DNA of 64,000 bases from Deltaproteobacteria bacterium (GTDB taxonomy: Bacteria > Myxococcota_A > Polyangia > Polyangiales > Polyangiaceae), in the NCBI GenBank assembly GCA_016875405.1, contig VGRJ01000008.1, forward strand, positions 1 to 64,000, written 5' to 3'. Position numbers and translations under genes: made by a program. This document shows positions 1 through 64,000 of this stretch, in pieces. How positions within the stretch are numbered: position 1 is the stretch's first letter; every line of letters begins with the position of its first letter. The notes under the pieces were generated by a model. It was given only the letters and a program-made list of their open reading frames with translations, was not told the DNA's origin and ran no database searches.

Positions 1-590
1 GGATCGAGGCGGGCATGGCCGCGTTCGCAAGCGAGGGCCTCGACGCCCCGAGCCTCGACTCGATCTGCGAGCGCGCCGGTTACACGCGCGGCGCGTTCTA
101 CGTGCACTTTAAGGACCGGAACGACTTCATCGCGGCGGTGATGGACGGCCTCACCGCCGGCTTCATGGAGTCGATGTTCGGGACGCCCGAGGAGCCGACC
201 GAGATCACCGAGCTCGTCACGCGCTTTGCCCAGGCGGTCACCAGCGGGAAATACCCGCTCCCTGGCGCCGTTCGGCTGCACCACGTCCTCGACGCTTGCT
301 CGCGCGATCCGGAGGTCCGGGCGCGCCGGGCCCAGCTCTACCGCCAGGCGATGGACAACGTCGGAGCCTCGGTGCGCGACGGGCAGCAGCGCGGCCTCGT
401 GCGCCGAGACGTCGAAGCCGGGCAGGTCGGCTCGCTCCTCGTGGCCATCGTCCTCGGGATCGAGGTGCTGACGGAGCTCGAGGTGCCCTTCGGGACGATG
501 AGCGCCGCGGGGACGATCCTCGACCTCGTGCGGCCCGTCGGACAGCCCGAGGGCAGCGACGCGAAGCGGGCCGGTACCCGACGGCGCTAG
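1..590 (+). CDS. TetR/AcrR-family transcriptional regulator (5' end outside window)
   Basis: The reading frame is open to the first base. The first in-frame ATG (base 15) lies inside the TetR DNA-binding domain, so the true start is upstream and only about the first 10-15 residues are missing. The helix-turn-helix is clear: SLDSICERAGYTRGAFYVHF is the usual TetR recognition-helix region, followed by the variable ligand-binding helices to residue 191 counted from base 15. It sits 52 bases before a CpeT/CpcT-like lipoprotein whose promoter carries two copies of a 14-bp dyad. I infer that this regulator binds there and controls that gene. The ligand is unknown. Confidence 0.9.
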   Translation, partial: IEAGMAAFASEGLDAPSLDSICERAGYTRGAFYVHFKDRNDFIAAVMDGLTAGFMESMFGTPEEPTEITELVTRFAQAVTSGKYPLPGAVRLHHVLDACSRDPEVRARRAQLYRQAMDNVGASVRDGQQRGLVRRDVEAGQVGSLLVAIVLGIEVLTELEVPFGTMSAAGTILDLVRPVGQPEGSDAKRAGTRRR

Positions 591-602
591 CGCACCTGGC
601 GC

Positions 603-645
603 TTGACATACGAGACCGTATGCATTTAACCTACGGGTCCGTATG
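603..645 (+). promoter_or_regulatory. Promoter with two TetR-type operator copies
   Basis: A -35 TTGACA (603-608) and a -10 TAACCT (627-632) are 18 bases apart. Two near-identical 14-bp sites follow the pattern TACGrGwCCGTATG, at 609-622 and 632-645. The first extends to the dyad CATACG-AGAC-CGTATG (607-622) and lies between -35 and -10. The second (TACGG-GT-CCGTA, 632-643) covers the predicted transcription start and ends on the ATG of the next gene. The copies are 23 bp apart, about two helical turns, so two dimers could bind the same face. The likely binder is the TetR protein encoded just upstream (inference). Confidence 0.75.
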
Positions 646-1380
646 AACACCCACGTTCCCCCGGTCCGGTCGTCCGCGGCGTTCGCCGTTCTCTTCGCCG
701 TTGGCGCACTCGCGTGCGGCGGCTCCTCCGATGCCGACGGCTCGTCCACCTCGGCGACGAGCGGGTCGGGTGGTGTCGGAGGCGCTGGCGGGGCCGAGCC
801 GCTCCCGACGCCGAGCGCAGCCGACCGCGCCTTCGCGATGCTGACGGGGCGCTTCGACTCGAAGGAGCAGGCCGAGGTCGACCCGGAGTACTACGCGGTG
901 CAGCTCCAGACGTGCGTCGTCGACGCACCGGCGCTCGGCGAGCGGGTGCTGTACGTCGAACAGGCGTTGATGACCAAGCTCGGAGCGCCGTACCGGCAGC
1001 GACTCTACGTAATCTCGCCTGTAGCAGGCTCGACGACTCGCGTGACCAGCGACATTTACGATCTCAAGGCGCCGAAGCAGGCGGTGGGGCTTTGCGACGC
1101 CGAGGCGCTGGCGTCGTTCGAGGCGAGCGATGCGATCAAGCAGGACGGGTGTACGGTGGGGCTCGAGTTCGAAGAGAGCGCGCAGCGCTTCGTCGGCGGC
1201 ACGGATGGCAAGGCGTGCAAGAGCACGCTGAACGGAGCGTCGTACGTTACGAGCGAAGTCGTCCTCGACGAGAACATCGTCGAGAGTTGGGACCGGGGCT
1301 ACGACGAGAGCGATTCGCAGGTGTGGGGGGCCGTCGCGGGTGCATACCGGTTCGTACGTCGGACGCCGCTCGCCCCCTGA
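643..1380 (+). CDS. CpeT/CpcT-family (DUF1001) lipoprotein
   Basis: 245 residues with a signal peptide ending in a lipobox at Cys25 (GALAC), then a Ser/Gly-rich linker (about 26-50). The folded part matches the CpeT/CpcT family: MLTGRFDS near the start, YVEQA then PYRQRLY, a Cys plus GASYVTSEV segment, and SWDRGYDESDSQVWG near the end. In cyanobacteria this family includes lyases that attach bilins to phycobiliproteins. Here it is an exported lipoprotein in what looks like a non-phototroph, so bilin attachment to phycobiliprotein is unlikely and the role is unknown. The start ATG is part of the second operator, and the mRNA leader would be only a few bases. Confidence 0.8.
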   Translation: MNTHVPPVRSSAAFAVLFAVGALACGGSSDADGSSTSATSGSGGVGGAGGAEPLPTPSAADRAFAMLTGRFDSKEQAEVDPEYYAVQLQTCVVDAPALGERVLYVEQALMTKLGAPYRQRLYVISPVAGSTTRVTSDIYDLKAPKQAVGLCDAEALASFEASDAIKQDGCTVGLEFEESAQRFVGGTDGKACKSTLNGASYVTSEVVLDENIVESWDRGYDESDSQVWGAVAGAYRFVRRTPLAP

Positions 1381-1398
1381 GCCGTCAGGCCGACGCGC

Positions 1399-1629
1399 TC
1401 AATCGCTCGAGAGCACCTCGAGCGCTTGCTCGGTGAGCGCGAAGCGAGCGTCGGGCGCGGGCCGGCCCGAGCGGTCCTGACACTCGATGCACGAGGGCGT
1501 GCGCCAGTCGATCGGCAGCCCCTCGCCATCGAGCGCGTAGTGGCACGGCTCGCCGTGAGGGCACGGGTGTGCCGCGATGTTCTGGCCGATCGTGGCCCCG
1601 CAGAGCGCGCACGCGCGGAGCTTGCCCAT
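1399..1629 (-). CDS. Small Cys/His-rich hypothetical protein
   Basis: 76 residues from the ATG at 1629. A longer frame reaches 1848 but would run into the photolyase gene, so I prefer the short form. It begins MGKLRACALCGATIG and has a CxxC pair, a CPHGEPCH cluster and a CIEC pair before a short C-terminal tail. The pairs suggest a small zinc-ribbon-like fold, though I do not recognise a named family. It is divergent from the photolyase gene with 97 bases between the two starts. Function unknown. Confidence 0.6.
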   Translation of the reverse strand: MGKLRACALCGATIGQNIAAHPCPHGEPCHYALDGEGLPIDWRTPSCIECQDRSGRPAPDARFALTEQALEVLSSD

Positions 1630-1726
1630 CGAGGCGGGGTCGTAGCACGAGTCGCGGCCTTGCCACGAGCGACCTTGGAGCGGGCTCACCTTGCGCCTCG
1701 CCGGGCTTGGGCTACCACTCGGGCGG

Positions 1727-3349
1727 ATGAAACGAGCCCCGCGAAGCGCTCCTCGAGGCGCCGTCTCCACGCTGCGACTCATCTTCGGTGACCAGCTCAC
1801 TCGCTCCCTCGCGAGCCTCCGCGACGTGGCGTCGAAGGACGACGTCATCCTCTTCGTCGAGGTGTCGGGGGAGACGCGTCACGTGCCGCATCACCCGCAA
1901 AAGATCGCCTTCATCCTCTCGGCGATGCGGCATTTCTCGGCGGAGCTCGCGAGCGAAGGGCTGCGCGTCGAGCACGTTCGCTGGGACGACCCAGAGAACA
2001 CCGGGAGCTTCGGCGGGGAGCTCGCGCGCGCGGTCGCGCGACATCGCCCGGAGCGGCTCGTCCTCACCGAGCCGAGCGAGTGGCGCGTCGCCGAGATGGT
2101 GCGCACGTGGCAGGCGACGCTCGGGCTCCCGGTTGAGGTCCGCGAAGACGACCGCTTCCTCTCGAGCCACGCCGAGTTCGCTCGCTGGGCCGCGGGCAAG
2201 AAGAGCCTCCGGATGGAGTTCTTCTACCGTGAGATGCGCCGCAAGACCGGGCTTCTCATGGAGGCGGGCGAGCCCGTCGGCGGCGAATGGAACTACGACT
2301 CCGAGAACCGAAAGCGCCTCCCTGCGACCGAGCGCCCGCCGCGGCGCGCGCGCTTCGAGCCGGACGACACGACGCGCGAGGTGCTCGTGCTCGTCGCGCG
2401 TGAGCACTCGGATCACCCCGGCACCCTCGACGGCTTCGGTTGGGCCGTGACCCGCCGCGACGCCCAGCGGGCGCTGGCCCACTTCATCGAGGACTGCCTG
2501 CCGCGGTTTGGGGACTACCAGGACGCGATGAAGAGCGGCGAGCCCTTCCTCTTTCACGCGATCCTGTCGCCCTACCTCAACGTGGGCCTCCTCGGCGCCA
2601 TGGAGTGCTGCCTCGCGGCGGAGGAGGCGTACCGACGTGGCGCCGCGCCGCTCAACGCGGTGGAGGGCTTCATCCGCCAGATCCTCGGGTGGCGCGAGTA
2701 CGTGCGCGGGATCTACTGGCTCGAGATGCCGCGCTACCGCGAGACGAACGCGCTCGCCGCGAAGCGACCGCTGCCGGACTTCTACTGGACGGGTGACACC
2801 GAGCTCCGCTGCCTCCGCGAGTGCGTCGGCGACACGATGCGGAGCGCCTACGCGCACCACATCCAGCGGCTGATGGTGCTCGGCAACTTCGCGCTGCTCG
2901 CAGGGCTCGCGCCCGCCGAGGTCGAGGAGTGGTACCTCGCCGTGTACGCCGACGCCTTCGAGTGGGTCGAGCTCCCGAACGTCCACGGCATGGTGCTCTT
3001 CGCCGACGGTGGGCGGCTCGCGTCCAAGCCCTACGCGGCCTCGGGCGCCTACATCCGACGCATGAGCGATTACTGCGATGGGTGCCGCTACTCGCCCGAC
3101 GTGAAGACCGGACCCGACGCCTGCCCGTTCAACCCGCTCTACTGGAATTTCCTGCTCGAGAACGAGGCCCGTCTCGGCAAGAACCCGCGCCTCGCGATGC
3201 CCTACAAGAACCTCGCGGCGATGAGCGCGGACCGCCGCGCCGAGATCCGCGCCGACGCGCAGCGGTTTCTCGACGCCCTCCCCCACGGCGGCTGGCGAAG
3301 GAAGCTGCCGGTCGTCGAAGGCTCCGTCGATCCCGACGAGCGCGCTTAG
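1727..3349 (+). CDS. Iron-sulfur (6-4) photolyase / FeS-BCP cryptochrome-like protein
   Basis: 540 residues from the ATG at 1727; a TTG at 1691 would add 12 residues. The N-terminus TLRLIFGDQL is typical of the COG3046 group. The FAD region carries AYAHHIQRLM followed by GNFALL. Four cysteines at 362, 450, 453 and 466 match the [4Fe-4S] ligands of Agrobacterium PhrB (350, 438, 441, 454, from memory) at a constant offset of 12. The expected role is light-driven repair of pyrimidine (6-4) photoproducts. A weak TTGCGC (1691-1696) / TACCAC (1713-1718) pair could be its promoter. Its stop codon overlaps that of the convergent lipoprotein gene. Confidence 0.93.
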   Translation: MKRAPRSAPRGAVSTLRLIFGDQLTRSLASLRDVASKDDVILFVEVSGETRHVPHHPQKIAFILSAMRHFSAELASEGLRVEHVRWDDPENTGSFGGELARAVARHRPERLVLTEPSEWRVAEMVRTWQATLGLPVEVREDDRFLSSHAEFARWAAGKKSLRMEFFYREMRRKTGLLMEAGEPVGGEWNYDSENRKRLPATERPPRRARFEPDDTTREVLVLVAREHSDHPGTLDGFGWAVTRRDAQRALAHFIEDCLPRFGDYQDAMKSGEPFLFHAILSPYLNVGLLGAMECCLAAEEAYRRGAAPLNAVEGFIRQILGWREYVRGIYWLEMPRYRETNALAAKRPLPDFYWTGDTELRCLRECVGDTMRSAYAHHIQRLMVLGNFALLAGLAPAEVEEWYLAVYADAFEWVELPNVHGMVLFADGGRLASKPYAASGAYIRRMSDYCDGCRYSPDVKTGPDACPFNPLYWNFLLENEARLGKNPRLAMPYKNLAAMSADRRAEIRADAQRFLDALPHGGWRRKLPVVEGSVDPDERA

Positions 3350-4026
3350 TTGCAGACGTCGTCGCAGCTCGAGTCGGCGCAGGAGAGCAGGGCCTCGAGC
3401 TCGGACACGCCGTCGGGGTGCGCGTCGTAGCACTGCTTGTGGCACGAGAGCGCCTTCGGGCCGCACCCGTCAAAGCACTGCCACAGCGCGAAACAGTCGG
3501 GCTTTCCGAAGCAGGCGTTCGTCTCGGCCGCGCAGTCCTTGAAGGCGCAGCCCGCGCAAGGGGTGTGATCGTTCGAGCCCCACGGACATACGGCGTCGCA
3601 TGTCGTTCCGGCGCAGCCGCTCACGGCGAGCAGCGCTGCGATCCCCTCGGGATGCGTCGTCATGCAGGCCTCGAAGCAGCCGGGCGCGTCCATGCAGTCG
3701 CCCGCGCATGCGAAGAGCGCGAAACACTCAGCGTTCCCTTGGCAATCGCACCAGGTCGACGCACACTCCGTGGCAATGCAGCCGGTGCACGGCTCGTTGA
3801 AGGACGGGCACACGGCCTCGTCGCCGCCCGCGCCCGAGCTCGCCACGACGGTGATGCCGGGGGAGGTTCCGCCGGTGCTGACGGTGCTCGACGTCACGCC
3901 GGACGCCGCCACGACCTCGGCGGGCGCCCCACCGCCCGCGGTCGTGCTCGCGTCCTCGACGAAGACTTCGGAGCACGCGGCGGCAAAGAGCAAGACGACC
4001 AAGCACGAAGCCTCGAGCGACGACAT
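3346..4026 (-). CDS. Lipoprotein with two tandem Cys-rich modules
   Basis: 226 residues from the ATG at 4026. An upstream extension to 4353 would overlap the hydrolase gene in another frame and lacks a signal peptide. The signal peptide ends at Cys18 (FAAAC), then a Ser/Thr/Gly linker runs to about 70. Two homologous modules follow, at 79-147 and 156-225, with 13 and 12 cysteines. Both begin PCxGC, share a CFAL element and an HP(E/D)G segment, and end with a C-D-x-V-C motif. The protein is probably anchored to an outer membrane and disulfide-stabilised. It lies 67 bases after the hydrolase gene and is probably cotranscribed with it. Function unknown. Confidence 0.8.
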   Translation of the reverse strand: MSSLEASCLVVLLFAAACSEVFVEDASTTAGGGAPAEVVAASGVTSSTVSTGGTSPGITVVASSGAGGDEAVCPSFNEPCTGCIATECASTWCDCQGNAECFALFACAGDCMDAPGCFEACMTTHPEGIAALLAVSGCAGTTCDAVCPWGSNDHTPCAGCAFKDCAAETNACFGKPDCFALWQCFDGCGPKALSCHKQCYDAHPDGVSELEALLSCADSSCDDVCN

Positions 4027-4093
4027 CGAAGGATCGTCGCTGCCGTGCGGCACGCTTGTCCACTCGAAAACGAGCGGCCGCCCCGGAGCGCCG

Positions 4094-5776
4094 TCAGCGC
4101 GACGACTCGAGCGTGACGTCGACGCCACCGGGCGGGCTGTTCGCGCGAACGAACGCCGCCAGCGCCTCATGGAAGCCCGACACCTCCGCGCTCGCGGCCG
4201 TGCCGGCGAGCGGATCGATGTGGGTGAGCATCGTGACGTCGAGCACGCGAAAGGCGTTCGGCTCCGAGCGCGGCTTGCCCGCGAGCGGGCGACCGGGGCC
4301 GATCGGCACCGCGTCCACGAGGGCGCGGAGCGCATCGAGTTCCTTGACGTCACCGACGAGGCCCGCGACCGCCGCGAAGATCGGCAGGTTCATCGTGCGC
4401 CCGTGAAGGGCACGCAGCCGGTAGTCGTCGAGCGGCCAGGCGCCCTCTTCGAGGACCAGCGTCGAGGCCGCGGACGCATCGAGCGGCAGGCGCGCGGGGA
4501 AGTACCACTCCGAGAAGTCGAGCCCCGGCCCCTCGTGCCAGGAGCGCGCGAGATCGTCGAGGTCGGTATGCTCCTTCGGCGAGGTCGCGTCGAACTCGAC
4601 CCAGCCGTAGGTCGCGTCCGGGTCGCTCGGGTGAACGAGGGTCGACCCGAAGAGCCCCTTGTACGACGAGATGGCTCCTCCGGTTCCGTTGCCGCACGAC
4701 ACCGCAGCGAACGAGAGGCCGTTCGAGGCGTCGTCGAAGGCGAAGCCCATCGCCGCACGGTTCGTCATCTTCGGGACCGAAGGGAGCGCGAGCAAGGTCT
4801 GGAAGAGCGCGTCGCGAGTCGGGTCCTCGACCACCGCGTCGGGTGCGAGAAGCGCGCGCATCGCCGTGATCGAGGCAGAGGGGTAGACCTTCGTGCCGAG
4901 GAGCGGCAGCGCGACGTAGCGCGTCCCACCCTGGATGGCCGAGAGGCTCGTCGCGCCGAAGCCGCCGGGCCCACCGGCGCCGCCCTCGACGTACTCGTCC
5001 TTGGTGATCGGAGGAGCGGCGGCCCCCTCGGAGCGCGCGACGCCGTCGACGAGGGCGAGCCCAGCGAGCTCGTCGTAGCCAGGAGTCCCGTCGAAATCCC
5101 AGGCCGCGTACTCCTCCGCGATCGTGGCGCCGAGCGAGTGCCCGACGAGGAACACGCGCGCTCGACGGGCCTCCGCGGGGATCGACTCGACGATCGCGCG
5201 GAGGTCACCGACGGTCGTCTCGAGGCCCCACTCGGCGGCGAACGGGAGCGCGCTCTGCGTCACGAAGCCGTCGAAGGTACGCCCTTCGACGGGCTCGCCG
5301 TCGACGTAGTAGCGGAGCGCGAGCTCGGGGTCGCCGCGGACCTCAGCCACGTCGAGGCCGTGATGATCCTCGAGCAGATTCGAGCGACGATCGATCGCCC
5401 AGGCCTCGATCGCGTCACCGGGCGTCGAGGCGCGGACGAGCGCGCGGGCGAGCGGCTCGAAGCTGCCAGCTCCGCCGAGAAAGCCCGGCATCAAGAGGAC
5501 GATGGCGCGGGCGGGCTCGGCCGGCTCGCTTCGGTAGCGGACGACGCGCACGACGTCGTGCTCGTCCGGAGTCGAGGGCTCGTCCTTGCCGCGCAGCACG
5601 ACCACCTCGCGACGCACCGTCACCGCACCCTCCTCGACGATCGCGGAGGCCGGAGGCGGCACGTAGGCTTCCGGACCTGGCGGAGGCTCCTCGCTGCCGC
5701 ACGCGGTGACGAGCGCGGCCGCGACCAGCGCGACACCCTGTGCAAACCCACCAAGCCGCGAGCGACGGTTCACCAT
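4094..5776 (-). CDS. Alpha/beta-hydrolase lipoprotein
   Basis: 560 residues from the ATG at 5776, with a TTG immediately before it as an alternative. A signal peptide with lipobox LVTAC is followed by a Pro-rich spacer. The hydrolase core has VLLMPGFLGG after the first strands (oxyanion side) and the nucleophile elbow GHSLG (serine). This is a lipase/esterase-type secreted enzyme of unknown substrate. It is divergent from the CxxCH lipoprotein across an AT-rich spacer. A TACTAC hexamer (5786-5791, minus strand) lies 9 bases before the start and could be its -10. Confidence 0.8.
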   Translation of the reverse strand: MVNRRSRLGGFAQGVALVAAALVTACGSEEPPPGPEAYVPPPASAIVEEGAVTVRREVVVLRGKDEPSTPDEHDVVRVVRYRSEPAEPARAIVLLMPGFLGGAGSFEPLARALVRASTPGDAIEAWAIDRRSNLLEDHHGLDVAEVRGDPELALRYYVDGEPVEGRTFDGFVTQSALPFAAEWGLETTVGDLRAIVESIPAEARRARVFLVGHSLGATIAEEYAAWDFDGTPGYDELAGLALVDGVARSEGAAAPPITKDEYVEGGAGGPGGFGATSLSAIQGGTRYVALPLLGTKVYPSASITAMRALLAPDAVVEDPTRDALFQTLLALPSVPKMTNRAAMGFAFDDASNGLSFAAVSCGNGTGGAISSYKGLFGSTLVHPSDPDATYGWVEFDATSPKEHTDLDDLARSWHEGPGLDFSEWYFPARLPLDASAASTLVLEEGAWPLDDYRLRALHGRTMNLPIFAAVAGLVGDVKELDALRALVDAVPIGPGRPLAGKPRSEPNAFRVLDVTMLTHIDPLAGTAASAEVSGFHEALAAFVRANSPPGGVDVTLESSR

Positions 5777-5794
5777 CAAGCCGCTGTAGTATTT

Positions 5795-5876
5795 TTCATT
5801 GTCGATTGAAACACGCTCAACAAAATGAGGCTGACCGTTCGTTTCTTGTCGATTGTTTGCATATTGTTTGTATACT
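5795..5876 (+). promoter_or_regulatory. AT-rich divergent promoter region with repeated TTGTCGATTG
   Basis: The decamer TTGTCGATTG occurs at 5799-5808 and 5846-5855. The first copy lies within a partly palindromic block, TTTCATTGTCGATTGAAA (5795-5812, outer arms TTTCA/TGAAA). The second contributes the -35 TTGTCG (5846-5851). The -10 is TATACT (5871-5876), 19 bases later and only 7 bases before the ATG at 5884. The region is far richer in A+T than its surroundings. I infer a regulated promoter with an unknown binder. Confidence 0.5.
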
Positions 5877-5883
5877 GCTCACC

Positions 5884-7344
5884 ATGACTCTTCGGCCAGT
5901 TATGCTTTCCCGCCTCGCTCTGTTCCCTCTGCTCGGCGCAGCCGCGCTGGTCTCCGCCTCGGTGGGCGCCTGCGGTGAGGACGCGAGCAAGGACGGCACG
6001 ACCGGCGGCGAAAGCGGCGCGGGCGGCAACTCGCAGGCCGTCGGCTCGTGCAGCTACACCAACGCGTTCTCGAAGGGCACCGAATGCAAGCTCTACTCGG
6101 GCAGCGCGTGGACCGCGGAGACTGCGAAGGACGACTGCGCAGTTCCGGCTCCGGGCGCCACGGGCACCTTCAGCGACGGAGCGACGTGCGACCTCGCGTC
6201 GACGCTTGGCACCTGCCTCGTCGACCCGGGGGATGGGCTCGCGTACACGCTCGCATTCGAGGGTTCAGACGCCGCCGGCTGCGAGGGCGCGAAGATGGGC
6301 TGCGAGGTCTTCGCGAAGGGAAGCTTCACGCCAAGCGCGATCTGCGGCGGGAGCGCAGGGTCGGGCGGCTCGTCGTCGAGCGGTGGAGGCTTCGGCACCG
6401 ATCCGTTCGTTCAGCCCTACCAGGTCTGCAAAGAGCCGCTCGCGGGCGAGCCCGCCGGCAAGAGCGCCGGGGGTAAGGTCTGCACCTGGACGTTGATCTC
6501 GGGAGCGACCGAGGAGGGTCGCCGCTACGATGACTACGCCTCGTGCGATGACGTGCTCACGCAGCGCCCGTACTACGGCTCGACGCCCGCGGGCTCGACG
6601 GCGGCCAACGATCCGCGCCTCGCGGACTCGAGCTACATGGCCGAGGTCGAGTGGTCCCGCGCGCAGGTGCGCGCGACCGCGTGCATCTGCTGTCACTCGA
6701 GCGAGAGCGCGCCTTCGGGAGCGGCGCAGTGGAACGCCGACGACACGAAGGGGATCTGGCTCGACGGGATCTCGGACTCGGGGATAGCGATCATGGCTGG
6801 CCTCGCAGACTCCTCGGCGTTCGGTACGTTCTCTCCCGCGGAGAACAACGGGTTCGACCGCGCGACGACCGGCGTGCCGACGACCGACGTCGTGCGCATG
6901 CAGAAGCTCTTCCTTGGAGAGTGGAAGCGGCGCGGCTTCACCGACGCCGACGCGAAGAAGCTCGAAGCGTTCGGCGGTCCGCTCGTCGATCAACAGAAAT
7001 ACATCCCGACGGCGTGCAAGAACGGCGAGGGCGTGAGCGGCGGGAAAGTGACCTGGTCGGGCGGTCCCGCGCGCTACGTCTACATCCTCGAGGAGGGCTC
7101 CGCGAACCCCACCGTGCCGCCGAACCTCGATGAGCCCACGGGCACAATCTGGCTCGCCGACGTGCCGACGAAGGGCGCACCGTTCGCCTCGGGGCTCACC
7201 TACGGCGAGCTCACCGGCGACATGAAGCAGCGGCTCCCTGCCTCCGGCAAGCCCGCTGCGCTCACGCCCGGCAAGACCTACTACCTCACGGTGCTTCGCG
7301 ACATCGCGCTCCCGCTCGCTCGCTGCCTCTTCCAGGCGAAGTGA
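5884..7344 (+). CDS. Secreted lipoprotein with a CxxCH motif
   Basis: 486 residues from the ATG at 5884; the frame is open upstream but without a signal peptide. The lipobox is SVGAC with Cys30. Residues 55-155 hold spaced cysteines (56, 68, 85, 102, 111, 133, 140, 154), then a Gly/Ser linker (155-171), then a second domain with CICCH at 267-271. CxxCH could bind one c-type heme, but the extra Cys and the lack of other cytochrome features make this uncertain. I do not recognise the family. It is probably an envelope protein particular to this lineage. Confidence 0.75.
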   Translation: MTLRPVMLSRLALFPLLGAAALVSASVGACGEDASKDGTTGGESGAGGNSQAVGSCSYTNAFSKGTECKLYSGSAWTAETAKDDCAVPAPGATGTFSDGATCDLASTLGTCLVDPGDGLAYTLAFEGSDAAGCEGAKMGCEVFAKGSFTPSAICGGSAGSGGSSSSGGGFGTDPFVQPYQVCKEPLAGEPAGKSAGGKVCTWTLISGATEEGRRYDDYASCDDVLTQRPYYGSTPAGSTAANDPRLADSSYMAEVEWSRAQVRATACICCHSSESAPSGAAQWNADDTKGIWLDGISDSGIAIMAGLADSSAFGTFSPAENNGFDRATTGVPTTDVVRMQKLFLGEWKRRGFTDADAKKLEAFGGPLVDQQKYIPTACKNGEGVSGGKVTWSGGPARYVYILEEGSANPTVPPNLDEPTGTIWLADVPTKGAPFASGLTYGELTGDMKQRLPASGKPAALTPGKTYYLTVLRDIALPLARCLFQAK

Positions 7345-7366
7345 GCCGTTGCTCGTCACCCGTGCA

Positions 7367-7900
7367 TCAGCGCGGCGCGGCGAAGGTGAGCCGGGCTTCA
7401 ACCTCGACCTCGTCGGCGACCTTGAACGCTCCGAACGGCGCCCTCACCTCTCTGCAGCCGAGCTTCGCGAGCGACAGGCGCGCGCGCCCCTCGACCGAGC
7501 GCTCGTCGCTGTCGGTTGGGGCCATGCGGAGCGCGACCGACGTCGTCTCGGCGCCGCGAGACGCCGTGACGGTGAGCCTCGCGAGCCGAAGGTCTCCGCT
7601 CCCCGCAACTCGAAGCTCGCCGCCCGCGAACACCTCGCTCCGAATTCTTCGCTCGATCTCCTGAACGTCGCGCGCCGACAAGACACCCTTGTCGACTGCG
7701 CCGCGTCTCCATACGCCGACGACGCGGACACCCGCGACGGGGAAGGTGAACTCGGCGCGCCAGGCAGGGCCGTCTTCATCGACCCACCCCGACGCACCCG
7801 TCGCCTCGAGCTCGAGGTCGTGAGCGAGCCTCGCGAGCGGCCCTACCGCGCGCGTTCGAACCTTCACCGATGAACGCGCGGTGACGAGGGCCCTTCGCAT
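7367..7900 (-). CDS. YceI-like domain protein
   Basis: 177 residues with no signal peptide. The pattern RAVGPLARLAHDLEL near the start, LTVTASRG in the middle and an FGAFKVADEVEVEARLTF end resemble the YceI lipocalin-like barrel, which binds isoprenoid-type lipids in characterised members. YceI proteins are often periplasmic, whereas this one looks cytoplasmic. An inverted repeat (GCATGCC, 8-base spacer, GGCATGC; 7897-7918) spans its start codon. It is convergent with the CxxCH lipoprotein gene. Confidence 0.65.
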   Translation of the reverse strand: MRRALVTARSSVKVRTRAVGPLARLAHDLELEATGASGWVDEDGPAWRAEFTFPVAGVRVVGVWRRGAVDKGVLSARDVQEIERRIRSEVFAGGELRVAGSGDLRLARLTVTASRGAETTSVALRMAPTDSDERSVEGRARLSLAKLGCREVRAPFGAFKVADEVEVEARLTFAAPR

Positions 7901-7949
7901 GCCCCGAGCATGGCATGCGAGCGGCGCGCCGTCAGCGGAGCCGCACCGG

Positions 7950-9443
<1,494 letters not shown>

Positions 9444-9452
9444 CGTCGACAG

Positions 9453-9499
9453 AGGTTACGCGATGACTCGCGGAGCTGCGAGCGAATCGCTGTTAACCT
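9453..9499. promoter_or_regulatory. Divergent -10 elements, both TAACCT
   Basis: TAACCT on the minus strand (9458-9453) is 9 bases before the DUF362 ATG. TAACCT on the plus strand (9494-9499) is 6 bases before the GTG of the GH57 gene. I see no convincing -35 for either. Both transcripts would have almost no leader. The same hexamer precedes the genes at 643 and 17969. Confidence 0.5.
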
Positions 9500-9505
9500 C
9501 TTGGT

Positions 9506-11947
9506 GTGAAGCCTGCGCTGATCATCCACGGCCACTTTTATCAGCCACCGCGCGAGAACCCCTGGACCGGCATGGTCGATCGGGAGCCGGGAGCCGCACC
9601 GTTCCACGACTGGAACGCGCGGATCCATCACGAGTGCTACCGCCCGAACGGGCACGCGCGCATTTACGACGACGCCGGCGCGGTGCTCGCGATCGTCAAC
9701 AACTACCGGCGGATGAGCTTCAACGTCGGCCCGACCCTCGCGAGCTGGCTCGAGGAGCACGAGCCGCCGACCTACCGCCGCATCCTCGATGCCGATCGCG
9801 CGAGCGTCGCCGAGCACGGCGGACACGGGAACGCGCTGGCGCAAGCGTACAACCACGCGATCCTCCCGCTGATGAACGACCGCGATCTGCGGACACAGCT
9901 CCGTTGGGGGCACGCGGACTTCAAGCATCGGTTCGGTCGCGACGCCGAGGGGATGTGGCTGCCCGAGACCGCCTGCGATCGTCGGACGCTCGCAGCGCTC
10001 ATCGACGAGGGGATGCGCTTTGCGATCCTCGCCCCGGGCCAGGCCGCGCGCGTCAAAGACGGCGACCGCTGGCGCGACGTCCACGCGATCGATCCGCGTC
10101 GACCTTACCGATTCATGCACCCCGATGGCTCGGGGCGCTCGCTGGCGCTCTTCTTTTACGACGGCGCGGTGTCGCTCGCGATCGCGTTCGAGGGCCTCCT
10201 CACGTCGAGCCGCGCCTTCGTCGACAGGCTCGAGCGGGCGTCGGGTGGGCCGGGGACGCTCGTGCACGCGGTGACGGACGGAGAGAGCTACGGGCACCAC
10301 CACCGCCACGGCGAACGCTGCCTCGCGTACGCGCTCACCACGGAAGCCCCGCGCCGCGGCTTCTGGGTCACGAACTACGGCGAGCTGCTCGACCACCTCC
10401 CGCCGCGCGAGGAGGTCGACATCGCGCTCGGCCCAGACGGACGCGGGAGCTCGTGGAGCTGCGCGCACGGCGTGGGCCGCTGGTACCGCGACTGCGGCTG
10501 CCACACCGGCGGCAAGCACGGGTGGAACCAGCGTTGGCGGACGCCGCTGAGGCTCGCCCTCGACCTCTTGCGCGACGAGGCCGCGCGCTTCTATGAGGAT
10601 GCAGGCGGAGCGCTGTGCGCCGATCCGTGGGCGCTCCGCGACGAGTACGCGGCGTTGCTCTGCGACAGGCGCGCCGATCGCGCGGCGTTCCTCGACCGAC
10701 ACGGCGTGAGTGCGCACGTCGAAGAGACGAGGACGCGCGCGCTGGCCCTGCTCGAGCAGCAGCGGAGCGCGATGACGATGTACACGAGCTGCGGCTGGTT
10801 CTTCAGCGACGTCGCCGGGCTCGAGGCGGTCCAGGTGCTGCGCTACGCCGGGCGCCTCGTCGACCAGCTGAGAGCGTCGGGCGCGCCGGATCCGGAGCCA
10901 CGCTTCCTCGAGGTGCTCGCGGAGGCGCAAAGCAATCACGCCGAGCGAGGGAGCGGGGCGGATCTCTATCGGGAGGCCGTCCGCGGCTCACGGACCACAC
11001 CCGCGCGTCTCGCCGCGCACGTCAGCATGCGGCGCTTCGTCGGCGACGGGGATGCGACGGCACGGGCGGGGCATCAGCGCGTCGCCGTCGAGTCCGAGCG
11101 AGCCGAAGAGGGGGGGCGCATGCGGCTCGGCCTGTCGAAGCTCGTCTTGACGGACGAGGCGACGGGCGAGGCCGCGTCGTTCGCGTGCTGTGCAATGCAC
11201 TTCGGCGGCATCGACCTGCACTGCCTCGTCAAGCCTTACCCCGGAGCCGCGGCGTTCGACGCGGCCAGCGAGCGGATCGCGACTGCCGTCAGGTCGGGCA
11301 GCCTGCTCACGGCGCTGCGCGTCGCGCAGGAGGAGCTCGGCCCCGACGCATTCGGCATCGAGCACGTCCTACCGAACGAGCGGGAGGCCCTGTCGAATGC
11401 GCTCTTCGCGGAGCTGCGCGAGAGCTACGGCGCCCACTTCGAGGCGATGCTTCGCGACAGCCAGGCGACGATCGCGTCGTTTCGCGAGGCAGGGCTTCCG
11501 GTGCCCCCGGAGCTGCGCGCCGCGGCCGAGCTGGCGCTCGCGAGGCGCTTCGACGAAGCGCTGTCGGCGCTCCCCGGCGCGGAGCTGGACGACACCTCCT
11601 ACCGCGCGGCCCTCAGCGTCGCGGAGCTCGCGCGCGCGCTCGGATGCAAGGTGTCGACGGACGAGACGCGGCGCAAGCTCGAGGCCACCCTGCTCCATCA
11701 GCTGCGCCGACTCGCCGCCGGCGAGGAGCGCTCCGAGCGAACCGGCGCCGTCTCACCGCTTCGGGCCGCGCTCGCGGTGTTCGAGCTCGCGAGTCGGCTC
11801 GGGGTCGAGCTCGAGCTCGAGCGGGCGCAAGAGGTCGTCTACGAGGCGCTCGTCGAGCGAGCGACCGTCGACGATGGCGCGCTCCAGCTCGCGGACGCGC
11901 TGAACCTGTCGCGCGAGCTCGCCCAGGCCGCTCCTCGCCGCGGCTGA
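9506..11947 (+). CDS. Glycoside hydrolase family 57 protein with DUF3536 domain
   Basis: 813 residues from a GTG. The N-terminal domain is GH57: HGHFYQPPRENPW at the start, FNVGPTLASWLE, and the conserved region GMWLPETACD, whose Glu is the likely nucleophile. A DUF3536 domain occupies roughly residues 480-800. GH57 enzymes act on alpha-glucans (amylase, branching enzyme or 4-alpha-glucanotransferase), so a role in glycogen or maltodextrin metabolism is likely; the exact reaction cannot be read from the sequence. No signal peptide, so cytoplasmic. Confidence 0.92.
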   Translation: MKPALIIHGHFYQPPRENPWTGMVDREPGAAPFHDWNARIHHECYRPNGHARIYDDAGAVLAIVNNYRRMSFNVGPTLASWLEEHEPPTYRRILDADRASVAEHGGHGNALAQAYNHAILPLMNDRDLRTQLRWGHADFKHRFGRDAEGMWLPETACDRRTLAALIDEGMRFAILAPGQAARVKDGDRWRDVHAIDPRRPYRFMHPDGSGRSLALFFYDGAVSLAIAFEGLLTSSRAFVDRLERASGGPGTLVHAVTDGESYGHHHRHGERCLAYALTTEAPRRGFWVTNYGELLDHLPPREEVDIALGPDGRGSSWSCAHGVGRWYRDCGCHTGGKHGWNQRWRTPLRLALDLLRDEAARFYEDAGGALCADPWALRDEYAALLCDRRADRAAFLDRHGVSAHVEETRTRALALLEQQRSAMTMYTSCGWFFSDVAGLEAVQVLRYAGRLVDQLRASGAPDPEPRFLEVLAEAQSNHAERGSGADLYREAVRGSRTTPARLAAHVSMRRFVGDGDATARAGHQRVAVESERAEEGGRMRLGLSKLVLTDEATGEAASFACCAMHFGGIDLHCLVKPYPGAAAFDAASERIATAVRSGSLLTALRVAQEELGPDAFGIEHVLPNEREALSNALFAELRESYGAHFEAMLRDSQATIASFREAGLPVPPELRAAAELALARRFDEALSALPGAELDDTSYRAALSVAELARALGCKVSTDETRRKLEATLLHQLRRLAAGEERSERTGAVSPLRAALAVFELASRLGVELELERAQEVVYEALVERATVDDGALQLADALNLSRELAQAAPRRG

Positions 11948-11974
11948 CGGCGAGCGCGCCCAGCCAGAGGACGG

Positions 11975-12003
11975 TTGCCAAACTGTAGTCAATCGACTAC
12001 ACT
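11975..12003 (+). promoter_or_regulatory. Promoter with palindromic TetR-type operator
   Basis: A -35 TTGCCA (11975-11980) and -10 TACACT (11998-12003) are separated by 17 bases. Between them lies the palindrome TGTAGTCAATCGACTACA (11984-12001), with perfect 7-base arms and a 4-base centre. A bound repressor would block polymerase. The second gene of the downstream operon encodes a TetR protein, the obvious candidate for autoregulation. A GAGG (12012-12015) before the ATG at 12025 can act as ribosome binding site. Confidence 0.8.
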
Positions 12004-12024
12004 CGGTCGCCGAGGCCCTCCGAC

Positions 12025-13290
12025 ATGTGCACCAACCCCCGCGACCGATTCCAGGCGCTCTTCGGCAAGTCGCCCGAGGAGGCGAAGTTTTTCTGGACCG
12101 GCGGCCCCGTCGAGGTCGCCGAGCGCACCACGTTCGCGTCGCTGTTCAGCGGCGTCACCGCGTTCGACACCGAGGAGGGGCTTGTCCTCGTCGACTCTGG
12201 GCTCCGACAGTTTGCGCCTACCCTCGCCTCGTTCGTGAGGCAGCAGAGCAAGGCGCCTGTCCATACGGCCCTCTACACGCACGGTCACGTCGACCACGCC
12301 TTCGGACTCGCGGCGTTCCTGCTCCCGGACCAAGCGTCGCCGCGCGTCATCGCGCACCGAAACGTCGTCGCCCGCTTCGAGCGCTACGAGCGGACCCCGC
12401 GACACAACGCCGCCTTGAACGAGCGCCAGTTCGACGGCTCGATGCCGGCGGAGCGAGAGGTCTTCGACACCTTTGGCTTCCCCGAGTACCCGCCGACCGT
12501 GCTGTTCGAAGATACGCTCGCCTTCGAGGTCGGCGGGGTGCGCTTCGAGGTCCGCCACGCGCGTGGAGAGACCGACGACCACGCTTGGCTCTTCTGCCCG
12601 AGCCGCGGGGTGCTGTGCCCGGGCGATCTCCTGATCTGGGGCGTCCCGAACGCGGGCAACCCCCAGAAGGCGCAGCGTTATCCATGGGATTGGGCGCGTG
12701 CGCTGCGCGACATGGCAGCGCTCGAGCCGAGCTCGATCTGCCCGGGCCACGGCGGCCCGGTCATCGACGACCCTGCCCTCTGTCGAACGATGCTGACCGA
12801 GACGGCAGAGTTCCTGGAGACGATCGTGGAGCGGACGCTCGCGCTGCTCGAAGACGGCTCACCGCCGCACGTCGACATCGTTCGACGGCTCGAGCTGCCG
12901 CGCTCCGACGCGCCGTGGCTCCAGCCCGTCTACGACGAGGCCGAGTTCATCGCCCGGAACGTCATCCGCTTCTACGGGGGCTGGTACACCGGCCGTCCGA
13001 GCGAGCTGAAGCCCTCGCCCCGCGCAGAGCTCGCCGCCGAGATCGTCGCGCTCGCGGGAGGCATCGAGCCGGTGCTCGCGCGGATCGCCTCGCTCTTGGA
13101 GAGCGGAGACCACGCGCTCGCGTCGCACCTCGCGGACTACGCGCTCGAGGCCGCACCGACGGCGGAGGCCGTGAGGCAGGCCGTCGCGCACGTCTACGAA
13201 CGTCGGGCCGCCGCCGAGTCGAGCCTGATGACGGTCAACCTCTACCGCGCCGCCGCAGCCTATGCGACGGCAGGCCGACCCTTCGCATGA
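12025..13290 (+). CDS. Metallo-beta-lactamase-fold hydrolase, alkylsulfatase-like
   Basis: 421 residues. The zinc motif is HGHVDH at 86-91; a further HARGETDDH segment and PGHGGPV supply later ligands. The C-terminal part (YGGWYTGRPSELKP onward) resembles the alkylsulfatase dimerisation domain of the SdsA/BDS1 group. No signal peptide. The enzyme probably hydrolyses a sulfate ester or another ester, but the substrate is unknown. It is the first gene of an operon; its stop overlaps the ATG of the next gene by 4 bases (ATGA), and the promoter has a palindromic operator. Confidence 0.85.
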   Translation: MCTNPRDRFQALFGKSPEEAKFFWTGGPVEVAERTTFASLFSGVTAFDTEEGLVLVDSGLRQFAPTLASFVRQQSKAPVHTALYTHGHVDHAFGLAAFLLPDQASPRVIAHRNVVARFERYERTPRHNAALNERQFDGSMPAEREVFDTFGFPEYPPTVLFEDTLAFEVGGVRFEVRHARGETDDHAWLFCPSRGVLCPGDLLIWGVPNAGNPQKAQRYPWDWARALRDMAALEPSSICPGHGGPVIDDPALCRTMLTETAEFLETIVERTLALLEDGSPPHVDIVRRLELPRSDAPWLQPVYDEAEFIARNVIRFYGGWYTGRPSELKPSPRAELAAEIVALAGGIEPVLARIASLLESGDHALASHLADYALEAAPTAEAVRQAVAHVYERRAAAESSLMTVNLYRAAAAYATAGRPFA

Positions 13291-13904
13291 CGCCCCGCAA
13301 GGCGAGAGCCCGACCGCCGCGCGGGCGCGAGGCCGTACGCGCCGCAGTGCTCGACACCGCCGCCGAGCTGTTCGCCGCGAAGGGGACGGCCAACGTCTCG
13401 ATTCGCGACATCGCGGCCCACGCGCGCGTCAACCACGGCCTCATCCACCGCCATTTCGGCTCGAAGGAAGAGCTCGTCCGCGACGTGTTTCAAGACCTCG
13501 TCGGCAAGATCGCGGTGGACGTCGGCGAGCGCGGCTCGAGCGCTCGGGAGCTCCCCCTCTCGATGCTGCTCGCCACCGGTGAGAGTCGGTACTTTCGGGT
13601 GCTCGCGCGCGCGCTCCTCGACGGCGTCGACGTCCGAGCGATGCAGCAGAGCTTCCCCGTGATCGATGCGCTCACCCGAGCCGCCGAGGCAGCGAAGGCG
13701 CGAGGAGAGCTGCCCGACGACCTGGACCCCAAGCTCGCGGTCGCGGGAGCCGTGACGCTCGGCCTCGGCTGGCTCGTGTTCGAGCCCTTCGTGACCGCCG
13801 CGCTCGGCCTCGAGCAAGACGCGACGACCTTGCGCCGAGACATGACGACCACGATGCTGAGGCTCCTGCGAAGCCAGGACCGTAGGACGCCGAAGACGCG
13901 CTGA
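13287..13904 (+). CDS. TetR/AcrR-family regulator
   Basis: 205 residues starting at the ATG that overlaps the hydrolase stop. The N-terminal TetR domain is typical: AELFAAKGTANVSIRDIAAH followed by HGLIHRHFGSKEELV. The C-terminal ligand domain is not assignable. It lies between the hydrolase and the DUF3556 gene, so it probably represses the whole operon through the palindrome at 11984-12001. Confidence 0.92.
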   Translation: MTPRKARARPPRGREAVRAAVLDTAAELFAAKGTANVSIRDIAAHARVNHGLIHRHFGSKEELVRDVFQDLVGKIAVDVGERGSSARELPLSMLLATGESRYFRVLARALLDGVDVRAMQQSFPVIDALTRAAEAAKARGELPDDLDPKLAVAGAVTLGLGWLVFEPFVTAALGLEQDATTLRRDMTTTMLRLLRSQDRRTPKTR

Positions 13905-13930
13905 CGCCGCGGCGAGCAACCCACTTTCGC

Positions 13931-15577
13931 GTGAACTTCTTCGCTCCTCTGCTCCCGAGGGATCCCATCCTCGCCGATCCGTCGAGCCCGCTCGACGCAC
14001 GACTCCGCTGTGGCGCAATGAGCTGGGTCGAGGACGGCTTTGGGGCCCCCGTCGTGGTCTACCTGTTCTACCTCCTGAAGGTCGTCCTTTACGTGGGCGG
14101 GTTCGTGCTGTGCTGCGCGCCGTCGACCGCGCACCATGCTCAGCTCGCATGGGCAATGGGTCCAGTCGCTTTCCAGAAGGCGGTGGTCTGGAGCGCGGTC
14201 TTCGAGGTCCTTGGGCTCGGCTGCGGCAGCGGCCCCCTTACGGGTCGCTACCTTCCGCCGCTCGGGGGTGTGCTCCACTTCATTCGACGCGGAACGCCGA
14301 AGCGAGCGCCCTGGCCCAGCCTCCCGATCGTGGGAGGCGACCGGCGGGGCGTCGTCGATGTTGGGGTCTTCGTCGCCTTCGTCGCCCTCGCCGCGGCCGT
14401 GCTCGCAGCACCCGCTCCGTCACGCGGCCTGCTCGCCGCCCTGCTCGGAGCCTGGGTCATCATGTCTCTCTGCGACTCGACGCTCTTCCTCGCGGCGCGA
14501 AGCGAACACTACGCGGTCCTCGTCGCGTGCTTCATCTTGTCCGACGAGTGGCTGATGGGCGCGCGCGGCGTCGCACTCGCGCTGTGGACGTGGGCCGGCG
14601 TCTCGAAGCTCAACGCGCACTTCCCCTACGTCGTGTCGGTGATGGCGAGCAACAGCCCGCTTGTCCCGCGGATGCTTCGACGTCGGTTGGTGCGACGCTA
14701 CCCCGAGGATCTTCGCCCCTCCGGGCTCGCGCGGGCGATGGCGCACCTCGGCGCGGGGCTCGAGCTCGCCGTGCCATTCGCGTTCATCATGGCGCGGACG
14801 CCAACGCAGCTGACCGTCGCGTTCGGACTGATGCTCGCGCTCCACGCATTCATCATCGGCAGCGTGCCGCTCGGCGTGCCGCTCGAGTGGAACGTGATGG
14901 TCGTGTACCAGGGTTTCGTCCTCTTCGGGGCGAACCGAGCGCTGAGCTGGTCCTGGCCGCCGCCGCTCACGCTCGCGCTGCTGCTCGTCGCGTGCGTCGC
15001 CGTTCCACTCGCAGGCAACCTTGGGCCCGCGCACGTGTCGTTCCTGCCGTCGATGCGCTACTACGCGGGCAACTGGGCGTGCTCGGCGTGGCTCTTCCGT
15101 GGGGAGAGCTATCGCAAGCTTCACGCCTCGCTCACGCTCCCGACGCCATGGGTGGGCGATCAGCTTGCTCGCCTTTACCCCGAGGCCGTAGGGCGCGCCG
15201 TGCTCGCGAAGGCCCTCGCGTTTCGGGCGATGCACCTCCACGGCCGCGCGCTCGTCGCGCTCGCGCCGCGCGCCGCCAGCGACGTCGACACGCGCACTTG
15301 GCTCGATGGGGAGCTCGTATGCGGGATGACGCTCGGCTGGAACTTCGGGGACGGACACCTCCACGACGAGCGCCTCGTCGCCTCGCTTCAGCGCTCGTGC
15401 GGGTTCGGGCCCGGCGAGCTTCGCTGCGTGATGGTCGAGTCCCAGCCGCTCTTCGGGGACTCGCTCGCCTACCGCATCGTCGACGCGGCGACCGGCCCGG
15501 TCGAGCGAGGACAGCTCCCAATCGTCGCGCTCCTCGAGCGCCAACCGTGGGGCGAGCCGGTCACTCCGAAGTCTTGA
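13931..15577 (+). CDS. DUF3556 multi-pass membrane protein
   Basis: 548 residues from a GTG, 26 bases after the TetR gene. Hydrophobic helices are spread over residues 35-380. Features I associate with DUF3556 proteins of mycobacteria are present: GFGAPVVVYLFYLLKVVLY near the start, FEVLGLGCGSGPL, SKLNAHFPYVVSVMASN and GVPLEWNVMV. A soluble C-terminal part of about 150 residues follows. The function of the family is unknown. The linkage to an alkylsulfatase-like enzyme and a TetR repressor suggests handling of a hydrophobic compound or lipid (inference). Confidence 0.8.
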   Translation: MNFFAPLLPRDPILADPSSPLDARLRCGAMSWVEDGFGAPVVVYLFYLLKVVLYVGGFVLCCAPSTAHHAQLAWAMGPVAFQKAVVWSAVFEVLGLGCGSGPLTGRYLPPLGGVLHFIRRGTPKRAPWPSLPIVGGDRRGVVDVGVFVAFVALAAAVLAAPAPSRGLLAALLGAWVIMSLCDSTLFLAARSEHYAVLVACFILSDEWLMGARGVALALWTWAGVSKLNAHFPYVVSVMASNSPLVPRMLRRRLVRRYPEDLRPSGLARAMAHLGAGLELAVPFAFIMARTPTQLTVAFGLMLALHAFIIGSVPLGVPLEWNVMVVYQGFVLFGANRALSWSWPPPLTLALLLVACVAVPLAGNLGPAHVSFLPSMRYYAGNWACSAWLFRGESYRKLHASLTLPTPWVGDQLARLYPEAVGRAVLAKALAFRAMHLHGRALVALAPRAASDVDTRTWLDGELVCGMTLGWNFGDGHLHDERLVASLQRSCGFGPGELRCVMVESQPLFGDSLAYRIVDAATGPVERGQLPIVALLERQPWGEPVTPKS

Positions 15578-16244
15578 GGAGCGCGCAGCCGAGCGCGACG
15601 AAGGCGATGGTAGCGAGCGCGATCGAGCTCGCGCGCTGCGAGAGCGCTGCGACGAGAGGTCCGCCCGCGAGGCTCGAGAGGTGGGCGCGCGGCCAGGGAA
15701 GGGCGAGGATCGACACGCCGCTGCCAAACAGATAGTCGAGGACCAGCACCGCGAAGCGACCGCGCGTCGGACGACGCACCGACGAGCCGAGGACGAGGGC
15801 CGCTCCGTACGCAAGCGCGCCGAGACCGAGCGTCCACATCGCACGCGCCGCCTCTGCGTTCGCACTCGAGCGAGACGGCGCAGCGAGGACGACCCCGACG
15901 ACGAGACCCGGGGCGACCACCGCCCAGGTCGCGCCGAGGCTAGCGAGCGAGGCGCCGACCCCGAGCGCCCGACGCGAGTGTCCGAAGCGAGCCGCGGGCC
16001 AGAGCGCCTCGGAGAAGCTCGAGCCGGTCATGACGCGCTCGAGCGCCGCCCACGTGACGAGCGGGAGCACCGCTCCGTAGAACGCGGCGAGCACCGCATC
16101 GACGGCACCGAGCGGGCTCGAGCGTCGCACAAGGAGCGCGAGCGCGCTCGACAGGATCGTTACGCACGCGGCGACGAGCAGACACCATCGGGCCCCGAGC
16201 CGCGACACCGCGAGCGTCACGCCGACGCGGACGGCTCGGATCAT
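15561..16244 (-). CDS. ABC-type permease-like membrane protein
   Basis: 227 residues from the ATG at 16244, which overlaps the stop of the ATPase-like gene (ATGA). About six hydrophobic segments, for example ARWCLLVAACVTILSSALAL and later Ala/Gly/Leu-rich helices. It resembles permease subunits encoded next to ABC ATPases, but I cannot name a family. Last gene of a three-gene translationally coupled set. Its 3' end overlaps that of the convergent DUF3556 gene by 17 bases. Confidence 0.65.
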   Translation of the reverse strand: MIRAVRVGVTLAVSRLGARWCLLVAACVTILSSALALLVRRSSPLGAVDAVLAAFYGAVLPLVTWAALERVMTGSSFSEALWPAARFGHSRRALGVGASLASLGATWAVVAPGLVVGVVLAAPSRSSANAEAARAMWTLGLGALAYGAALVLGSSVRRPTRGRFAVLVLDYLFGSGVSILALPWPRAHLSSLAGGPLVAALSQRASSIALATIAFVALGCALLKTSE

Positions 16245-17209
16245 CGAGAGCCTCCGGACGGGCTCGTCACCTCGTGCGACGCCTGCGCGCTTCGCCTCGC
16301 GATCAGGCGAACGTCGAGGTTCAATTCCGCACCGATCGCCGTGACCGCGTGCGCGACCTCGTCGATGGCCTGCGACTCGATGCGAACGCGACGGAGTCGA
16401 GGCTCGCCCTCGGAGGCATGCCAGCTCGCGCCACCGTGGGGGACTGCCCGCTTCGCGAGCTCGTAGAGGAGCGCAGCCGCGCGGTCGCCGTCGGGGTCCC
16501 AGAGAACGACCTCGAGTCCGTACGCCGTCGCGCGCAGCCATCCCTCGGCGATCTCGGGAGGGACAAGGCGGCCTCCGTCGAGGAAGCGCGGCGTGACCGC
16601 GAGCCCGTGCGCGTCGGCGGGAGCGCTGGCGAGGATGACGACGGGGATGCGGGTCGCGCGCTCCTGGAGGGCCTCGCGAACGAGCACGGGATCCAGAGCG
16701 CCGACGAGCGTCGACGGCTCGTAGAGGACCACGAGCTCGGGCGTCGGGTGCGAGACCGCGAAGACGAGCTCGACCGCGCGCTGCTCGGACGTCGACAGGC
16801 GGTCGACCTCGCGCTCGCGCTGTGCGCCGAGGCCGAACCGGACCAGCCCCTCGAGGAGCGCATCGGGGTGCGGGGACACCTGCGCGGCGTCTCGAACGCG
16901 GCGGCCGAGGAGGCATGGAGCGGGGCCGAGCGAGGCGATCCCTCGGCGCACGGGCGCCGAGCTCCACGGCGCGCGCCCACCGACGAGCAAGATGCCACGC
17001 ATCGGTCGCGCCGCGCCGACGAGGACGGCCCAGAGCGCCGCGAGACCATCCGCAGGTGTGCCGACGACGACATGCATGCCCGCCTCGAGGTCGCACGAGA
17101 CCCCGACGAGGCGACCGAGAGCGCCGCCCCTCGTCCCGAGCGCGTCCAGAGCATGCACGTTTCGGAGACTCACCTCCGCACGCGTCGCGTCAGACGCTCC
17201 GGGGCTCAT
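16241..17209 (-). CDS. ABC ATPase-like protein with degenerate catalytic motifs
   Basis: 322 residues from the ATG at 17209. The order of elements follows an ABC ATPase, but every catalytic motif is altered. The Walker A position reads GTPADGLAAL (no Lys, no Ser/Thr), the signature LSTSEQRA replaces LSGGQ, Walker B reads LVVLYEP (Asp replaced by Tyr), and the switch region reads LASAPAD with no His. About 90 extra residues follow. I infer a pseudo-ATPase that cannot hydrolyse ATP by the normal mechanism. It is coupled by ATGA overlaps to permease-like proteins on both sides. Confidence 0.7.
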   Translation of the reverse strand: MSPGASDATRAEVSLRNVHALDALGTRGGALGRLVGVSCDLEAGMHVVVGTPADGLAALWAVLVGAARPMRGILLVGGRAPWSSAPVRRGIASLGPAPCLLGRRVRDAAQVSPHPDALLEGLVRFGLGAQREREVDRLSTSEQRAVELVFAVSHPTPELVVLYEPSTLVGALDPVLVREALQERATRIPVVILASAPADAHGLAVTPRFLDGGRLVPPEIAEGWLRATAYGLEVVLWDPDGDRAAALLYELAKRAVPHGGASWHASEGEPRLRRVRIESQAIDEVAHAVTAIGAELNLDVRLIARRSAQASHEVTSPSGGSR

Positions 17210-17862
17210 GGCGCTCCTCCGACAAAGGCCAACGCTGTCCAGACGCGGCCGAGCAGCGACGGGATCGCCCACCAGACGCCGACCGCCGAAGGCACAGCGA
17301 TCGCCGCGACGACGACGAGCCCCGCACGGCGCCGCGAGACGGCGCCCGCGGCGACGGCGAGCCCCCCGAAGAGCAAGGCCGCGAAGGCGCCGAACGCGAG
17401 GCACGGCACGAAGACCTTCGCGGAGGCGAGCCGGCGCGTCTCGCCCATCACCCATAAGCTCACGCCGAGCGCGAACATGCTGAACCGAAGGGCGATCTCG
17501 AGCACCGCTGCCGCAAACTCCGCAACGACGAGGTTCGCCGGACTCGCACCTCGCGACGCGAGGAGCCATGCGAGCCCGCTGGTCTCGCCGCGGGACAGTC
17601 GTGCCGACGTGGCCGCGACCGCGACCGCTCCGCCTCCGAGGAGCGCCACGCCTTGAATGGCTCCGCCGATCGAAGCCATGAGCGCGTCGGCCGCGTGCAC
17701 CGACCCCGAAGGCGAGGATTCAGAGGCGAGCAGCGCAAGCGGAAGCGCGACGGCGAGCCAGCCGAGCCGAGCCCACCACGAGCGGGCAATCACCTCGCGA
17801 CAAAGCGCGAGGCGCGCCCATTGGGCTCTCCATGGGAGCGCGCGTTCGGTCGCCGTCGACAC
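17206..17862 (-). CDS. ABC-type permease-like membrane protein
   Basis: 218 residues with about six hydrophobic segments, such as LGWLAVALPLALLA near residue 35 and LALLFGG-type helices later. Its stop overlaps the ATG of the pseudo-ATPase gene. Together the three genes read as permease, ATPase-like, permease, the layout of a small ABC exporter. The substrate is unknown. First gene of the set; the 106-base space to the divergent gene at 17969 shows no clear minus-strand promoter. Confidence 0.65.
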   Translation of the reverse strand: MSTATERALPWRAQWARLALCREVIARSWWARLGWLAVALPLALLASESSPSGSVHAADALMASIGGAIQGVALLGGGAVAVAATSARLSRGETSGLAWLLASRGASPANLVVAEFAAAVLEIALRFSMFALGVSLWVMGETRRLASAKVFVPCLAFGAFAALLFGGLAVAAGAVSRRRAGLVVVAAIAVPSAVGVWWAIPSLLGRVWTALAFVGGAP

Positions 17863-17968
17863 GGGAACACCATAGCAAGGTTGATGGGGTCCGTTGGGGC
17901 AGCGATGTCATGGGCTCACGCCTCGAATCGCAGCCAACGCCCGAGGCGTTTGGAGTAACCTCTGGCGC

Positions 17969-19396
17969 GTGAAGCAGCTGTTCCGACGCGCCATGGGGGC
18001 GTCCCTCCTCGTCGCAACGGGGCTCGCCGTCCAGCTCACGGCCGACCGAGCCGTGGCGAGGACACCATCCTCGAGCGCCGACGTCGACTCACCGAAGCGG
18101 CTCGCCGTTTACATCGAGGGTCGAAGCGCGGCGGCGCTTACGGATCAGATCGCGGGCGTCGGACCCGAGGGCCTCGAGTTCATCGCAGGGGCCGACTTCG
18201 CGAAGGCGCTCCGAAGCGCCGGTCTGCCAGCGCTCGTCGGACCGATGCTCCAGAACAAGGGCGCGCGAAAGACGCTCCTCAAGGGCCTGCAGAAGGCGAT
18301 GATGAAGGTCGGCGCGGACGCGGTCGTGATCGGTCGCGAGGTGCCAACCGGGCGCAAGCGCGAGTTCCACGTCCTCTACGTGCTGCGTGGCGACGCCGTC
18401 CCAGAGCTCGACGACAAGCTCGACCTCGGAAATGGCGATGCGGCGCAGCGAAAGGCGCTCGAGAAAGCGCTGAAGGAGCTCCTCTCCTCACTCATGCCAC
18501 CGCCGCCTCCGGCGTCGAGCACGAAGAGCGAGCCGACCGAAGAGCCACCCGCAGCCACGAGCGCGACCGAGCGTCGCAAGCACGTCGCGGGCTACGAGTT
18601 CGTGATGGGCCGCGTGAACTTCCTCGTGGGAGGCCGCTGGTTCAACTACTCCGACGCCATCTCGAAGGACAATACGCGCCCGTATGCGGTGTTCGGACCG
18701 CCTGGCGTCGGCGTGGGGCTCGATGTCTACCCCGCCGCGACGACCCGCATCGTGGTCCTTCGCGACCTCGGGCTCACGGTCGACTACAGCCACCACTTCG
18801 CGCTCAAGTCCGCAACGCCCAAGGCCCCCGGGGTTGCCGCGGCCGAGTTCGCCGGGACGTGGAACCGCCTCGATGTCGGCCTCCGCTACCGGCTACGCCT
18901 CGGCGCCGAAGAGAAGCCCTTCGTGCTTGGGGTGTACGGCGGCTACGGCTTCGAGAACTTCACCTTCGATCCCCAGAACGACGCTGCGACCACGATTCGG
19001 TACGAGGTTCCTACGGTGCGCTACCGCCACCTCCGTGTCGGCCTCGACGGGTGGCTCCCGTTCGGCATGTTCGCGCTCGTGCCTCGCGGCTCGTTCCAGA
19101 AGGTGCTCGGGACCACCCTCGACGCAAGCCAAGTACCTGGGCCAGGCCTCGACGGCTTCGCGCCGCTGCCCGTGGACGACACCGTCTACACGCGGTTCCG
19201 TGACGCCTCGGTGCTCGCCATCAGCGCGGGGATCGACGGAGTGGTCGTGCTCCCCGCCGGCTTCGAGGTGCGCGCCGGACTCGACTATTCCCGCTACTTC
19301 TCGTCGTTCAAGCCAGAGATCGGCGACGCCTTCGTCGCCGGCGGCGCACTCGACGAGTTCCTCCTGGTCAAGGCCGGTGCGGCCTACCGATACTGA
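17969..19396 (+). CDS. Exported protein with predicted outer-membrane beta-barrel C-terminus
   Basis: 475 residues from the GTG at 17969. The signal peptide (FRRAMGASLLVATGLAVQL, then ADRAVA) fits this start, and TAACCT (17956-17961) lies 7 bases before it. Residues about 40-170 form a soluble domain, followed by a Pro/Ser-rich linker (PPPPPASS). From about 205 on, alternating aromatic and hydrophobic strands end with LVKAGAAYRY, whose last residue is aromatic as in many outer-membrane barrels. No named family recognised. Confidence 0.7.
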   Translation: MKQLFRRAMGASLLVATGLAVQLTADRAVARTPSSSADVDSPKRLAVYIEGRSAAALTDQIAGVGPEGLEFIAGADFAKALRSAGLPALVGPMLQNKGARKTLLKGLQKAMMKVGADAVVIGREVPTGRKREFHVLYVLRGDAVPELDDKLDLGNGDAAQRKALEKALKELLSSLMPPPPPASSTKSEPTEEPPAATSATERRKHVAGYEFVMGRVNFLVGGRWFNYSDAISKDNTRPYAVFGPPGVGVGLDVYPAATTRIVVLRDLGLTVDYSHHFALKSATPKAPGVAAAEFAGTWNRLDVGLRYRLRLGAEEKPFVLGVYGGYGFENFTFDPQNDAATTIRYEVPTVRYRHLRVGLDGWLPFGMFALVPRGSFQKVLGTTLDASQVPGPGLDGFAPLPVDDTVYTRFRDASVLAISAGIDGVVVLPAGFEVRAGLDYSRYFSSFKPEIGDAFVAGGALDEFLLVKAGAAYRY

Positions 19397-19419
19397 AACC
19401 CTTGAATCGAGAGCCCCTC

Positions 19420-19638
19420 ATGCGTCGCGCGCATACGCTCGTCCGAGCCTCACTCGTAGCCGTCTCGCTCTTGCTCGCCGGATGCCCGGGTACCCTCGAG
19501 GACAGGGAGCGCTTCGAGCAAGCGGCGAGCACGTCGGCAGCCGCTCAGGCATCCTCATCGATCGCAGCGAGCGCGACCTCGGGCGGCGGAGCGGGCGGCA
19601 TGGGGACCGGAGGAGCAGGCGGCGCGGGCGGGAACTGA
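19420..19638 (+). CDS. Small lipoprotein
   Basis: 72 residues from the ATG at 19420; a TTG at 19402 would add six residues ahead of a good signal peptide. Lipobox LLAGC, then a short polar stretch and a Gly-rich tail ending GGAGGAGGN. It lies 23 bases after the beta-barrel gene and is probably cotranscribed with it. Function unknown; such short Ser/Gly-rich lipoproteins are common in myxobacteria. Confidence 0.6.
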   Translation: MRRAHTLVRASLVAVSLLLAGCPGTLEDRERFEQAASTSAAAQASSSIAASATSGGGAGGMGTGGAGGAGGN

Positions 19639-19648
19639 GACGTCGCCT

Positions 19649-19662
19649 CTCGCTCGAGCGAG
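19649..19662. terminator. Possible hairpin between convergent genes
   Basis: The 14-base palindrome CTCGCTCGAGCGAG lies in the 39-base gap between the small lipoprotein gene (+) and the SUMF1-like gene (-). It can form a 5-bp stem with a 4-base loop. There is no T-run, so its role as a terminator is only suggested by position. Confidence 0.25.
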
Positions 19663-19677
19663 CGAACGCCACTCGAC

Positions 19678-20883
19678 CTACTCGGCCGCGCGAACCCAGC
19701 CCCCGCCCTTCTTGCGCTCTTTGTGCCCTTCGGTGATGCGGCCCCACTCGAACATCACGGCCTTGCGGTAGGCGCCGAGCGAATCGCCGCCGTAGATGTA
19801 AATCCCGCGGGGCGTGTCGTGTCGACCGACGGTGGCGATCCACTCGTCACTCGACACCCACGCGAGCCGCTCCGCGCCCCCGTCGCTCATCCGCGCGACG
19901 ACGACGCCGCACCCGTCCGCTCCCGGACGCTTCGCGCAGCCGCCTCCGACGACGAGCTCCTCGTTGCCGATAGGCCTCCAGACCCATGAACGCTCGATCC
20001 GGAGCGCCTCACCCTCGGCCCCCTTCTTCGGCTTGCGCAGCTCCTCGGGCACGAGGGCCTCGAGCTGGGAGGCGAGCTCAGGTCCGGGCTTGCGCCACAC
20101 GAGCTCAGTCTTGCGGGTCACCTCGAGCGCGACCTCGGCTGCGTTGACCTCGCCGGCGCAGCAACGCACGCCGACGCTCGGATCATGCTCGGACGGAGCG
20201 AGCGGGCGCGCGTGAGCGCACCGTCCGACGAGCGCACCGTTCTTGCCGAAGCCCCCACGGACCGCGTACCGCGTTCCATCGGTCCCGCGTCCCCAAGTGC
20301 TCGAGGTCCAGGTCCACGCGCTCCCGTGGAGGTCGCGAACCCCCCAGCCGCTCTCGCAGCGCGTGTTGTGACCGTTCGGTGCAAGCGCGTCGGTCGCATC
20401 CATGCCACACAAGGCGCCATCGAAGTCGTCGCCGTACTCGTAGGTCGTGTTGTTCGCGCCCTTGCACGCGCGCTCCCACTCGAGCTCGGTGCAGAGGCGC
20501 TTGCCTTGCTTCTCGCAGATCGAACGCGCCTCCGAGAGCGAGAGCCCCGTCTCGGGAATGGCGCCCTGCTCTCCGGGGTAATTGAAGCGGTCGATGAAGA
20601 AGCCCCGCAGCTCGACCCGCTCCCCCGGGAGCTCCTGATCGGCGATCCGCGGCAGCCTTCCTAGAGGCGTCCCGGCGACGAGCGTTCCCGCGGGGATCCA
20701 CACCATCCCGGAGCGCTCGGGCTCCTTCGCGGGTGCGCTCGCCCAGGGCGGCGGCGTGTCATCGACGGCCGTGGACTTGTCGGAAGAGCGGCACCCGAAG
20801 GAGGCCAGCGCGAGGACGAAGACGAGCCGACGAGCGGGCGCTCGAGGGCGTGGCGCCAGGTCGAGCGTCGCGGTGTGTCGCAT
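19678..20883 (-). CDS. SUMF1/FGE-like domain lipoprotein (probably non-catalytic)
   Basis: 401 residues with an N-terminal hydrophobic stretch and lipobox-like LASFGC. From about residue 58 the formylglycine-generating-enzyme fold is recognisable: MVWIPAGTLVAG, ARSICEKQGKRLCTELEWE, YEYGDD, GVRDLHGSAWTWTSS, YAVRGGF and VGVRCC. The copper-binding cysteine pair of true FGEs after the RGG element is not present (RGGFGKNG), so I expect a structural or binding role. A further domain of about 150 residues follows. Its ATG shares a base with the stop of the NtrC gene (TGATG), so the two are translationally coupled. Confidence 0.75.
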   Translation of the reverse strand: MRHTATLDLAPRPRAPARRLVFVLALASFGCRSSDKSTAVDDTPPPWASAPAKEPERSGMVWIPAGTLVAGTPLGRLPRIADQELPGERVELRGFFIDRFNYPGEQGAIPETGLSLSEARSICEKQGKRLCTELEWERACKGANNTTYEYGDDFDGALCGMDATDALAPNGHNTRCESGWGVRDLHGSAWTWTSSTWGRGTDGTRYAVRGGFGKNGALVGRCAHARPLAPSEHDPSVGVRCCAGEVNAAEVALEVTRKTELVWRKPGPELASQLEALVPEELRKPKKGAEGEALRIERSWVWRPIGNEELVVGGGCAKRPGADGCGVVVARMSDGGAERLAWVSSDEWIATVGRHDTPRGIYIYGGDSLGAYRKAVMFEWGRITEGHKERKKGGGWVRAAE

Positions 20884-22319
20884 CAGTCGAAGCGCTCGCG
20901 CAGCTCGAGCTCCTTCATCTTGAGCTGGAGTCCCTTGCGAGAAATCTTGAGCAACCGCGCGGCGTGCGTGACGTTGCCGCCGGTCTGGCGCAGCGCGCAG
21001 AGGATGAGCTCCCGCTCGACGCGGGACATCGCCGCGCGCACTTGCTCCTTCAGTCCCTCCCCGAACGTAGCCGCGTCAGACGGCTCGGCGGCGAGGACCG
21101 TACCGGAGGCAGGACGTGCCTCGATCGACGCGTCGGTCGCGGCGAGCTCGGAGGGCAGATCTCGCAAGGTGACGCGGGGGCCGTCGGCGAACAGGACGGC
21201 TCGCTCGATGAAATTCTCGAGCTCGCGGACGTTGCCGGGCCATCGGTAGCGCGACAAGGCGGTGAGCGCGACGTCATCGATCCCCTGAAGCCGCTTGCCG
21301 AGCCGCTCGTTGAATTTCTCGAGGAAGAACGCGGCAAGCATCGAGACATCCTCCGGCCGCTCGCGCAGGGGCGGCATGTCGATCGGCACCACGTTGAGAC
21401 GGTAGTAGAGATCCTCGCGGAATCGACCCGCCGCCGTCTCTCGCCGCAAGTCGCGATTCGTCGCCGCGATGAGCCTCACGTCGACTCGAATCGTCTTCAG
21501 GCCGCCGACGCGCTCAAGCTCGCCCTCCTGCAAGACCCGCAGGAGCTTCACCTGCATCTCGAGCGGGATCTCGCCGATTTCGTCTAGGAACAGCGTACCT
21601 CCTTGTGCGAGCTCGAAGCGGCCAGGCTTGCTCGCGACGGCCCCCGTGAAGGCCCCCTTCTCGTGGCCAAAGAGCTCGGACTCGATGAGCGCAGACGGAA
21701 TGGCCGCGCAGTTCACCTTGATGAACGGCTTCGCCGCGCGCGCGGAGTGCTCGTGGAGGGCGCGCGCGACGAGCTCCTTGCCGGTACCGCTCTCGCCCGT
21801 GACGAGGACCGTGGTCGGGGTCGCCGCGACGCGATCGAGCATGGCGTAGAGCTCGCGGATCGCACGGCTCCTCCCGATGAGTCCGAAGCGCGTCCCCTCC
21901 GGCAGGTGACGCATGCCGGGATGGGACGCGTCGCGATGAGCGAGCACGCCGACCCGCAGCGCCTTGCGCACGAGGTGCCGAACCTCGTCCTGATCGAACG
22001 GCTTCGAGAGGTAGTCGACCGCGCCCATCTTGAGCGCCTCGACCGCCGTGTCGACGGTGCCGTAGGCCGTGAGGATCATGACGGGGAGCTTCGGCTCCTC
22101 GGTCTGGACCCACCGGAGGAGCTCGAGACCGCCCATCCGGGGCATCCGCAGGTCGCTGATGACGAGGTCGACGTGGTGATCGCGGATGAACGAGGTCGCC
22201 TGCTCACCGTCCTCGGCCGTGTGGACCTCGTAGCCATCTCGCGAGAGCTGCGCGGCGAGGACGCGACGCAGGTTCGCCTCGTCGTCGACCACCAGGATCT
22301 GCTGCTTTCCGTCGAGCAT
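20883..22319 (-). CDS. NtrC-family sigma54-dependent response regulator
   Basis: 478 residues from the ATG at 22319. Receiver domain 6-120 with the acidic pair D12-D13, phosphoacceptor D56 and K106. AAA+ domain with Walker A GESGTGKE (175-182) and the sigma54-contact loop GAFTGA (222-227). C-terminal Fis-type helix-turn-helix (NVTHAARLLKISRKGLQLK). It activates sigma54 promoters when phosphorylated; no partner histidine kinase gene is in the window. TATAGT (22329-22334, minus strand) is 9 bases before the ATG. Confidence 0.95.
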   Translation of the reverse strand: MLDGKQQILVVDDEANLRRVLAAQLSRDGYEVHTAEDGEQATSFIRDHHVDLVISDLRMPRMGGLELLRWVQTEEPKLPVMILTAYGTVDTAVEALKMGAVDYLSKPFDQDEVRHLVRKALRVGVLAHRDASHPGMRHLPEGTRFGLIGRSRAIRELYAMLDRVAATPTTVLVTGESGTGKELVARALHEHSARAAKPFIKVNCAAIPSALIESELFGHEKGAFTGAVASKPGRFELAQGGTLFLDEIGEIPLEMQVKLLRVLQEGELERVGGLKTIRVDVRLIAATNRDLRRETAAGRFREDLYYRLNVVPIDMPPLRERPEDVSMLAAFFLEKFNERLGKRLQGIDDVALTALSRYRWPGNVRELENFIERAVLFADGPRVTLRDLPSELAATDASIEARPASGTVLAAEPSDAATFGEGLKEQVRAAMSRVERELILCALRQTGGNVTHAARLLKISRKGLQLKMKELELRERFD

Positions 22320-22328
22320 GCGTCCCCA

Positions 22329-22382
22329 ACTATAGCACCCCACGGTTTTTGTTTCTTCTCTGGGACCGAGGTCCGCTAGTTT
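22329..22382. promoter_or_regulatory. Divergent -10 elements of the NtrC and TPR genes
   Basis: On the minus strand TATAGT (22334-22329) ends 9 bases before the NtrC start. On the plus strand TAGTTT (22377-22382) ends 7 bases before the GTG at 22390. The spacer holds an AT-rich patch (22345-22358). No good -35 is visible. Confidence 0.45.
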
Positions 22383-22389
22383 ACGAGTC

Positions 22390-23244
22390 GTGCGATTTCC
22401 GTCGCTTACGCTCTCCGCGGTCCTCCTCGCCGCCGCGGCCGATGCCCAGGCAGCCGGGCCGAAGTACGCGCCGTGCACCACGGTGCCGAGCGCGTCGGAC
22501 ATCGAGGGGGCGAAAGGCCTTCACCTCGCAGCGAAGCAGTACCTCGGGAAGGGCGCGTACGACCAGGCGATCCAGACCTGGCTGCAAGCCTACAACTTCG
22601 ACTGCACGAAGCCTGAGGTGTTCATCAACATCGGAAAGTCCTACGAGGGCCTCGGACGGGTCGAGGACGCGGTCGAGGCCTACCAAACCTACGCCGACCG
22701 CAAGGGAGCCCTTGCAGACGGGGTGACACTCCTCAAGCTGAAGACGTTGCGCGACGAGCTCGACGCCAAACGCCGCGAAACACTCGCAAAATCGTCCCCC
22801 GCCGCGCCGCTCAACCCAGCCTCGGCAGCGACGACCACGACGACCCGTGTCGTGGGGCCCGGCGACGCCTCCTCGGGTCCGGGCGTGCTGCCTTGGGTGC
22901 TCGTGGGGCTCGGCGGCGCGGTCGCAACCACGGGCGGCGTGCTGCTTGGCGTTGGCAGCGGGAATGTCTCCGACGCCGAGGTCATCTGCCCGAAGCGAAA
23001 CTGCGATAGGGCTCCACAGGAGCTCACGGCTGCAGTCATCGCCGACGCAAAAGAGTCGGGAAACCAGGGCCTCACGCTCCAGCGCGCGGGCACGGGCCTC
23101 TTGATTGGCGGCCTCGGTGCGGCGGCTGGCGGAGTGGTCTGGTACCTCGTGGCGCGCCCGTCCAGCCCGTCGACGAGCGCCGTTCGCCTGCTGCCCGTCG
23201 TGGGCCCCGGGACCTACGGCGCCGCTGCGACGCTGTCCTTCTGA
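22390..23244 (+). CDS. Exported TPR-repeat protein with C-terminal membrane segments
   Basis: 284 residues from a GTG. Signal peptide (LTLSAVLLAAAADAQA). Two TPR-like helix pairs at about 42-105 (AAKQYLGKGAYDQAIQTW, then VFINIGKSYEGLGRVEDAVE). A Thr/Ser/Pro linker follows, then a glycine-rich hydrophobic segment near 157-180 and another near 236-256. This layout recurs in myxobacterial envelope proteins of unknown function. Likely anchored to a membrane with the TPR part in the periplasm. Confidence 0.7.
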   Translation: MRFPSLTLSAVLLAAAADAQAAGPKYAPCTTVPSASDIEGAKGLHLAAKQYLGKGAYDQAIQTWLQAYNFDCTKPEVFINIGKSYEGLGRVEDAVEAYQTYADRKGALADGVTLLKLKTLRDELDAKRRETLAKSSPAAPLNPASAATTTTTRVVGPGDASSGPGVLPWVLVGLGGAVATTGGVLLGVGSGNVSDAEVICPKRNCDRAPQELTAAVIADAKESGNQGLTLQRAGTGLLIGGLGAAAGGVVWYLVARPSSPSTSAVRLLPVVGPGTYGAAATLSF

Positions 23245-23279
23245 CCGGTTCCGGGAGGACGGGCCGACCGGTTTCGGGA
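23243..23279. repeat. 14-bp direct repeat
   Basis: GACCGGTTCCGGGA (23243-23256) and GACCGGTTTCGGGA (23266-23279) differ at one base and are 23 bp apart. They lie just after the TPR gene and before the convergent peptidase gene. No function assigned. Confidence 0.5.
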
Positions 23280-23342
23280 ACACCTTCCGAAGGGGCCCGG
23301 ATGAGGCCGCCGCGTCCGCACGCGGCCCCGCCAGGCGCACAG

Positions 23343-24734
23343 TCAGCGGCGATAGGTCGCGAGCTCGTCGTACAGGTAAATCGCGCTGTCGATCGCCTTC
23401 TTGAAGTCGACGAGCAAGAGCGACTCGTTCTCGGAGTGCGCGTTGCAAAGCGGGTCTTCAAGGCCGATGAGCAGCGCAGGAGCGCCGCCGAGCACGCGCG
23501 CGAACGGCTCGACGAAGGGGATCGACCCTCCGCAGCCGATGTACACCGGCTCGCGCCCGAAACCCTTCGCGAGCGCCCGCTCCGCCGCCTCGAACGCCGG
23601 ACCATGCGGGTCCGTGATCCACCAATTCCCCGCGCCCTCGATCTTGGTCGCGACCTGAACCCCCCAGGGGGCATGCGCCTTCAGGTGCGCGCACAGCGCA
23701 TCGGCGACGGCGCGACCATCCATGTCGGGGACCGTGCGAACGCCGATCCTGGCGCGCGCCGAGTCGACGATTTGATTCGAGGCGCCCTTCAACGGAGCGG
23801 CCTCGAGCGCGCTCACCGCGATGCTCGGGCGGTGCCACATGAGCTCGTACGCGCTCCCGCCATCTCCCTTGCAAAGCTCGACGCCTTCGAGCACCCCTGC
23901 CTCCTCGCGGAAGACGGCCTCCTCGTAGGGGAGCGCCGCGAGCCGCTTCTTTTGTGCGTCGTCGAGCGGCCGCAGCCCCGCATCGACGCCGTCGATCGTG
24001 ACCCTGCCGTGCGCGTCGGTCAGCGTCGCCAGCACCTTGCACATCGCCATCACCGCGTCGGGGACAGGCCCACCCCACATGCCCGAGTGCAGCGGGTGGT
24101 CGATCGCCTTGACCTCGACCTCGACGACGACGATCCCGCGAAGTGCGTACGTGATCGAGGGGAGCCCGGCGGAGAGGTTCGCGGTGTCGGTCAGCACGAT
24201 GACGTCTGCCGAGATCCGCTCGCGATAGCGGTCGAGGAACTCGCCGAGGTGCTCGGAGCCGATCTCCTCCTCGCCATCGATCACGACCTTCACGTTCACC
24301 GGCAGGCCACCGCTCGCGAGGTACGCCTCGATCGCCGCGAAATGGATCGCAGCGCCCGCCTTGTCATCGACCACCCCACGACCGTAGAGGCGGCCGTCGC
24401 GCTCCTCCGGCTCGAACGGCGGCGACTTCCAGAAGGCTGGACGCCCTGGGGGCTGGACGTCGTGGTGAGCGTAGAGGAGGAGCGTGGGAGCGCCCTCGGC
24501 CTTCAGCCACTCGCCGTAGACGTACGGATGAACGCCGGGGAGCTCGAGGATCTCGACGCCTTCGAGCCCGATCCGCCGCATCCACTCCGCGACGTGCTCC
24601 GCGCTCTTCTTGAGCGCCGGATCGGGAGCAGGATTCGCCGAGACCCCCGGGATTCGAGCGAACTCTTTGAGCGCCTCGATCGTGTGCGGGAGCTGTCGCG
24701 TGGCGTGGTCCAGGGCCTTCTTCGCGGTCGTCAT
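23343..24734 (-). CDS. M20-family dipeptidase
   Basis: 463 residues from the ATG at 24734; an upstream start at 24779 would add an Arg-rich leader with no support. Zinc-site motifs of the M20 family are present: YAHHDVQPPG, the Asp in GRGVVDDKA, DGEEEIGS (catalytic Glu pair) and a late CGGSIPFVEPF. Typical members hydrolyse dipeptides such as Cys-Gly or carnosine-like substrates in the cytoplasm. It lies 71 bases after rpiA on the same strand. Confidence 0.9.
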   Translation of the reverse strand: MTTAKKALDHATRQLPHTIEALKEFARIPGVSANPAPDPALKKSAEHVAEWMRRIGLEGVEILELPGVHPYVYGEWLKAEGAPTLLLYAHHDVQPPGRPAFWKSPPFEPEERDGRLYGRGVVDDKAGAAIHFAAIEAYLASGGLPVNVKVVIDGEEEIGSEHLGEFLDRYRERISADVIVLTDTANLSAGLPSITYALRGIVVVEVEVKAIDHPLHSGMWGGPVPDAVMAMCKVLATLTDAHGRVTIDGVDAGLRPLDDAQKKRLAALPYEEAVFREEAGVLEGVELCKGDGGSAYELMWHRPSIAVSALEAAPLKGASNQIVDSARARIGVRTVPDMDGRAVADALCAHLKAHAPWGVQVATKIEGAGNWWITDPHGPAFEAAERALAKGFGREPVYIGCGGSIPFVEPFARVLGGAPALLIGLEDPLCNAHSENESLLLVDFKKAIDSAIYLYDELATYRR

Positions 24735-24805
24735 CGGTCGCCTCCGTGCTGCGGCTTCGCGTCGTACCGCGACAGGCACGGCTTGTCACCAGCGCGCCGT
24801 CGCGC

Positions 24806-25492
24806 TCACCGTCGCTCGAGCCGCTCGACCGCCTCGGCGCCGACGAGCACGACGTCCGCCATCCCGAGGAAGAGCCCGGTGTCGATCGCGCCGGGGAGCT
24901 CGCGAATCGCCGCGTGGAGCTCGCGCGGCGATACGATCGGCGCGACGCGGGCGTCGAGGATGGGGTTGCCGTTGTCGGTGCGGTAGACGGAACCGTCGGC
25001 GGCGCGACGGAGCGTCGGCTCGGCCCCGAGTCGTCGAAGCCCGCGCTCGACAGCGCCCACCGCAAAGGGCACCACCTCCACCGGGATCGGCGCCCGCGTC
25101 CCCAAGCGCTCGACGCACTTTTCGGGCGTCACGAGGACGATGAAGCGTGCGGCCGCGGAAGCGACGACACGCTCGCGAAGGAGCGCGCCCCCGAGCCCCT
25201 TCGTCAGCTCGAGTCCTTCGGTGAACTCGTCCGCTCCATCGAAGGCAAGATCGAGTTCGGGCAGCTCGTCGATCGTGGCGAGCGTGATGCCGAGGCTCCG
25301 CGCGAGAGCATCCGAGCGCTGTGAGGTCGCGACGCCACTCACTTTCAATCCGGCCGCGACGCGTGCGCCGAGCGCGCGGATGAGCGCCTCGGCGGCGCGC
25401 CCGGTCCCGAGGCCAAGCCTCATCCCGTCCTGCACCATCTCGAGCGCGGCTTCGGCCACGCGGCTCATCGCTTCCGTCGAGGGCTGAGTCAT
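24806..25492 (-). CDS. rpiA: Ribose-5-phosphate isomerase A
   Basis: 228 residues, the usual length. Motifs GLGTGRAAEALI (GLGTGS in most members), TSQRS, DGADEF with the catalytic Asp, and KGLGGALLRERVVA are in the expected order. It interconverts ribose 5-phosphate and ribulose 5-phosphate in the pentose phosphate pathway. TATGTC (25502-25507, minus strand) lies 9 bases before its ATG, within a 13-mer that is repeated upstream of the FHA-GGDEF gene. Confidence 0.95.
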   Translation of the reverse strand: MTQPSTEAMSRVAEAALEMVQDGMRLGLGTGRAAEALIRALGARVAAGLKVSGVATSQRSDALARSLGITLATIDELPELDLAFDGADEFTEGLELTKGLGGALLRERVVASAAARFIVLVTPEKCVERLGTRAPIPVEVVPFAVGAVERGLRRLGAEPTLRRAADGSVYRTDNGNPILDARVAPIVSPRELHAAIRELPGAIDTGLFLGMADVVLVGAEAVERLERR

Positions 25493-25501
25493 GTCTCGCG
25501 C

Positions 25502-25514
25502 GACATACCAAAGT
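25502..25514 (-). promoter_or_regulatory. Promoter element ACTTTGGTATGTC of rpiA
   Basis: Read on the minus strand the sequence is ACTTTGGTATGTC. It contains TGGTATGTC, which fits an extended -10 (TGnTAnnnT-like, last base C), 9 bases before the ATG. The identical 13-mer occurs at 27506-27518. Confidence 0.45.
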
Positions 25515-25556
25515 CACGAGAGAGAGACCACGTCCGTCGCGCGGCGCGAGCCGCGC

Positions 25557-26513
25557 TCATTCGAAGGCTTCGTCGACCGCAGCCCGCAAGTCCGCCATCC
25601 GCCGGGCCTTCGCTCGGGCCGCATCGGCATCCCGTCCCGCAGCGCCGTCCACGACCTCGCGCGCGACCGCATCGAGCTCGTCACCGGTCGGGGTCGTCAC
25701 CGCCGAGCGCCCACCTCGGAACAGCCTCGAGAGCCACCCGCCGGGCTCGGCGAGCGCGTAGCGATCGGCCTCGATCGCGCGGCGGTCCTCTCGGACCAGC
25801 TCGACGACTCCGCGGTTGGCGCCGAGCCAGGCCCGCGCCTCCTCGAATCGGCTTCGCACCTCGGCATCGAGCTCGCTCGCCGCCGCGCGGGCCGACAGAC
25901 CGAACAAGGCGCATGACAGCGCGAGCAGGACCGCTTGTTCCTCGAGCGGCAGCGCCGTCGCCGACTGCACCGTCACGCCGCTGCAGCCTTTATGGGTGAT
26001 GTGCGAGCCGTTGGCGAGGAGCACGCCGAAGCCAAGCAGCGCGCCCGCGACGTCGGCGTAGGCCTCTCGCTCGCGCGGCTCGAGCTCCTCGTCGAGCTCG
26101 GCCTCGGCAAGGAAGATCGCGCTCGTCGCGCGCACGAGCGCGGTCATCAGCGCGGTCGGGTGCCGCGCTTCCCCGGTCGACACGGCGACCACGAAGCGGT
26201 CGCCCACGCGCGCGACACGATGCTTCAATGGCGCTCGAAGCAGCGGGGCGCTGCAGCCCCCGCTCTTGCAACCGCCGGCCACCTCTCCCTCGGGCGTCAC
26301 GAGCTGAAGCTCGACGGGGACGTCGGCGAGGCCCGCATGCTCGAGAACGCGACGAAGCTGCCGGAGCAAGGCGTCGGCGGAGCCATCGAAGGCATCGGGG
26401 AAGAATTCGCCGTTCGGCAAGACGAGCCCGCTCACGGGCTCGGCTCCAGAATCGCAGAGCCTAGCCGCGGACCGAAGCACCCAGCGCAGCCGATCTTCGT
26501 GAATGAGTGCCAT
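25557..26513 (-). CDS. Hypothetical protein
   Basis: 318 residues from the ATG at 26513, chosen because GGAGGT sits just upstream. No signal peptide. The middle contains KSGGCSAPLL and HITHKGCSGVTVQSATALPL; residues around 190-225 form an Ala/Leu-rich helix; the C-terminus is helical and charged. I do not recognise a family. It follows the FHA-GGDEF gene by 31 bases and is probably cotranscribed with it. Confidence 0.7.
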   Translation of the reverse strand: MALIHEDRLRWVLRSAARLCDSGAEPVSGLVLPNGEFFPDAFDGSADALLRQLRRVLEHAGLADVPVELQLVTPEGEVAGGCKSGGCSAPLLRAPLKHRVARVGDRFVVAVSTGEARHPTALMTALVRATSAIFLAEAELDEELEPREREAYADVAGALLGFGVLLANGSHITHKGCSGVTVQSATALPLEEQAVLLALSCALFGLSARAAASELDAEVRSRFEEARAWLGANRGVVELVREDRRAIEADRYALAEPGGWLSRLFRGGRSAVTTPTGDELDAVAREVVDGAAGRDADAARAKARRMADLRAAVDEAFE

Positions 26514-26544
26514 CGCGTGACCTCCGCCGGTCGCTGCTTCGCGC

Positions 26545-27462
26545 TCAGGTGCGCTGTTTGAGGAGGACTCGGTTCCGGCCCGCGCTCTTCGCGGCGTAGA
26601 GCGCCGAGTCCGCCCACTCAATCAACGCCGCGACGTCTCCGTCGCCATCGTATTCGGCAACGCCCAGGCTCGCGGTCGCGCGCAGCTCCACGCTGGCCGA
26701 GCAGTAGACGTGCTCCTCGATCGTCGCGCGGATTCGCTCGGCGAGCCCTCCCGCGTTCTCGAGAGATGTGCCGCGAAGAACAATGCAGAACTCCTCGCCG
26801 CCGTAGCGCGCGAACACGTCCTCACCGCGGAGGAGCGCGCTCACGCGAGCGGAGGTTTGGATGAGGACCTGGTCGCCGGCGACGTGACCGTACGTGTCGT
26901 TGACGCGCTTGAAGTGATCGAGATCAAACATGATCAGCGTCAACTTCGACTGGTGCCGCTTGGCGTACGAGACCTCCTGCGAGAGGTGATCGAGCAAGAA
27001 CTTCTTGTTGTAGACCTTCGTCAGCGGGTCGCGAAGCGCGGCGTCGTACATCTTCTGGACGAAGCTCTCGTCGAGCCGATCGTGAAAGGTAAACTTCAGG
27101 ATCGTGGTCTCGCCGAGGCGGATCTTGTCGCCGTCCTTCAGCACACCGCGAGCGACGCGCTCGCCGTTGACGAGGGTGCCGTTGCTGCTCCCGAGGTCCT
27201 CGATAACGATGTTCGAACCCGCCAGCGTGACCTTCGCGTGAAGGCGAGAGATGCTGTCGTCGTCGATGCGGACGTCGGCGCGATGCGAGCGGCCGAGCGT
27301 CGTCTCGCCGTTGTCCACCTTGTACATCTTGCCGACCTCGTTGCCCGCTAGCACGATGAGGTACGCGCGATCACGCTCGGAGCGCCGCTTCAGCTCCGCT
27401 TGGAGCTTCTCGGCGTTCGCAACCCGTGTCGTCTCGAGGTCTTCCTTCGTGCGTTCGTTCAT
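26545..27462 (-). CDS. FHA-GGDEF diguanylate cyclase
   Basis: 305 residues from the ATG at 27462. An FHA domain (52-123: TTLGRSHRADVRI, SRLHAKV, GSSNGTLVNG) binds phosphothreonine peptides. The GGDEF domain (about 142-300) has DPLTKVYNKKF, FDLDHFKRVNDTYGH and the active-site GGEEF at 221-225. RGED at 212-215, five residues upstream, fits the product-inhibition I-site (RxxD). The enzyme should make cyclic di-GMP and may be steered by a Ser/Thr kinase through the FHA domain. A PilZ protein is encoded at 60969-61328. Confidence 0.95.
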   Translation of the reverse strand: MNERTKEDLETTRVANAEKLQAELKRRSERDRAYLIVLAGNEVGKMYKVDNGETTLGRSHRADVRIDDDSISRLHAKVTLAGSNIVIEDLGSSNGTLVNGERVARGVLKDGDKIRLGETTILKFTFHDRLDESFVQKMYDAALRDPLTKVYNKKFLLDHLSQEVSYAKRHQSKLTLIMFDLDHFKRVNDTYGHVAGDQVLIQTSARVSALLRGEDVFARYGGEEFCIVLRGTSLENAGGLAERIRATIEEHVYCSASVELRATASLGVAEYDGDGDVAALIEWADSALYAAKSAGRNRVLLKQRT

Positions 27463-27505
27463 CGTCGAGCCGCGGCGAAGCTCGAGCCTAACCGCGATGG
27501 TCGCA

Positions 27506-27518
27506 GACATACCAAAGT
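27506..27518 (-). promoter_or_regulatory. Promoter element ACTTTGGTATGTC of the FHA-GGDEF gene
   Basis: Identical 13-mer to that before rpiA. If TATGTC is the -10, the leader would be about 37-40 bases. An alternative -10, TAGGCT (27485-27490, minus strand), lies closer to the start. Confidence 0.35.
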
Positions 27519-27630
27519 TTCGAGGCGCACCGTAAGAGGACACTCCAGCGCGCGGGACGGAGCCCTTCGGCGAAGCCTCGCGGACGTCTCGTGGTTGATC
27601 TCGCCCGCCGACCATGGCACCCGCTTGGGC

Positions 27631-28161
27631 ATGCAGAGCCCCTCGAGCGAGACGAGTACGCGGTCCCGCGGGGCTCGTACGGTGGCCACCGTCACGTCCC
27701 TCGACGGGCTCGTCGGAGGGCACCCCGAAGCGCTTCGCGACATCTACTTGTCGGGAGCCCCCTGCGACCCCGTCGGGCTCGGCTGCACGCGCGGGCGGCT
27801 GCTCGCGTTCGAGCCGCTGGCTCGGGTGCATCTCTTGGTGCGTCCGCTGGTCGCGGGCGTCGCGCGCAGCCTCAGCCCCTGGGAGGGAAAGGACTTCGAG
27901 AGCGGAGGCACCGCCGGAGCGAACCTCATCCTCGGTCGGCGAACTCTTCGGTTTCGCTGCGAGGCGGGGAGCTCGCGCCTCGATGGGCTCCCGACGCTGC
28001 TGCTCTCTCACGACGGGCTCGACAACGCCTGGCCGGGCGACCGGCTCGCGGACGAGCTACGCGAGGTCGGGCCTGGCGTCCTCCTCGGGCCGCTTCTCTG
28101 GCGAGAGTCGCGCAGCCACGACGTGACGCCGATCCTCTGGTGGGGGCTCTCGAAGACCTGA
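27631..28161 (+). CDS. Hypothetical protein
   Basis: 176 residues from the ATG at 27631; a GTG at 27682 giving 159 residues is equally possible because conserved-looking sequence begins at VTSLDGLVGG. It has the segments DPVGLGCTRGRLLAF and a C-terminal PILWWGL, with no signal peptide or membrane helix. It is the best coding frame of this stretch and is convergent with the thioesterase gene. I do not recognise the family. Confidence 0.5.
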   Translation: MQSPSSETSTRSRGARTVATVTSLDGLVGGHPEALRDIYLSGAPCDPVGLGCTRGRLLAFEPLARVHLLVRPLVAGVARSLSPWEGKDFESGGTAGANLILGRRTLRFRCEAGSSRLDGLPTLLLSHDGLDNAWPGDRLADELREVGPGVLLGPLLWRESRSHDVTPILWWGLSKT

Positions 28162-28186
28162 CGAGCGAGCCGCCCACGCCCGCTCG
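28162..28186. terminator. Possible hairpin between convergent genes
   Basis: CGAGCG (28162-28167) and CGCTCG (28181-28186) are complementary arms around a 13-base loop, immediately after the stop of the hypothetical gene and 12 bases before the end of the thioesterase gene. No T-run; weak evidence. Confidence 0.25.
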
Positions 28187-28198
28187 GACGACGCCCTC

Positions 28199-28621
28199 TC
28201 AGACGAGCGTGACGGGTGCGAGGTGCCGGTCGAGGACCGCGCGGACATCGGGGGGCATCGCGCATGACGCGACGGCGACGAGGTCGGTACACACCACGGT
28301 GTGGGACATCGTCGCGGCGAGCACACCATCGGAGGCGCGGCGAAACTCGTAGCCGAGCTCGGCGCTGCGGTTCCCGAGTCGCCGCACGCACACGTCGATC
28401 CGGGCCACGTCCCCGAAGCGCAGCGGAGACTTGAACTCGCTCGTCATGGCCACGGCCGGTAACCCGACCCGCCGCTTCAAGATGAGGGCTGGGTAGCCGC
28501 CCTCGAGCTCGTCGAACAACGCCGCCATCGCCTCGTGAGCGTACGCGGCGAACAAGGCGAAGAAGAGCAGGCCGGCGGCGTCGACCTCCTCGAATCGAAC
28601 CGGTCGCTCGATCGACGTCAC
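28199..28621 (-). CDS. Hotdog-fold acyl-CoA thioesterase
   Basis: 140 residues. The start (PVRFEEVDAAGLLFFALFAAY) fits the 4-hydroxybenzoyl-CoA thioesterase/YbgC type, where an Asp near VDAAG is catalytic, and is followed by the long hotdog helix and strands FGDVARIDVCV and SAELGYEF. It probably cleaves an acyl-CoA in the cytoplasm. Its ATG overlaps the DUF3501 stop by 4 bases, so it is the last gene of the rubrerythrin operon. Confidence 0.8.
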   Translation of the reverse strand: MTSIERPVRFEEVDAAGLLFFALFAAYAHEAMAALFDELEGGYPALILKRRVGLPAVAMTSEFKSPLRFGDVARIDVCVRRLGNRSAELGYEFRRASDGVLAATMSHTVVCTDLVAVASCAMPPDVRAVLDRHLAPVTLV

Positions 28622-29199
28622 GCGAGATCGCTCGCGAGCTCCGCCACGGTCTCACGCGGGAGGGGCACGCGGACGGAGTAGGCTGGGTGGCTCACCGCGA
28701 GCGCGACGTCGTGCACGTCGCAGGTCCTAAGTCGCGCCGCCGCCTCGGCCGGGAGCGAGAGCCGCATGTAATGAACGGCGGTCGTCCGACCGGCGACCGC
28801 GCCGTCGCGGAACTCCCCTCGCGCGGGGATCGGCACACCGTCGATCTCGAGCGCGACGCTGTCCTCGAGGCCGGCAAGCTCGACGAGGCGCCGTTCGCGG
28901 AGGTCGCGGTCGGCGATCTCGACGAACATGGTCATCGAGAGCTCGCCCTCCCCCGGGATCAAGGCGTTGTACGTGTCGAGCTCGTAAAGCACTGCGTCTT
29001 CTCGAGTGATGCGCTCGGTTCGCAGCATCTCCTGCACCTGCAGGAGGACGGTGTCGTGGTTCTCGAAGACGGCGCTCACCTGATCACCGAGCGCGACCCG
29101 GCGGCGGCGCTTCTCCTCGATGACGCGGCGGCGAAAGGGCTCGCGGACCGCTTCGTACTCTCCGAGTGGCAAGATCTCCTGTCGTTCCACGCGCTTCAT
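28618..29199 (-). CDS. DUF3501 family protein
   Basis: 193 residues from the ATG at 29199, with GGAGGT six bases upstream. DUF3501 features: ILPLGEYEAVREPFR at the start, VALGDQVSAVFENHDT, VLLQVQEMLRTERI and YNALIPGEGELSMTMFVEI. Function unknown; I recall the family being encoded beside rubrerythrin and a heterodisulfide-reductase-like protein in other bacteria, as here. Overlaps the FeS gene stop (ATGA). Confidence 0.88.
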   Translation of the reverse strand: MKRVERQEILPLGEYEAVREPFRRRVIEEKRRRRVALGDQVSAVFENHDTVLLQVQEMLRTERITREDAVLYELDTYNALIPGEGELSMTMFVEIADRDLRERRLVELAGLEDSVALEIDGVPIPARGEFRDGAVAGRTTAVHYMRLSLPAEAAARLRTCDVHDVALAVSHPAYSVRVPLPRETVAELASDLA

Positions 29200-30515
29200 G
29201 AAACCTCCAGTCCCCACGCTCGTGCGAGGGCTTCGATGGGATGAATCGTCGGGCGGCCGGTCTCGTGTTCGAGACGACGCGCCGAGAGCGTGCAATCGGT
29301 GACGACGAGCTCGGGCTCGATGGCCTCGACCTCGCCGATGAGCCGCGCGGCGTAGCGGCGCCCGGTCTCGTAGTAGTCCGCCTTCATGCCCCAGGTCCCG
29401 TCGACCGCCGAGCACTCCTGGACGATGCGGACCTTCGTGTCGGGCAGGCCCTTCTCGAGCACTCGAGCCGCGGGGAAGCCGATCTTCTGCGCGCGAAGGT
29501 GGCAAGCGGCGTGGTAGGCGACGGTGCCGAGGCCGCCCTCGGACGCGGGCAGGCCCTCCTTGCGCCGCCGCTGCTCGATGAACTCCATCAAGTCGCGCGA
29601 CGCAGCCGCAACGGCACGCACGTCGTCGTCCTCGACGTACTCCAACCACTCGCGCTTCAACGTGTAGGCGCAGGTCGGCTGAGGCACCAGCACCTTCGCG
29701 CCGCGCTCGACGAGGGGAAGGAGTGCGCTCACGTTTGCGCGGATCTTCTCGACGAAGCTCGAGACGTCTCCGCCGTCGAGGTTCGGCATGCCGCAGCACG
29801 TCTCCTCGACGCGATGCACGCGGTACCCCAGGTGCTCGAGGACGCGAACCGCCGCGCGCGGGATCTCGGGCGTGTTGTAGTTTCCGGTGCAGGTCGCGAA
29901 CAGCACGACCTCGCCGTTTTCGCCTGCGCGCGGTCCCGGGACGTGGCGCTCGAACCAGGCCGGGAACGGCTCGGACGCGAAGCGCGGGAGCGGGAACTCG
30001 GCAGAGACGCCGGTGAGCTTCTCTTGCACTTTTCGGAGCAGGCGGCTCTCGTGGACGAAGTTCGAGATGCGCGCAGCAGGCCCCGAGCCAAGCTTGCCCA
30101 CGAGCTGCGGCTCACCGAGGACGCGATCGACGAGGGTCACCCCGTCACGCTTCGCGCGCGCCGCCTTTTCCCGCGCCATCAAGCGCGGGAAGTCTAGGAG
30201 CTCGCTCGCGCCGTCGTCCTTCGTGTACGGACATTTGATGTAGCAGAGCTTGCACTGCCAGCACTGGTCCGACACGACGCGAATGTCGGCATCGTCGATA
30301 TGCTCGGCGCCCTCGGAGCGCCCCGAGTCGATGTCGCGGTCGACGCGCGCGAAGAGCTCGGGGAACGAGCCGCAATAGTTCACGCACATGCGGCATTCGT
30401 GGCAAATCTGAAAGGTACGTCGCAGCTCGGCCTCGAGGTCGCGCAGATCGTAATAGCGCTCGTCGTTCGGCGACGTCGCGGGCGGGGCCGTGGGGGTGCG
30501 GGCGATGACGCTCAT
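29196..30515 (-). CDS. Heterodisulfide reductase-like iron-sulfur protein (CCG domains)
   Basis: 439 residues from the ATG at 30515. Two [4Fe-4S] ferredoxin motifs: CHECRMCVNYC near residue 38 and CWQCKLCYIKCP near residue 86. Two Cys-rich CCG-type segments follow: ETCCGMP and HAACHLRAQK. This resembles GlpC/HdrD-type electron-transfer subunits. I infer that it passes electrons within a peroxide-reducing set with rubrerythrin. The gap to the rubrerythrin gene is 134 bases, so an internal promoter is possible. Confidence 0.9.
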   Translation of the reverse strand: MSVIARTPTAPPATSPNDERYYDLRDLEAELRRTFQICHECRMCVNYCGSFPELFARVDRDIDSGRSEGAEHIDDADIRVVSDQCWQCKLCYIKCPYTKDDGASELLDFPRLMAREKAARAKRDGVTLVDRVLGEPQLVGKLGSGPAARISNFVHESRLLRKVQEKLTGVSAEFPLPRFASEPFPAWFERHVPGPRAGENGEVVLFATCTGNYNTPEIPRAAVRVLEHLGYRVHRVEETCCGMPNLDGGDVSSFVEKIRANVSALLPLVERGAKVLVPQPTCAYTLKREWLEYVEDDDVRAVAAASRDLMEFIEQRRRKEGLPASEGGLGTVAYHAACHLRAQKIGFPAARVLEKGLPDTKVRIVQECSAVDGTWGMKADYYETGRRYAARLIGEVEAIEPELVVTDCTLSARRLEHETGRPTIHPIEALARAWGLEVS

Positions 30516-30649
30516 CTCGGAGCCTCGGGGAGCGGGCAGACGGGTGAGGGTGGAGCGTAGTCGCCGCGGCCCCGGCATGCACCGAGACGAGGCCTCCTTT
30601 GGTTCGAGGAGCGCGTCGCGGGCTGCACGGGGCTCGCAGCGGTCGGCGG

Positions 30650-31069
30650 TCAGCCGAGGTTCTCGAGCGCCTTCGCGAAGCGCCCGGCGTGCGACTTTTC
30701 AGCCTTGGCGAGCGTCTCGAACCACTCGGCCACATCGTTGAACCCCTCTTCGCGAGCGGTCTTCGCCATGCCCGGGTACATCGTCTCGTACTCGTGCGTC
30801 TCGCCGGCCACCGAGGCCTTGAGGTTCGTCTCGGTCGAGCCAATCGGAAGCCCCGTCCCCGGATCACCAACCTGCTTCAGGTAGTCGAGGTGACCGTGAG
30901 CGTGGCCCGTCTCGCCATCCGCGGTGTCCTTAAAGAGCCCCGCGACCTCCGGGTAACCTTCCACGTCCGCCACCTTTGCGAAGTAGAGGTAGCGGCGGTT
31001 GGCCTGGGACTCGCCCGCGAAGGCGTCCTTCAGGTTCTGGTGGGTTTTCGTTCCTTCGAGCTTAGGCAT
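30650..31069 (-). CDS. Rubrerythrin (diiron, no rubredoxin domain)
   Basis: 139 residues from the ATG at 31069, preferred over a TTG at 31078 because AGGAGA (31079-31084, minus strand) is well placed for it and families begin MPKLxGxKT. The four-helix diiron core has [39 protein letters not shown] and [12 protein letters not shown], giving the E-xx-H metal pairs. The C-terminal rubredoxin domain of classical rubrerythrin is missing, so electrons must come from another protein, perhaps the FeS protein next door. Role: peroxide removal. Confidence 0.93.
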
Positions 31070-31074
31070 TTCCT

Positions 31075-31554
31075 TCAATCTCCTGTTGTATGCTCAGCGC
31101 GGGCTGCGTGCTCCGCTGGAGCCGCACATCCGACGCAACGTCCTCGATAGATGCGCTCGACCGAGCGCACGGCGAACCCGGTGACCGCGACCCGGGAGGG
31201 CGACGATCCGGCCTGCGAGATGTCGATCACGCGCCCGCACGCGTCGCACACCGCGTGGTCATGCGGCTCGACGTTCGGGTCGAAGCGGACGGGACCCGGC
31301 TCGAGCGCGCGCGCCGTGCAAAGGCCCTGCTCACATAGTGCGGAGAGCGTGTTGTAGACCGTCGCAAAGCTCATCGTCGGCATCGACGCGCGGAGGCGCT
31401 CGTAGAGCTCCATCGCCGTCGGGTGCGATGGGTCGTCCGCGAGCTCGCGGATCAGAGCGAGCCGCTGAGGCGTCCGCTTCAAACCCCTCGACGCGAGCGC
31501 CTCGAGCATCGTTCGGACCCTCACCGGGTCTACTTGGCCGCGCGTGCCACTCAC
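31075..31554 (-). CDS. Fur/PerR-family metal-dependent repressor
   Basis: 159 residues from the GTG at 31554. Winged helix with KRTPQRLALI, HPTAMELYERL and FATVYNTLSALCEQGL. Metal site with HDHAVCDACG and a second pair CVGC. The neighbourhood (rubrerythrin) suggests PerR-like peroxide sensing rather than iron uptake control. Its promoter carries a Fur-like dyad, so it is probably autoregulated and controls the five-gene operon. Confidence 0.9.
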   Translation of the reverse strand: MSGTRGQVDPVRVRTMLEALASRGLKRTPQRLALIRELADDPSHPTAMELYERLRASMPTMSFATVYNTLSALCEQGLCTARALEPGPVRFDPNVEPHDHAVCDACGRVIDISQAGSSPSRVAVTGFAVRSVERIYRGRCVGCAAPAEHAARAEHTTGD

Positions 31555-31560
31555 GCCTAT

Positions 31561-31589
31561 GTCTTAGTTAGAAGGATTCTTATGTGCAA
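31561..31589 (-). promoter_or_regulatory. PerR operon promoter with Fur-type dyad
   Basis: On the minus strand a -35-like TTGCAC (31589-31584) and -10-like TAAGAC (31566-31561) are 17 bases apart, and the -10 is 6 bases before the GTG. Exactly in the spacer lies a 7-1-7 imperfect dyad (31568-31582) with five of seven pairs, centred on AGAAGGATTCT (31570-31580). This resembles a PerR/Fur box. Both hexamers are weak matches to consensus. Confidence 0.55.
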
Positions 31590-31624
31590 CGGGTTCTTTT
31601 TGATGACCCATCCGTCGCTCCAGC

Positions 31625-31653
31625 TTGCGCATCCGCAGGCCCTCTGCCATAGT
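31625..31653 (+). promoter_or_regulatory. Promoter of rpsU
   Basis: TTGCGC (31625-31630), 17 bases, CATAGT (31648-31653). The predicted transcript would begin near 31660 and leave a leader of about 16-22 bases with AAAGGA (31667-31672) as Shine-Dalgarno, so rpsU is not leaderless. Confidence 0.5.
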
Positions 31654-31675
31654 CCGCGGCCCCTGAAAGGACGAC

Positions 31676-31912
31676 GTGACCGTGTCTGAGAATCCCCCGA
31701 CCGAAGCCATCACCTGCAAGCCCCTCGAGGTCGTCGTTGGCGACCGCGGAATCGAGCGTGCGATCAAGCACCTGAAGCGCAAGATGGCGACCGAAGGGAT
31801 CCTGCGCGAGCTGAAGCGCCGTCGTCACTACATGAAGCCGTCGGTCAAGCGCCGCAAGAAGCAGTCGGAAGCCGCGCGCCGTCGCCGCAAGCGCACGCGC
31901 ATCGGCGAGTAG
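31676..31912 (+). CDS. rpsU: 30S ribosomal protein S21
   Basis: 78 residues from a GTG (a second GTG at 31682 is also possible). Typical S21: LEVVVGDRGIERAIKHLKRK, then GILRELKRRRHYMKPSVKRR and a basic Arg/Lys tail. It joins the small subunit near the 3' end of 16S rRNA and supports initiation. It is divergent from the PerR gene. Confidence 0.96.
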   Translation: MTVSENPPTEAITCKPLEVVVGDRGIERAIKHLKRKMATEGILRELKRRRHYMKPSVKRRKKQSEAARRRRKRTRIGE

Positions 31913-31972
31913 TCGTCCCGCTGCGTCGTCTCCGACCGCTCTTCGGAGGTCCCGCTGCATCGTCGAGTTCCG

Positions 31973-33103
31973 GTGGCCGTCTCACCGCGCGCCGCGAGCG
32001 TCTCGACCGAGCGGGTCCTCATCCTCACAACGTCGTTCCCCCGGTTTCCGGGCGACGTTGGGGGGCATTTCGTCGAGAGCCAGGCACGTCGTTTGGCTCG
32101 TCAGGGGTGCGCGGTGGAGGTCGTCGCGCCCGGCCTCGCACCGCACGACGAGCGCCGCGGCCCTCTGCTCGTCCGATGGGTCGGAGGCACTCGGGCGTTC
32201 GGGGCTCCAGGGGTCGCGAGTCGCCTCCGAAGCGCTCCGCTCCTCGCGAGCGTCGATCTCCTCCGCGCGTTCATCGAGCATCGACGGGTGCTTGATGACT
32301 CCCTCGCGCGACGCGCTCCAGACCGGCTCATCGCGCACTGGCTCGTCCCGACCGTCTGGCCGTGGCTGGCGTCGGCCCCGCGCACGCTGCGACTCGACGC
32401 GTACGCGCACGGAGGGGACGTTCGGAGCTTGCTCGCGCTGCCGCGGCCCGCGAGGTACGCGCTCGTCGCCACGCTCCTCGAGCGCACGAGTCGCATCCAT
32501 TTTGCCGCAGCGAGCCTTCGCAGCGCACTCATCGACTCGCTCGACGCGACGGTCGGAGCCACGCTTGCGGCGCGGTCGCTCGTCACGCTCCCGGACCTCG
32601 AGGGTTCAGCCCGGGCCCGCATGGCGTGCGGGCGACGGCCTGCCATGCGAGGTGCGCTCGGTGGCGGCGCGGAGCACGACTTCATCGCCGTGAGCCTCGG
32701 CCGCCTCGTGCCGGGTAAGCGCATCGACCTCGCGCTCGAGGCCATGCGGACGCAGCGAGGCGCGGAGCTCGTCGTGATCGGCGACGGTCCAGAGCGTGCT
32801 CGCCTCGAGCGGCGCGCACGCGAACTCAATGTCCCTGCTCGGTTCCTCGGGTCCCTCGGTCGAGACGAAGCACTCGAGCACCTCGCGAGAGCCGACGTCC
32901 TCCTTCACCCGTCGGAGGAGGAGGGCGCGCCGACGGCCGTGCGAGAGGCGCGCGCCCTCGGTGTGCCCGTCGTGGGCTGCGACGCCGGGGACCTCGCGGC
33001 GTGGGCGACGGAAGACCACGGAATCCACTGCGTCGAACGGAGCGCTCACGCGCTCGCCAGCGCGCTCGACGCCGTGCGGGCAGCACGGCTCACCGAGCCG
33101 TGA
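31973..33103 (+). CDS. Glycosyltransferase family 4 protein
   Basis: 376 residues from a GTG. N-terminal Rossmann half: VLILTTSFPRFPGDVGGHFV, with the Gly-Gly-containing acceptor loop. C-terminal half: VSLGRLVPGKRIDLALEAM, ELVVIGDGPERARLE, and LLHPSEEEGAPTAVREARA, where the E-x7-E nucleotide-sugar motif occurs. It transfers a sugar from a nucleotide donor to an unknown acceptor, probably for surface polysaccharide. No other polysaccharide genes are nearby. Confidence 0.9.
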   Translation: MAVSPRAASVSTERVLILTTSFPRFPGDVGGHFVESQARRLARQGCAVEVVAPGLAPHDERRGPLLVRWVGGTRAFGAPGVASRLRSAPLLASVDLLRAFIEHRRVLDDSLARRAPDRLIAHWLVPTVWPWLASAPRTLRLDAYAHGGDVRSLLALPRPARYALVATLLERTSRIHFAAASLRSALIDSLDATVGATLAARSLVTLPDLEGSARARMACGRRPAMRGALGGGAEHDFIAVSLGRLVPGKRIDLALEAMRTQRGAELVVIGDGPERARLERRARELNVPARFLGSLGRDEALEHLARADVLLHPSEEEGAPTAVREARALGVPVVGCDAGDLAAWATEDHGIHCVERSAHALASALDAVRAARLTEP

Positions 33104-33123
33104 GTTCGGCACAAAACGCGGAC

Positions 33124-33152
33124 GAGCGGGCAACCGCCGTGGTCACCCGCTC
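33124..33152. terminator. Hairpin between convergent glycosyltransferase and ftsZ genes
   Basis: Arms GAGCGGG (33124-33130) and CCCGCTC (33146-33152) enclose a second ACC/GGT pair around GCCGT, separated by a CA/CA internal mismatch. The 79-base gap lies between two converging genes, so it may end both transcripts. No T-run follows on either strand. Confidence 0.4.
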
Positions 33153-33182
33153 GCGCGCATCGAGCGCCCTTCAGTCCAACGC

Positions 33183-34484
<1,302 letters not shown>

Positions 34485-34564
34485 TGTCTACTCTCCCGGG
34501 ACCCCAACACGATTTCCGCTCATGGCGCGCCGGGTGCCTCTCCCGTCACGCCGCGGCCAGACGG

Positions 34565-35893
34565 CTAGAACGCCGCCTTGATCCAATCGAGCAAGCGGCC
34601 GCCGCTCTGGCGACCTTTCGGCTCGATCCTGGGAGTCACCACCAAGGGCTCCTCCCGCCTCACCGCCGTGCGACCCCTTGCCTCGTGGATCGCACTAGCG
34701 CCGTAGAGCACGAGGCCAACACCGGTCGCAAACTGCGGACCGTTGACGAGCCCCGTGATCCCCTTCACTCCGACCGGCGTGCCCATGCGCACCGGCATGC
34801 CGAGGATCTCCTCGGCGAACTCCGTCATGCCCTCCATCAGGACCGCTCCGCCGGTCAGCACCGCGCCGGCCGAGAGCTGCTCGAGCAGCCCCGTGTCCTC
34901 GATGCGATTGCGGATCACCGCGAAGATCTCCTCGATGCGGGGCTCAATAATGTCCGACAGCAAGCGCCGCGGCGCCGTCCGCGCGGGATGCCCGCCGACG
35001 CCGGGGACCTCGATCTCCTCGTCGTCTGCGACCATTCGTCCGAGCGCGCACCCGACATTGCGCTTGAGGCGCTCGGCCTCGGCGAGTGGGGTGCGCAGGC
35101 CTGCCGCGATGTCCTGGGTGACGTTGTTCCCGCCGACCGGGATCACGCTGACGTGGCCGATGCCGCCGTCGACGTAGAGGAGGAGATCCGTCGTGCCCCC
35201 GCCGATGTCGATCACGGCGACGCCGATCTCTTTTTCGTCCTCGGAGAGCACCGCCTCGGCGCTCGCGAAGGGCTCGAGCACCACATCGGCGACCGAGAGG
35301 CCGCACTTCTCGGCGCAGCGGACCAGGTTCTGGACCGGCGACGTCGCGGCGGTGATGAGGTTGACGCGCGCCCCTAGGCGGACGCCGCTCATGCCGATCG
35401 GATCGCGAATCCCGTCCTGATTGTCGACCGTGAACTCGCGCGGGAGCACGTGAATGATCTGCCTGTCGGCGTCGATCGGGATCGCGCGTGCACCCTCGAG
35501 GACACGCTCGACGTCGTCGGCCGAGACCTCCTTGCCAGAGGAGATCGCGGCGACGCCGTCGGAGGTCTGGCAGCGAATGTGGCTGCCGCTGACCCCGGCG
35601 TAGACCGTTCGGATCTCGGCACCCGCCATCGTCTGAGCCGCGTCGAGCGCCTCGGCGATGGAGCGCGTGGTCCACTCGATGTTCGAGACGACACCCTTGC
35701 GGAGACCGCGGCAGGGGACGTTCCCCACGCCGAGGATGGTCACGCCGTCCGCGTCGACCTCACCCACCACGGCCGCGACCTTGGTGGTGCCGATGTCGAG
35801 ACCGACGACGATTTCGCTCTCTGCTCCGCTCATGGACGATGCGCCGGACCCTTTCACGCGCCGCGTCATACGGCCAAGTTTTGAGTCACTCAC
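34565..35893 (-). CDS. ftsA: Cell division protein FtsA
   Basis: 442 residues from the ATG at 35893 that overlaps the ftsQ stop (ATGA); an internal ATG at 35833 would give a start closer to GLDIGTTKVAAVVGEV, the first ATP-binding segment. Actin-like fold; the C-terminal amphipathic helix GGRLLDWIKAAF should tether FtsZ to the membrane. It links the ring to the FtsQ and FtsW/I proteins encoded in the same operon. Confidence 0.97.
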   Translation of the reverse strand: MSDSKLGRMTRRVKGSGASSMSGAESEIVVGLDIGTTKVAAVVGEVDADGVTILGVGNVPCRGLRKGVVSNIEWTTRSIAEALDAAQTMAGAEIRTVYAGVSGSHIRCQTSDGVAAISSGKEVSADDVERVLEGARAIPIDADRQIIHVLPREFTVDNQDGIRDPIGMSGVRLGARVNLITAATSPVQNLVRCAEKCGLSVADVVLEPFASAEAVLSEDEKEIGVAVIDIGGGTTDLLLYVDGGIGHVSVIPVGGNNVTQDIAAGLRTPLAEAERLKRNVGCALGRMVADDEEIEVPGVGGHPARTAPRRLLSDIIEPRIEEIFAVIRNRIEDTGLLEQLSAGAVLTGGAVLMEGMTEFAEEILGMPVRMGTPVGVKGITGLVNGPQFATGVGLVLYGASAIHEARGRTAVRREEPLVVTPRIEPKGRQSGGRLLDWIKAAF

Positions 35894-36990
35894 GGCGTCG
35901 CCTTTCGCGACACATCGCCGTTTGCGGGGTTTTGCGCGAGCTTCGAGGCGCGCTCGTTGCGCATGCGGACCACCACGCGCTCGGGATGAGCCCGGTTGTC
36001 GAGGAACAGCACCTCGGCCTTCGCCTGGCGCGTGCGGAGCTCGGCGAAGATGCGGGCCGCCTTCTGCACCTTCGCGCGAAACGGCGGCTCACCGAACACG
36101 AGTGAGAGCGCCTCGGCTCCCACGATCGCGGTGAGCTGGCCGAGCTCATCGATGTGCACCTCTTGAACCGGGAAACGCTCGGCGATGCGCTCCTCATCGA
36201 GCTCGGCGAGGAGCTCCAAGGCCGTCCGCAGCTTGCGCGAGGTCGACTCGGCGTCACGCGCGAGCTCGTCGGCGCGGAGCCCTGTGACGATGGGGAAATC
36301 GACGGGGTCTCCTGGCTCGGCCTCCTTGAAGGGCAGGCCTCGACCGTCGACGAGGAAGAGCTTCCCGTCGATGTTCGCGGCAAGGCGGGGATCACGCTCG
36401 ACGACGCGAATGTGGACGGTCGACGGAAGCGCCTTCTGGACCTTTGCGGACTCGACCCAAGGGTCGACCCGCACCTTGGCCGCCGCGGACTCCTCATCGA
36501 TGTCGAAGATGTTGTGGCCAGCCGCGATCCCGGCCGCGCGCGAGACACGCTGGGGCGAGAGGCGCTTGACGCCATCGACGACGACGTTCGTCACCGCGAA
36601 GCGCGGGCTCTTGTGCAAGTAGCGACGGAGGCCCCAAGCCACCATGACGGAGGCGGCGACGACCACGATGACTCCCGTCATGACCTGCAGCTTCGGAAGG
36701 AGCGAGCGGCCGCGACGCGAGGCCCCCTTCGCCAGAGCTGGTCCAGGCGGCGACCCGCGCCGCGACGAGGGCCTCGTGGACGTCGGCACGCGGCTCGACG
36801 GCGCATTGTCGGACGACGGCACGCGGCTCGACGGCGCATTGTCGGACGACGGAGCGCGGCTCGACGGTGCCGCGGCGACGGAAGGCGGTGGAGCGAGCGA
36901 AGGGCGCGCGGAAGGCGCGGCCCCGTCCGGCGCAGACGGTGGCCTCGTCCGTCGGTTCGGCGGGTTGAGGAGCGGGCTCGAGCGCCTCAT
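35890..36990 (-). CDS. ftsQ: Cell division protein FtsQ
   Basis: 366 residues. A long cytoplasmic N-terminus (1-100) rich in Pro and Ser includes an 11-residue repeat (SSDNAPSSRVP-type, two full copies and a partial one). One membrane helix at about 104-126 (VMTGVIVVVAASVMVAWGL). POTRA domain from about 132 (FAVTNVVVDGVKRLSP), then the FtsQ beta domain. It scaffolds FtsL and FtsI in the periplasm. The N-terminus is longer than usual. It follows murC directly with a 4-base overlap; murB and ddl, often found here, are absent. Confidence 0.93.
   Translation of the reverse strand: MRRSSPLLNPPNRRTRPPSAPDGAAPSARPSLAPPPSVAAAPSSRAPSSDNAPSSRVPSSDNAPSSRVPTSTRPSSRRGSPPGPALAKGASRRGRSLLPKLQVMTGVIVVVAASVMVAWGLRRYLHKSPRFAVTNVVVDGVKRLSPQRVSRAAGIAAGHNIFDIDEESAAAKVRVDPWVESAKVQKALPSTVHIRVVERDPRLAANIDGKLFLVDGRGLPFKEAEPGDPVDFPIVTGLRADELARDAESTSRKLRTALELLAELDEERIAERFPVQEVHIDELGQLTAIVGAEALSLVFGEPPFRAKVQKAARIFAELRTRQAKAEVLFLDNRAHPERVVVRMRNERASKLAQNPANGDVSRKATP
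36785..36870. repeat. 33-bp tandem repeat inside ftsQ
   Basis: Two perfect 33-bp copies (36785-36817 and 36818-36850) and a degenerate partial third (36851-36870). The period is 11 codons, so copy-number change keeps the frame. It encodes part of the disordered N-terminus of FtsQ. Confidence 0.9.
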
Positions 36991-38411
36991 CCGCCGGACC
37001 TCGTGGCATCGGATGCAGCGGGCGGGCTCTCACGCATGAGCTCGGCGAGACGCTCGAGCGACCGGTTGATGTCGCCGGCGCCGAGCGCGATGACGACGTC
37101 ACCCGGCAAGAGCTTCTCGTGGACGCGCGCAGGAATGTCGGCCTTGTCGGCGACGTAGCGAGCACCCTTGTTGCCGTGCTTGCGAATCTCGTCGACGAGC
37201 CGCTTCGACGACACACCGTCGATCGGCTTCTCGCCGGCTGCGTAGATGTCGGTGATGAAGACGAGATCGGCCTGGTTAAACGCGCTCGTAAACTCGTCGA
37301 AGAGGTGCTCGGTGCGCGAGTAGCGGTGAGGCTGAAAGGCGACAACGATGCGGTGCTGCTCGGCAGGGAAGGCGTTGCGAGCCGCCTCGAGGGTCGCGCG
37401 GATCTCGGCGGGGTGATGACCGTAGTCGTCGACGAGCTTCACGCCGGCGATGTCACCGACCATCGTGAACCGACGACCGACGCCGTCGAAGGTCGCGAGC
37501 GCCTGCTTGGTCACGTCGAGCGGGACCGCGAGCTCGTCGGCGACCGCGATCGCCGCGAGGGCGTTCAGCACGTTGTGTTGACCGGGCATGTTGATCGAGA
37601 AGCCTCCGAGCGGCTCGCCTCGACGGTAGGCGTTGAACGCGGTCGAGAGGCCGCGGTAGCGGACGCCACGTGCGGAGTAGTCGGCCTGAGGCGACATGCC
37701 GTAGGTGACGTAGCGCCCGCGGATGCGAGGCAGGAGCTCCTGCACGTCCGGGTGGTCGAGGCACATCACGCTGACGCCGTAGAAGGGGACGCGGTTCACG
37801 AACTCGACAAAGGCATCGATGAGCTTCTCGTGCGACCCCCAATAATCGAGGTGCTCGGGGTCGATGTTCGTGACGATCGAGATCGTCGGGTTGAGCCAGA
37901 GGAAGGTGCCGTCGCTCTCGTCGGCCTCGGCCACCATCAGATCGCCGCCGCCGAGGCGCGCGTTCGAGCCCAGCGCAGCCATCTTGCCGCCTACCGTTAC
38001 CGTCGGGTCGAGCCCTGCGGCTCGCAGCACCGTGGCCACGAGCGAAGTGGTGGTCGTCTTGCCGTGCGAGCCCGCGATGGCGACGCCGTACTTGATGCGC
38101 ATCAACTCCGCGAGCATCTCCGCGCGGCCGATCACGGGGATGCCCAGGTCGCGCGCCTCGTCGAGCTCGGGGTTCGCGAGGTCGATCGCGCTCGAACGTA
38201 CGACCACGTCTGCGCCGTGGACGTTCTCGGCCCGATGCCCGATGTCGACCCGAATGCCGAGCGACTCGAGGCGCTTCGTCGTCGAACCCGCGCGCACGTC
38301 GGAGCCCGACACCTCGAAGTCGAGCGATCGGAGGATCTCTGCGAGCCCGCTCATGCCGACGCCGCCGATACCGACGAAGTGCAGCTGCCTCACGCGACCA
38401 CGGAACATCAT
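36987..38411 (-). CDS. murC: UDP-N-acetylmuramate--L-alanine ligase
   Basis: 474 residues. N-terminal nucleotide-binding motif FVGIGGVGMSGLAEIL, ATP loop GSHGKTTTTS, and DYGHHPAEI late in the sequence identify MurC. It adds L-Ala to UDP-MurNAc in the cytoplasm. Its ATG overlaps the murG stop and its stop overlaps the ftsQ start. Confidence 0.98.
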   Translation of the reverse strand: MMFRGRVRQLHFVGIGGVGMSGLAEILRSLDFEVSGSDVRAGSTTKRLESLGIRVDIGHRAENVHGADVVVRSSAIDLANPELDEARDLGIPVIGRAEMLAELMRIKYGVAIAGSHGKTTTTSLVATVLRAAGLDPTVTVGGKMAALGSNARLGGGDLMVAEADESDGTFLWLNPTISIVTNIDPEHLDYWGSHEKLIDAFVEFVNRVPFYGVSVMCLDHPDVQELLPRIRGRYVTYGMSPQADYSARGVRYRGLSTAFNAYRRGEPLGGFSINMPGQHNVLNALAAIAVADELAVPLDVTKQALATFDGVGRRFTMVGDIAGVKLVDDYGHHPAEIRATLEAARNAFPAEQHRIVVAFQPHRYSRTEHLFDEFTSAFNQADLVFITDIYAAGEKPIDGVSSKRLVDEIRKHGNKGARYVADKADIPARVHEKLLPGDVVIALGAGDINRSLERLAELMRESPPAASDATRSGG

Positions 38412-39532
38412 GGCGTCGACACCTCGGAGAGAGAGGAAGCCCTCGAGCCGAGCTCAGGGCAGCGAGCCCGCGCGAGCTCGAGGAGATCCTTCGCTATCGT
38501 CTTGGCGGCATCGGGACGACCGCGCTCGCGCGCTCGGGTCGCCATCGCGACGCGCGCGACCCCATCTTCGAGCAAAGGGGCGAGCTCGCTCGCGAGGCGC
38601 TCGGCGGTGGCCTCGGCCTGCGGTACACAGACCGCGGCGCCGTCTCGCGCGAGGGACTCGGCGTTGTGGCGCTGATGGTCATCCGCCGCGAACGGGTAAG
38701 GCACGAGCAACCCTGGCCGTCCGATGGCGGTGAGCTCGGCGAGCGACCCAGCACCCGAGCGCTCGATGACGACATCCGCGCGCGCGAGCGCTCCGGCGAC
38801 GTCGTCGATAAAGGGGACCACCTCGGCCTCGAGGCCGAGCTCCGCGTAGAGCGCCCGAGCTGCCGCGTCCTTGTCGCGACCCGCCTGGTGCACGATCTGA
38901 AGGCGAACGGCGTCGCGGCGCTTCGCCAGCGCGCGAGGGACCGCCTCGTTCAGCGCGAGCGCTCCCTGGCTCCCGCCCATCACGAGGACGCGCACGGCCG
39001 AGACTCCCTCGGCGGGCGGCACGGGCTCGAAGCGCCTCCGAAGCGGGACGCCGGTCCACAGCGCGCGCGGGCCGAGCCCCGCCACGGTCTCGGGGAAACC
39101 ACCGTAGACGCGGTGAACGAGCGGCTTCAGGAGTTTGTTCGTGAAGCCCCACACCGCGTTGGGCTCGAGCAAGGTCACCGGAACCCCGAGCGCCCGGGCC
39201 GCGAGCGTCACCGGTCCAGCCGCGTAGCCGCCGACCGAGAACACGACGTCGGGGGCGAGGCGTTTCACGAGCCCGAGCGCGCGGGGCAAGACCGTCGCGG
39301 CGCGAAGCGCGCCCTTGGCGAAGCCTGTGAGCCCGTGCCCACGGAGCGGAAGTACGTCGAGGAGCTCGAGGCGTCCGCCTGCCTCTGGCACCACACGGGT
39401 CTCGATGCCGCGTCCCGTCCCGACGAACACGACCTCGACGCCCTGCTCCTCCGCGCGGAGCGCCTCGGCGACGGCGATCATCGGGAAGACGTGGCCGCCC
39501 GTCCCGCCGCCTGCGATGAGGACACGCGTCAC
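38408..39532 (-). CDS. murG: Lipid II synthase (N-acetylglucosaminyltransferase)
   Basis: 374 residues. GGGTGGHVFPMIAVAEAL at the start, SVGGYAAGP, VLVMGGSQGALALNE, and ERSGAGSLAELTAIGRPGLL are the MurG donor and acceptor motifs. It adds GlcNAc to lipid I on the inner face of the membrane, making lipid II. Coupled by 4-base overlaps to ftsW and murC. Confidence 0.98.
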   Translation of the reverse strand: MTRVLIAGGGTGGHVFPMIAVAEALRAEEQGVEVVFVGTGRGIETRVVPEAGGRLELLDVLPLRGHGLTGFAKGALRAATVLPRALGLVKRLAPDVVFSVGGYAAGPVTLAARALGVPVTLLEPNAVWGFTNKLLKPLVHRVYGGFPETVAGLGPRALWTGVPLRRRFEPVPPAEGVSAVRVLVMGGSQGALALNEAVPRALAKRRDAVRLQIVHQAGRDKDAAARALYAELGLEAEVVPFIDDVAGALARADVVIERSGAGSLAELTAIGRPGLLVPYPFAADDHQRHNAESLARDGAAVCVPQAEATAERLASELAPLLEDGVARVAMATRARERGRPDAAKTIAKDLLELARARCPELGSRASSLSEVSTP

Positions 39533-40779
39533 GCCCCCTCCTCGGCCGCGCTAGCGACGATGGCGGAGGCGCTCTGGACCGGGCCCTTCGGCTCCATGGC
39601 TGGAGCCTCGACCTGCGAGCGTCGGCGGCTGATGTTGAGCAGCAGCCCGATCGAGGCCGCGCTTACGAGAAGGGACGAGCCGCCGTAGCTGATGAACGGC
39701 AGCGTGAGGCCCTTGGTCGGCATGATCGCCATCGCGACGGCGAGGTTCAAGATGACCTGCGCGCCGAGGAGGATCGAGAGACCGAAGGCGATGTAACTGC
39801 CGTAGTCGTCCTCGGCCTCGAGCGCGATCTTGATGCCACGCCACACCACGAGCGCGTAGGTCGCGGTGAGTCCGAGTGTGCCGATGAAGCCGAGCTCCTC
39901 GCCAATGATCGCGCCGATGAAGTCGGTGTGCGCCTCGGGGAGGTAGAGCACTTGGTAGCCTCGTCCGAGCCCGAGGCCACCGACGCCGCCGGAGCCGAAC
40001 GTCATGACCGACTGGAAGGGCTGGTAGGCGAGCCCCTGGCGATGGGTGTCCATGTCGGAGTACGCCATCCAGCGCTGCATGCGGTAGGGCGAGAGCTTGA
40101 CGAGGATGATCGCGGCGGCGACGAACGCGAGGCCCGACAGGACGATGTGCGAGACGCGCCCACCGGCGATGAACATCAGCGCGAAGGTCAGCATCGCGAG
40201 CACGAACGCGCTGCCGAAGTCGGGCTGCTTGAGGCAGAGCGTCATCAGCACCCCGAGGATCACGATGTGCGGCACGAAGCCGACCCAAAATGACGCGACC
40301 TTCTCGGCCTTCTTCGAGAGCGAGTACGCGAGCCAGAGGACGAGCGCCACCTTCGCCATCTCGGAGGGCTGAATGTGCACGGGGCCGACGGCGATCCACC
40401 GGTAAGCGTTTCCCGCCTTGTGGCCGAGTCCCGCGACCGTCGCGAAGAGCAGCGTCGCGACGCCGGCCAGGATCGGATACGTGAGCGGGCGGACGATGCG
40501 GTAGTCGAAGCGGCTGACGAGCCACATCGTACCGAGTGCGAGAAGGGCGTAAATCGCCTGCCGCTTCACGTAGTGCTGCGGGTCTGAGTAGCGAACCGTC
40601 GATTCGAACGCGCTCGCGCTGTAGACCATGACGATCCCGAAGCCGACCAGCGCCACGACCGCGGCCGCGAGGACGTGATCGACGGGCCCGGCGCCGCTCC
40701 TCTTCACGAACGCGCGCATGCGCCCCCAGCGCGACATCGAGCTGGGAGCCTCGGTCCGGTCGTCTCGGCGTGAGTTCAT
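39529..40779 (-). CDS. ftsW: SEDS-family septal glycosyltransferase FtsW
   Basis: 416 residues with about ten membrane helices. SEDS motifs: KRQAIYALLALG, KAGNAYRWIAVGPVHIQPSEMAKVA in which the conserved residues of the family lie, and a late GLTLPFISYGGSSLL. It polymerises glycan at the septum together with the FtsI protein encoded upstream. The N-terminal 35 residues are charged and cytoplasmic. Overlaps murD and murG by 4 bases. Confidence 0.96.
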   Translation of the reverse strand: MNSRRDDRTEAPSSMSRWGRMRAFVKRSGAGPVDHVLAAAVVALVGFGIVMVYSASAFESTVRYSDPQHYVKRQAIYALLALGTMWLVSRFDYRIVRPLTYPILAGVATLLFATVAGLGHKAGNAYRWIAVGPVHIQPSEMAKVALVLWLAYSLSKKAEKVASFWVGFVPHIVILGVLMTLCLKQPDFGSAFVLAMLTFALMFIAGGRVSHIVLSGLAFVAAAIILVKLSPYRMQRWMAYSDMDTHRQGLAYQPFQSVMTFGSGGVGGLGLGRGYQVLYLPEAHTDFIGAIIGEELGFIGTLGLTATYALVVWRGIKIALEAEDDYGSYIAFGLSILLGAQVILNLAVAMAIMPTKGLTLPFISYGGSSLLVSAASIGLLLNISRRRSQVEAPAMEPKGPVQSASAIVASAAEEGA

Positions 40780-42134
40780 GACCCGGCTCCTCGCAAGTAC
40801 CCGACGGCGGCGACGAACGCGTCACCGCGGGCACGGTAGTTCGCGAACATGTCGAAGCTCGAGCAGGCCGGACTGAGGAGCACGGCGTCACCTGGCTCGG
40901 CGAGCCGAGACGCGAGCTCCACGGCCTCCTCCATCGTCCCGGCGCGCTCGATCGGGAGCACCCCCGACGCGGCCTCGGCGATTCGCTCGGCGGCCTCCCC
41001 CAGGACGACGAGCGCGCGGCCCTTGACGCGGAGGGCCTCGACGAGAGGCGCGTACGTCCCCTGCTTGTCCCGACCACCCGCGATGAGCACGACGCGCGAC
41101 TCCGAGAGTCCCGCGAGCGCCGCGACCGAGGCGCCGACATTGGTGCCCTTCGAGTCGTCGTAGTAGCGAACACCTGCGATCTCCTCGACCAGCGCGCAGC
41201 GATGTCCAAGTCCGACGAAGCCCCGGAAGGCCTTGTCGAGGACCGCGCTGGTCGCGTGCACATCACCGAGATCGAACGCGCCAGCGAGCGCGATGGCGGC
41301 GCAGGCGTTGGCGACGTTGTGCGTCCCCTCGAGGCGGAGGCTCGAGCGCGGGACCGCGACCCCGCGAAGCCGATCCGACAGCCAATCTCCGCGTAGCGCG
41401 ACGTCCGCGCGCGAGTCGGTCGCCGCGAAGGTCACGCGTCGCGCCCCGCCGCGCCGCGCCTGCGCCTCGCAGAGCGCATCGCCGTACGGCACCACGGCGA
41501 CGTCGTCCGACGTCATCGCCGCGAACGGATTGCCCTTCGCTCGCGCGTAGGCTTCGAAGCTCGGGTAGCGGTCGAGGTGATCGTCGGTGACGTTGAGCAG
41601 CGCGTGTGCGCATGCGTGCATCGTCGGGACTCGCTCGGCCTGAAAGCTCGAGATCTCGACGACGAGCACGTCGTACTCACCGCCGACGGCATCGGCCAAC
41701 GGCGTCCCGAAGTTTCCGCCGAGGAAGACCTGCTTGCCCGCCGCCTCGAGGATCGCAGCGACGAGCGCGGTGGTCGTGCTCTTGCCGTTGGTGCCGCCGA
41801 TGAGGACGAGCGGCGCGTCGAGGTAGTACGACGCGAACTCGAGCTCTCCGACCACCTTGGCCCCCGATGCCTCGGCCCTCTGGAGCGCTGGCTTCTCGGG
41901 AACGCCCGGAGACACCACGACGAGCTCGAAGCCGTCGAGCGCGTCCTCCCCGAGCGCGCCGCCGCGAACCTCGAGCCCCGCGAGGCCAGCGAGGTCACTC
42001 CTCGACAGAAGCCGCTCCGGCGCCGCCTCATCGAAGCCGACGACCTCTGCGCCACGCGCGAGGGCAAGGCGGACCGCCGCGACGCCGCTCGCGCCCAGAC
42101 CCACCACCGCGACGCTACGCCCGATGAGGTCCAT
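40776..42134 (-). CDS. murD: UDP-N-acetylmuramoyl-L-alanine--D-glutamate ligase
   Basis: 452 residues from the ATG at 42134, which shares one base with the mraY stop (TGATG). The frame is open upstream into mraY but that part is out of frame with it. MurD features: VAVVGLGASGVAAVRLAL, IGGTNGKSTTTALV for ATP, HRCALVEEIAGVRYYDDSKGTN. It adds D-Glu to the muropeptide precursor. Confidence 0.97.
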   Translation of the reverse strand: MDLIGRSVAVVGLGASGVAAVRLALARGAEVVGFDEAAPERLLSRSDLAGLAGLEVRGGALGEDALDGFELVVVSPGVPEKPALQRAEASGAKVVGELEFASYYLDAPLVLIGGTNGKSTTTALVAAILEAAGKQVFLGGNFGTPLADAVGGEYDVLVVEISSFQAERVPTMHACAHALLNVTDDHLDRYPSFEAYARAKGNPFAAMTSDDVAVVPYGDALCEAQARRGGARRVTFAATDSRADVALRGDWLSDRLRGVAVPRSSLRLEGTHNVANACAAIALAGAFDLGDVHATSAVLDKAFRGFVGLGHRCALVEEIAGVRYYDDSKGTNVGASVAALAGLSESRVVLIAGGRDKQGTYAPLVEALRVKGRALVVLGEAAERIAEAASGVLPIERAGTMEEAVELASRLAEPGDAVLLSPACSSFDMFANYRARGDAFVAAVGYLRGAGS

Positions 42135-43264
42135 CAGCGCACCTTCAGCGAGGCGAGGCTCACGAGCGATAAGAGGATCGAGACGATCCAGAATCGAACG
42201 ATGATCTTCGGCTCCGCCCAGCCCTTCTTCTCGAAGTGGTGATGGATGGGCGCCATGAGGAAGATGCGCTTGCCGGTGGCCTTGAAGTAGCCGACCTGGA
42301 CCATGACGCTCAGCGTCTCGACGACGAAGATGCCTCCGAGCAGCACGCTCAAGAGCTCGTTCTTCGTGAAGATCGCGAGCATGCCGAGGCCTCCGCCGAG
42401 GGCGAGTGAGCCCACGTCGCCCATGAAGACCTGCGCTGGATACGTGTTGTACCAAAGGAACCCGATCCCGGCCCCTAGCACGGCGCCGCAATACACGGCC
42501 AACTCCCCTACCGAGGCGATCCGCGGGATGTCGAGGTAGCTCGCGAGGGCGAACTTCCCGATCGTCGCGCCCGTGACGTAGGCCCATACGAGATAGGTCG
42601 CGGCGTTGGTCATCACCGGACCTATCGCGAGCCCATCGAGTCCGTCGGTGAGATTCACCGCGTTCGACGTGCCGACCACGACGAACACCGCGAAGACGAC
42701 GTAGGCCCAGAGCGGGAGATCAGGCGCAAAGCGCGAGAACGACGTGAACGGGATCGCGAGCTTCGTCCGGATCTCGAACCAGTCGGCGGGCAGCTTCGAC
42801 TCGAGGACGAAGGTGTAATACACGGCCGCGCCGCCAATCAGCACCTGACCGATGAGCTTATAGCGACCCGGGAGGCCTCCCGGATGGCGCAGCTTGATCT
42901 TCAGGTAATCGTCGAGATAGCCGATGACGCCGTAGCCCGCCGTCACGGCCGTCGTCGCGAGGACGAAGGGGTTGCGGAGATCGGCCCACAACACCGTCGG
43001 CAGCAGCAGCGACAAGAGGATGAGCGCGCCGCCCATCGTCGGCGTGCCTGCCTTGATGCGATGGCTCTCGGGGCCGTCGCTCCGCACAATCTGCCCGATC
43101 TGCTTCTTCTGGAGCTCCCGGATGAACCACGGAGCAAGCATGAACGTGAGCAGCATGGCCGTGATGGTGGCCATGATCGTGCGGAACGGGATGTAGCGGA
43201 GCACGTTCAGCCACGAGAGCCAGGCGTAGTGCTGCTTCAACGGGTAGAAGAGCTCGTAGATCAC
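42134..43264 (-). CDS. mraY: Phospho-MurNAc-pentapeptide transferase
   Basis: 376 residues and ten membrane helices. Catalytic Asp motifs YLDDYLK and [10 protein letters not shown], plus the HHHFEKKGW loop late in the sequence. It moves phospho-MurNAc-pentapeptide to undecaprenyl phosphate, making lipid I. Overlaps murF by 4 bases and murD by 1. Confidence 0.98.
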
Positions 43265-44748
43265 CTGCCTGCTCCTTCCTGCTCCGCACGGGGGGCAGCT
43301 TCACATCGTGCGAGCGCAGCCACGACGCGCTCGGTCCTCACGCCACGGGATCCCTTCACGAGCACGAGGTCGTCTGCTCTGACGAGCTCGCAAGCGAACT
43401 CCGCGGCGCGCTCGGAGGTCTCCGCGTGCCGCGCGTCGAGCCCCCGCGCGCGAGCGAGCGCCGCACCGCGCGCCGAGTGGTCGCCAACGGTGAGCAAGAG
43501 CCTCGCTCCGCTGCGTGCCGCCCAGTCCCCAAGCGATTCGTGCGACGCATCGCGATCCTCGCCGAGCTCCAGCATGTCGCCGAGCACCAGGACGAGCCTC
43601 CGTCCAGCGACGCGGGCGAGCTCGCGCGCCGCTTCGATCGATGCCTCCGTCGAGGCGGGGTTCGCGTTGTAGCTGTCGTCGACGACGACGACTCCGCTCG
43701 TGAGGCGGCGCGGGGCGAGGCGACCGGGTCCAGCGTCTTCGACGCCGAGATGGGCGAGCGCTGCCTCGGCCTCGTCGCCGTGGAATGGCCTCCCCGGGAA
43801 CGCGGCCTCGATCGCGGCGAGCGCTGCCGTCGTCGCGAGCGCCCCCGCAGCACCGAGGAGCGGCGTCGTGAAGCTCAGCGTCGAGCCGTCAGGGCGCCGC
43901 ACCTCGAGACGCGAGCGCTCGAGATCGAGCGCCTCTCGCCGAAGGATTCGGTAGTCCGCATCGGCGGCGGTCCCGTAGCCGATCTTGTCGCTGGCCACGC
44001 ACGCCGCGAGTCCGGCGCGCACGCGCGCATCGTCAGCATTGCCGAGCGCGACAGCGCCTCGCGCGAGCCCACGAAACATCGCGGTCTTCTCGCGCGCGAT
44101 GCCGTCGAGGCCACCTAGCCCTTCGGAGTGCGCGCTCGCGATCAGCGTAACGAGCGCGAGGTCAGGCCGTGCCATCCGAGCGAGCTTGCCGATCTCACCG
44201 GGGGCGTTGGTGCCCATCTCGAGCACGAGCAAGCGCGCATCGTCCGAGAGCGCGAGCATCGTCATCGGAACGCCGACGAGGTTGTTCAAGTTCCCTTGCG
44301 TCGCCGTGACTCGGTGGGGCAGGCGCGCCTCGGCGAGCGCCGCGAGCGCCCGCTTGGTGGTGGTCTTTCCGGCGGAGCCCGTCAGCGCAACGACGCGCCC
44401 CCCATGGTCCGCCCTCCAGCGCGCGACCCGCGCTTCGGCGAGGCCCGCGAGCGCCGCCAGCGTCGACTCGACGCGCAGCACCGTGAGCCCTCGTACCTCG
44501 ACGTCTCGCTCGACGATGGCGAGCGACGCTCCGCGCTCGGCCGCGGCGGCGAGGTGAGCGTGACCGTCGAAGCGCTCGCCCGCGAGCGCCACGAAGGCCT
44601 GCCCTGGCTCGAGCGTGCGCGAGTCGGTCGCGACACCGGCGACCTCGAGAGCGGCGTCCTCGAGCGGCCCACGGAGTGACCCGCCGGTCGCGGCGAAGAC
44701 CTCAGGCAGCGTGAATCGGGCTCGATTCGTCGGGATGGGAGTGGCCAT
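43261..44748 (-). CDS. murF: UDP-MurNAc-tripeptide--D-alanyl-D-alanine ligase
   Basis: 495 residues. N-terminal [28 protein letters not shown] loop [22 protein letters not shown], and [10 protein letters not shown] identify MurF. It adds D-Ala-D-Ala to the tripeptide. The ddl gene for its substrate is not in the cluster. Its ATG shares a base with the murE stop. Confidence 0.97.
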
Positions 44749-46292
44749 CAGATGCCCCTCCTCTCGCGTCGCGCGGCGAGGGCTCGCCCGAGCTCGACCC
44801 GGTCGTCAAACGCGAACGTCTCGGCACCAATGAGCTGGTAGGGCTCGTGCCCTTTTCCCGCGACGAGCACGACGTCGCCGGGTGCCGCGCACTCGACCGC
44901 GTGGCGAATCGCTTGCGCTCGGTCGAGGAGGACCGTTGTCCGGCCGCGCGCACCACCGCGCTCGAGCCCGACGAGGATCTCGGCGGCGATGGCGTCGGGG
45001 GCTTCGCTCCGCGGGTTGTCGTTCGTGACGATCGCGAGATCCGCCGCCCGCGCGACGGCCTCGCCCATCGGCGCGCGCTTCGCCGGGTCGCGGTCACCGC
45101 CACAGCCGAACACGCAGATGAGCTTGCCTTTCGTCAATCCGCGCACGCTCTCGAGGACGCGAACGAGGGCGTCGGGGGTGTGGGCATAATCGACCACCGC
45201 GACGAGATCGTCGCGTGCGGGGTCGTCGCAGCGCTCTAGCCGACCCGCCACAGTCCGCATGCCGCCAAGCCCAACGAGCGCACGAGCGTCGAGGCCAAGG
45301 GCGCGCGCGATGGCGACCCCGACGAGGAGGTTCGATGCGTTGTGAGCCCCGACGAGCGGCGAGCGGAGCGCGCCACCGTCCGCGAAATCGATCGCGATCC
45401 CTTCGGTCGAAATCGAGAGCGTGCTCGGACGAACATCGGCCGCGCTGTCCGGCCGGACCGAGACGCTGAGTACGGTGGCCCCTCGTTCACCGAGGCGTTG
45501 GGCGAGGGTCGCGCCGTGTGGGTCGTCGACGTTCACGACCGACACGCGCGGCGCAAAGTCGAGAAAGAGCTTGTCCTTCGCCGCCGCGTACGCGTCCATC
45601 GTGCCGTGGAAGTCGAGGTGGTCTTGGGTGAGGTTCGTGAACGCGGCGACATCGAAACGAACGCCTTCCATTCGCGAGGCGGCGAGCGCGATCGACGAGA
45701 CCTCCATCACGAGATGACGCGCCCCTCGATCGCGCACGAGGGCCGCGAGCCGCTGGAGCTCGTCGGCCTCGGGACTCGTGTGCCCCTCGCCAAGCGGCTC
45801 GTCGCCGATACGATGCCCGAGCGTCCCGAGGACCCCGCACGCTTGCCCAGTCGCGGCGAGGGCGGCCTCGACGAGATGGGCCGTGGTCGTCTTCCCATTG
45901 GTGCCGGTGATCCCGACGACCGCGAGGTGCTGCGTAGGCTCGCCGTGCACCATCGCGGCGGCGCGCGCGAGCGCTGGACGAAGCGCCGCGACCTCGAGCA
46001 CCGGGGCGCCCAGGCTCGCGATCTCGCGTCGACGTCCGGACTCGCACAGCACTCCGACCGCGCCGCGCTCGAGCGCGACAGGCGCATGCAGGAGACCGTC
46101 CGAGCGCGCACCTCGCAACGCGGCGAAGAGCGTTCCCGGCCCCACCTTCCGCGAGTCCTGCTCGACGTCGAGGACCTCCACGTCGCCGCGCCCCGAGAGC
46201 GCTGCACCGAGGTGTCGCGCGAGCTCGTCGAGCGTCACCCGTGGTCGGGCGACGTCGCGCCCAGCCAGGGTGCTCGCGTCGGTCGACCTCAT
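44748..46292 (-). CDS. murE: UDP-MurNAc-L-Ala-D-Glu--meso-diaminopimelate ligase
   Basis: 514 residues from the ATG at 46292, with GAGGAG a few bases upstream. ATP loop GTNGKTTTAHLV, the substrate loop and the DNPR motif (in TNDNPRSEAPD) that marks meso-DAP rather than L-Lys selection. It adds the third residue of the stem peptide, so the wall should be of the DAP type. Seven bases separate it from the ftsI gene. Confidence 0.97.
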   Translation of the reverse strand: MRSTDASTLAGRDVARPRVTLDELARHLGAALSGRGDVEVLDVEQDSRKVGPGTLFAALRGARSDGLLHAPVALERGAVGVLCESGRRREIASLGAPVLEVAALRPALARAAAMVHGEPTQHLAVVGITGTNGKTTTAHLVEAALAATGQACGVLGTLGHRIGDEPLGEGHTSPEADELQRLAALVRDRGARHLVMEVSSIALAASRMEGVRFDVAAFTNLTQDHLDFHGTMDAYAAAKDKLFLDFAPRVSVVNVDDPHGATLAQRLGERGATVLSVSVRPDSAADVRPSTLSISTEGIAIDFADGGALRSPLVGAHNASNLLVGVAIARALGLDARALVGLGGMRTVAGRLERCDDPARDDLVAVVDYAHTPDALVRVLESVRGLTKGKLICVFGCGGDRDPAKRAPMGEAVARAADLAIVTNDNPRSEAPDAIAAEILVGLERGGARGRTTVLLDRAQAIRHAVECAAPGDVVLVAGKGHEPYQLIGAETFAFDDRVELGRALAARRERRGI

Positions 46293-46299
46293 CGGCTCC

Positions 46300-48384
46300 T
46301 CACGTCGGCGGCTCGAAGACGAGCACCACCTTCGCGCCGCGTGGCGCCTTCGTGCCGACCGCCGGCTCGGTGCGCACGAGCCTGCCGGTCCCTTGAATCA
46401 CAGGGACAAATCCCTTCTCGAGCAGCGTCTGAATCGCCGAGCGCATCGGGAGCCCCTCGATCAGAGGCACCTTCACGCCGTCGCGCACGGGCACGCCCGG
46501 GCCGTCCGCTGGAGCCTCCTCGCCTCCAGAGTCGGGCCGCTCGTCGAGCGCCGCGTATGCGCTCTTCGCTGGGTCGTCGACCTTGGCGTACTCGGCGACG
46601 TCGGTGAGCTTCACGGCGCGCGTACCGTCGGGGCGAACGCCGAGGTAGTGAAGGCTCTGCTCGGCGACCCGTCGGAACACGGGCGCGGCGACGGAGCCGC
46701 CGGAGTTGGCGCCCGCGGTCGGCTCGTCGATGACGACGCTCACCACGAGGCGGGGTCGCTCCGCTGGGACGAAGCCGATGAACGAGGTGACGTAGGTGAC
46801 GTCGTTGTAGCGACCGGTCGTCGGGTCAACCTTCTGCGCAGTCGCGGTCTTCCCTGCGACACGAAAGCCCGGGATCGCAGCCTCGACGCCGGTCCCCTCG
46901 CCTTCGGTGACCGAGCTCAGCATATCGGCCATCATGCGCGCGATCCGCGGAGAGACGACTTGACGGCGCACCTTGGGGGTCGCCTCCGAGAGGACGACGC
47001 CGGTCGAGTCGGTGACCTTCGAGACGAGGATCGGCTCGAGCAAGCGCCCGCGATTCGCGAGCGCGGCCATCGCCATCGTGAGCTGAAGGTTCGTGACGCT
47101 GACGCCTTGACCGAACGCTGCCGACGCCGTCTCGACGGGGACCCATGGTCGCGCGCGCGGTCGCAGGATGCCCACCGACGAGCCCGACACTGGAAGCCCC
47201 GGGTTCTCACCGAAGCCGAAGCGGCGGAATGACTGGTAGAGCTTCTCTTCGCCGAGCCCGAGCCCGATCTTCGCAATGCCGATGTTCGACGAGTACTGGA
47301 GGATCTGCGTCGGCGTGAGCCACTTCGACACGTGCGTGTCGTGGATCACGACGTTGTCGATCGGCATGTGGCCCTCCTCGCAGTAGACAGGCTCGTCGGG
47401 CTTCACCGAGTTGGCCGAGAGCGCAGCGGCCATCGAGAACATCTTCATCGTTGAGCCGGGCTCGAAGACGTCGCCGATCGCGTGGTTGCGAATCGAGGCC
47501 GGGTCGGCGAGGTTGTAGTCGTTCGGGTTGAAGCCGGGCGCGCTCGCGAGCGCGAGCATCTCGCCCGTCTGCGGATCGACGACGAGGATCGAGCCCGCCT
47601 TCGCTTCGTGTGTCTTCAGCGCGGCGTCGAGCTCGCGCTCCGCGAGAAACTGAATGCTCTGGTCGATGGTGAGGTGGATATCGTGACCGGCGAGCGCAGC
47701 CTCGTCTTGAATTCCCTCCGAGAAAATCAGGCGGCCCGCGCGATCGCGGAGGCCGCGAATCTCTTCGGCGCGCCCACGGAGCTGCTCGTCGAGCGCGAGC
47801 TCGACACCCTCGCGGCCCTGGCCGTCGGGGGAGACGAAGCCCAGCAGCGACGCCGCGAGCTCCCGGTGAGGGTAGAAGCGCCGCCCCTCGCCTTCGACGC
47901 TGAGCCCGAGGATCGGATAGCGCTGGTTGCGATCGCCGAGTTCGCGGACCGCCTTCACCTCGTCCGAGGTGACGCGTCGCTTCAGCCAGGTAAAACGCTT
48001 GCCGCGACGGAGCTTCTCGGCCACCTCGGCCACCTCGAGGTGGAGCGCCTCGGCGATGCGCGCGGCGTACCCGTCGATGCGCCCCGCGAGGTATTTCTGC
48101 TCGACTCCGCGCAACATCTCGACCGCGTCCATCGAGACGCTCGGCACGTCGACGCTGATGGCGAGCGCGGTCCCGGCCCGATCGTAAATCGTGCCGCGCT
48201 TCGGCGTGACGCGGAGCTGCCGCATGCGCTGCTTCTCGGCCAGCGTTCGCCAGGCCTCGCCGTCTTTGACCTGAATGTCCCAGGCGCCGTTCAAGACGAC
48301 GCCGAGCCCGACCCCGAGCGCCGCGCACAGGACACCGGCACGGAACCGAATGCCGGGGCGACGAGCCGCGTCGATGTTCTTCAC
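46300..48384 (-). CDS. ftsI: Septal transpeptidase FtsI (PBP3-like) with PASTA domain
   Basis: 694 residues. Membrane helix at about 14-32; dimerisation domain; transpeptidase domain with SxxK = STMK (311-314, nucleophile Ser311) and SxN = SSN (365-367). The third motif, normally KTG, reads KTA (512-514, Ala codon GCG at 46843-46845). One PASTA domain at about 637-690, as in Gram-positive and myxobacterial class B PBPs. It cross-links septal peptidoglycan with FtsW. The KTA change is unusual; all other elements look intact, so the gene is not a pseudogene. Confidence 0.95.
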   Translation of the reverse strand: MKNIDAARRPGIRFRAGVLCAALGVGLGVVLNGAWDIQVKDGEAWRTLAEKQRMRQLRVTPKRGTIYDRAGTALAISVDVPSVSMDAVEMLRGVEQKYLAGRIDGYAARIAEALHLEVAEVAEKLRRGKRFTWLKRRVTSDEVKAVRELGDRNQRYPILGLSVEGEGRRFYPHRELAASLLGFVSPDGQGREGVELALDEQLRGRAEEIRGLRDRAGRLIFSEGIQDEAALAGHDIHLTIDQSIQFLAERELDAALKTHEAKAGSILVVDPQTGEMLALASAPGFNPNDYNLADPASIRNHAIGDVFEPGSTMKMFSMAAALSANSVKPDEPVYCEEGHMPIDNVVIHDTHVSKWLTPTQILQYSSNIGIAKIGLGLGEEKLYQSFRRFGFGENPGLPVSGSSVGILRPRARPWVPVETASAAFGQGVSVTNLQLTMAMAALANRGRLLEPILVSKVTDSTGVVLSEATPKVRRQVVSPRIARMMADMLSSVTEGEGTGVEAAIPGFRVAGKTATAQKVDPTTGRYNDVTYVTSFIGFVPAERPRLVVSVVIDEPTAGANSGGSVAAPVFRRVAEQSLHYLGVRPDGTRAVKLTDVAEYAKVDDPAKSAYAALDERPDSGGEEAPADGPGVPVRDGVKVPLIEGLPMRSAIQTLLEKGFVPVIQGTGRLVRTEPAVGTKAPRGAKVVLVFEPPT

Positions 48385-48725
48385 GGCGCTTGCTCGCTGT
48401 CGGGCTCGGTCGCGGCGACCGCGGGGGACTTTGGCTTCTCAGGCGCGTTGATGAGTCGGAGCGAGATGACCTTCTCGGGCTGCGGCGGCGTCATGCCGAG
48501 GAGCGTGCGCGCGACCATCTCGACGCGCTTCGGCGTCTGGTAACTCGTCGCTTCGAGCTCGAGGACACGCTTCACCTCACGGAGGTGGGACTGTTCGTTC
48601 CGCAGCTTGCCGAGCCTGAAGCCGACGTCGACCGTCTTTCCACGGAGCGCGAGGTGCACGATGAAGGCCGCGGAGGAAGCTGCGACCGCGAGCGTCCACA
48701 AAATGAGGAAGCGCCGCTGGTTCAT
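48381..48725 (-). CDS. ftsL: Cell division protein FtsL
   Basis: 114 residues. Short cytoplasmic start, one membrane helix (about 7-28), a coiled-coil stretch (GKLRNEQSHLREVKRVLELE) and a disordered Pro/Glu tail. Size, topology and position between rsmH and ftsI identify it although the family is poorly conserved in sequence. Coupled by 4-base overlaps on both sides. Confidence 0.88.
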   Translation of the reverse strand: MNQRRFLILWTLAVAASSAAFIVHLALRGKTVDVGFRLGKLRNEQSHLREVKRVLELEATSYQTPKRVEMVARTLLGMTPPQPEKVISLRLINAPEKPKSPAVAATEPDSEQAP

Positions 48726-49651
48726 CGCGAGACCTCGCGACGCCGCGCGACCCGGAGCTTCGCGCTGCGGGCACGCGGATTGTGCGAGAGCTCATCCTCC
48801 TCGGCGACGAGCGGCTTCGAGGTGAGCGGCTCCCAGGCATCGGTCTGCAGCGCTCGCTTGACCATTCGGTCCTCGAGCGAATGGAAGGTGAGGATGGCGA
48901 GCCGCCCTCCGGGACGCACGCGCCTCGCGGCGGCCTCGAGCAAGCCCTCGAGCTCGAAGAGCTCTCGGTTCACCGCCATGCGAATGGCCTGGAAGGTCTT
49001 CGTCGCCGGGTCGACTCCGCCGATGCGAGCGGGTCCGACCGCGCGGACGACCGCACGTCGCAGGTCGAGCGTGGTCTCGAGCTTGCCGGCCTCGAGCTCT
49101 TGCTTGATGCAGCGAGCGACGCGGCGGGCGCGACGCTCCTCCCCGAGCTTCGCGAGGATCTCGGTGAGGCCCTCGTCATCGACCCGGGCGAGCAGCTCGA
49201 GCGCCGTCTCGCCGCGCGTCGTGTCCATGCGCATGTCGAGCGGCCCCTCGGCGCGAAAGCTCATCCCGCGGTGCGGCTCGTCGAGCTGCATCGAGCTCAC
49301 TCCCAGATCGGCGAGGAGGCCGTCCACGGTCTCGAGGCCGAGCAGGTCGAGCACCTCCTCGAAGGTCGAGAAGCTCGCGTGTCGAACGAGCGCACGCTCA
49401 CCGAAGCGCTCGAGCCTCGCGCGCGCGAGCTCGAGAGCCCGCGGGTCCCGATCGAGTCCGATGACGCTCGCGGCCCCCGCCTCGAGGAGCGCGGCGCTGT
49501 GTCCGCCCGCACCGACGGTCAGGTCGAGCAAGGTCGCTCCCGCAGGCTGCATGAGGTTCACGACCTCGCGCGCCATGACGGACACGTGCGGAACCCCAAC
49601 CTGCGTCTCGGGCATCGTGTGACTCATCGGTACGACGTTGACGACGTTCAT
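48722..49651 (-). CDS. rsmH: 16S rRNA (cytosine1402-N4)-methyltransferase
   Basis: 309 residues from the ATG at 49651 overlapping the mraZ stop; an ATG at 49627 is also possible. Motifs PHVSVMAREVV, LLDLTVGAGGHS for SAM binding, GLLADLGVSSMQLDEPHRGMSF, and ILTFHSLEDRMVKRA are typical. It methylates 16S rRNA C1402 in the decoding centre. Confidence 0.97.
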   Translation of the reverse strand: MNVVNVVPMSHTMPETQVGVPHVSVMAREVVNLMQPAGATLLDLTVGAGGHSAALLEAGAASVIGLDRDPRALELARARLERFGERALVRHASFSTFEEVLDLLGLETVDGLLADLGVSSMQLDEPHRGMSFRAEGPLDMRMDTTRGETALELLARVDDEGLTEILAKLGEERRARRVARCIKQELEAGKLETTLDLRRAVVRAVGPARIGGVDPATKTFQAIRMAVNRELFELEGLLEAAARRVRPGGRLAILTFHSLEDRMVKRALQTDAWEPLTSKPLVAEEDELSHNPRARSAKLRVARRREVSR

Positions 49652-50097
49652 GCGTCGAGCTTCTCCGCGATGGCATCGGTCCAACGTGCGAGGTCTTCCT
49701 CGGGCAGCTCGAGCGACGACTCCCAGTGAGCCTTCGACCAGAGCTCCATCGTGGTGCCGACGCCGGCCCAGAGGACGTCCTTCTCGAGCGACGCGAACTC
49801 GCGCATCGACTGGGGGACGAGGACGCGACCATGCGCGTCGAGCTCGGCCTCGACCGCAGCGGACAGGTAGCGCCGACGAAACAGGACGACGTCGCGGTCC
49901 CAGCGGTTGAAGCGCGCGACCTTCGCCTCGAGCTCCTCCCACGCAGCCATCGGCCACACGTCAAGGCAGGCGTCGCGGATCGACTTCGCGATCACCAGGC
50001 GCAGATCGCCCGCCGGCGGCAGCACGTGCCGAAAGCGGGCAGGGAGGCTGGTTCGCCCCTTCCCGTCGATCGTGTGCTCGTAATGCCCGCGGAACAC
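49648..50097 (-). CDS. mraZ: Transcriptional regulator MraZ
   Basis: 149 residues from a GTG. Two AbrB/MazE-like halves: GHYEHTIDGKGRTSLPARFR at the start and a second AELDAHGRVLVPQSMREF. MraZ rings bind repeats upstream of their own operon. The matching box array lies 12-45 bases upstream of the start. First gene of the dcw operon. Confidence 0.96.
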   Translation of the reverse strand: MFRGHYEHTIDGKGRTSLPARFRHVLPPAGDLRLVIAKSIRDACLDVWPMAAWEELEAKVARFNRWDRDVVLFRRRYLSAAVEAELDAHGRVLVPQSMREFASLEKDVLWAGVGTTMELWSKAHWESSLELPEEDLARWTDAIAEKLDA

Positions 50098-50108
50098 GTG
50101 GTTTTCGC

Positions 50109-50154
50109 CCTACTTATGGAACTTTTTGCCACTTCGTCCCACAAGTCGACCCAC
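50109..50154 (-). promoter_or_regulatory. MraZ box array
   Basis: On the minus strand GTGGG-like units recur with about 10-bp spacing: GTGGG (50142-50138), GTGGC (50132-50128), GTTCC (50122-50118, degenerate) and GTAGG (50113-50109), plus GTGGG at 50154-50150 (12 bp away). A-rich stretches separate them. This matches the direct-repeat operators known for MraZ and lies between the promoter and the mraZ start. Confidence 0.7.
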
Positions 50155-50181
50155 GCTACGTATCGGGCTCTACAGTGTCAA
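50153..50181 (-). promoter_or_regulatory. Promoter of the dcw operon
   Basis: On the minus strand TTGACA (50181-50176), 17 bases, TAGCGT (50158-50153). The -35 lies in a short dyad AGTGT-CA-ACACT (50174-50185). The predicted start falls near 50146, inside the MraZ boxes, so MraZ binding should block it. Unlike most leaders here, this one is about 50 bases long. Confidence 0.6.
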
Positions 50182-50264
50182 CACTTCGTATGATTTCAGC
50201 GAGATAACGTCTCCTTTAAACCTTCATTTGTCTACGTTTGAACACATGCATGGACGTAAGGGTC

Positions 50265-50280
50265 GGCGTCTTTGGGCGCC
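50265..50280 (-). terminator. Weak stem-loop after the B12-binding gene
   Basis: GGCGTC-TTTG-GGCGCC forms a 6-bp stem (one G-U pair on one strand) 17 bases past the end of the B12-binding gene. No T-run. The 200 bases between that gene and mraZ otherwise hold only the dcw promoter and MraZ boxes. Confidence 0.25.
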
Positions 50281-50297
50281 AGGTGGGAAGAAGTGGA

Positions 50298-50705
<408 letters not shown>

Positions 50706-50714
50706 GGCGGGCGA

Positions 50715-50724
50715 AGTGTAGCCT
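50715..50724. promoter_or_regulatory. Overlapping divergent -10 hexamers
   Basis: The 10-mer AGTGTAGCCT contains TACACT on the minus strand (50720-50715, 9 bases before the B12-binding ATG) and TAGCCT on the plus strand (50719-50724, 11 bases before the oxidoreductase ATG). They share the central TA, so only one promoter can be melted at a time. Confidence 0.4.
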
Positions 50725-50735
50725 CTCGCGCGCCC

Positions 50736-52679
50736 ATGGTGGAAATTCGACGGACGCTCTGCAACCGCGACTGCCCCGACGCTTGCAGCATCGAGGCCAC
50801 GGTCGAGGACGAGCGCATCGTGGCGCTGCGCGGCGATCGTCGCCACCCCGTGACGGCCGGCTTCCTCTGCTTTCGCACGAACCAGTTCCTCCGGAGCCAA
50901 TACGCGCCCGACCGCTTGACCACGCCGCTCCTCCGCAAGGGCGGCCGCCTCGAGCCGGTGGGCTGGGACGAGGCGCTCGATTTCATCGCCGCGCGCCTCA
51001 GGACGATCCGCGACGAGTCCGGACCTGCTTCCATCTTCCACTACCGAAGCGGCGGGACGCTGGGGATCCTCGCGGGGCAAGCGAGCGATCTCTTCTTCGA
51101 GCTCTTCGGTCCAACGACCGTCAAGCGTGGAGACATCTGCTCCGGCGCCGGCGAGGCCGCTCAAGTCGAGGACTTCGGCGTGTCGGACTCGAGCAGCCTC
51201 GAGCTCGTCGAAAAGGCGCGGCACGTGGTGCTCTGGGGCAAGAACGTCGCGACGTCGAGCCCGCACACCATCCCGTTCTTGAAGCGCGCCCGCGAGAAGG
51301 GGGCTCGCCTGTGGCTCATCGACCCCGTGCGGAACCGAACGGCCGATCTCTGCGACACCTTCGTCCAACCGCGCCCTGGCGGAGATCTCGCGCTCGCGCT
51401 CGGGGCAGTCCGCGTGGCGTTCGAGGGCGGGCTGGTTGTGCCCGATGCGGCCACGTTCTGCGACGGGCTCGACGGACTGCGACGGCTCGTCGAAGCGCGA
51501 GCCATCGAGGACTACGCGCGCGAGGCGGACGTGAGCGTCGACACCCTCCGCGCGATCGCGCACACGATGGCCGACGGCCCGACGACGATCCTCGTGGGGT
51601 GGGGCATGGGGCGCCGGGAGAACGGCGGCGCGATCGTCCGCGCGGTCGACGCGCTCGCCGCGATCACGGGGAACGTTGGGCTCCCGGGCGCGGGCGTCTC
51701 GTACTACTTCCGTCGCCGGCGCGCCTTCGGCTCGCTCCTCAGCGATCACGAGCCACCGCGCACGCTGCCGGAGCCGCTCTTCGGAAGCGCGATCCTCGAG
51801 GCAAAGGCCCCGGAGATTCGGGCGGTCTGGATCACGGCAGGCAACCCCGTCGCGATGCTCCCAGATTCCCGGCGCGTCGCCGAGGCGCTTCGCACGCGCG
51901 AGCTCGTCGTCGTGGTCGATCGCTGGCTGAGCGACACCGCCGAGCTCGCCACCGTCGTCTTGCCCGTGAACACGCTGCTGGAGGCCGACGACCTCGTCGG
52001 GTCTTACGGACACCAGTACCTCGGCGTGGCACGGCCGGTCGTCAGCCCCCCCGCGGGCGTGAAGAGCGACCTCGAGATCTTTCAGGCGCTCGCAGCACGA
52101 CTCGGCCTCGACGCCTACCCACGCGAGGACGCTCGCGAGCTGCAACGTCGGCTCGTCTCCGAGCGGCTCGTCGAGAACGGCGTCGAGCTCGAGACGCTCG
52201 AGGCGGGCGCCGTCCCCAACCCGCTCGCGCCGCGCGTACTCTTTGAGGGTCGCACGTTCCCCACCGCGAACGGGAAAGCGCAGCTCATGACATCACTCGC
52301 CACGACATCGACGTGCGTGCCGGACCCGGCGTACCCGCTCTACCTCACGTCCGTCTCGACTCCGCGCTCGCAGGCCTCGCAGTGGGCGAAGGAGCCACCC
52401 CTTCCAATCGAAGCCACGGTGCACCCCGAGGCCGCGGCGGGACTTGCCGACGGTGCGCTCGCCTGGCTGGAATCGAGGCTCGGACGCATGCTCGTCCGTG
52501 TGCTCCACGACGCGCGACAGCGGCGCGACATCGCGCTCGTCCCGAAGGGCGGTCACCTCCGCGACGGCTCGAGCGCCAACGCGCTCACCTCGGCAAAGCT
52601 CACCGACCTCGGAGAGGGTGGCGCGCTCTACGACGAGCGCGTGCGGCTCGTCGTCCCCACGGCGGACGAGCTCGCGTGA
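50736..52679 (+). CDS. Molybdopterin-dependent oxidoreductase
   Basis: 647 residues from the ATG at 50736. N-terminal [4Fe-4S] motif CNRDCPDAC with a fourth Cys in FLCFR; then the bis-molybdopterin guanine dinucleotide domains ([46 protein letters not shown]) and the C-terminal binding domain ([12 protein letters not shown]). No twin-arginine signal, so cytoplasmic. It resembles the formate dehydrogenase/thiosulfate reductase branch of the DMSO reductase family; the substrate cannot be fixed from sequence. Confidence 0.9.
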
Positions 52680-52680
52680 G

Positions 52681-53181
52681 CTAACGCGACGAAGGCCCGC
52701 GCTTCAAGGCGCCGGCGAAGGCCAGGGCGCTCGTGTGGGTGATCGCGAGCGCGAGCGCGTCAGCGGCGTCCGACTGCGGCGTCTCCTTCAAGCCGAGCAT
52801 CATCGCGACGACCCGCGCGATTTGATTTTTATCAGCCTGCCCCGTCGCCGCGACCGCGCTCTTCACCCGCGCCGGCGGGTACTCGCCGAGCTCGAGCCCG
52901 GCGCGACGCAGGGCAAGCATCACGACTCCACGAGCGTGAGCGAGCTTGGCTGCGCTCTCTGCGTTCTTGCCAAAGAACATCGCTTCGATCGCGGCCGACT
53001 CGGGCGACCACGCGGCGAGGACCTCGACGACCTCACCTTCGAGCGCGACGAGTCGCCCGGCGAGCTCGCCCTCCCCGAGCCGAATCGTCCCGTGTGCGAC
53101 GTGAGCGAGCCGCGAGCCAACCCGCTCGACGACGCCCCAGCCGCACGAGCGAGTCCCGGGGTCGATGCCGAGGACGCGCAT
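52681..53181 (-). CDS. ruvC: Holliday junction resolvase RuvC
   Basis: 166 residues, the usual size. Catalytic acids are D7 (in GIDPGTRSCGWG), E66 (AIEAMFF), and D138/D141 (SDAADALA). It cuts Holliday junctions with RuvAB; ruvA and ruvB are not adjacent. Its 3' end meets that of the molybdopterin enzyme with one base between. Confidence 0.97.
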   Translation of the reverse strand: MRVLGIDPGTRSCGWGVVERVGSRLAHVAHGTIRLGEGELAGRLVALEGEVVEVLAAWSPESAAIEAMFFGKNAESAAKLAHARGVVMLALRRAGLELGEYPPARVKSAVAATGQADKNQIARVVAMMLGLKETPQSDAADALALAITHTSALAFAGALKRGPSSR

Positions 53182-53193
53182 ACGCGCGCGACG

Positions 53194-54654
53194 CTAGCAG
53201 CTTCGATGACGTCCGCGCGGAAAGATCTTGCCCGGGTTCAAGATCCCGCGTGGGTCGAAGGCGGCCTTCATGCGGCGCTGAAGCTCGATGAGGCCGTCCC
53301 CTTGCTCGAGCGGGAGATACTGGGCCTTCGAGGTGCCGATGCCGTGCTCCCCCGATAGCGTGCCGCCGAGCGCGACAACGCTCCGAAACAGCGCATCGAG
53401 CGCACGCTCGACTCGCGGTACGTGCTCCTCGTCATCCCACAAGAGGTTCACGTGCAGGTTCCCGTCGCCCGCGTGGCCGTACGAGAGCATGGTGACGCCC
53501 TCGCGCTCACCGATTCGACGAACCTCGCCCACGAGCTTCGCGAGCTGCATCCGCGGGACGACGACGTCCTCGGAGATCTTCCACCGAGCCATGCGTCGGG
53601 TCACGTAGCTGAGCTGACGGCGCGCCTCCCATAGGCGCTCCCGCTGCGCGGCGCTCTGCGCGACCAGCACCTCGAGAGCGCCTCCGTCGGTCGCTCGCTC
53701 GCCGACCTCGGCCATCTGCCGCTCGACTTCGCTCGTGCTCCCGTCGCACTCGAGGATGACGAGCGCAGCCGCGCGGTCGTCGAGCGGCCCGCCCTCCCCG
53801 CGAATCGCGGTGACGCAGCGTTCGTCGAGCACCTCGATGCAGCGCGGTACGAGGCCGGACGCGACGATCGCCTCCACCGCCCGCATGGCGTCGACGATCC
53901 CGGAGAAGTACGCGAGCAACGTGACGGTCGCCTCGGGGCGTCGAAGCAATCGCACGGTGGCGCGCGTGGTCACCGCGAGAGTGCCCTCGCTCCCGACGAG
54001 CAGCGCGGTGAGATCGTATCCGGTGACTCCTTTGCGGGTCCGCCGCCCCACGGCGAGCCGCTCGCCCGACGCCGTGACGACCTCGAGCCCGAGCGTGTAG
54101 TCGCGCGTCACCCCATACTTGAAGGCGCGCGGGCCGCCCGCGTTCTCGGCGAGGTTGCCTCCGAGCGCGCAGCTCGCGAGCGAGTTGGGGTCTGGCGGAT
54201 AGAAGAGCCCCTCCGCCTCGACGGCGTCGTGGAGGTCCTTCAAGATGACGCCGGGACCTACGACCGCGAGCTGCTCGCGCACGTCGATTTCCTCGATCTG
54301 ACGCATTCCGAGGACCGAGAGCGCGATGCCGCCGCAGACCGGCACCGCCCCGCCCGACTTGCCAGTGCCGGCCGCGCGCGGCGTCACCGGGACCTCATGG
54401 AGCGACGCGAGCCGCAGCGTGGTCGCCACGTCCTCCGGGCTCGACGCGAGGACGGCGAGGTCGGGCAACACCGGGTCCTGTTCCGACTCATCCCCCGCGT
54501 GAGCGACGAGGGCTTCGGGCTCGAGGATGACTTTCGAGTCGCCGAGCTCTCGCGCGAGGGCAATCGCCGCCCGCTCGACGCGCGCGGCGTCCGCGCGCGG
54601 GAACGCCTCGCGAGGCAACGCGCTGCCGGAGTGAATTCGCCGAGCGTCGGGCAT
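53194..54654 (-). CDS. FAD-linked oxidase, D-lactate dehydrogenase/GlcD type
   Basis: 486 residues from the ATG at 54654, with TATAAC (54661-54666, minus strand) six bases upstream. FAD-binding type-4 domain: VTPRAAGTGKSGGAVP, GNLAENAGGPRAFKYGVTRDY, GYDLTALLVGSEGTLAV. C-terminal cap with SYGHAGDGNLHVN, SGEHGIGTSKAQYL and the ending ILNPGKIF. It oxidises a 2-hydroxy acid such as D-lactate or glycolate. It lies just upstream of ruvC on the same strand (12 bases). Confidence 0.93.
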   Translation of the reverse strand: MPDARRIHSGSALPREAFPRADAARVERAAIALARELGDSKVILEPEALVAHAGDESEQDPVLPDLAVLASSPEDVATTLRLASLHEVPVTPRAAGTGKSGGAVPVCGGIALSVLGMRQIEEIDVREQLAVVGPGVILKDLHDAVEAEGLFYPPDPNSLASCALGGNLAENAGGPRAFKYGVTRDYTLGLEVVTASGERLAVGRRTRKGVTGYDLTALLVGSEGTLAVTTRATVRLLRRPEATVTLLAYFSGIVDAMRAVEAIVASGLVPRCIEVLDERCVTAIRGEGGPLDDRAAALVILECDGSTSEVERQMAEVGERATDGGALEVLVAQSAAQRERLWEARRQLSYVTRRMARWKISEDVVVPRMQLAKLVGEVRRIGEREGVTMLSYGHAGDGNLHVNLLWDDEEHVPRVERALDALFRSVVALGGTLSGEHGIGTSKAQYLPLEQGDGLIELQRRMKAAFDPRGILNPGKIFPRGRHRSC

Positions 54655-54660
54655 GGGATG

Positions 54661-54666
54661 GTTATA
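54661..54666 (-). promoter_or_regulatory. -10 element of the FAD-linked oxidase gene
   Basis: TATAAC on the minus strand ends 6 bases before the ATG at 54654. Good -10, no clear -35. Suggests a leaderless transcript. Confidence 0.45.
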
Positions 54667-54696
54667 GCGTGTAAATAGACGAGACCACCCTCGCTC

Positions 54697-55011
54697 GTGT
54701 ACCGCCACGCCCCCCTCGTCATCCTCGCCTCGACGCAGGCCGTCCTCGCCGGCGGAGCCGCGCTGTTTCGCGCGCGTCTATTCGCCGATCTCGTCGCGCG
54801 AGAGCTGCCGCCGCTCGCACGCGAGCGCCTCACGACGGCCGAGTGGCTCGTGCCCAGCGCGGTGGTCGTGGGAAGCCTGATGGTCGTCGGAGGGCTCGTG
54901 ACGAAGCGGGGTCGGTCGCGACTCAGGCTCGTCAGCCTGGGTGTCGTCACGTCGGCGTTGCCGGTCGTCGCGGTGACGCTCGCATTTTTCGCGGCCGTCC
55001 TCGCAGGGTGA
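54697..55011 (+). CDS. Small membrane protein
   Basis: 104 residues from a GTG. Three hydrophobic helices: about 6-25, 50-67 and 78-103, with a basic loop TKRGRSRLRL between the last two. No family recognised. It is divergent from the FAD oxidase gene. Confidence 0.6.
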   Translation: MYRHAPLVILASTQAVLAGGAALFRARLFADLVARELPPLARERLTTAEWLVPSAVVVGSLMVVGGLVTKRGRSRLRLVSLGVVTSALPVVAVTLAFFAAVLAG

Positions 55012-55082
55012 CGCCGCCCGGAGCGCTCCAGGTGTCGCGACGATTGGTTGCCGAGTCCGTGCCCCTCACGGCTGACCTCGGG

Positions 55083-55088
55083 TAGGCT
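55083..55088 (+). promoter_or_regulatory. -10 element of the Pro-rich envelope protein gene
   Basis: TAGGCT ends 6 bases before the ATG at 55095. The six bases between (CAGGAG) contain GGAG, but directly against the ATG, too close for a normal Shine-Dalgarno. Confidence 0.4.
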
Positions 55089-55094
55089 CAGGAG

Positions 55095-56291
55095 ATGGTG
55101 AACCGCGTTCATCGCAGCCTTGCAGCCGCTGGCGCACTCGTCGCCAGCGCCGTCACCTCCACCGCGCAAGCCCAAGACCCCGGCTACGCTCCGCCGCCCC
55201 CCGGATATGCGCCGCCGCCCGGATATGCGCCGCCGCCCGCCTACGCGCCGCCGCCCGCGTATCCTCCACAGGCTGGCTTCCCTCCCCCGCAGCCGGGCTA
55301 TCCGTACATGCCGCCGCCGGGCAGCGCGGTGCCCCCGAACGGCGCGATGCCCGGCGTCTTCTCACAAGGCCCGAACGTGCGGCCCACGTCGAGCTCGGCA
55401 GAGCTCGGCTTTCTCTACGGGACCGCGCTCGCCTGGGGCCTTGGGACCGGCACGTGGATCGATGCGGAGGCAGGGCTTTGCGACAAGGGCGCGAAGTGCG
55501 ACCCGGTCGAGGTGGCGATCGCACCGATCGTGCTTGGTACGGTGGCGCCCGTCAGCGTGTTCCTGGTCGACCGCTTCGGCTTCGCGCGCGGGATGCCCGA
55601 AGGCCTGCCGTCGTCGATCGCGTCAGGCATGTGGATCGGCGCGGGCGCGGCGATGGGCATCGCGTCGTATCAGCATGTGACCTCCGACGCCGCGGACGAG
55701 TGGGGCTACCGCGGCATCGCGCGCGCCGCGTTCATCGGCTCGACGCTCGGCGGTGTCGCCGGCGTGGGCCTCCACTACGCCCTTCACCCGACGCCGCAGA
55801 CCAACTCGCTGCTGCTGTCGAGCACCGTCTGGGGCGCCTCGATCGGCGCGTTCTTCGGCGGTGGAGCGTCGAGCGGAGCCTGGGGTCAGGCGAACGACTC
55901 CGTCTGGCTCGGCGGAGAGATCGGCTTCAACGTCGGCCTCGCGGGAGCCCTCGGCGCCTCGTTCGCGTGGACGCCGACCTGGCGTCAGCTCGCGTGGATG
56001 TGGGGAGGCTTCGGCGCGGGGACGGTCGTAGCGACGCCGTTTTACTTGATTTACGTCGCGCGCACGGATCTCGACCCGCGCCGAGGGCTCATCATCCAGG
56101 GCGTGACGAGCGCGGTCGGGCTCGGGCTCGGCGCGATCTTCGGCCGCTCGCGCCCGGGGGAGATGACCGCGAGCGATGACGGGTCCGACTTCATGCGCGC
56201 GTCGAAGACCCGGCCCGTGGCATTCGGGGGCGCGGGGCTGATGCCGGTCCAAGGCGGCGTCGGGTTTCAGGCACACGGTGTGCTCTGGTGA
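55095..56291 (+). CDS. Exported Pro-rich/Gly-rich envelope protein
   Basis: 398 residues. Signal peptide ending at TAQAQ. Residues 30-80 are a Pro/Tyr-rich stretch made of GYAPPP-like hexapeptide repeats. From about 100 the protein is rich in Gly and Ala with many amphipathic or hydrophobic segments (for example VGLGLGAIFGRS), which could be strands of a barrel or short membrane helices. One CDKGAKC loop. No family recognised; this type occurs in myxobacteria. Confidence 0.7.
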   Translation: MVNRVHRSLAAAGALVASAVTSTAQAQDPGYAPPPPGYAPPPGYAPPPAYAPPPAYPPQAGFPPPQPGYPYMPPPGSAVPPNGAMPGVFSQGPNVRPTSSSAELGFLYGTALAWGLGTGTWIDAEAGLCDKGAKCDPVEVAIAPIVLGTVAPVSVFLVDRFGFARGMPEGLPSSIASGMWIGAGAAMGIASYQHVTSDAADEWGYRGIARAAFIGSTLGGVAGVGLHYALHPTPQTNSLLLSSTVWGASIGAFFGGGASSGAWGQANDSVWLGGEIGFNVGLAGALGASFAWTPTWRQLAWMWGGFGAGTVVATPFYLIYVARTDLDPRRGLIIQGVTSAVGLGLGAIFGRSRPGEMTASDDGSDFMRASKTRPVAFGGAGLMPVQGGVGFQAHGVLW

Positions 56292-56299
56292 CGAAGTGG

Positions 56300-56305
56300 T
56301 AAGCT
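56300..56305 (+). promoter_or_regulatory. -10 element of the FHA-sigma54 activator gene
   Basis: TAAGCT ends 10 bases before the ATG at 56316. Only 24 bases separate this gene from the previous stop, so cotranscription is equally possible. Confidence 0.3.
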
Positions 56306-56315
56306 GCTTGGGCTC

Positions 56316-58181
<1,866 letters not shown>

Positions 58182-58199
58182 CGAGGCCCTCCGCGGGCG

Positions 58200-58616
58200 T
58201 CAGCGCCCGAGGTCGTCGGCGATGCGATCAAGCACCCCGTTGACGAACACGCTCGACCCTTCGGCGCCGTAGCGCTTCGCGAGCTCGACCGCCTCGTCGA
58301 TGACGACCGGCCGTGGAACGTCGGGGCACTCGGCGAGCTCATGCACGCCGAGGCGCAGGATGTTGCGATCGACGCGCGCCATCCGCTCGATGCGCCAGTG
58401 GCGACTGGCGCTGCGGATTCGCTCGTCGAGCTTATGGAGAGCCGCCGCGACCCCACGCACCAGCTCGTCGGCGTACTCGCGCCCCTCGACGTCACCGGGG
58501 ACCTCGCGCCAGTAACGAAGGATCGTGCGGTCGACCTCGGCGGCGTCGTACTCGACCCCATCGAGCGAGTAGAGCATCTGCAGGGCCGCCTCGCGGCCAC
58601 TGGTGCGGGCTCCCAT
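58200..58616 (-). CDS. nusB: Transcription antitermination factor NusB
   Basis: 138 residues from the ATG at 58616. All-helical NusB pattern: TSGREAALQMLYSLDG at the start, RVDRNILRLGVHEL and VVIDEAVELAKRYG, then FVNGVLDRIADDL. It joins the rRNA antitermination complex. It follows ribH by 10 bases, the common ribH-nusB arrangement. Confidence 0.97.
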   Translation of the reverse strand: MGARTSGREAALQMLYSLDGVEYDAAEVDRTILRYWREVPGDVEGREYADELVRGVAAALHKLDERIRSASRHWRIERMARVDRNILRLGVHELAECPDVPRPVVIDEAVELAKRYGAEGSSVFVNGVLDRIADDLGR

Positions 58617-58626
58617 CGGTCGCCCT

Positions 58627-59106
58627 TCAGCCGAGCTCGCGGTGGAGCGAGACCATCTCGATGGCCGCGAGCGCCGCCTCGGCACCCTTGTTGCCAGCCT
58701 TGGTCCCAGCGCGCTCGACCGCTTGCTCAATGGTGTCCGTGGTGAGGACGCCAAACGAGACAGGGACGCCGGTCTCGAGCCCCAGCATGCCGAGGCCCTT
58801 CGTGACCTCGGCCATGATCGCGTCGAAATGCGCCGTCGCACCGCGGATGAGCGCACCGAGCGCGATCACCGAGTCGACCTTACCGCCCTTCAGCACGGCC
58901 TTGACCGCGAGCGGGATCTCCCACGCGCCCGGGACGCGCACGACGGTGATGGCAGACCGCTCGACGCCGTGACGAACAAGCGCATCGATCGCGCCCTCGA
59001 CCAGACGCGCGACGATGAAGTCGTTGAAGCGACTCGCGACGATCGTGAAGCGAGCCCCCTTCGGCACGACCAGATTTCCCTCGATCACCTTCACTTCGTT
59101 CGACAT
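58627..59106 (-). CDS. ribH: 6,7-dimethyl-8-ribityllumazine synthase
   Basis: 159 residues from the ATG at 59106; AGAGAGGTGA lies about 8 bases upstream, so I reject the TTG at 59112. Motifs [42 protein letters not shown] with the catalytic His, and [14 protein letters not shown]. It condenses the DHBP product of the upstream gene with the ribityl pyrimidine. Confidence 0.97.
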
Positions 59107-59112
59107 GGCCAA

Positions 59113-60297
59113 TCACCTCTCTCTGTGGGGGTTGAGCGCGACGTGCTCCACGATCTCGATGCCGTAGCCGGTGAGCCCGGCGATCTTTCGATGACTGCTC
59201 GTGAGGAGCCGCAGCTTCCGGGCCCCGAGATCCGCGAGCATCTGCGCCCCGAGTCCGAACTTCCGCAGGGTGGCGCGTGCGCGATCCGACGACGAGGATG
59301 CGCTTTCCGCCGGGGGCGGCGCCCCGCCGTGCGGGCACCGAATGGCCTGCTCGAGCTCCTCGGCGAGGGTGCGCTGCGAGTCGAGGTACAAAAGCGCACC
59401 ACGACCCTCAGCCTCGATGCGCTCGAGCGCGTGACGAAGCGTGGCACCCCCGTCGCTGGAGGTGGATGCGAACACGTCCGCGACGGCTGAGCCCGAGTGC
59501 ACGCGGCAGAGGAGCGGCTCCGCGTCGATGTTGCCCTTCACGAGCGCGAGGGCTTGCCGACCGTCGACCAGCGATTCGAAGACGACCGCGCGCCAATCGG
59601 TGCCGGTCTGGTCGAGCTTCAGCGTGTGCTCGACGACGCGTCGCACGAGCGTCTCGGTGTGCAAACGGTACTGGATGAGATCGGCGATGGTGAGGATCCG
59701 CAGTCCGTGCTCGCGGCCGAACTCCTCGAGATCCGGCATGCGCGCCATCGTCCCGTCGTCTTTCATGATCTCGCAGATCACGCCGGCGGGACGGAACCCC
59801 GCGAGTCGCGCGAGGTCGACCGAGCCTTCGGTCTGTCCGGTGCGCACGAGCACGCCTCCACGCCGCGCGCGTAGCGGGAAGATGTGGCCCGGCGTAACCA
59901 CGTCGTTCGGGCGAGCGTCGGCGCGAATCGCGACACGGATCGTGTGCGCGCGATCGGCCGCGCTGATGCCGGTCGTGACCCCTTCTGCGGCTTCGATGCT
60001 CACCGTAAAGGCGGTGCCGAGCGGCGGACCGCCGCGACCGGGGGCCTGCATCATCGGCAGCTCGAGCCGCGAAACCTGATCTTCGTCAAGTGTCAGGCAG
60101 ATGAGGCCGCGGCCGTGCTTCGCCATGAAGTTCACGGCCTCGGGCGTGACGCGCTCGGCGGCGAAGCAAAGATCGCCCTCGTTTTCTCGGTCCTCGTCGT
60201 CGACGAGGATGACCATGCGACCCTGGCGAATGTCTTCGATCGCGGCGGTGACGCGCTCGGAGACGGCGAGGTCGAGGGGACGGCCTGGTGTGGTCAT
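59113..60297 (-). CDS. ribBA: RibBA: DHBP synthase with degenerate GTP cyclohydrolase II domain
   Basis: 394 residues from the ATG at 60297, which overlaps the ribE stop. RibB domain (about 9-210) is intact: [10 protein letters not shown] (33-42), ADRAHTI and [10 protein letters not shown]. The C-terminal half (about 215-394) has the RibA fold (VKGN near 253, then [14 protein letters not shown] and [15 protein letters not shown]), but the zinc-site segment, in active enzymes like HSECLTGDVFGSLRCDCG, reads [18 protein letters not shown] (267-284) with no Cys, and the DTVEAN-type segment is gone. I infer only DHBP synthase activity. A separate RibA must exist elsewhere. Confidence 0.93.
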
Positions 60298-60965
60298 GTG
60301 GTGTAGCCTGCTTCCTTCAACGCCCGGAGGAGCGATGCGTCCGTCTCTGAAGAGCCGCTGACGAGCCCCGCTGCCATGGCATCGAGCTGGCGCGCCACGT
60401 AGCGCGCGAGGACGTCGACCTCGAGGTTGACGCGCGCGCCGACCGCGACGGCGCCGAGAGTCGTCACGGCGAGCGTGTGGGGCACGATCATCAGCTCGAA
60501 GCGAGAGCCGTCGACCCGATTGACGGTGAGGCTGATGCCATCGACGGTCACGGAGCCCTTCGGCGCAAAAAAGCGGGCGAGCTCGCGCGGCGCGTCGATG
60601 ACGAGCCGCCACGCATCCCCCACGCGGTCGAGCGCGGAGACGCTGCCGACACCGTCGACGTGACCGAGGACCAAGTGCCCGCCGAGCCGGTCCCCAAGCG
60701 CGAGCGAGCGCTCGACGTTGACCCGGCTGCCAGCGGAGAGCTCCCCGAGCGTCGTGACCGAGAGCGTCTCCGACGAGACGTCGGCGTCGAAGCCCCCTTC
60801 GAGGAGGCGCGTCACGGTGAGGCACACGCCGCTCACGCTGATCGAGGCGCCGAGCTTGAGCTCGGACGCCGGGATCGCGAGCTCGCGGAGCGCAAGGACG
60901 CCCATCGGTCCGCGGCGCACGAGCGACGCCACGCGCGCCGTGGTCTCGACGAGTCCGGTGAACAT
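60294..60965 (-). CDS. ribE: Riboflavin synthase alpha subunit
   Basis: 223 residues. Starts MFTGLVE, as nearly all members do. Two lumazine-binding barrels with matching ends: [21 protein letters not shown] and [12 protein letters not shown]. It converts two lumazines into riboflavin. Coupled to ribBA by ATGA. ribD is not in the cluster, and there is no room for an FMN riboswitch upstream because the PilZ gene ends 3 bases before. Confidence 0.96.
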
Positions 60966-60968
60966 CGG

Positions 60969-61328
60969 TCAACCCCCGCGGACGGGTGAACCATCCGGTG
61001 CGAGCTCGAGCCCCGACTCGCGCCCGGGCGAGTCAGCGGCGGGGAACAGCCGGTCGAGCACCTCGCGCGACGACTCGCTGAGCTCGAGGAACGTGAGCCC
61101 CATGCCGGGAGGCTCGTCGACCACTCGTACGACGCGGCCGATCCCCTCGATGATCTCGACGTCGTCCATCAACACGGTGAAGCGCAGGTTGACCTTCGTG
61201 CCCACGCGCAAGGCCCGCGACGAGCGAATGAACACACCCGAGCGCGAGATGTTCGAGACGTAGTCGCCGACGAAAGCGTCGAACGACTCGAACTCCTTGT
61301 TGATGGTGACCCGATCGTCCTTGCGCAT
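60969..61328 (-). CDS. PilZ domain protein
   Basis: 119 residues. The cyclic di-GMP motifs are both present: RxxxR as RKDDR (residues 2-6) and the (D/N)xSxxG motif as NISRSG (27-32), followed by the barrel (VGTKVNLRFTVLMDD, GIGRVVRVVDEPPGMGLTFLEL). A single-domain receptor for c-di-GMP. It lies between the RNase E/G gene (29 bases) and ribE (3 bases), so it probably shares their transcript. Confidence 0.92.
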   Translation of the reverse strand: MRKDDRVTINKEFESFDAFVGDYVSNISRSGVFIRSSRALRVGTKVNLRFTVLMDDVEIIEGIGRVVRVVDEPPGMGLTFLELSESSREVLDRLFPAADSPGRESGLELAPDGSPVRGG

Positions 61329-61357
61329 AGAGCCTCGGCGAGGTGGACCTCAGGCGC

Positions 61358-63793
61358 TCAGCCGCCCTGAAGGTCGAACTGCTCGATGTGGTACTCCTTG
61401 CGCGGCACGAGGTCGATGCGGCGCATGAACATTCGCTCGGCCTCGCGCACCGCCTCGTGCTCCTCGGTCTTCAAGAGATCGATGATCGCCGGGTGAGCAT
61501 TGACGGTGACCTTGTAGCCCTTGAGGTTCCCCTGCTCCCGGCGGATCTGCCTCAGGATCTCGTAGGCGATGGTCTCTTTCGACATGAGCTGGCCGGTTCC
61601 GTCGCAGTAGAAACACGGCTCGTGCAAGAGGCGTCCGAGGCTCTCGCGCGTGCGCTTCCGGGTCATTTCGATGAGCCCGAGGTCGGAGATCCGATTGAGC
61701 GTGGTCTTCGCCTTGTCCTTCGCGAGCAGTTCTTCGAGGCGACGCCGAACCTTCTCACGGTTCTGGGCGCGCTCCATGTCGATGAGGTCGAGGATGATGA
61801 GGCCGCCGATGTTGCGGAAGCGGAGCTGGTAGGCGATCTCCTCGACGGCCTCGAGGTTGGTCGCGAGGATGGTGTCTTCGAGGTCCTTGTTGCCCTTGCC
61901 GACGAAGCGCCCCGTGTTGACGTCGATCGCCGTGAGCGCCTCGGCCTGGTCGATGATGAGGTAGCCGCCCGAGCCGAGCGGCACCTTACGCGCGAGCGCA
62001 CGCCCGATCTCGTCCTCGATCCCGTAGGCATCGAAGACCGGCTCCTTGCCTTCGTACAGCTCGATGTCGCCGACGCGCTCGGGCATGAACATCTCGACGA
62101 AGCGACGCAGCCTCGCGTACTGCTCGCGGTTGTCGATGATGATCTTCGAGACGTCGTCGGTGAACAGGTCGCGAGCCGTCTTCAGCACGAGATCCAGCTC
62201 TTCGTAGATCTCGGTCGGCGCCTTGGTCGCGACATCCTTGGCCTTGATGATCTCGTCCCAAAGACGAACGAGATAGCCGATGTCGTTCTTAAGGCCCTTC
62301 TTCGTCAGGCTCTCGGCGACCGTGCGCACGACGAGACCACCCGTCGGCGGCTTCACCGACTCAATCACCTCACGCAGGCGTGCCCGCTCCTTGTCGCTGC
62401 CGATTCGCTTCGAGATGCCAATGTGTTCGACGGTGGGCAGATAGACGACGTAGCGCCCTGCGAGCGAGACGTGGCTCGACACGCGCGCACCCTTCGTCCC
62501 AATCGGCTCCTTCGTCACCTGGACGATGACGTGCTGCCCTTCGCGTACGACCTCGCGGATCGGCGTGCTCTTCGAGATGCGGGTCTTGTCGAGCGCGCTC
62601 GACTTGCCGCCGCGCCCCTCGCGACCGTCCCGACCGCGCTTCTTGTCCTTGCGCCCGCGTCGCTCCTCGCCGCGCGAAGGCGCCTCGGCCCTCGTTTCAA
62701 CGGAGGCCCCTACGCCACCCGTGCTCGCGCTCCGGCGAGTCCGAACGGAGCGCGCCGCGCGGGCGGGCGCCACGGCTCGGTCGACACGCACCGGCGCGTG
62801 GCCAGTCGCACCGGAGGCCTCGGGCTGCGCGGCATCGTCCCCGGAGCCGTCGCGCCCCGAGGACGAAGCGTCCGCCTCGTCGGCGCTCGCGGAGAGGCCC
62901 TCGTCGCTCGCATCGCCTTCATCGCTCGGATCGACCTCGTCGCTCGGATCGACCTCGTCGCTCGCATCGACCTCGTCGGTCGCATCGTACTGGTCGGCTA
63001 GCTCACTCGCCTCGGGGGGGTCACTCCCGAGCTCCACCGAGTCGTCGTCTGCCACGTCCGCTGCCGACTCGACCTCGAGCGCCTCGGCGTCCTCGTCGTC
63101 TCGGCCGCGAGGCGCGCGGTCCACGCCGCGGAGATCGAACTCGTCGTCGTCGCCACGCTCTGGATGCTGGCTCAGCGCGATGGGCTCGTCGTCGTCCTCG
63201 TCGTCGTCCTCGACCTCGACGTCCTCGACCTCAATGGTCTCGTCGGCGTTCGGTCGCCCGCTCGAGGGCTCTACGCCCACCTCGAGGGCGTCGTCCGAGG
63301 AGCCCCCGTCGGCCACCGGCTCGTCGGCCCCGTTCTCTGGGGCGCTCGTCTCACCGTCACGCCCGCCCCCACGCCGACGTCGGCGACGACGACGACCACG
63401 GCGCTTGCTCCCGTCACCCTCCCGGTCCGAACGCGCGTCGGCGCTCGTGGCGTCGTCGCCTGTGGTCGCCTCGGCCTCTTCGGCCTCCTCGGCCGAAGGG
63501 GTCTCCTCCTCGTCCGTCTTCGCGGCGTCCTTCGCCTGCGCGAGGTACCGGTCGAAGTCGTCCGGTCGGATCAGGTCCTCGACATGGAGGAACGCGGCAC
63601 GCTCTTGACCGATGTCAATGAACGCCGCCTGCATGCCGGGGAGCACGCGGCTCACCTTGCCGAGGTAAATGTTGCCGAGCGTGCTGCGGTGCGCGAGGCG
63701 CTCGATGTGCAGCTCGGCGATGACGCCTTCTTCGATCAGGGCCACCCGCACCTCGCGGATGTCCACATTGATGACGAGCAGATTTCCGCTCAT
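61358..63793 (-). CDS. rng: Ribonuclease E/G family endoribonuclease with large charged insert
   Basis: 811 residues. The S1 domain begins at 36-75 (GNIYLGKVSRVLPGMQAAFI) and resumes near 412-450 (VREGQHVIVQVTKEPIGTKG). Between them lies a low-complexity insert of about 320 residues: acidic runs, a basic block (129-145) and repeated DEVDPS units. The catalytic DNase I-like part has D624 (TAIDVNTG) and D669 (LDLIDM); the zinc link is CFYC (727-730). Length and lack of a C-terminal scaffold fit RNase G; the insert resembles RNase E of high-GC bacteria. It processes rRNA and mRNA. Confidence 0.93.
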   Translation of the reverse strand: MSGNLLVINVDIREVRVALIEEGVIAELHIERLAHRSTLGNIYLGKVSRVLPGMQAAFIDIGQERAAFLHVEDLIRPDDFDRYLAQAKDAAKTDEEETPSAEEAEEAEATTGDDATSADARSDREGDGSKRRGRRRRRRRRGGGRDGETSAPENGADEPVADGGSSDDALEVGVEPSSGRPNADETIEVEDVEVEDDDEDDDEPIALSQHPERGDDDEFDLRGVDRAPRGRDDEDAEALEVESAADVADDDSVELGSDPPEASELADQYDATDEVDASDEVDPSDEVDPSDEGDASDEGLSASADEADASSSGRDGSGDDAAQPEASGATGHAPVRVDRAVAPARAARSVRTRRSASTGGVGASVETRAEAPSRGEERRGRKDKKRGRDGREGRGGKSSALDKTRISKSTPIREVVREGQHVIVQVTKEPIGTKGARVSSHVSLAGRYVVYLPTVEHIGISKRIGSDKERARLREVIESVKPPTGGLVVRTVAESLTKKGLKNDIGYLVRLWDEIIKAKDVATKAPTEIYEELDLVLKTARDLFTDDVSKIIIDNREQYARLRRFVEMFMPERVGDIELYEGKEPVFDAYGIEDEIGRALARKVPLGSGGYLIIDQAEALTAIDVNTGRFVGKGNKDLEDTILATNLEAVEEIAYQLRFRNIGGLIILDLIDMERAQNREKVRRRLEELLAKDKAKTTLNRISDLGLIEMTRKRTRESLGRLLHEPCFYCDGTGQLMSKETIAYEILRQIRREQGNLKGYKVTVNAHPAIIDLLKTEEHEAVREAERMFMRRIDLVPRKEYHIEQFDLQGG
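62901..62990. repeat. 18-bp tandem repeat inside the RNase E/G gene
   Basis: Five imperfect 18-bp units at 62901, 62919, 62937, 62955 and 62973, typified by TCGTCGCTCGGATCGACC on the plus strand. They encode six-residue DEVDPS-like units of the acidic insert and keep the frame. Confidence 0.85.
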
Positions 63794-64000
63794 GATTCTC
63801 GGTTTTCAGCTCGCGGAGCGAGCGATGAGGAGTGGCCGGCAACGGTTCTTGCCCGGCGCACGTCAACGTCTTCGGCGCGACGACCGCTGGGCCACATGAC
63901 CCGTGGTCCTCGTGGTGCCTCTCCGCCATGCGAAGGGGCCCCGGGGCTCCCCGCTCGCACGATCCGTCTGGACCATGTAGCGCCCGCCACCAGCGGCGTG

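Follow-up and report, generated by a model that had tools for sequence, protein, structure and literature searches.

A conserved gene triad of Polyangiaceae couples a motif-degenerate homologue of ABC ATPases to two permease-like proteins

Degenerate ATP sites are well known among ABC proteins and are normally paired with an intact site. Where a heterodimeric exporter has a degenerate site, its other site is intact and is built with the signature motif of the partner (PMC12038006; PMC4046567). Here we describe a triad of genes from Polyangiaceae that codes for a pseudo-ATPase (P2) between two permease-like proteins (P1 and P3). As in the heterodimeric exporters TM287/288, BmrCD, and MsRv1273c/72c, a catalytically degenerate nucleotide-binding domain (NBD) is kept by selection. 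These exporters, however, keep one consensus site, whereas the only NBD of the triad has lost Walker A, the Walker B Asp, and the signature together. A literature search, with most subscription journals outside its reach, returned no account of the triad operon, nor any of an ABC system with a pseudo-ATPase in bacteria.

The ABC-2 exporters with DrrA/GldA/NosF-like ATPases resemble the triad in their permease-ATPase-permease order. Operons of this type in related families (e.g. loci L084, L082, and L218-L231) also share with it stop/start overlaps (in many of them), a homologous P1, and an ATPase with the ABC fold and a C-terminal domain. Their ATPases carry GPNGSGK[ST]T, SRGMRQR, LLDEP, and STH, whereas in P2 of the triad the Glu alone is left of the catalytic motifs. 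In the NosDFY system, NosF was matched by the P2 profile, and the P3 profile weakly found NosY beside NosF at L128 and L129 (E 8e-5 and 1e-4 per genome). The triad differs from NosDFY in that neither NosD nor other nos genes were found near it, and NosF of L128 and L129 is motif-intact.

The window, a stretch of 64,000 nucleotides, belongs to a genome of 5.0 Mb in 218 contigs (family Polyangiaceae, order Polyangiales). Translation of the window gave three consecutive open reading frames on the minus strand at 15561-17862. P1 (17206..17862, 218 aa, GTG start) is a permease-like subunit and a distant relative of ABC2_membrane_2. P2 (16241..17209, 322 aa) consists of a degenerate NBD and a C-terminal domain, as assigned from its profile and a table of motifs. 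P3 (15561..16244, 227 aa), also permease-like, is the most conserved marker of the triad. The first-pass annotation had described the middle protein as joined to two permease-like proteins by 4-base overlaps, and both overlaps were found, between P1 and P2 at 17206..17209 and between P2 and P3 at 16241..16244 (minus strand). Among 76 homologous triads the in-frame 4-base overlap was present between P1 and P2 in 71 and between P2 and P3 in 58, thus the coupling in the window is not a matter of chance. A gene for a DUF3556 membrane protein (13931-15577; Pfam E 1.5e-165) runs towards P3 from the opposite direction, and the two share 17 bases at the 3' end of P3.

P3 was found in 86 of 108 Polyangiaceae genomes, in 50 of the 61 genomes of good quality, and in 42 of 48 genera, nearly always as a single copy, and it was almost absent from the rest of the phylum sample. 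The three genes had the same strand and order in 75/76 complete triads. The single exception, L160, had a weak P1 match of 40 residues at a contig end. Together with the mostly maintained overlaps, this order upholds the earlier proposal that the set is kept together. The dN/dS of P2 in close pairs was 0.14-0.47, with similar values for P1 and P3, and P2 is under purifying selection. P2 and P3 were found in one open frame in L050 (G027) and L132 (G062), while in L071 (G014, 8776-10263) P3 carried an N-terminal stretch corresponding to a much reduced P2 in which a P-loop could not be recognised. These genomes are metagenome or draft assemblies, in which each fusion alone would be questionable; three were seen. 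A P1-P2 fusion considered in L217 was rejected, for the 3' part of P1 was out of frame.

Ordinary annotation would overlook P2 as an ABC ATPase. P1, P2, and P3 of the window had no Pfam match when searched as single sequences, and single-sequence searches against Pfam, NCBIfam, and PDB gave nothing useful. A search of the host genome with ABC_tran returned 56 other matches and missed P2. Four P2 homologues from related genomes passed the ABC_tran gathering score, and a profile of 27 P2 sequences matched ABC domains in the PDB, with ABCA3 as the best (E 8e-43), followed by ABCA7 (E 1e-41) and NosF (E 2e-29). The HHpred-type comparison that had been proposed for P2 therefore yielded a strong match to the ABC fold. 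When P2 was compared with the motif-intact ATPases at L084 and L082, the alignment extended over 282 columns and included the C-terminal domain (E 9e-28). The ABC_tran superfamily fold was thus recognised in the P2 family profile and in the four homologues, but not in P2 of the window by itself. Because homologues exceed the gathering score and the profile reaches ABC domains of known structure, the assignment is not a chance one, and by its sequence relationships P2 is an ABC ATPase by descent. Structure prediction from ten sequences produced poor models (mean pLDDT 53); in a Foldseek search with the P2 model, ABC ATPases (MetN, ABCA, and NosF) ranked at the top with low TM-scores, which lends weak support. 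The best-predicted part (pLDDT 74-86) was the C-terminal beta-alpha-beta-beta-alpha-beta domain (residues 231-305; 16295..16519, minus strand), which also aligns with the intact relatives.

The elements of an ABC ATPase follow one another along P2 in the expected sequence, as had been read from the window, and all lie on the minus strand. GTPADGLAAL (residues 50-59; 17033..17062) stands for GxxGxGK[ST]TL of Walker A and contains neither the Lys nor the Ser/Thr; the consensus of the P2 family at this place is GxPxDGTxAL. RLSTSEQRAVE (residues 137-147; 16769..16801) replaces the signature LSGGQxQRV. In ELVVLYEPS (residues 158-166; 16712..16738), which corresponds to hhhhDEP of Walker B, the Asp is changed to Tyr and the catalytic Glu164 is retained. 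In VVILASAPADA (residues 190-200; 16610..16642), which corresponds to hhxxTH of the switch region, the His is changed to Ser. The first-pass annotation had listed losses of the Walker A Lys and Ser/Thr, LSGGQ, the Walker B Asp, and the switch His, and every one of them is present. Beyond that list, the Asp of the D-loop is gone, and E164, the catalytic Glu that follows Walker B, is retained.

We counted the motifs in 78 P2s of Polyangiaceae with a readable Walker A. The Walker A Lys was present in 0/78; its position was occupied by Thr in 41, Leu in 9, Ala in 9, and others in the rest. The fifth position of the loop was Asp in 64/78, and the loop Gly was likewise present in 64/78. The Walker B Asp, absent from the window copy, was found in 10/78, while the catalytic Glu was found in 73/78, with Asp instead in 4. 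None of the 78 had an LSGGQ-type signature, for which the consensus was L-S-x-x-E-x-R, and the position of the switch His was Ser or Ala in most. Columns that shape the fold (G44, G50, G65, P69, G72, G78, G213, and P165) were conserved at 0.82-1.00, whereas columns that contact the nucleotide (K56, S/T57, Q-loop 96, S139-G141, D163, D170, and H195) were not conserved. As a control, ABC ATPases from the host genome were aligned to the profile used for P2, and 30/30 had the Walker A Lys. L127 and L071 had no recognisable P2 loop at all. When genomes were searched for the degenerate pattern, broad alignments were without success and a narrow alignment worked. The degenerate motifs are therefore conserved in orthologous triads across the Polyangiaceae, the result for which a homologue search had been suggested, and the motif loss of P2 is not a private decay of the window copy.

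A search of the Polyangiales with the P1 profile led to intact counterparts. Sixteen genomes, all from other families of this order, had P1, an ATPase, and a second permease in the same arrangement, with intact ATPase motifs (GPNGSGK[ST]T, SRGMRQR, LLDEPL, and STH). The ATPases of the L218-L231 and L082 operons were 62-99% identical to that of L084. In L084, P1 matched Pfam ABC2_membrane_2, and the permeases belong to the ABC-2 families of Pfam. P1 of the triad was homologous to P1 of the intact operons by profile comparison (E 1e-11, 97%). P3 has 5-6 hydrophobic helices and was predicted with low confidence to be a helical membrane protein; it is less securely assigned to the ABC-2 permeases than P1 is. 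Direct profile comparison of P3 with ABC-2 permeases was marginal, and that with the P3 set of the intact operons was not significant. The P3 profile did match an ABC-2 permease at L244 (G128:C165) with E 4e-7, and the same permease was matched by the P3 profile of the intact operons with E 6e-12. This L244 permease bridges P3 and the intact permease family.

The last gene of the intact operon (L218-L231, L082, and L084) is c56, a conserved gene of about 212 aa. This downstream gene (212 aa) was considered as a marker of intact copies in Polyangiaceae and was rejected as too unspecific. The second permease of the intact operon had a convincing match in only 1/108 Polyangiaceae genomes, G128. 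At L244 this genome has an extra ABC-2 set with two intact ATPases, and an ordinary triad is present elsewhere in the same genome.

The surroundings of the triad fall into three gene contexts. In context A, a gene of the c7 family (161-190 aa) lies directly downstream of the triad, together with a DUF362 protein; in context B a response regulator is downstream; and in context C there is a divergent membrane protein, a degenerate sigma-54-activator AAA+. The differences among these contexts leave the triad alone as the conserved unit, and an ABC ATPase conserved beside it was found in none of the three. Context A is also that of the window, where inserted genes separate P3 from c7; the c7-family gene of the window (7367..7867, minus strand) lies about 7.7 kb from P3 and may be an associate, by synteny only. 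In many relatives c7 is directly downstream of P3 on the same strand, with 57% mean column identity, and it had no match in Pfam or PDB. The membrane protein divergent from P1, about 750 aa long (L069:11566-13881 and about 20 loci of the family), is degenerate as a sigma-54-activator-type AAA+: its profile matched NtrC/FleQ domains (E 2e-14), with APSGVDPVPYIARAHL in place of Walker A. It is a second pseudo-ATPase adjoining the pseudo-ABC triad.

We propose, with a probability of about 0.6, that P1 and P3 form an ABC-2-type transmembrane pair to which P2 contributes a non-hydrolysing pseudo-NBD, and that the resulting complex is controlled by a ligand or a partner. P2, the sole NBD homologue encoded, would keep the fold and the docking to the membrane subunits and would have lost canonical ATP binding and hydrolysis; judging from its motifs, it is most likely a docking or regulatory subunit of the P1-P3 membrane complex. 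ATP would then provide no power stroke for the complex, which would most likely serve as a scaffold, gate, or sensor. A ligand or a partner protein would set its state through P2, and candidate sites for this action are the remodelled GxPxDGT loop, the retained Glu, and the C-terminal domain. The P2-P3 fusions support a contact between these two proteins. Genomes with the fusion could not form a classical P1-P3-(P2)2 complex, so there would be either a P3-P2 homodimer or a docking site on P1 that is empty or occupied by a foreign domain. The strong conservation of the Glu counts against the pseudo-NBD account, because a purely structural subunit does not need it; conservation of Glu164 and of the DG of the loop would be left unexplained by a purely structural role and would be explained by ligand sensing.

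The same residues could point to another possibility, that P2 binds a nucleotide or another phosphate ligand in a non-canonical way through the GxPxDGT loop and the Glu, as a ligand-gated switch or an unusual hydrolase. The composition of the loop is not random: its Asp and its Gly each occur in 64/78, Thr takes the place of the Lys in 41/78, and the Glu is kept in 73/78. Nevertheless, the Q-loop, the D-loop, and the switch His are gone as well, and L127 and L071 do without a recognisable loop, thus we regard this reading as unlikely. We are just as doubtful that P2 pairs, as the degenerate partner, with an active NBD from another locus, in a heterodimer that would keep the transporter driven by ATP. 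The host genome does hold dozens of other ABC domains (the 56 matches above), heterodimeric exporters commonly have one degenerate site per transporter (PMC12038006; PMC4046567), and where P2 and P3 are fused, another NBD could dock at the vacant P1 side of a P1:P2-P3 pair. However, P2 has lost its own signature too and so would have none to offer, in the normal manner, for the site of an unlinked partner, and no ABC ATPase adjoins the triad as a conserved neighbour in the three contexts. The first-pass annotation had left a choice between a set that works without ATP hydrolysis and one served by an ATPase from elsewhere; the lost signature and the missing linked ATPase lead us to favour the former, as far as motifs can tell.

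Less probable than either is a membrane complex of different descent that took up an ABC-like domain, in which P1 and P3 would not be ABC permeases. The lack of Pfam matches for P1 and P3 and the marginal profile links of P3 to ABC-2 permeases would fit such an origin, but P1 is homologous to P1 of the intact ABC-2 operons, the gene order equals theirs, and the L244 permease is common to the P3 profile and its intact counterpart. The least probable reading is that the triad is what remains of an ABC transporter in decay. The high divergence of P2 and its strong reduction in L071 would fit this; nevertheless, the order is kept in 75/76 triads with overlaps in most, the genes are under purifying selection, and the marker of the triad was found across 42/48 genera. 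We rejected this reading, which is contradicted by dN/dS, gene order, and overlaps.

The pseudo-NBD account, which we prefer, also bears on the history of the triad. In family f8, a P1 relative was found in three genomes: G050 had a complete divergent triad with a P2 lacking the P-loop, G479 had a P2 with AAPDDGSPLA, and in G043 P2 was cut by a contig end. In a tree of NBDs, the group without the Lys formed one clade (support 0.71-0.77) and was not placed next to the intact operon, and long-branch attraction is likely in this tree. The intact homologues, present in other families as a whole conserved operon, likely represent the ancestral state rather than a recent decay. The simplest history would be that an ABC-2 exporter was turned into a pseudo-ATPase complex a single time, long ago, before f8 and the Polyangiaceae diverged.

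What is new here is that the one NBD whose gene accompanies those of the permeases has undergone a fixed loss of catalytic motifs across a family, while related families hold an intact counterpart. In 78/78 readable genomes a single catalytic motif is left in P2 while selection persisted, and the intact operon of the same order in related families provides a natural before-and-after pair. On this pair one can test what an NBD contributes to the transmembrane subunits besides burning ATP. As a tentative view, held with less confidence than the account of P2 itself, an ancestor of the Polyangiaceae and a sister family may have converted an ABC-2 exporter once into a membrane complex independent of ATP hydrolysis, in which a pseudo-NBD whose GxPxDGT loop is newly conserved and whose Glu is retained would read a different signal, so that the family would possess an "ABC transporter without an ATPase".
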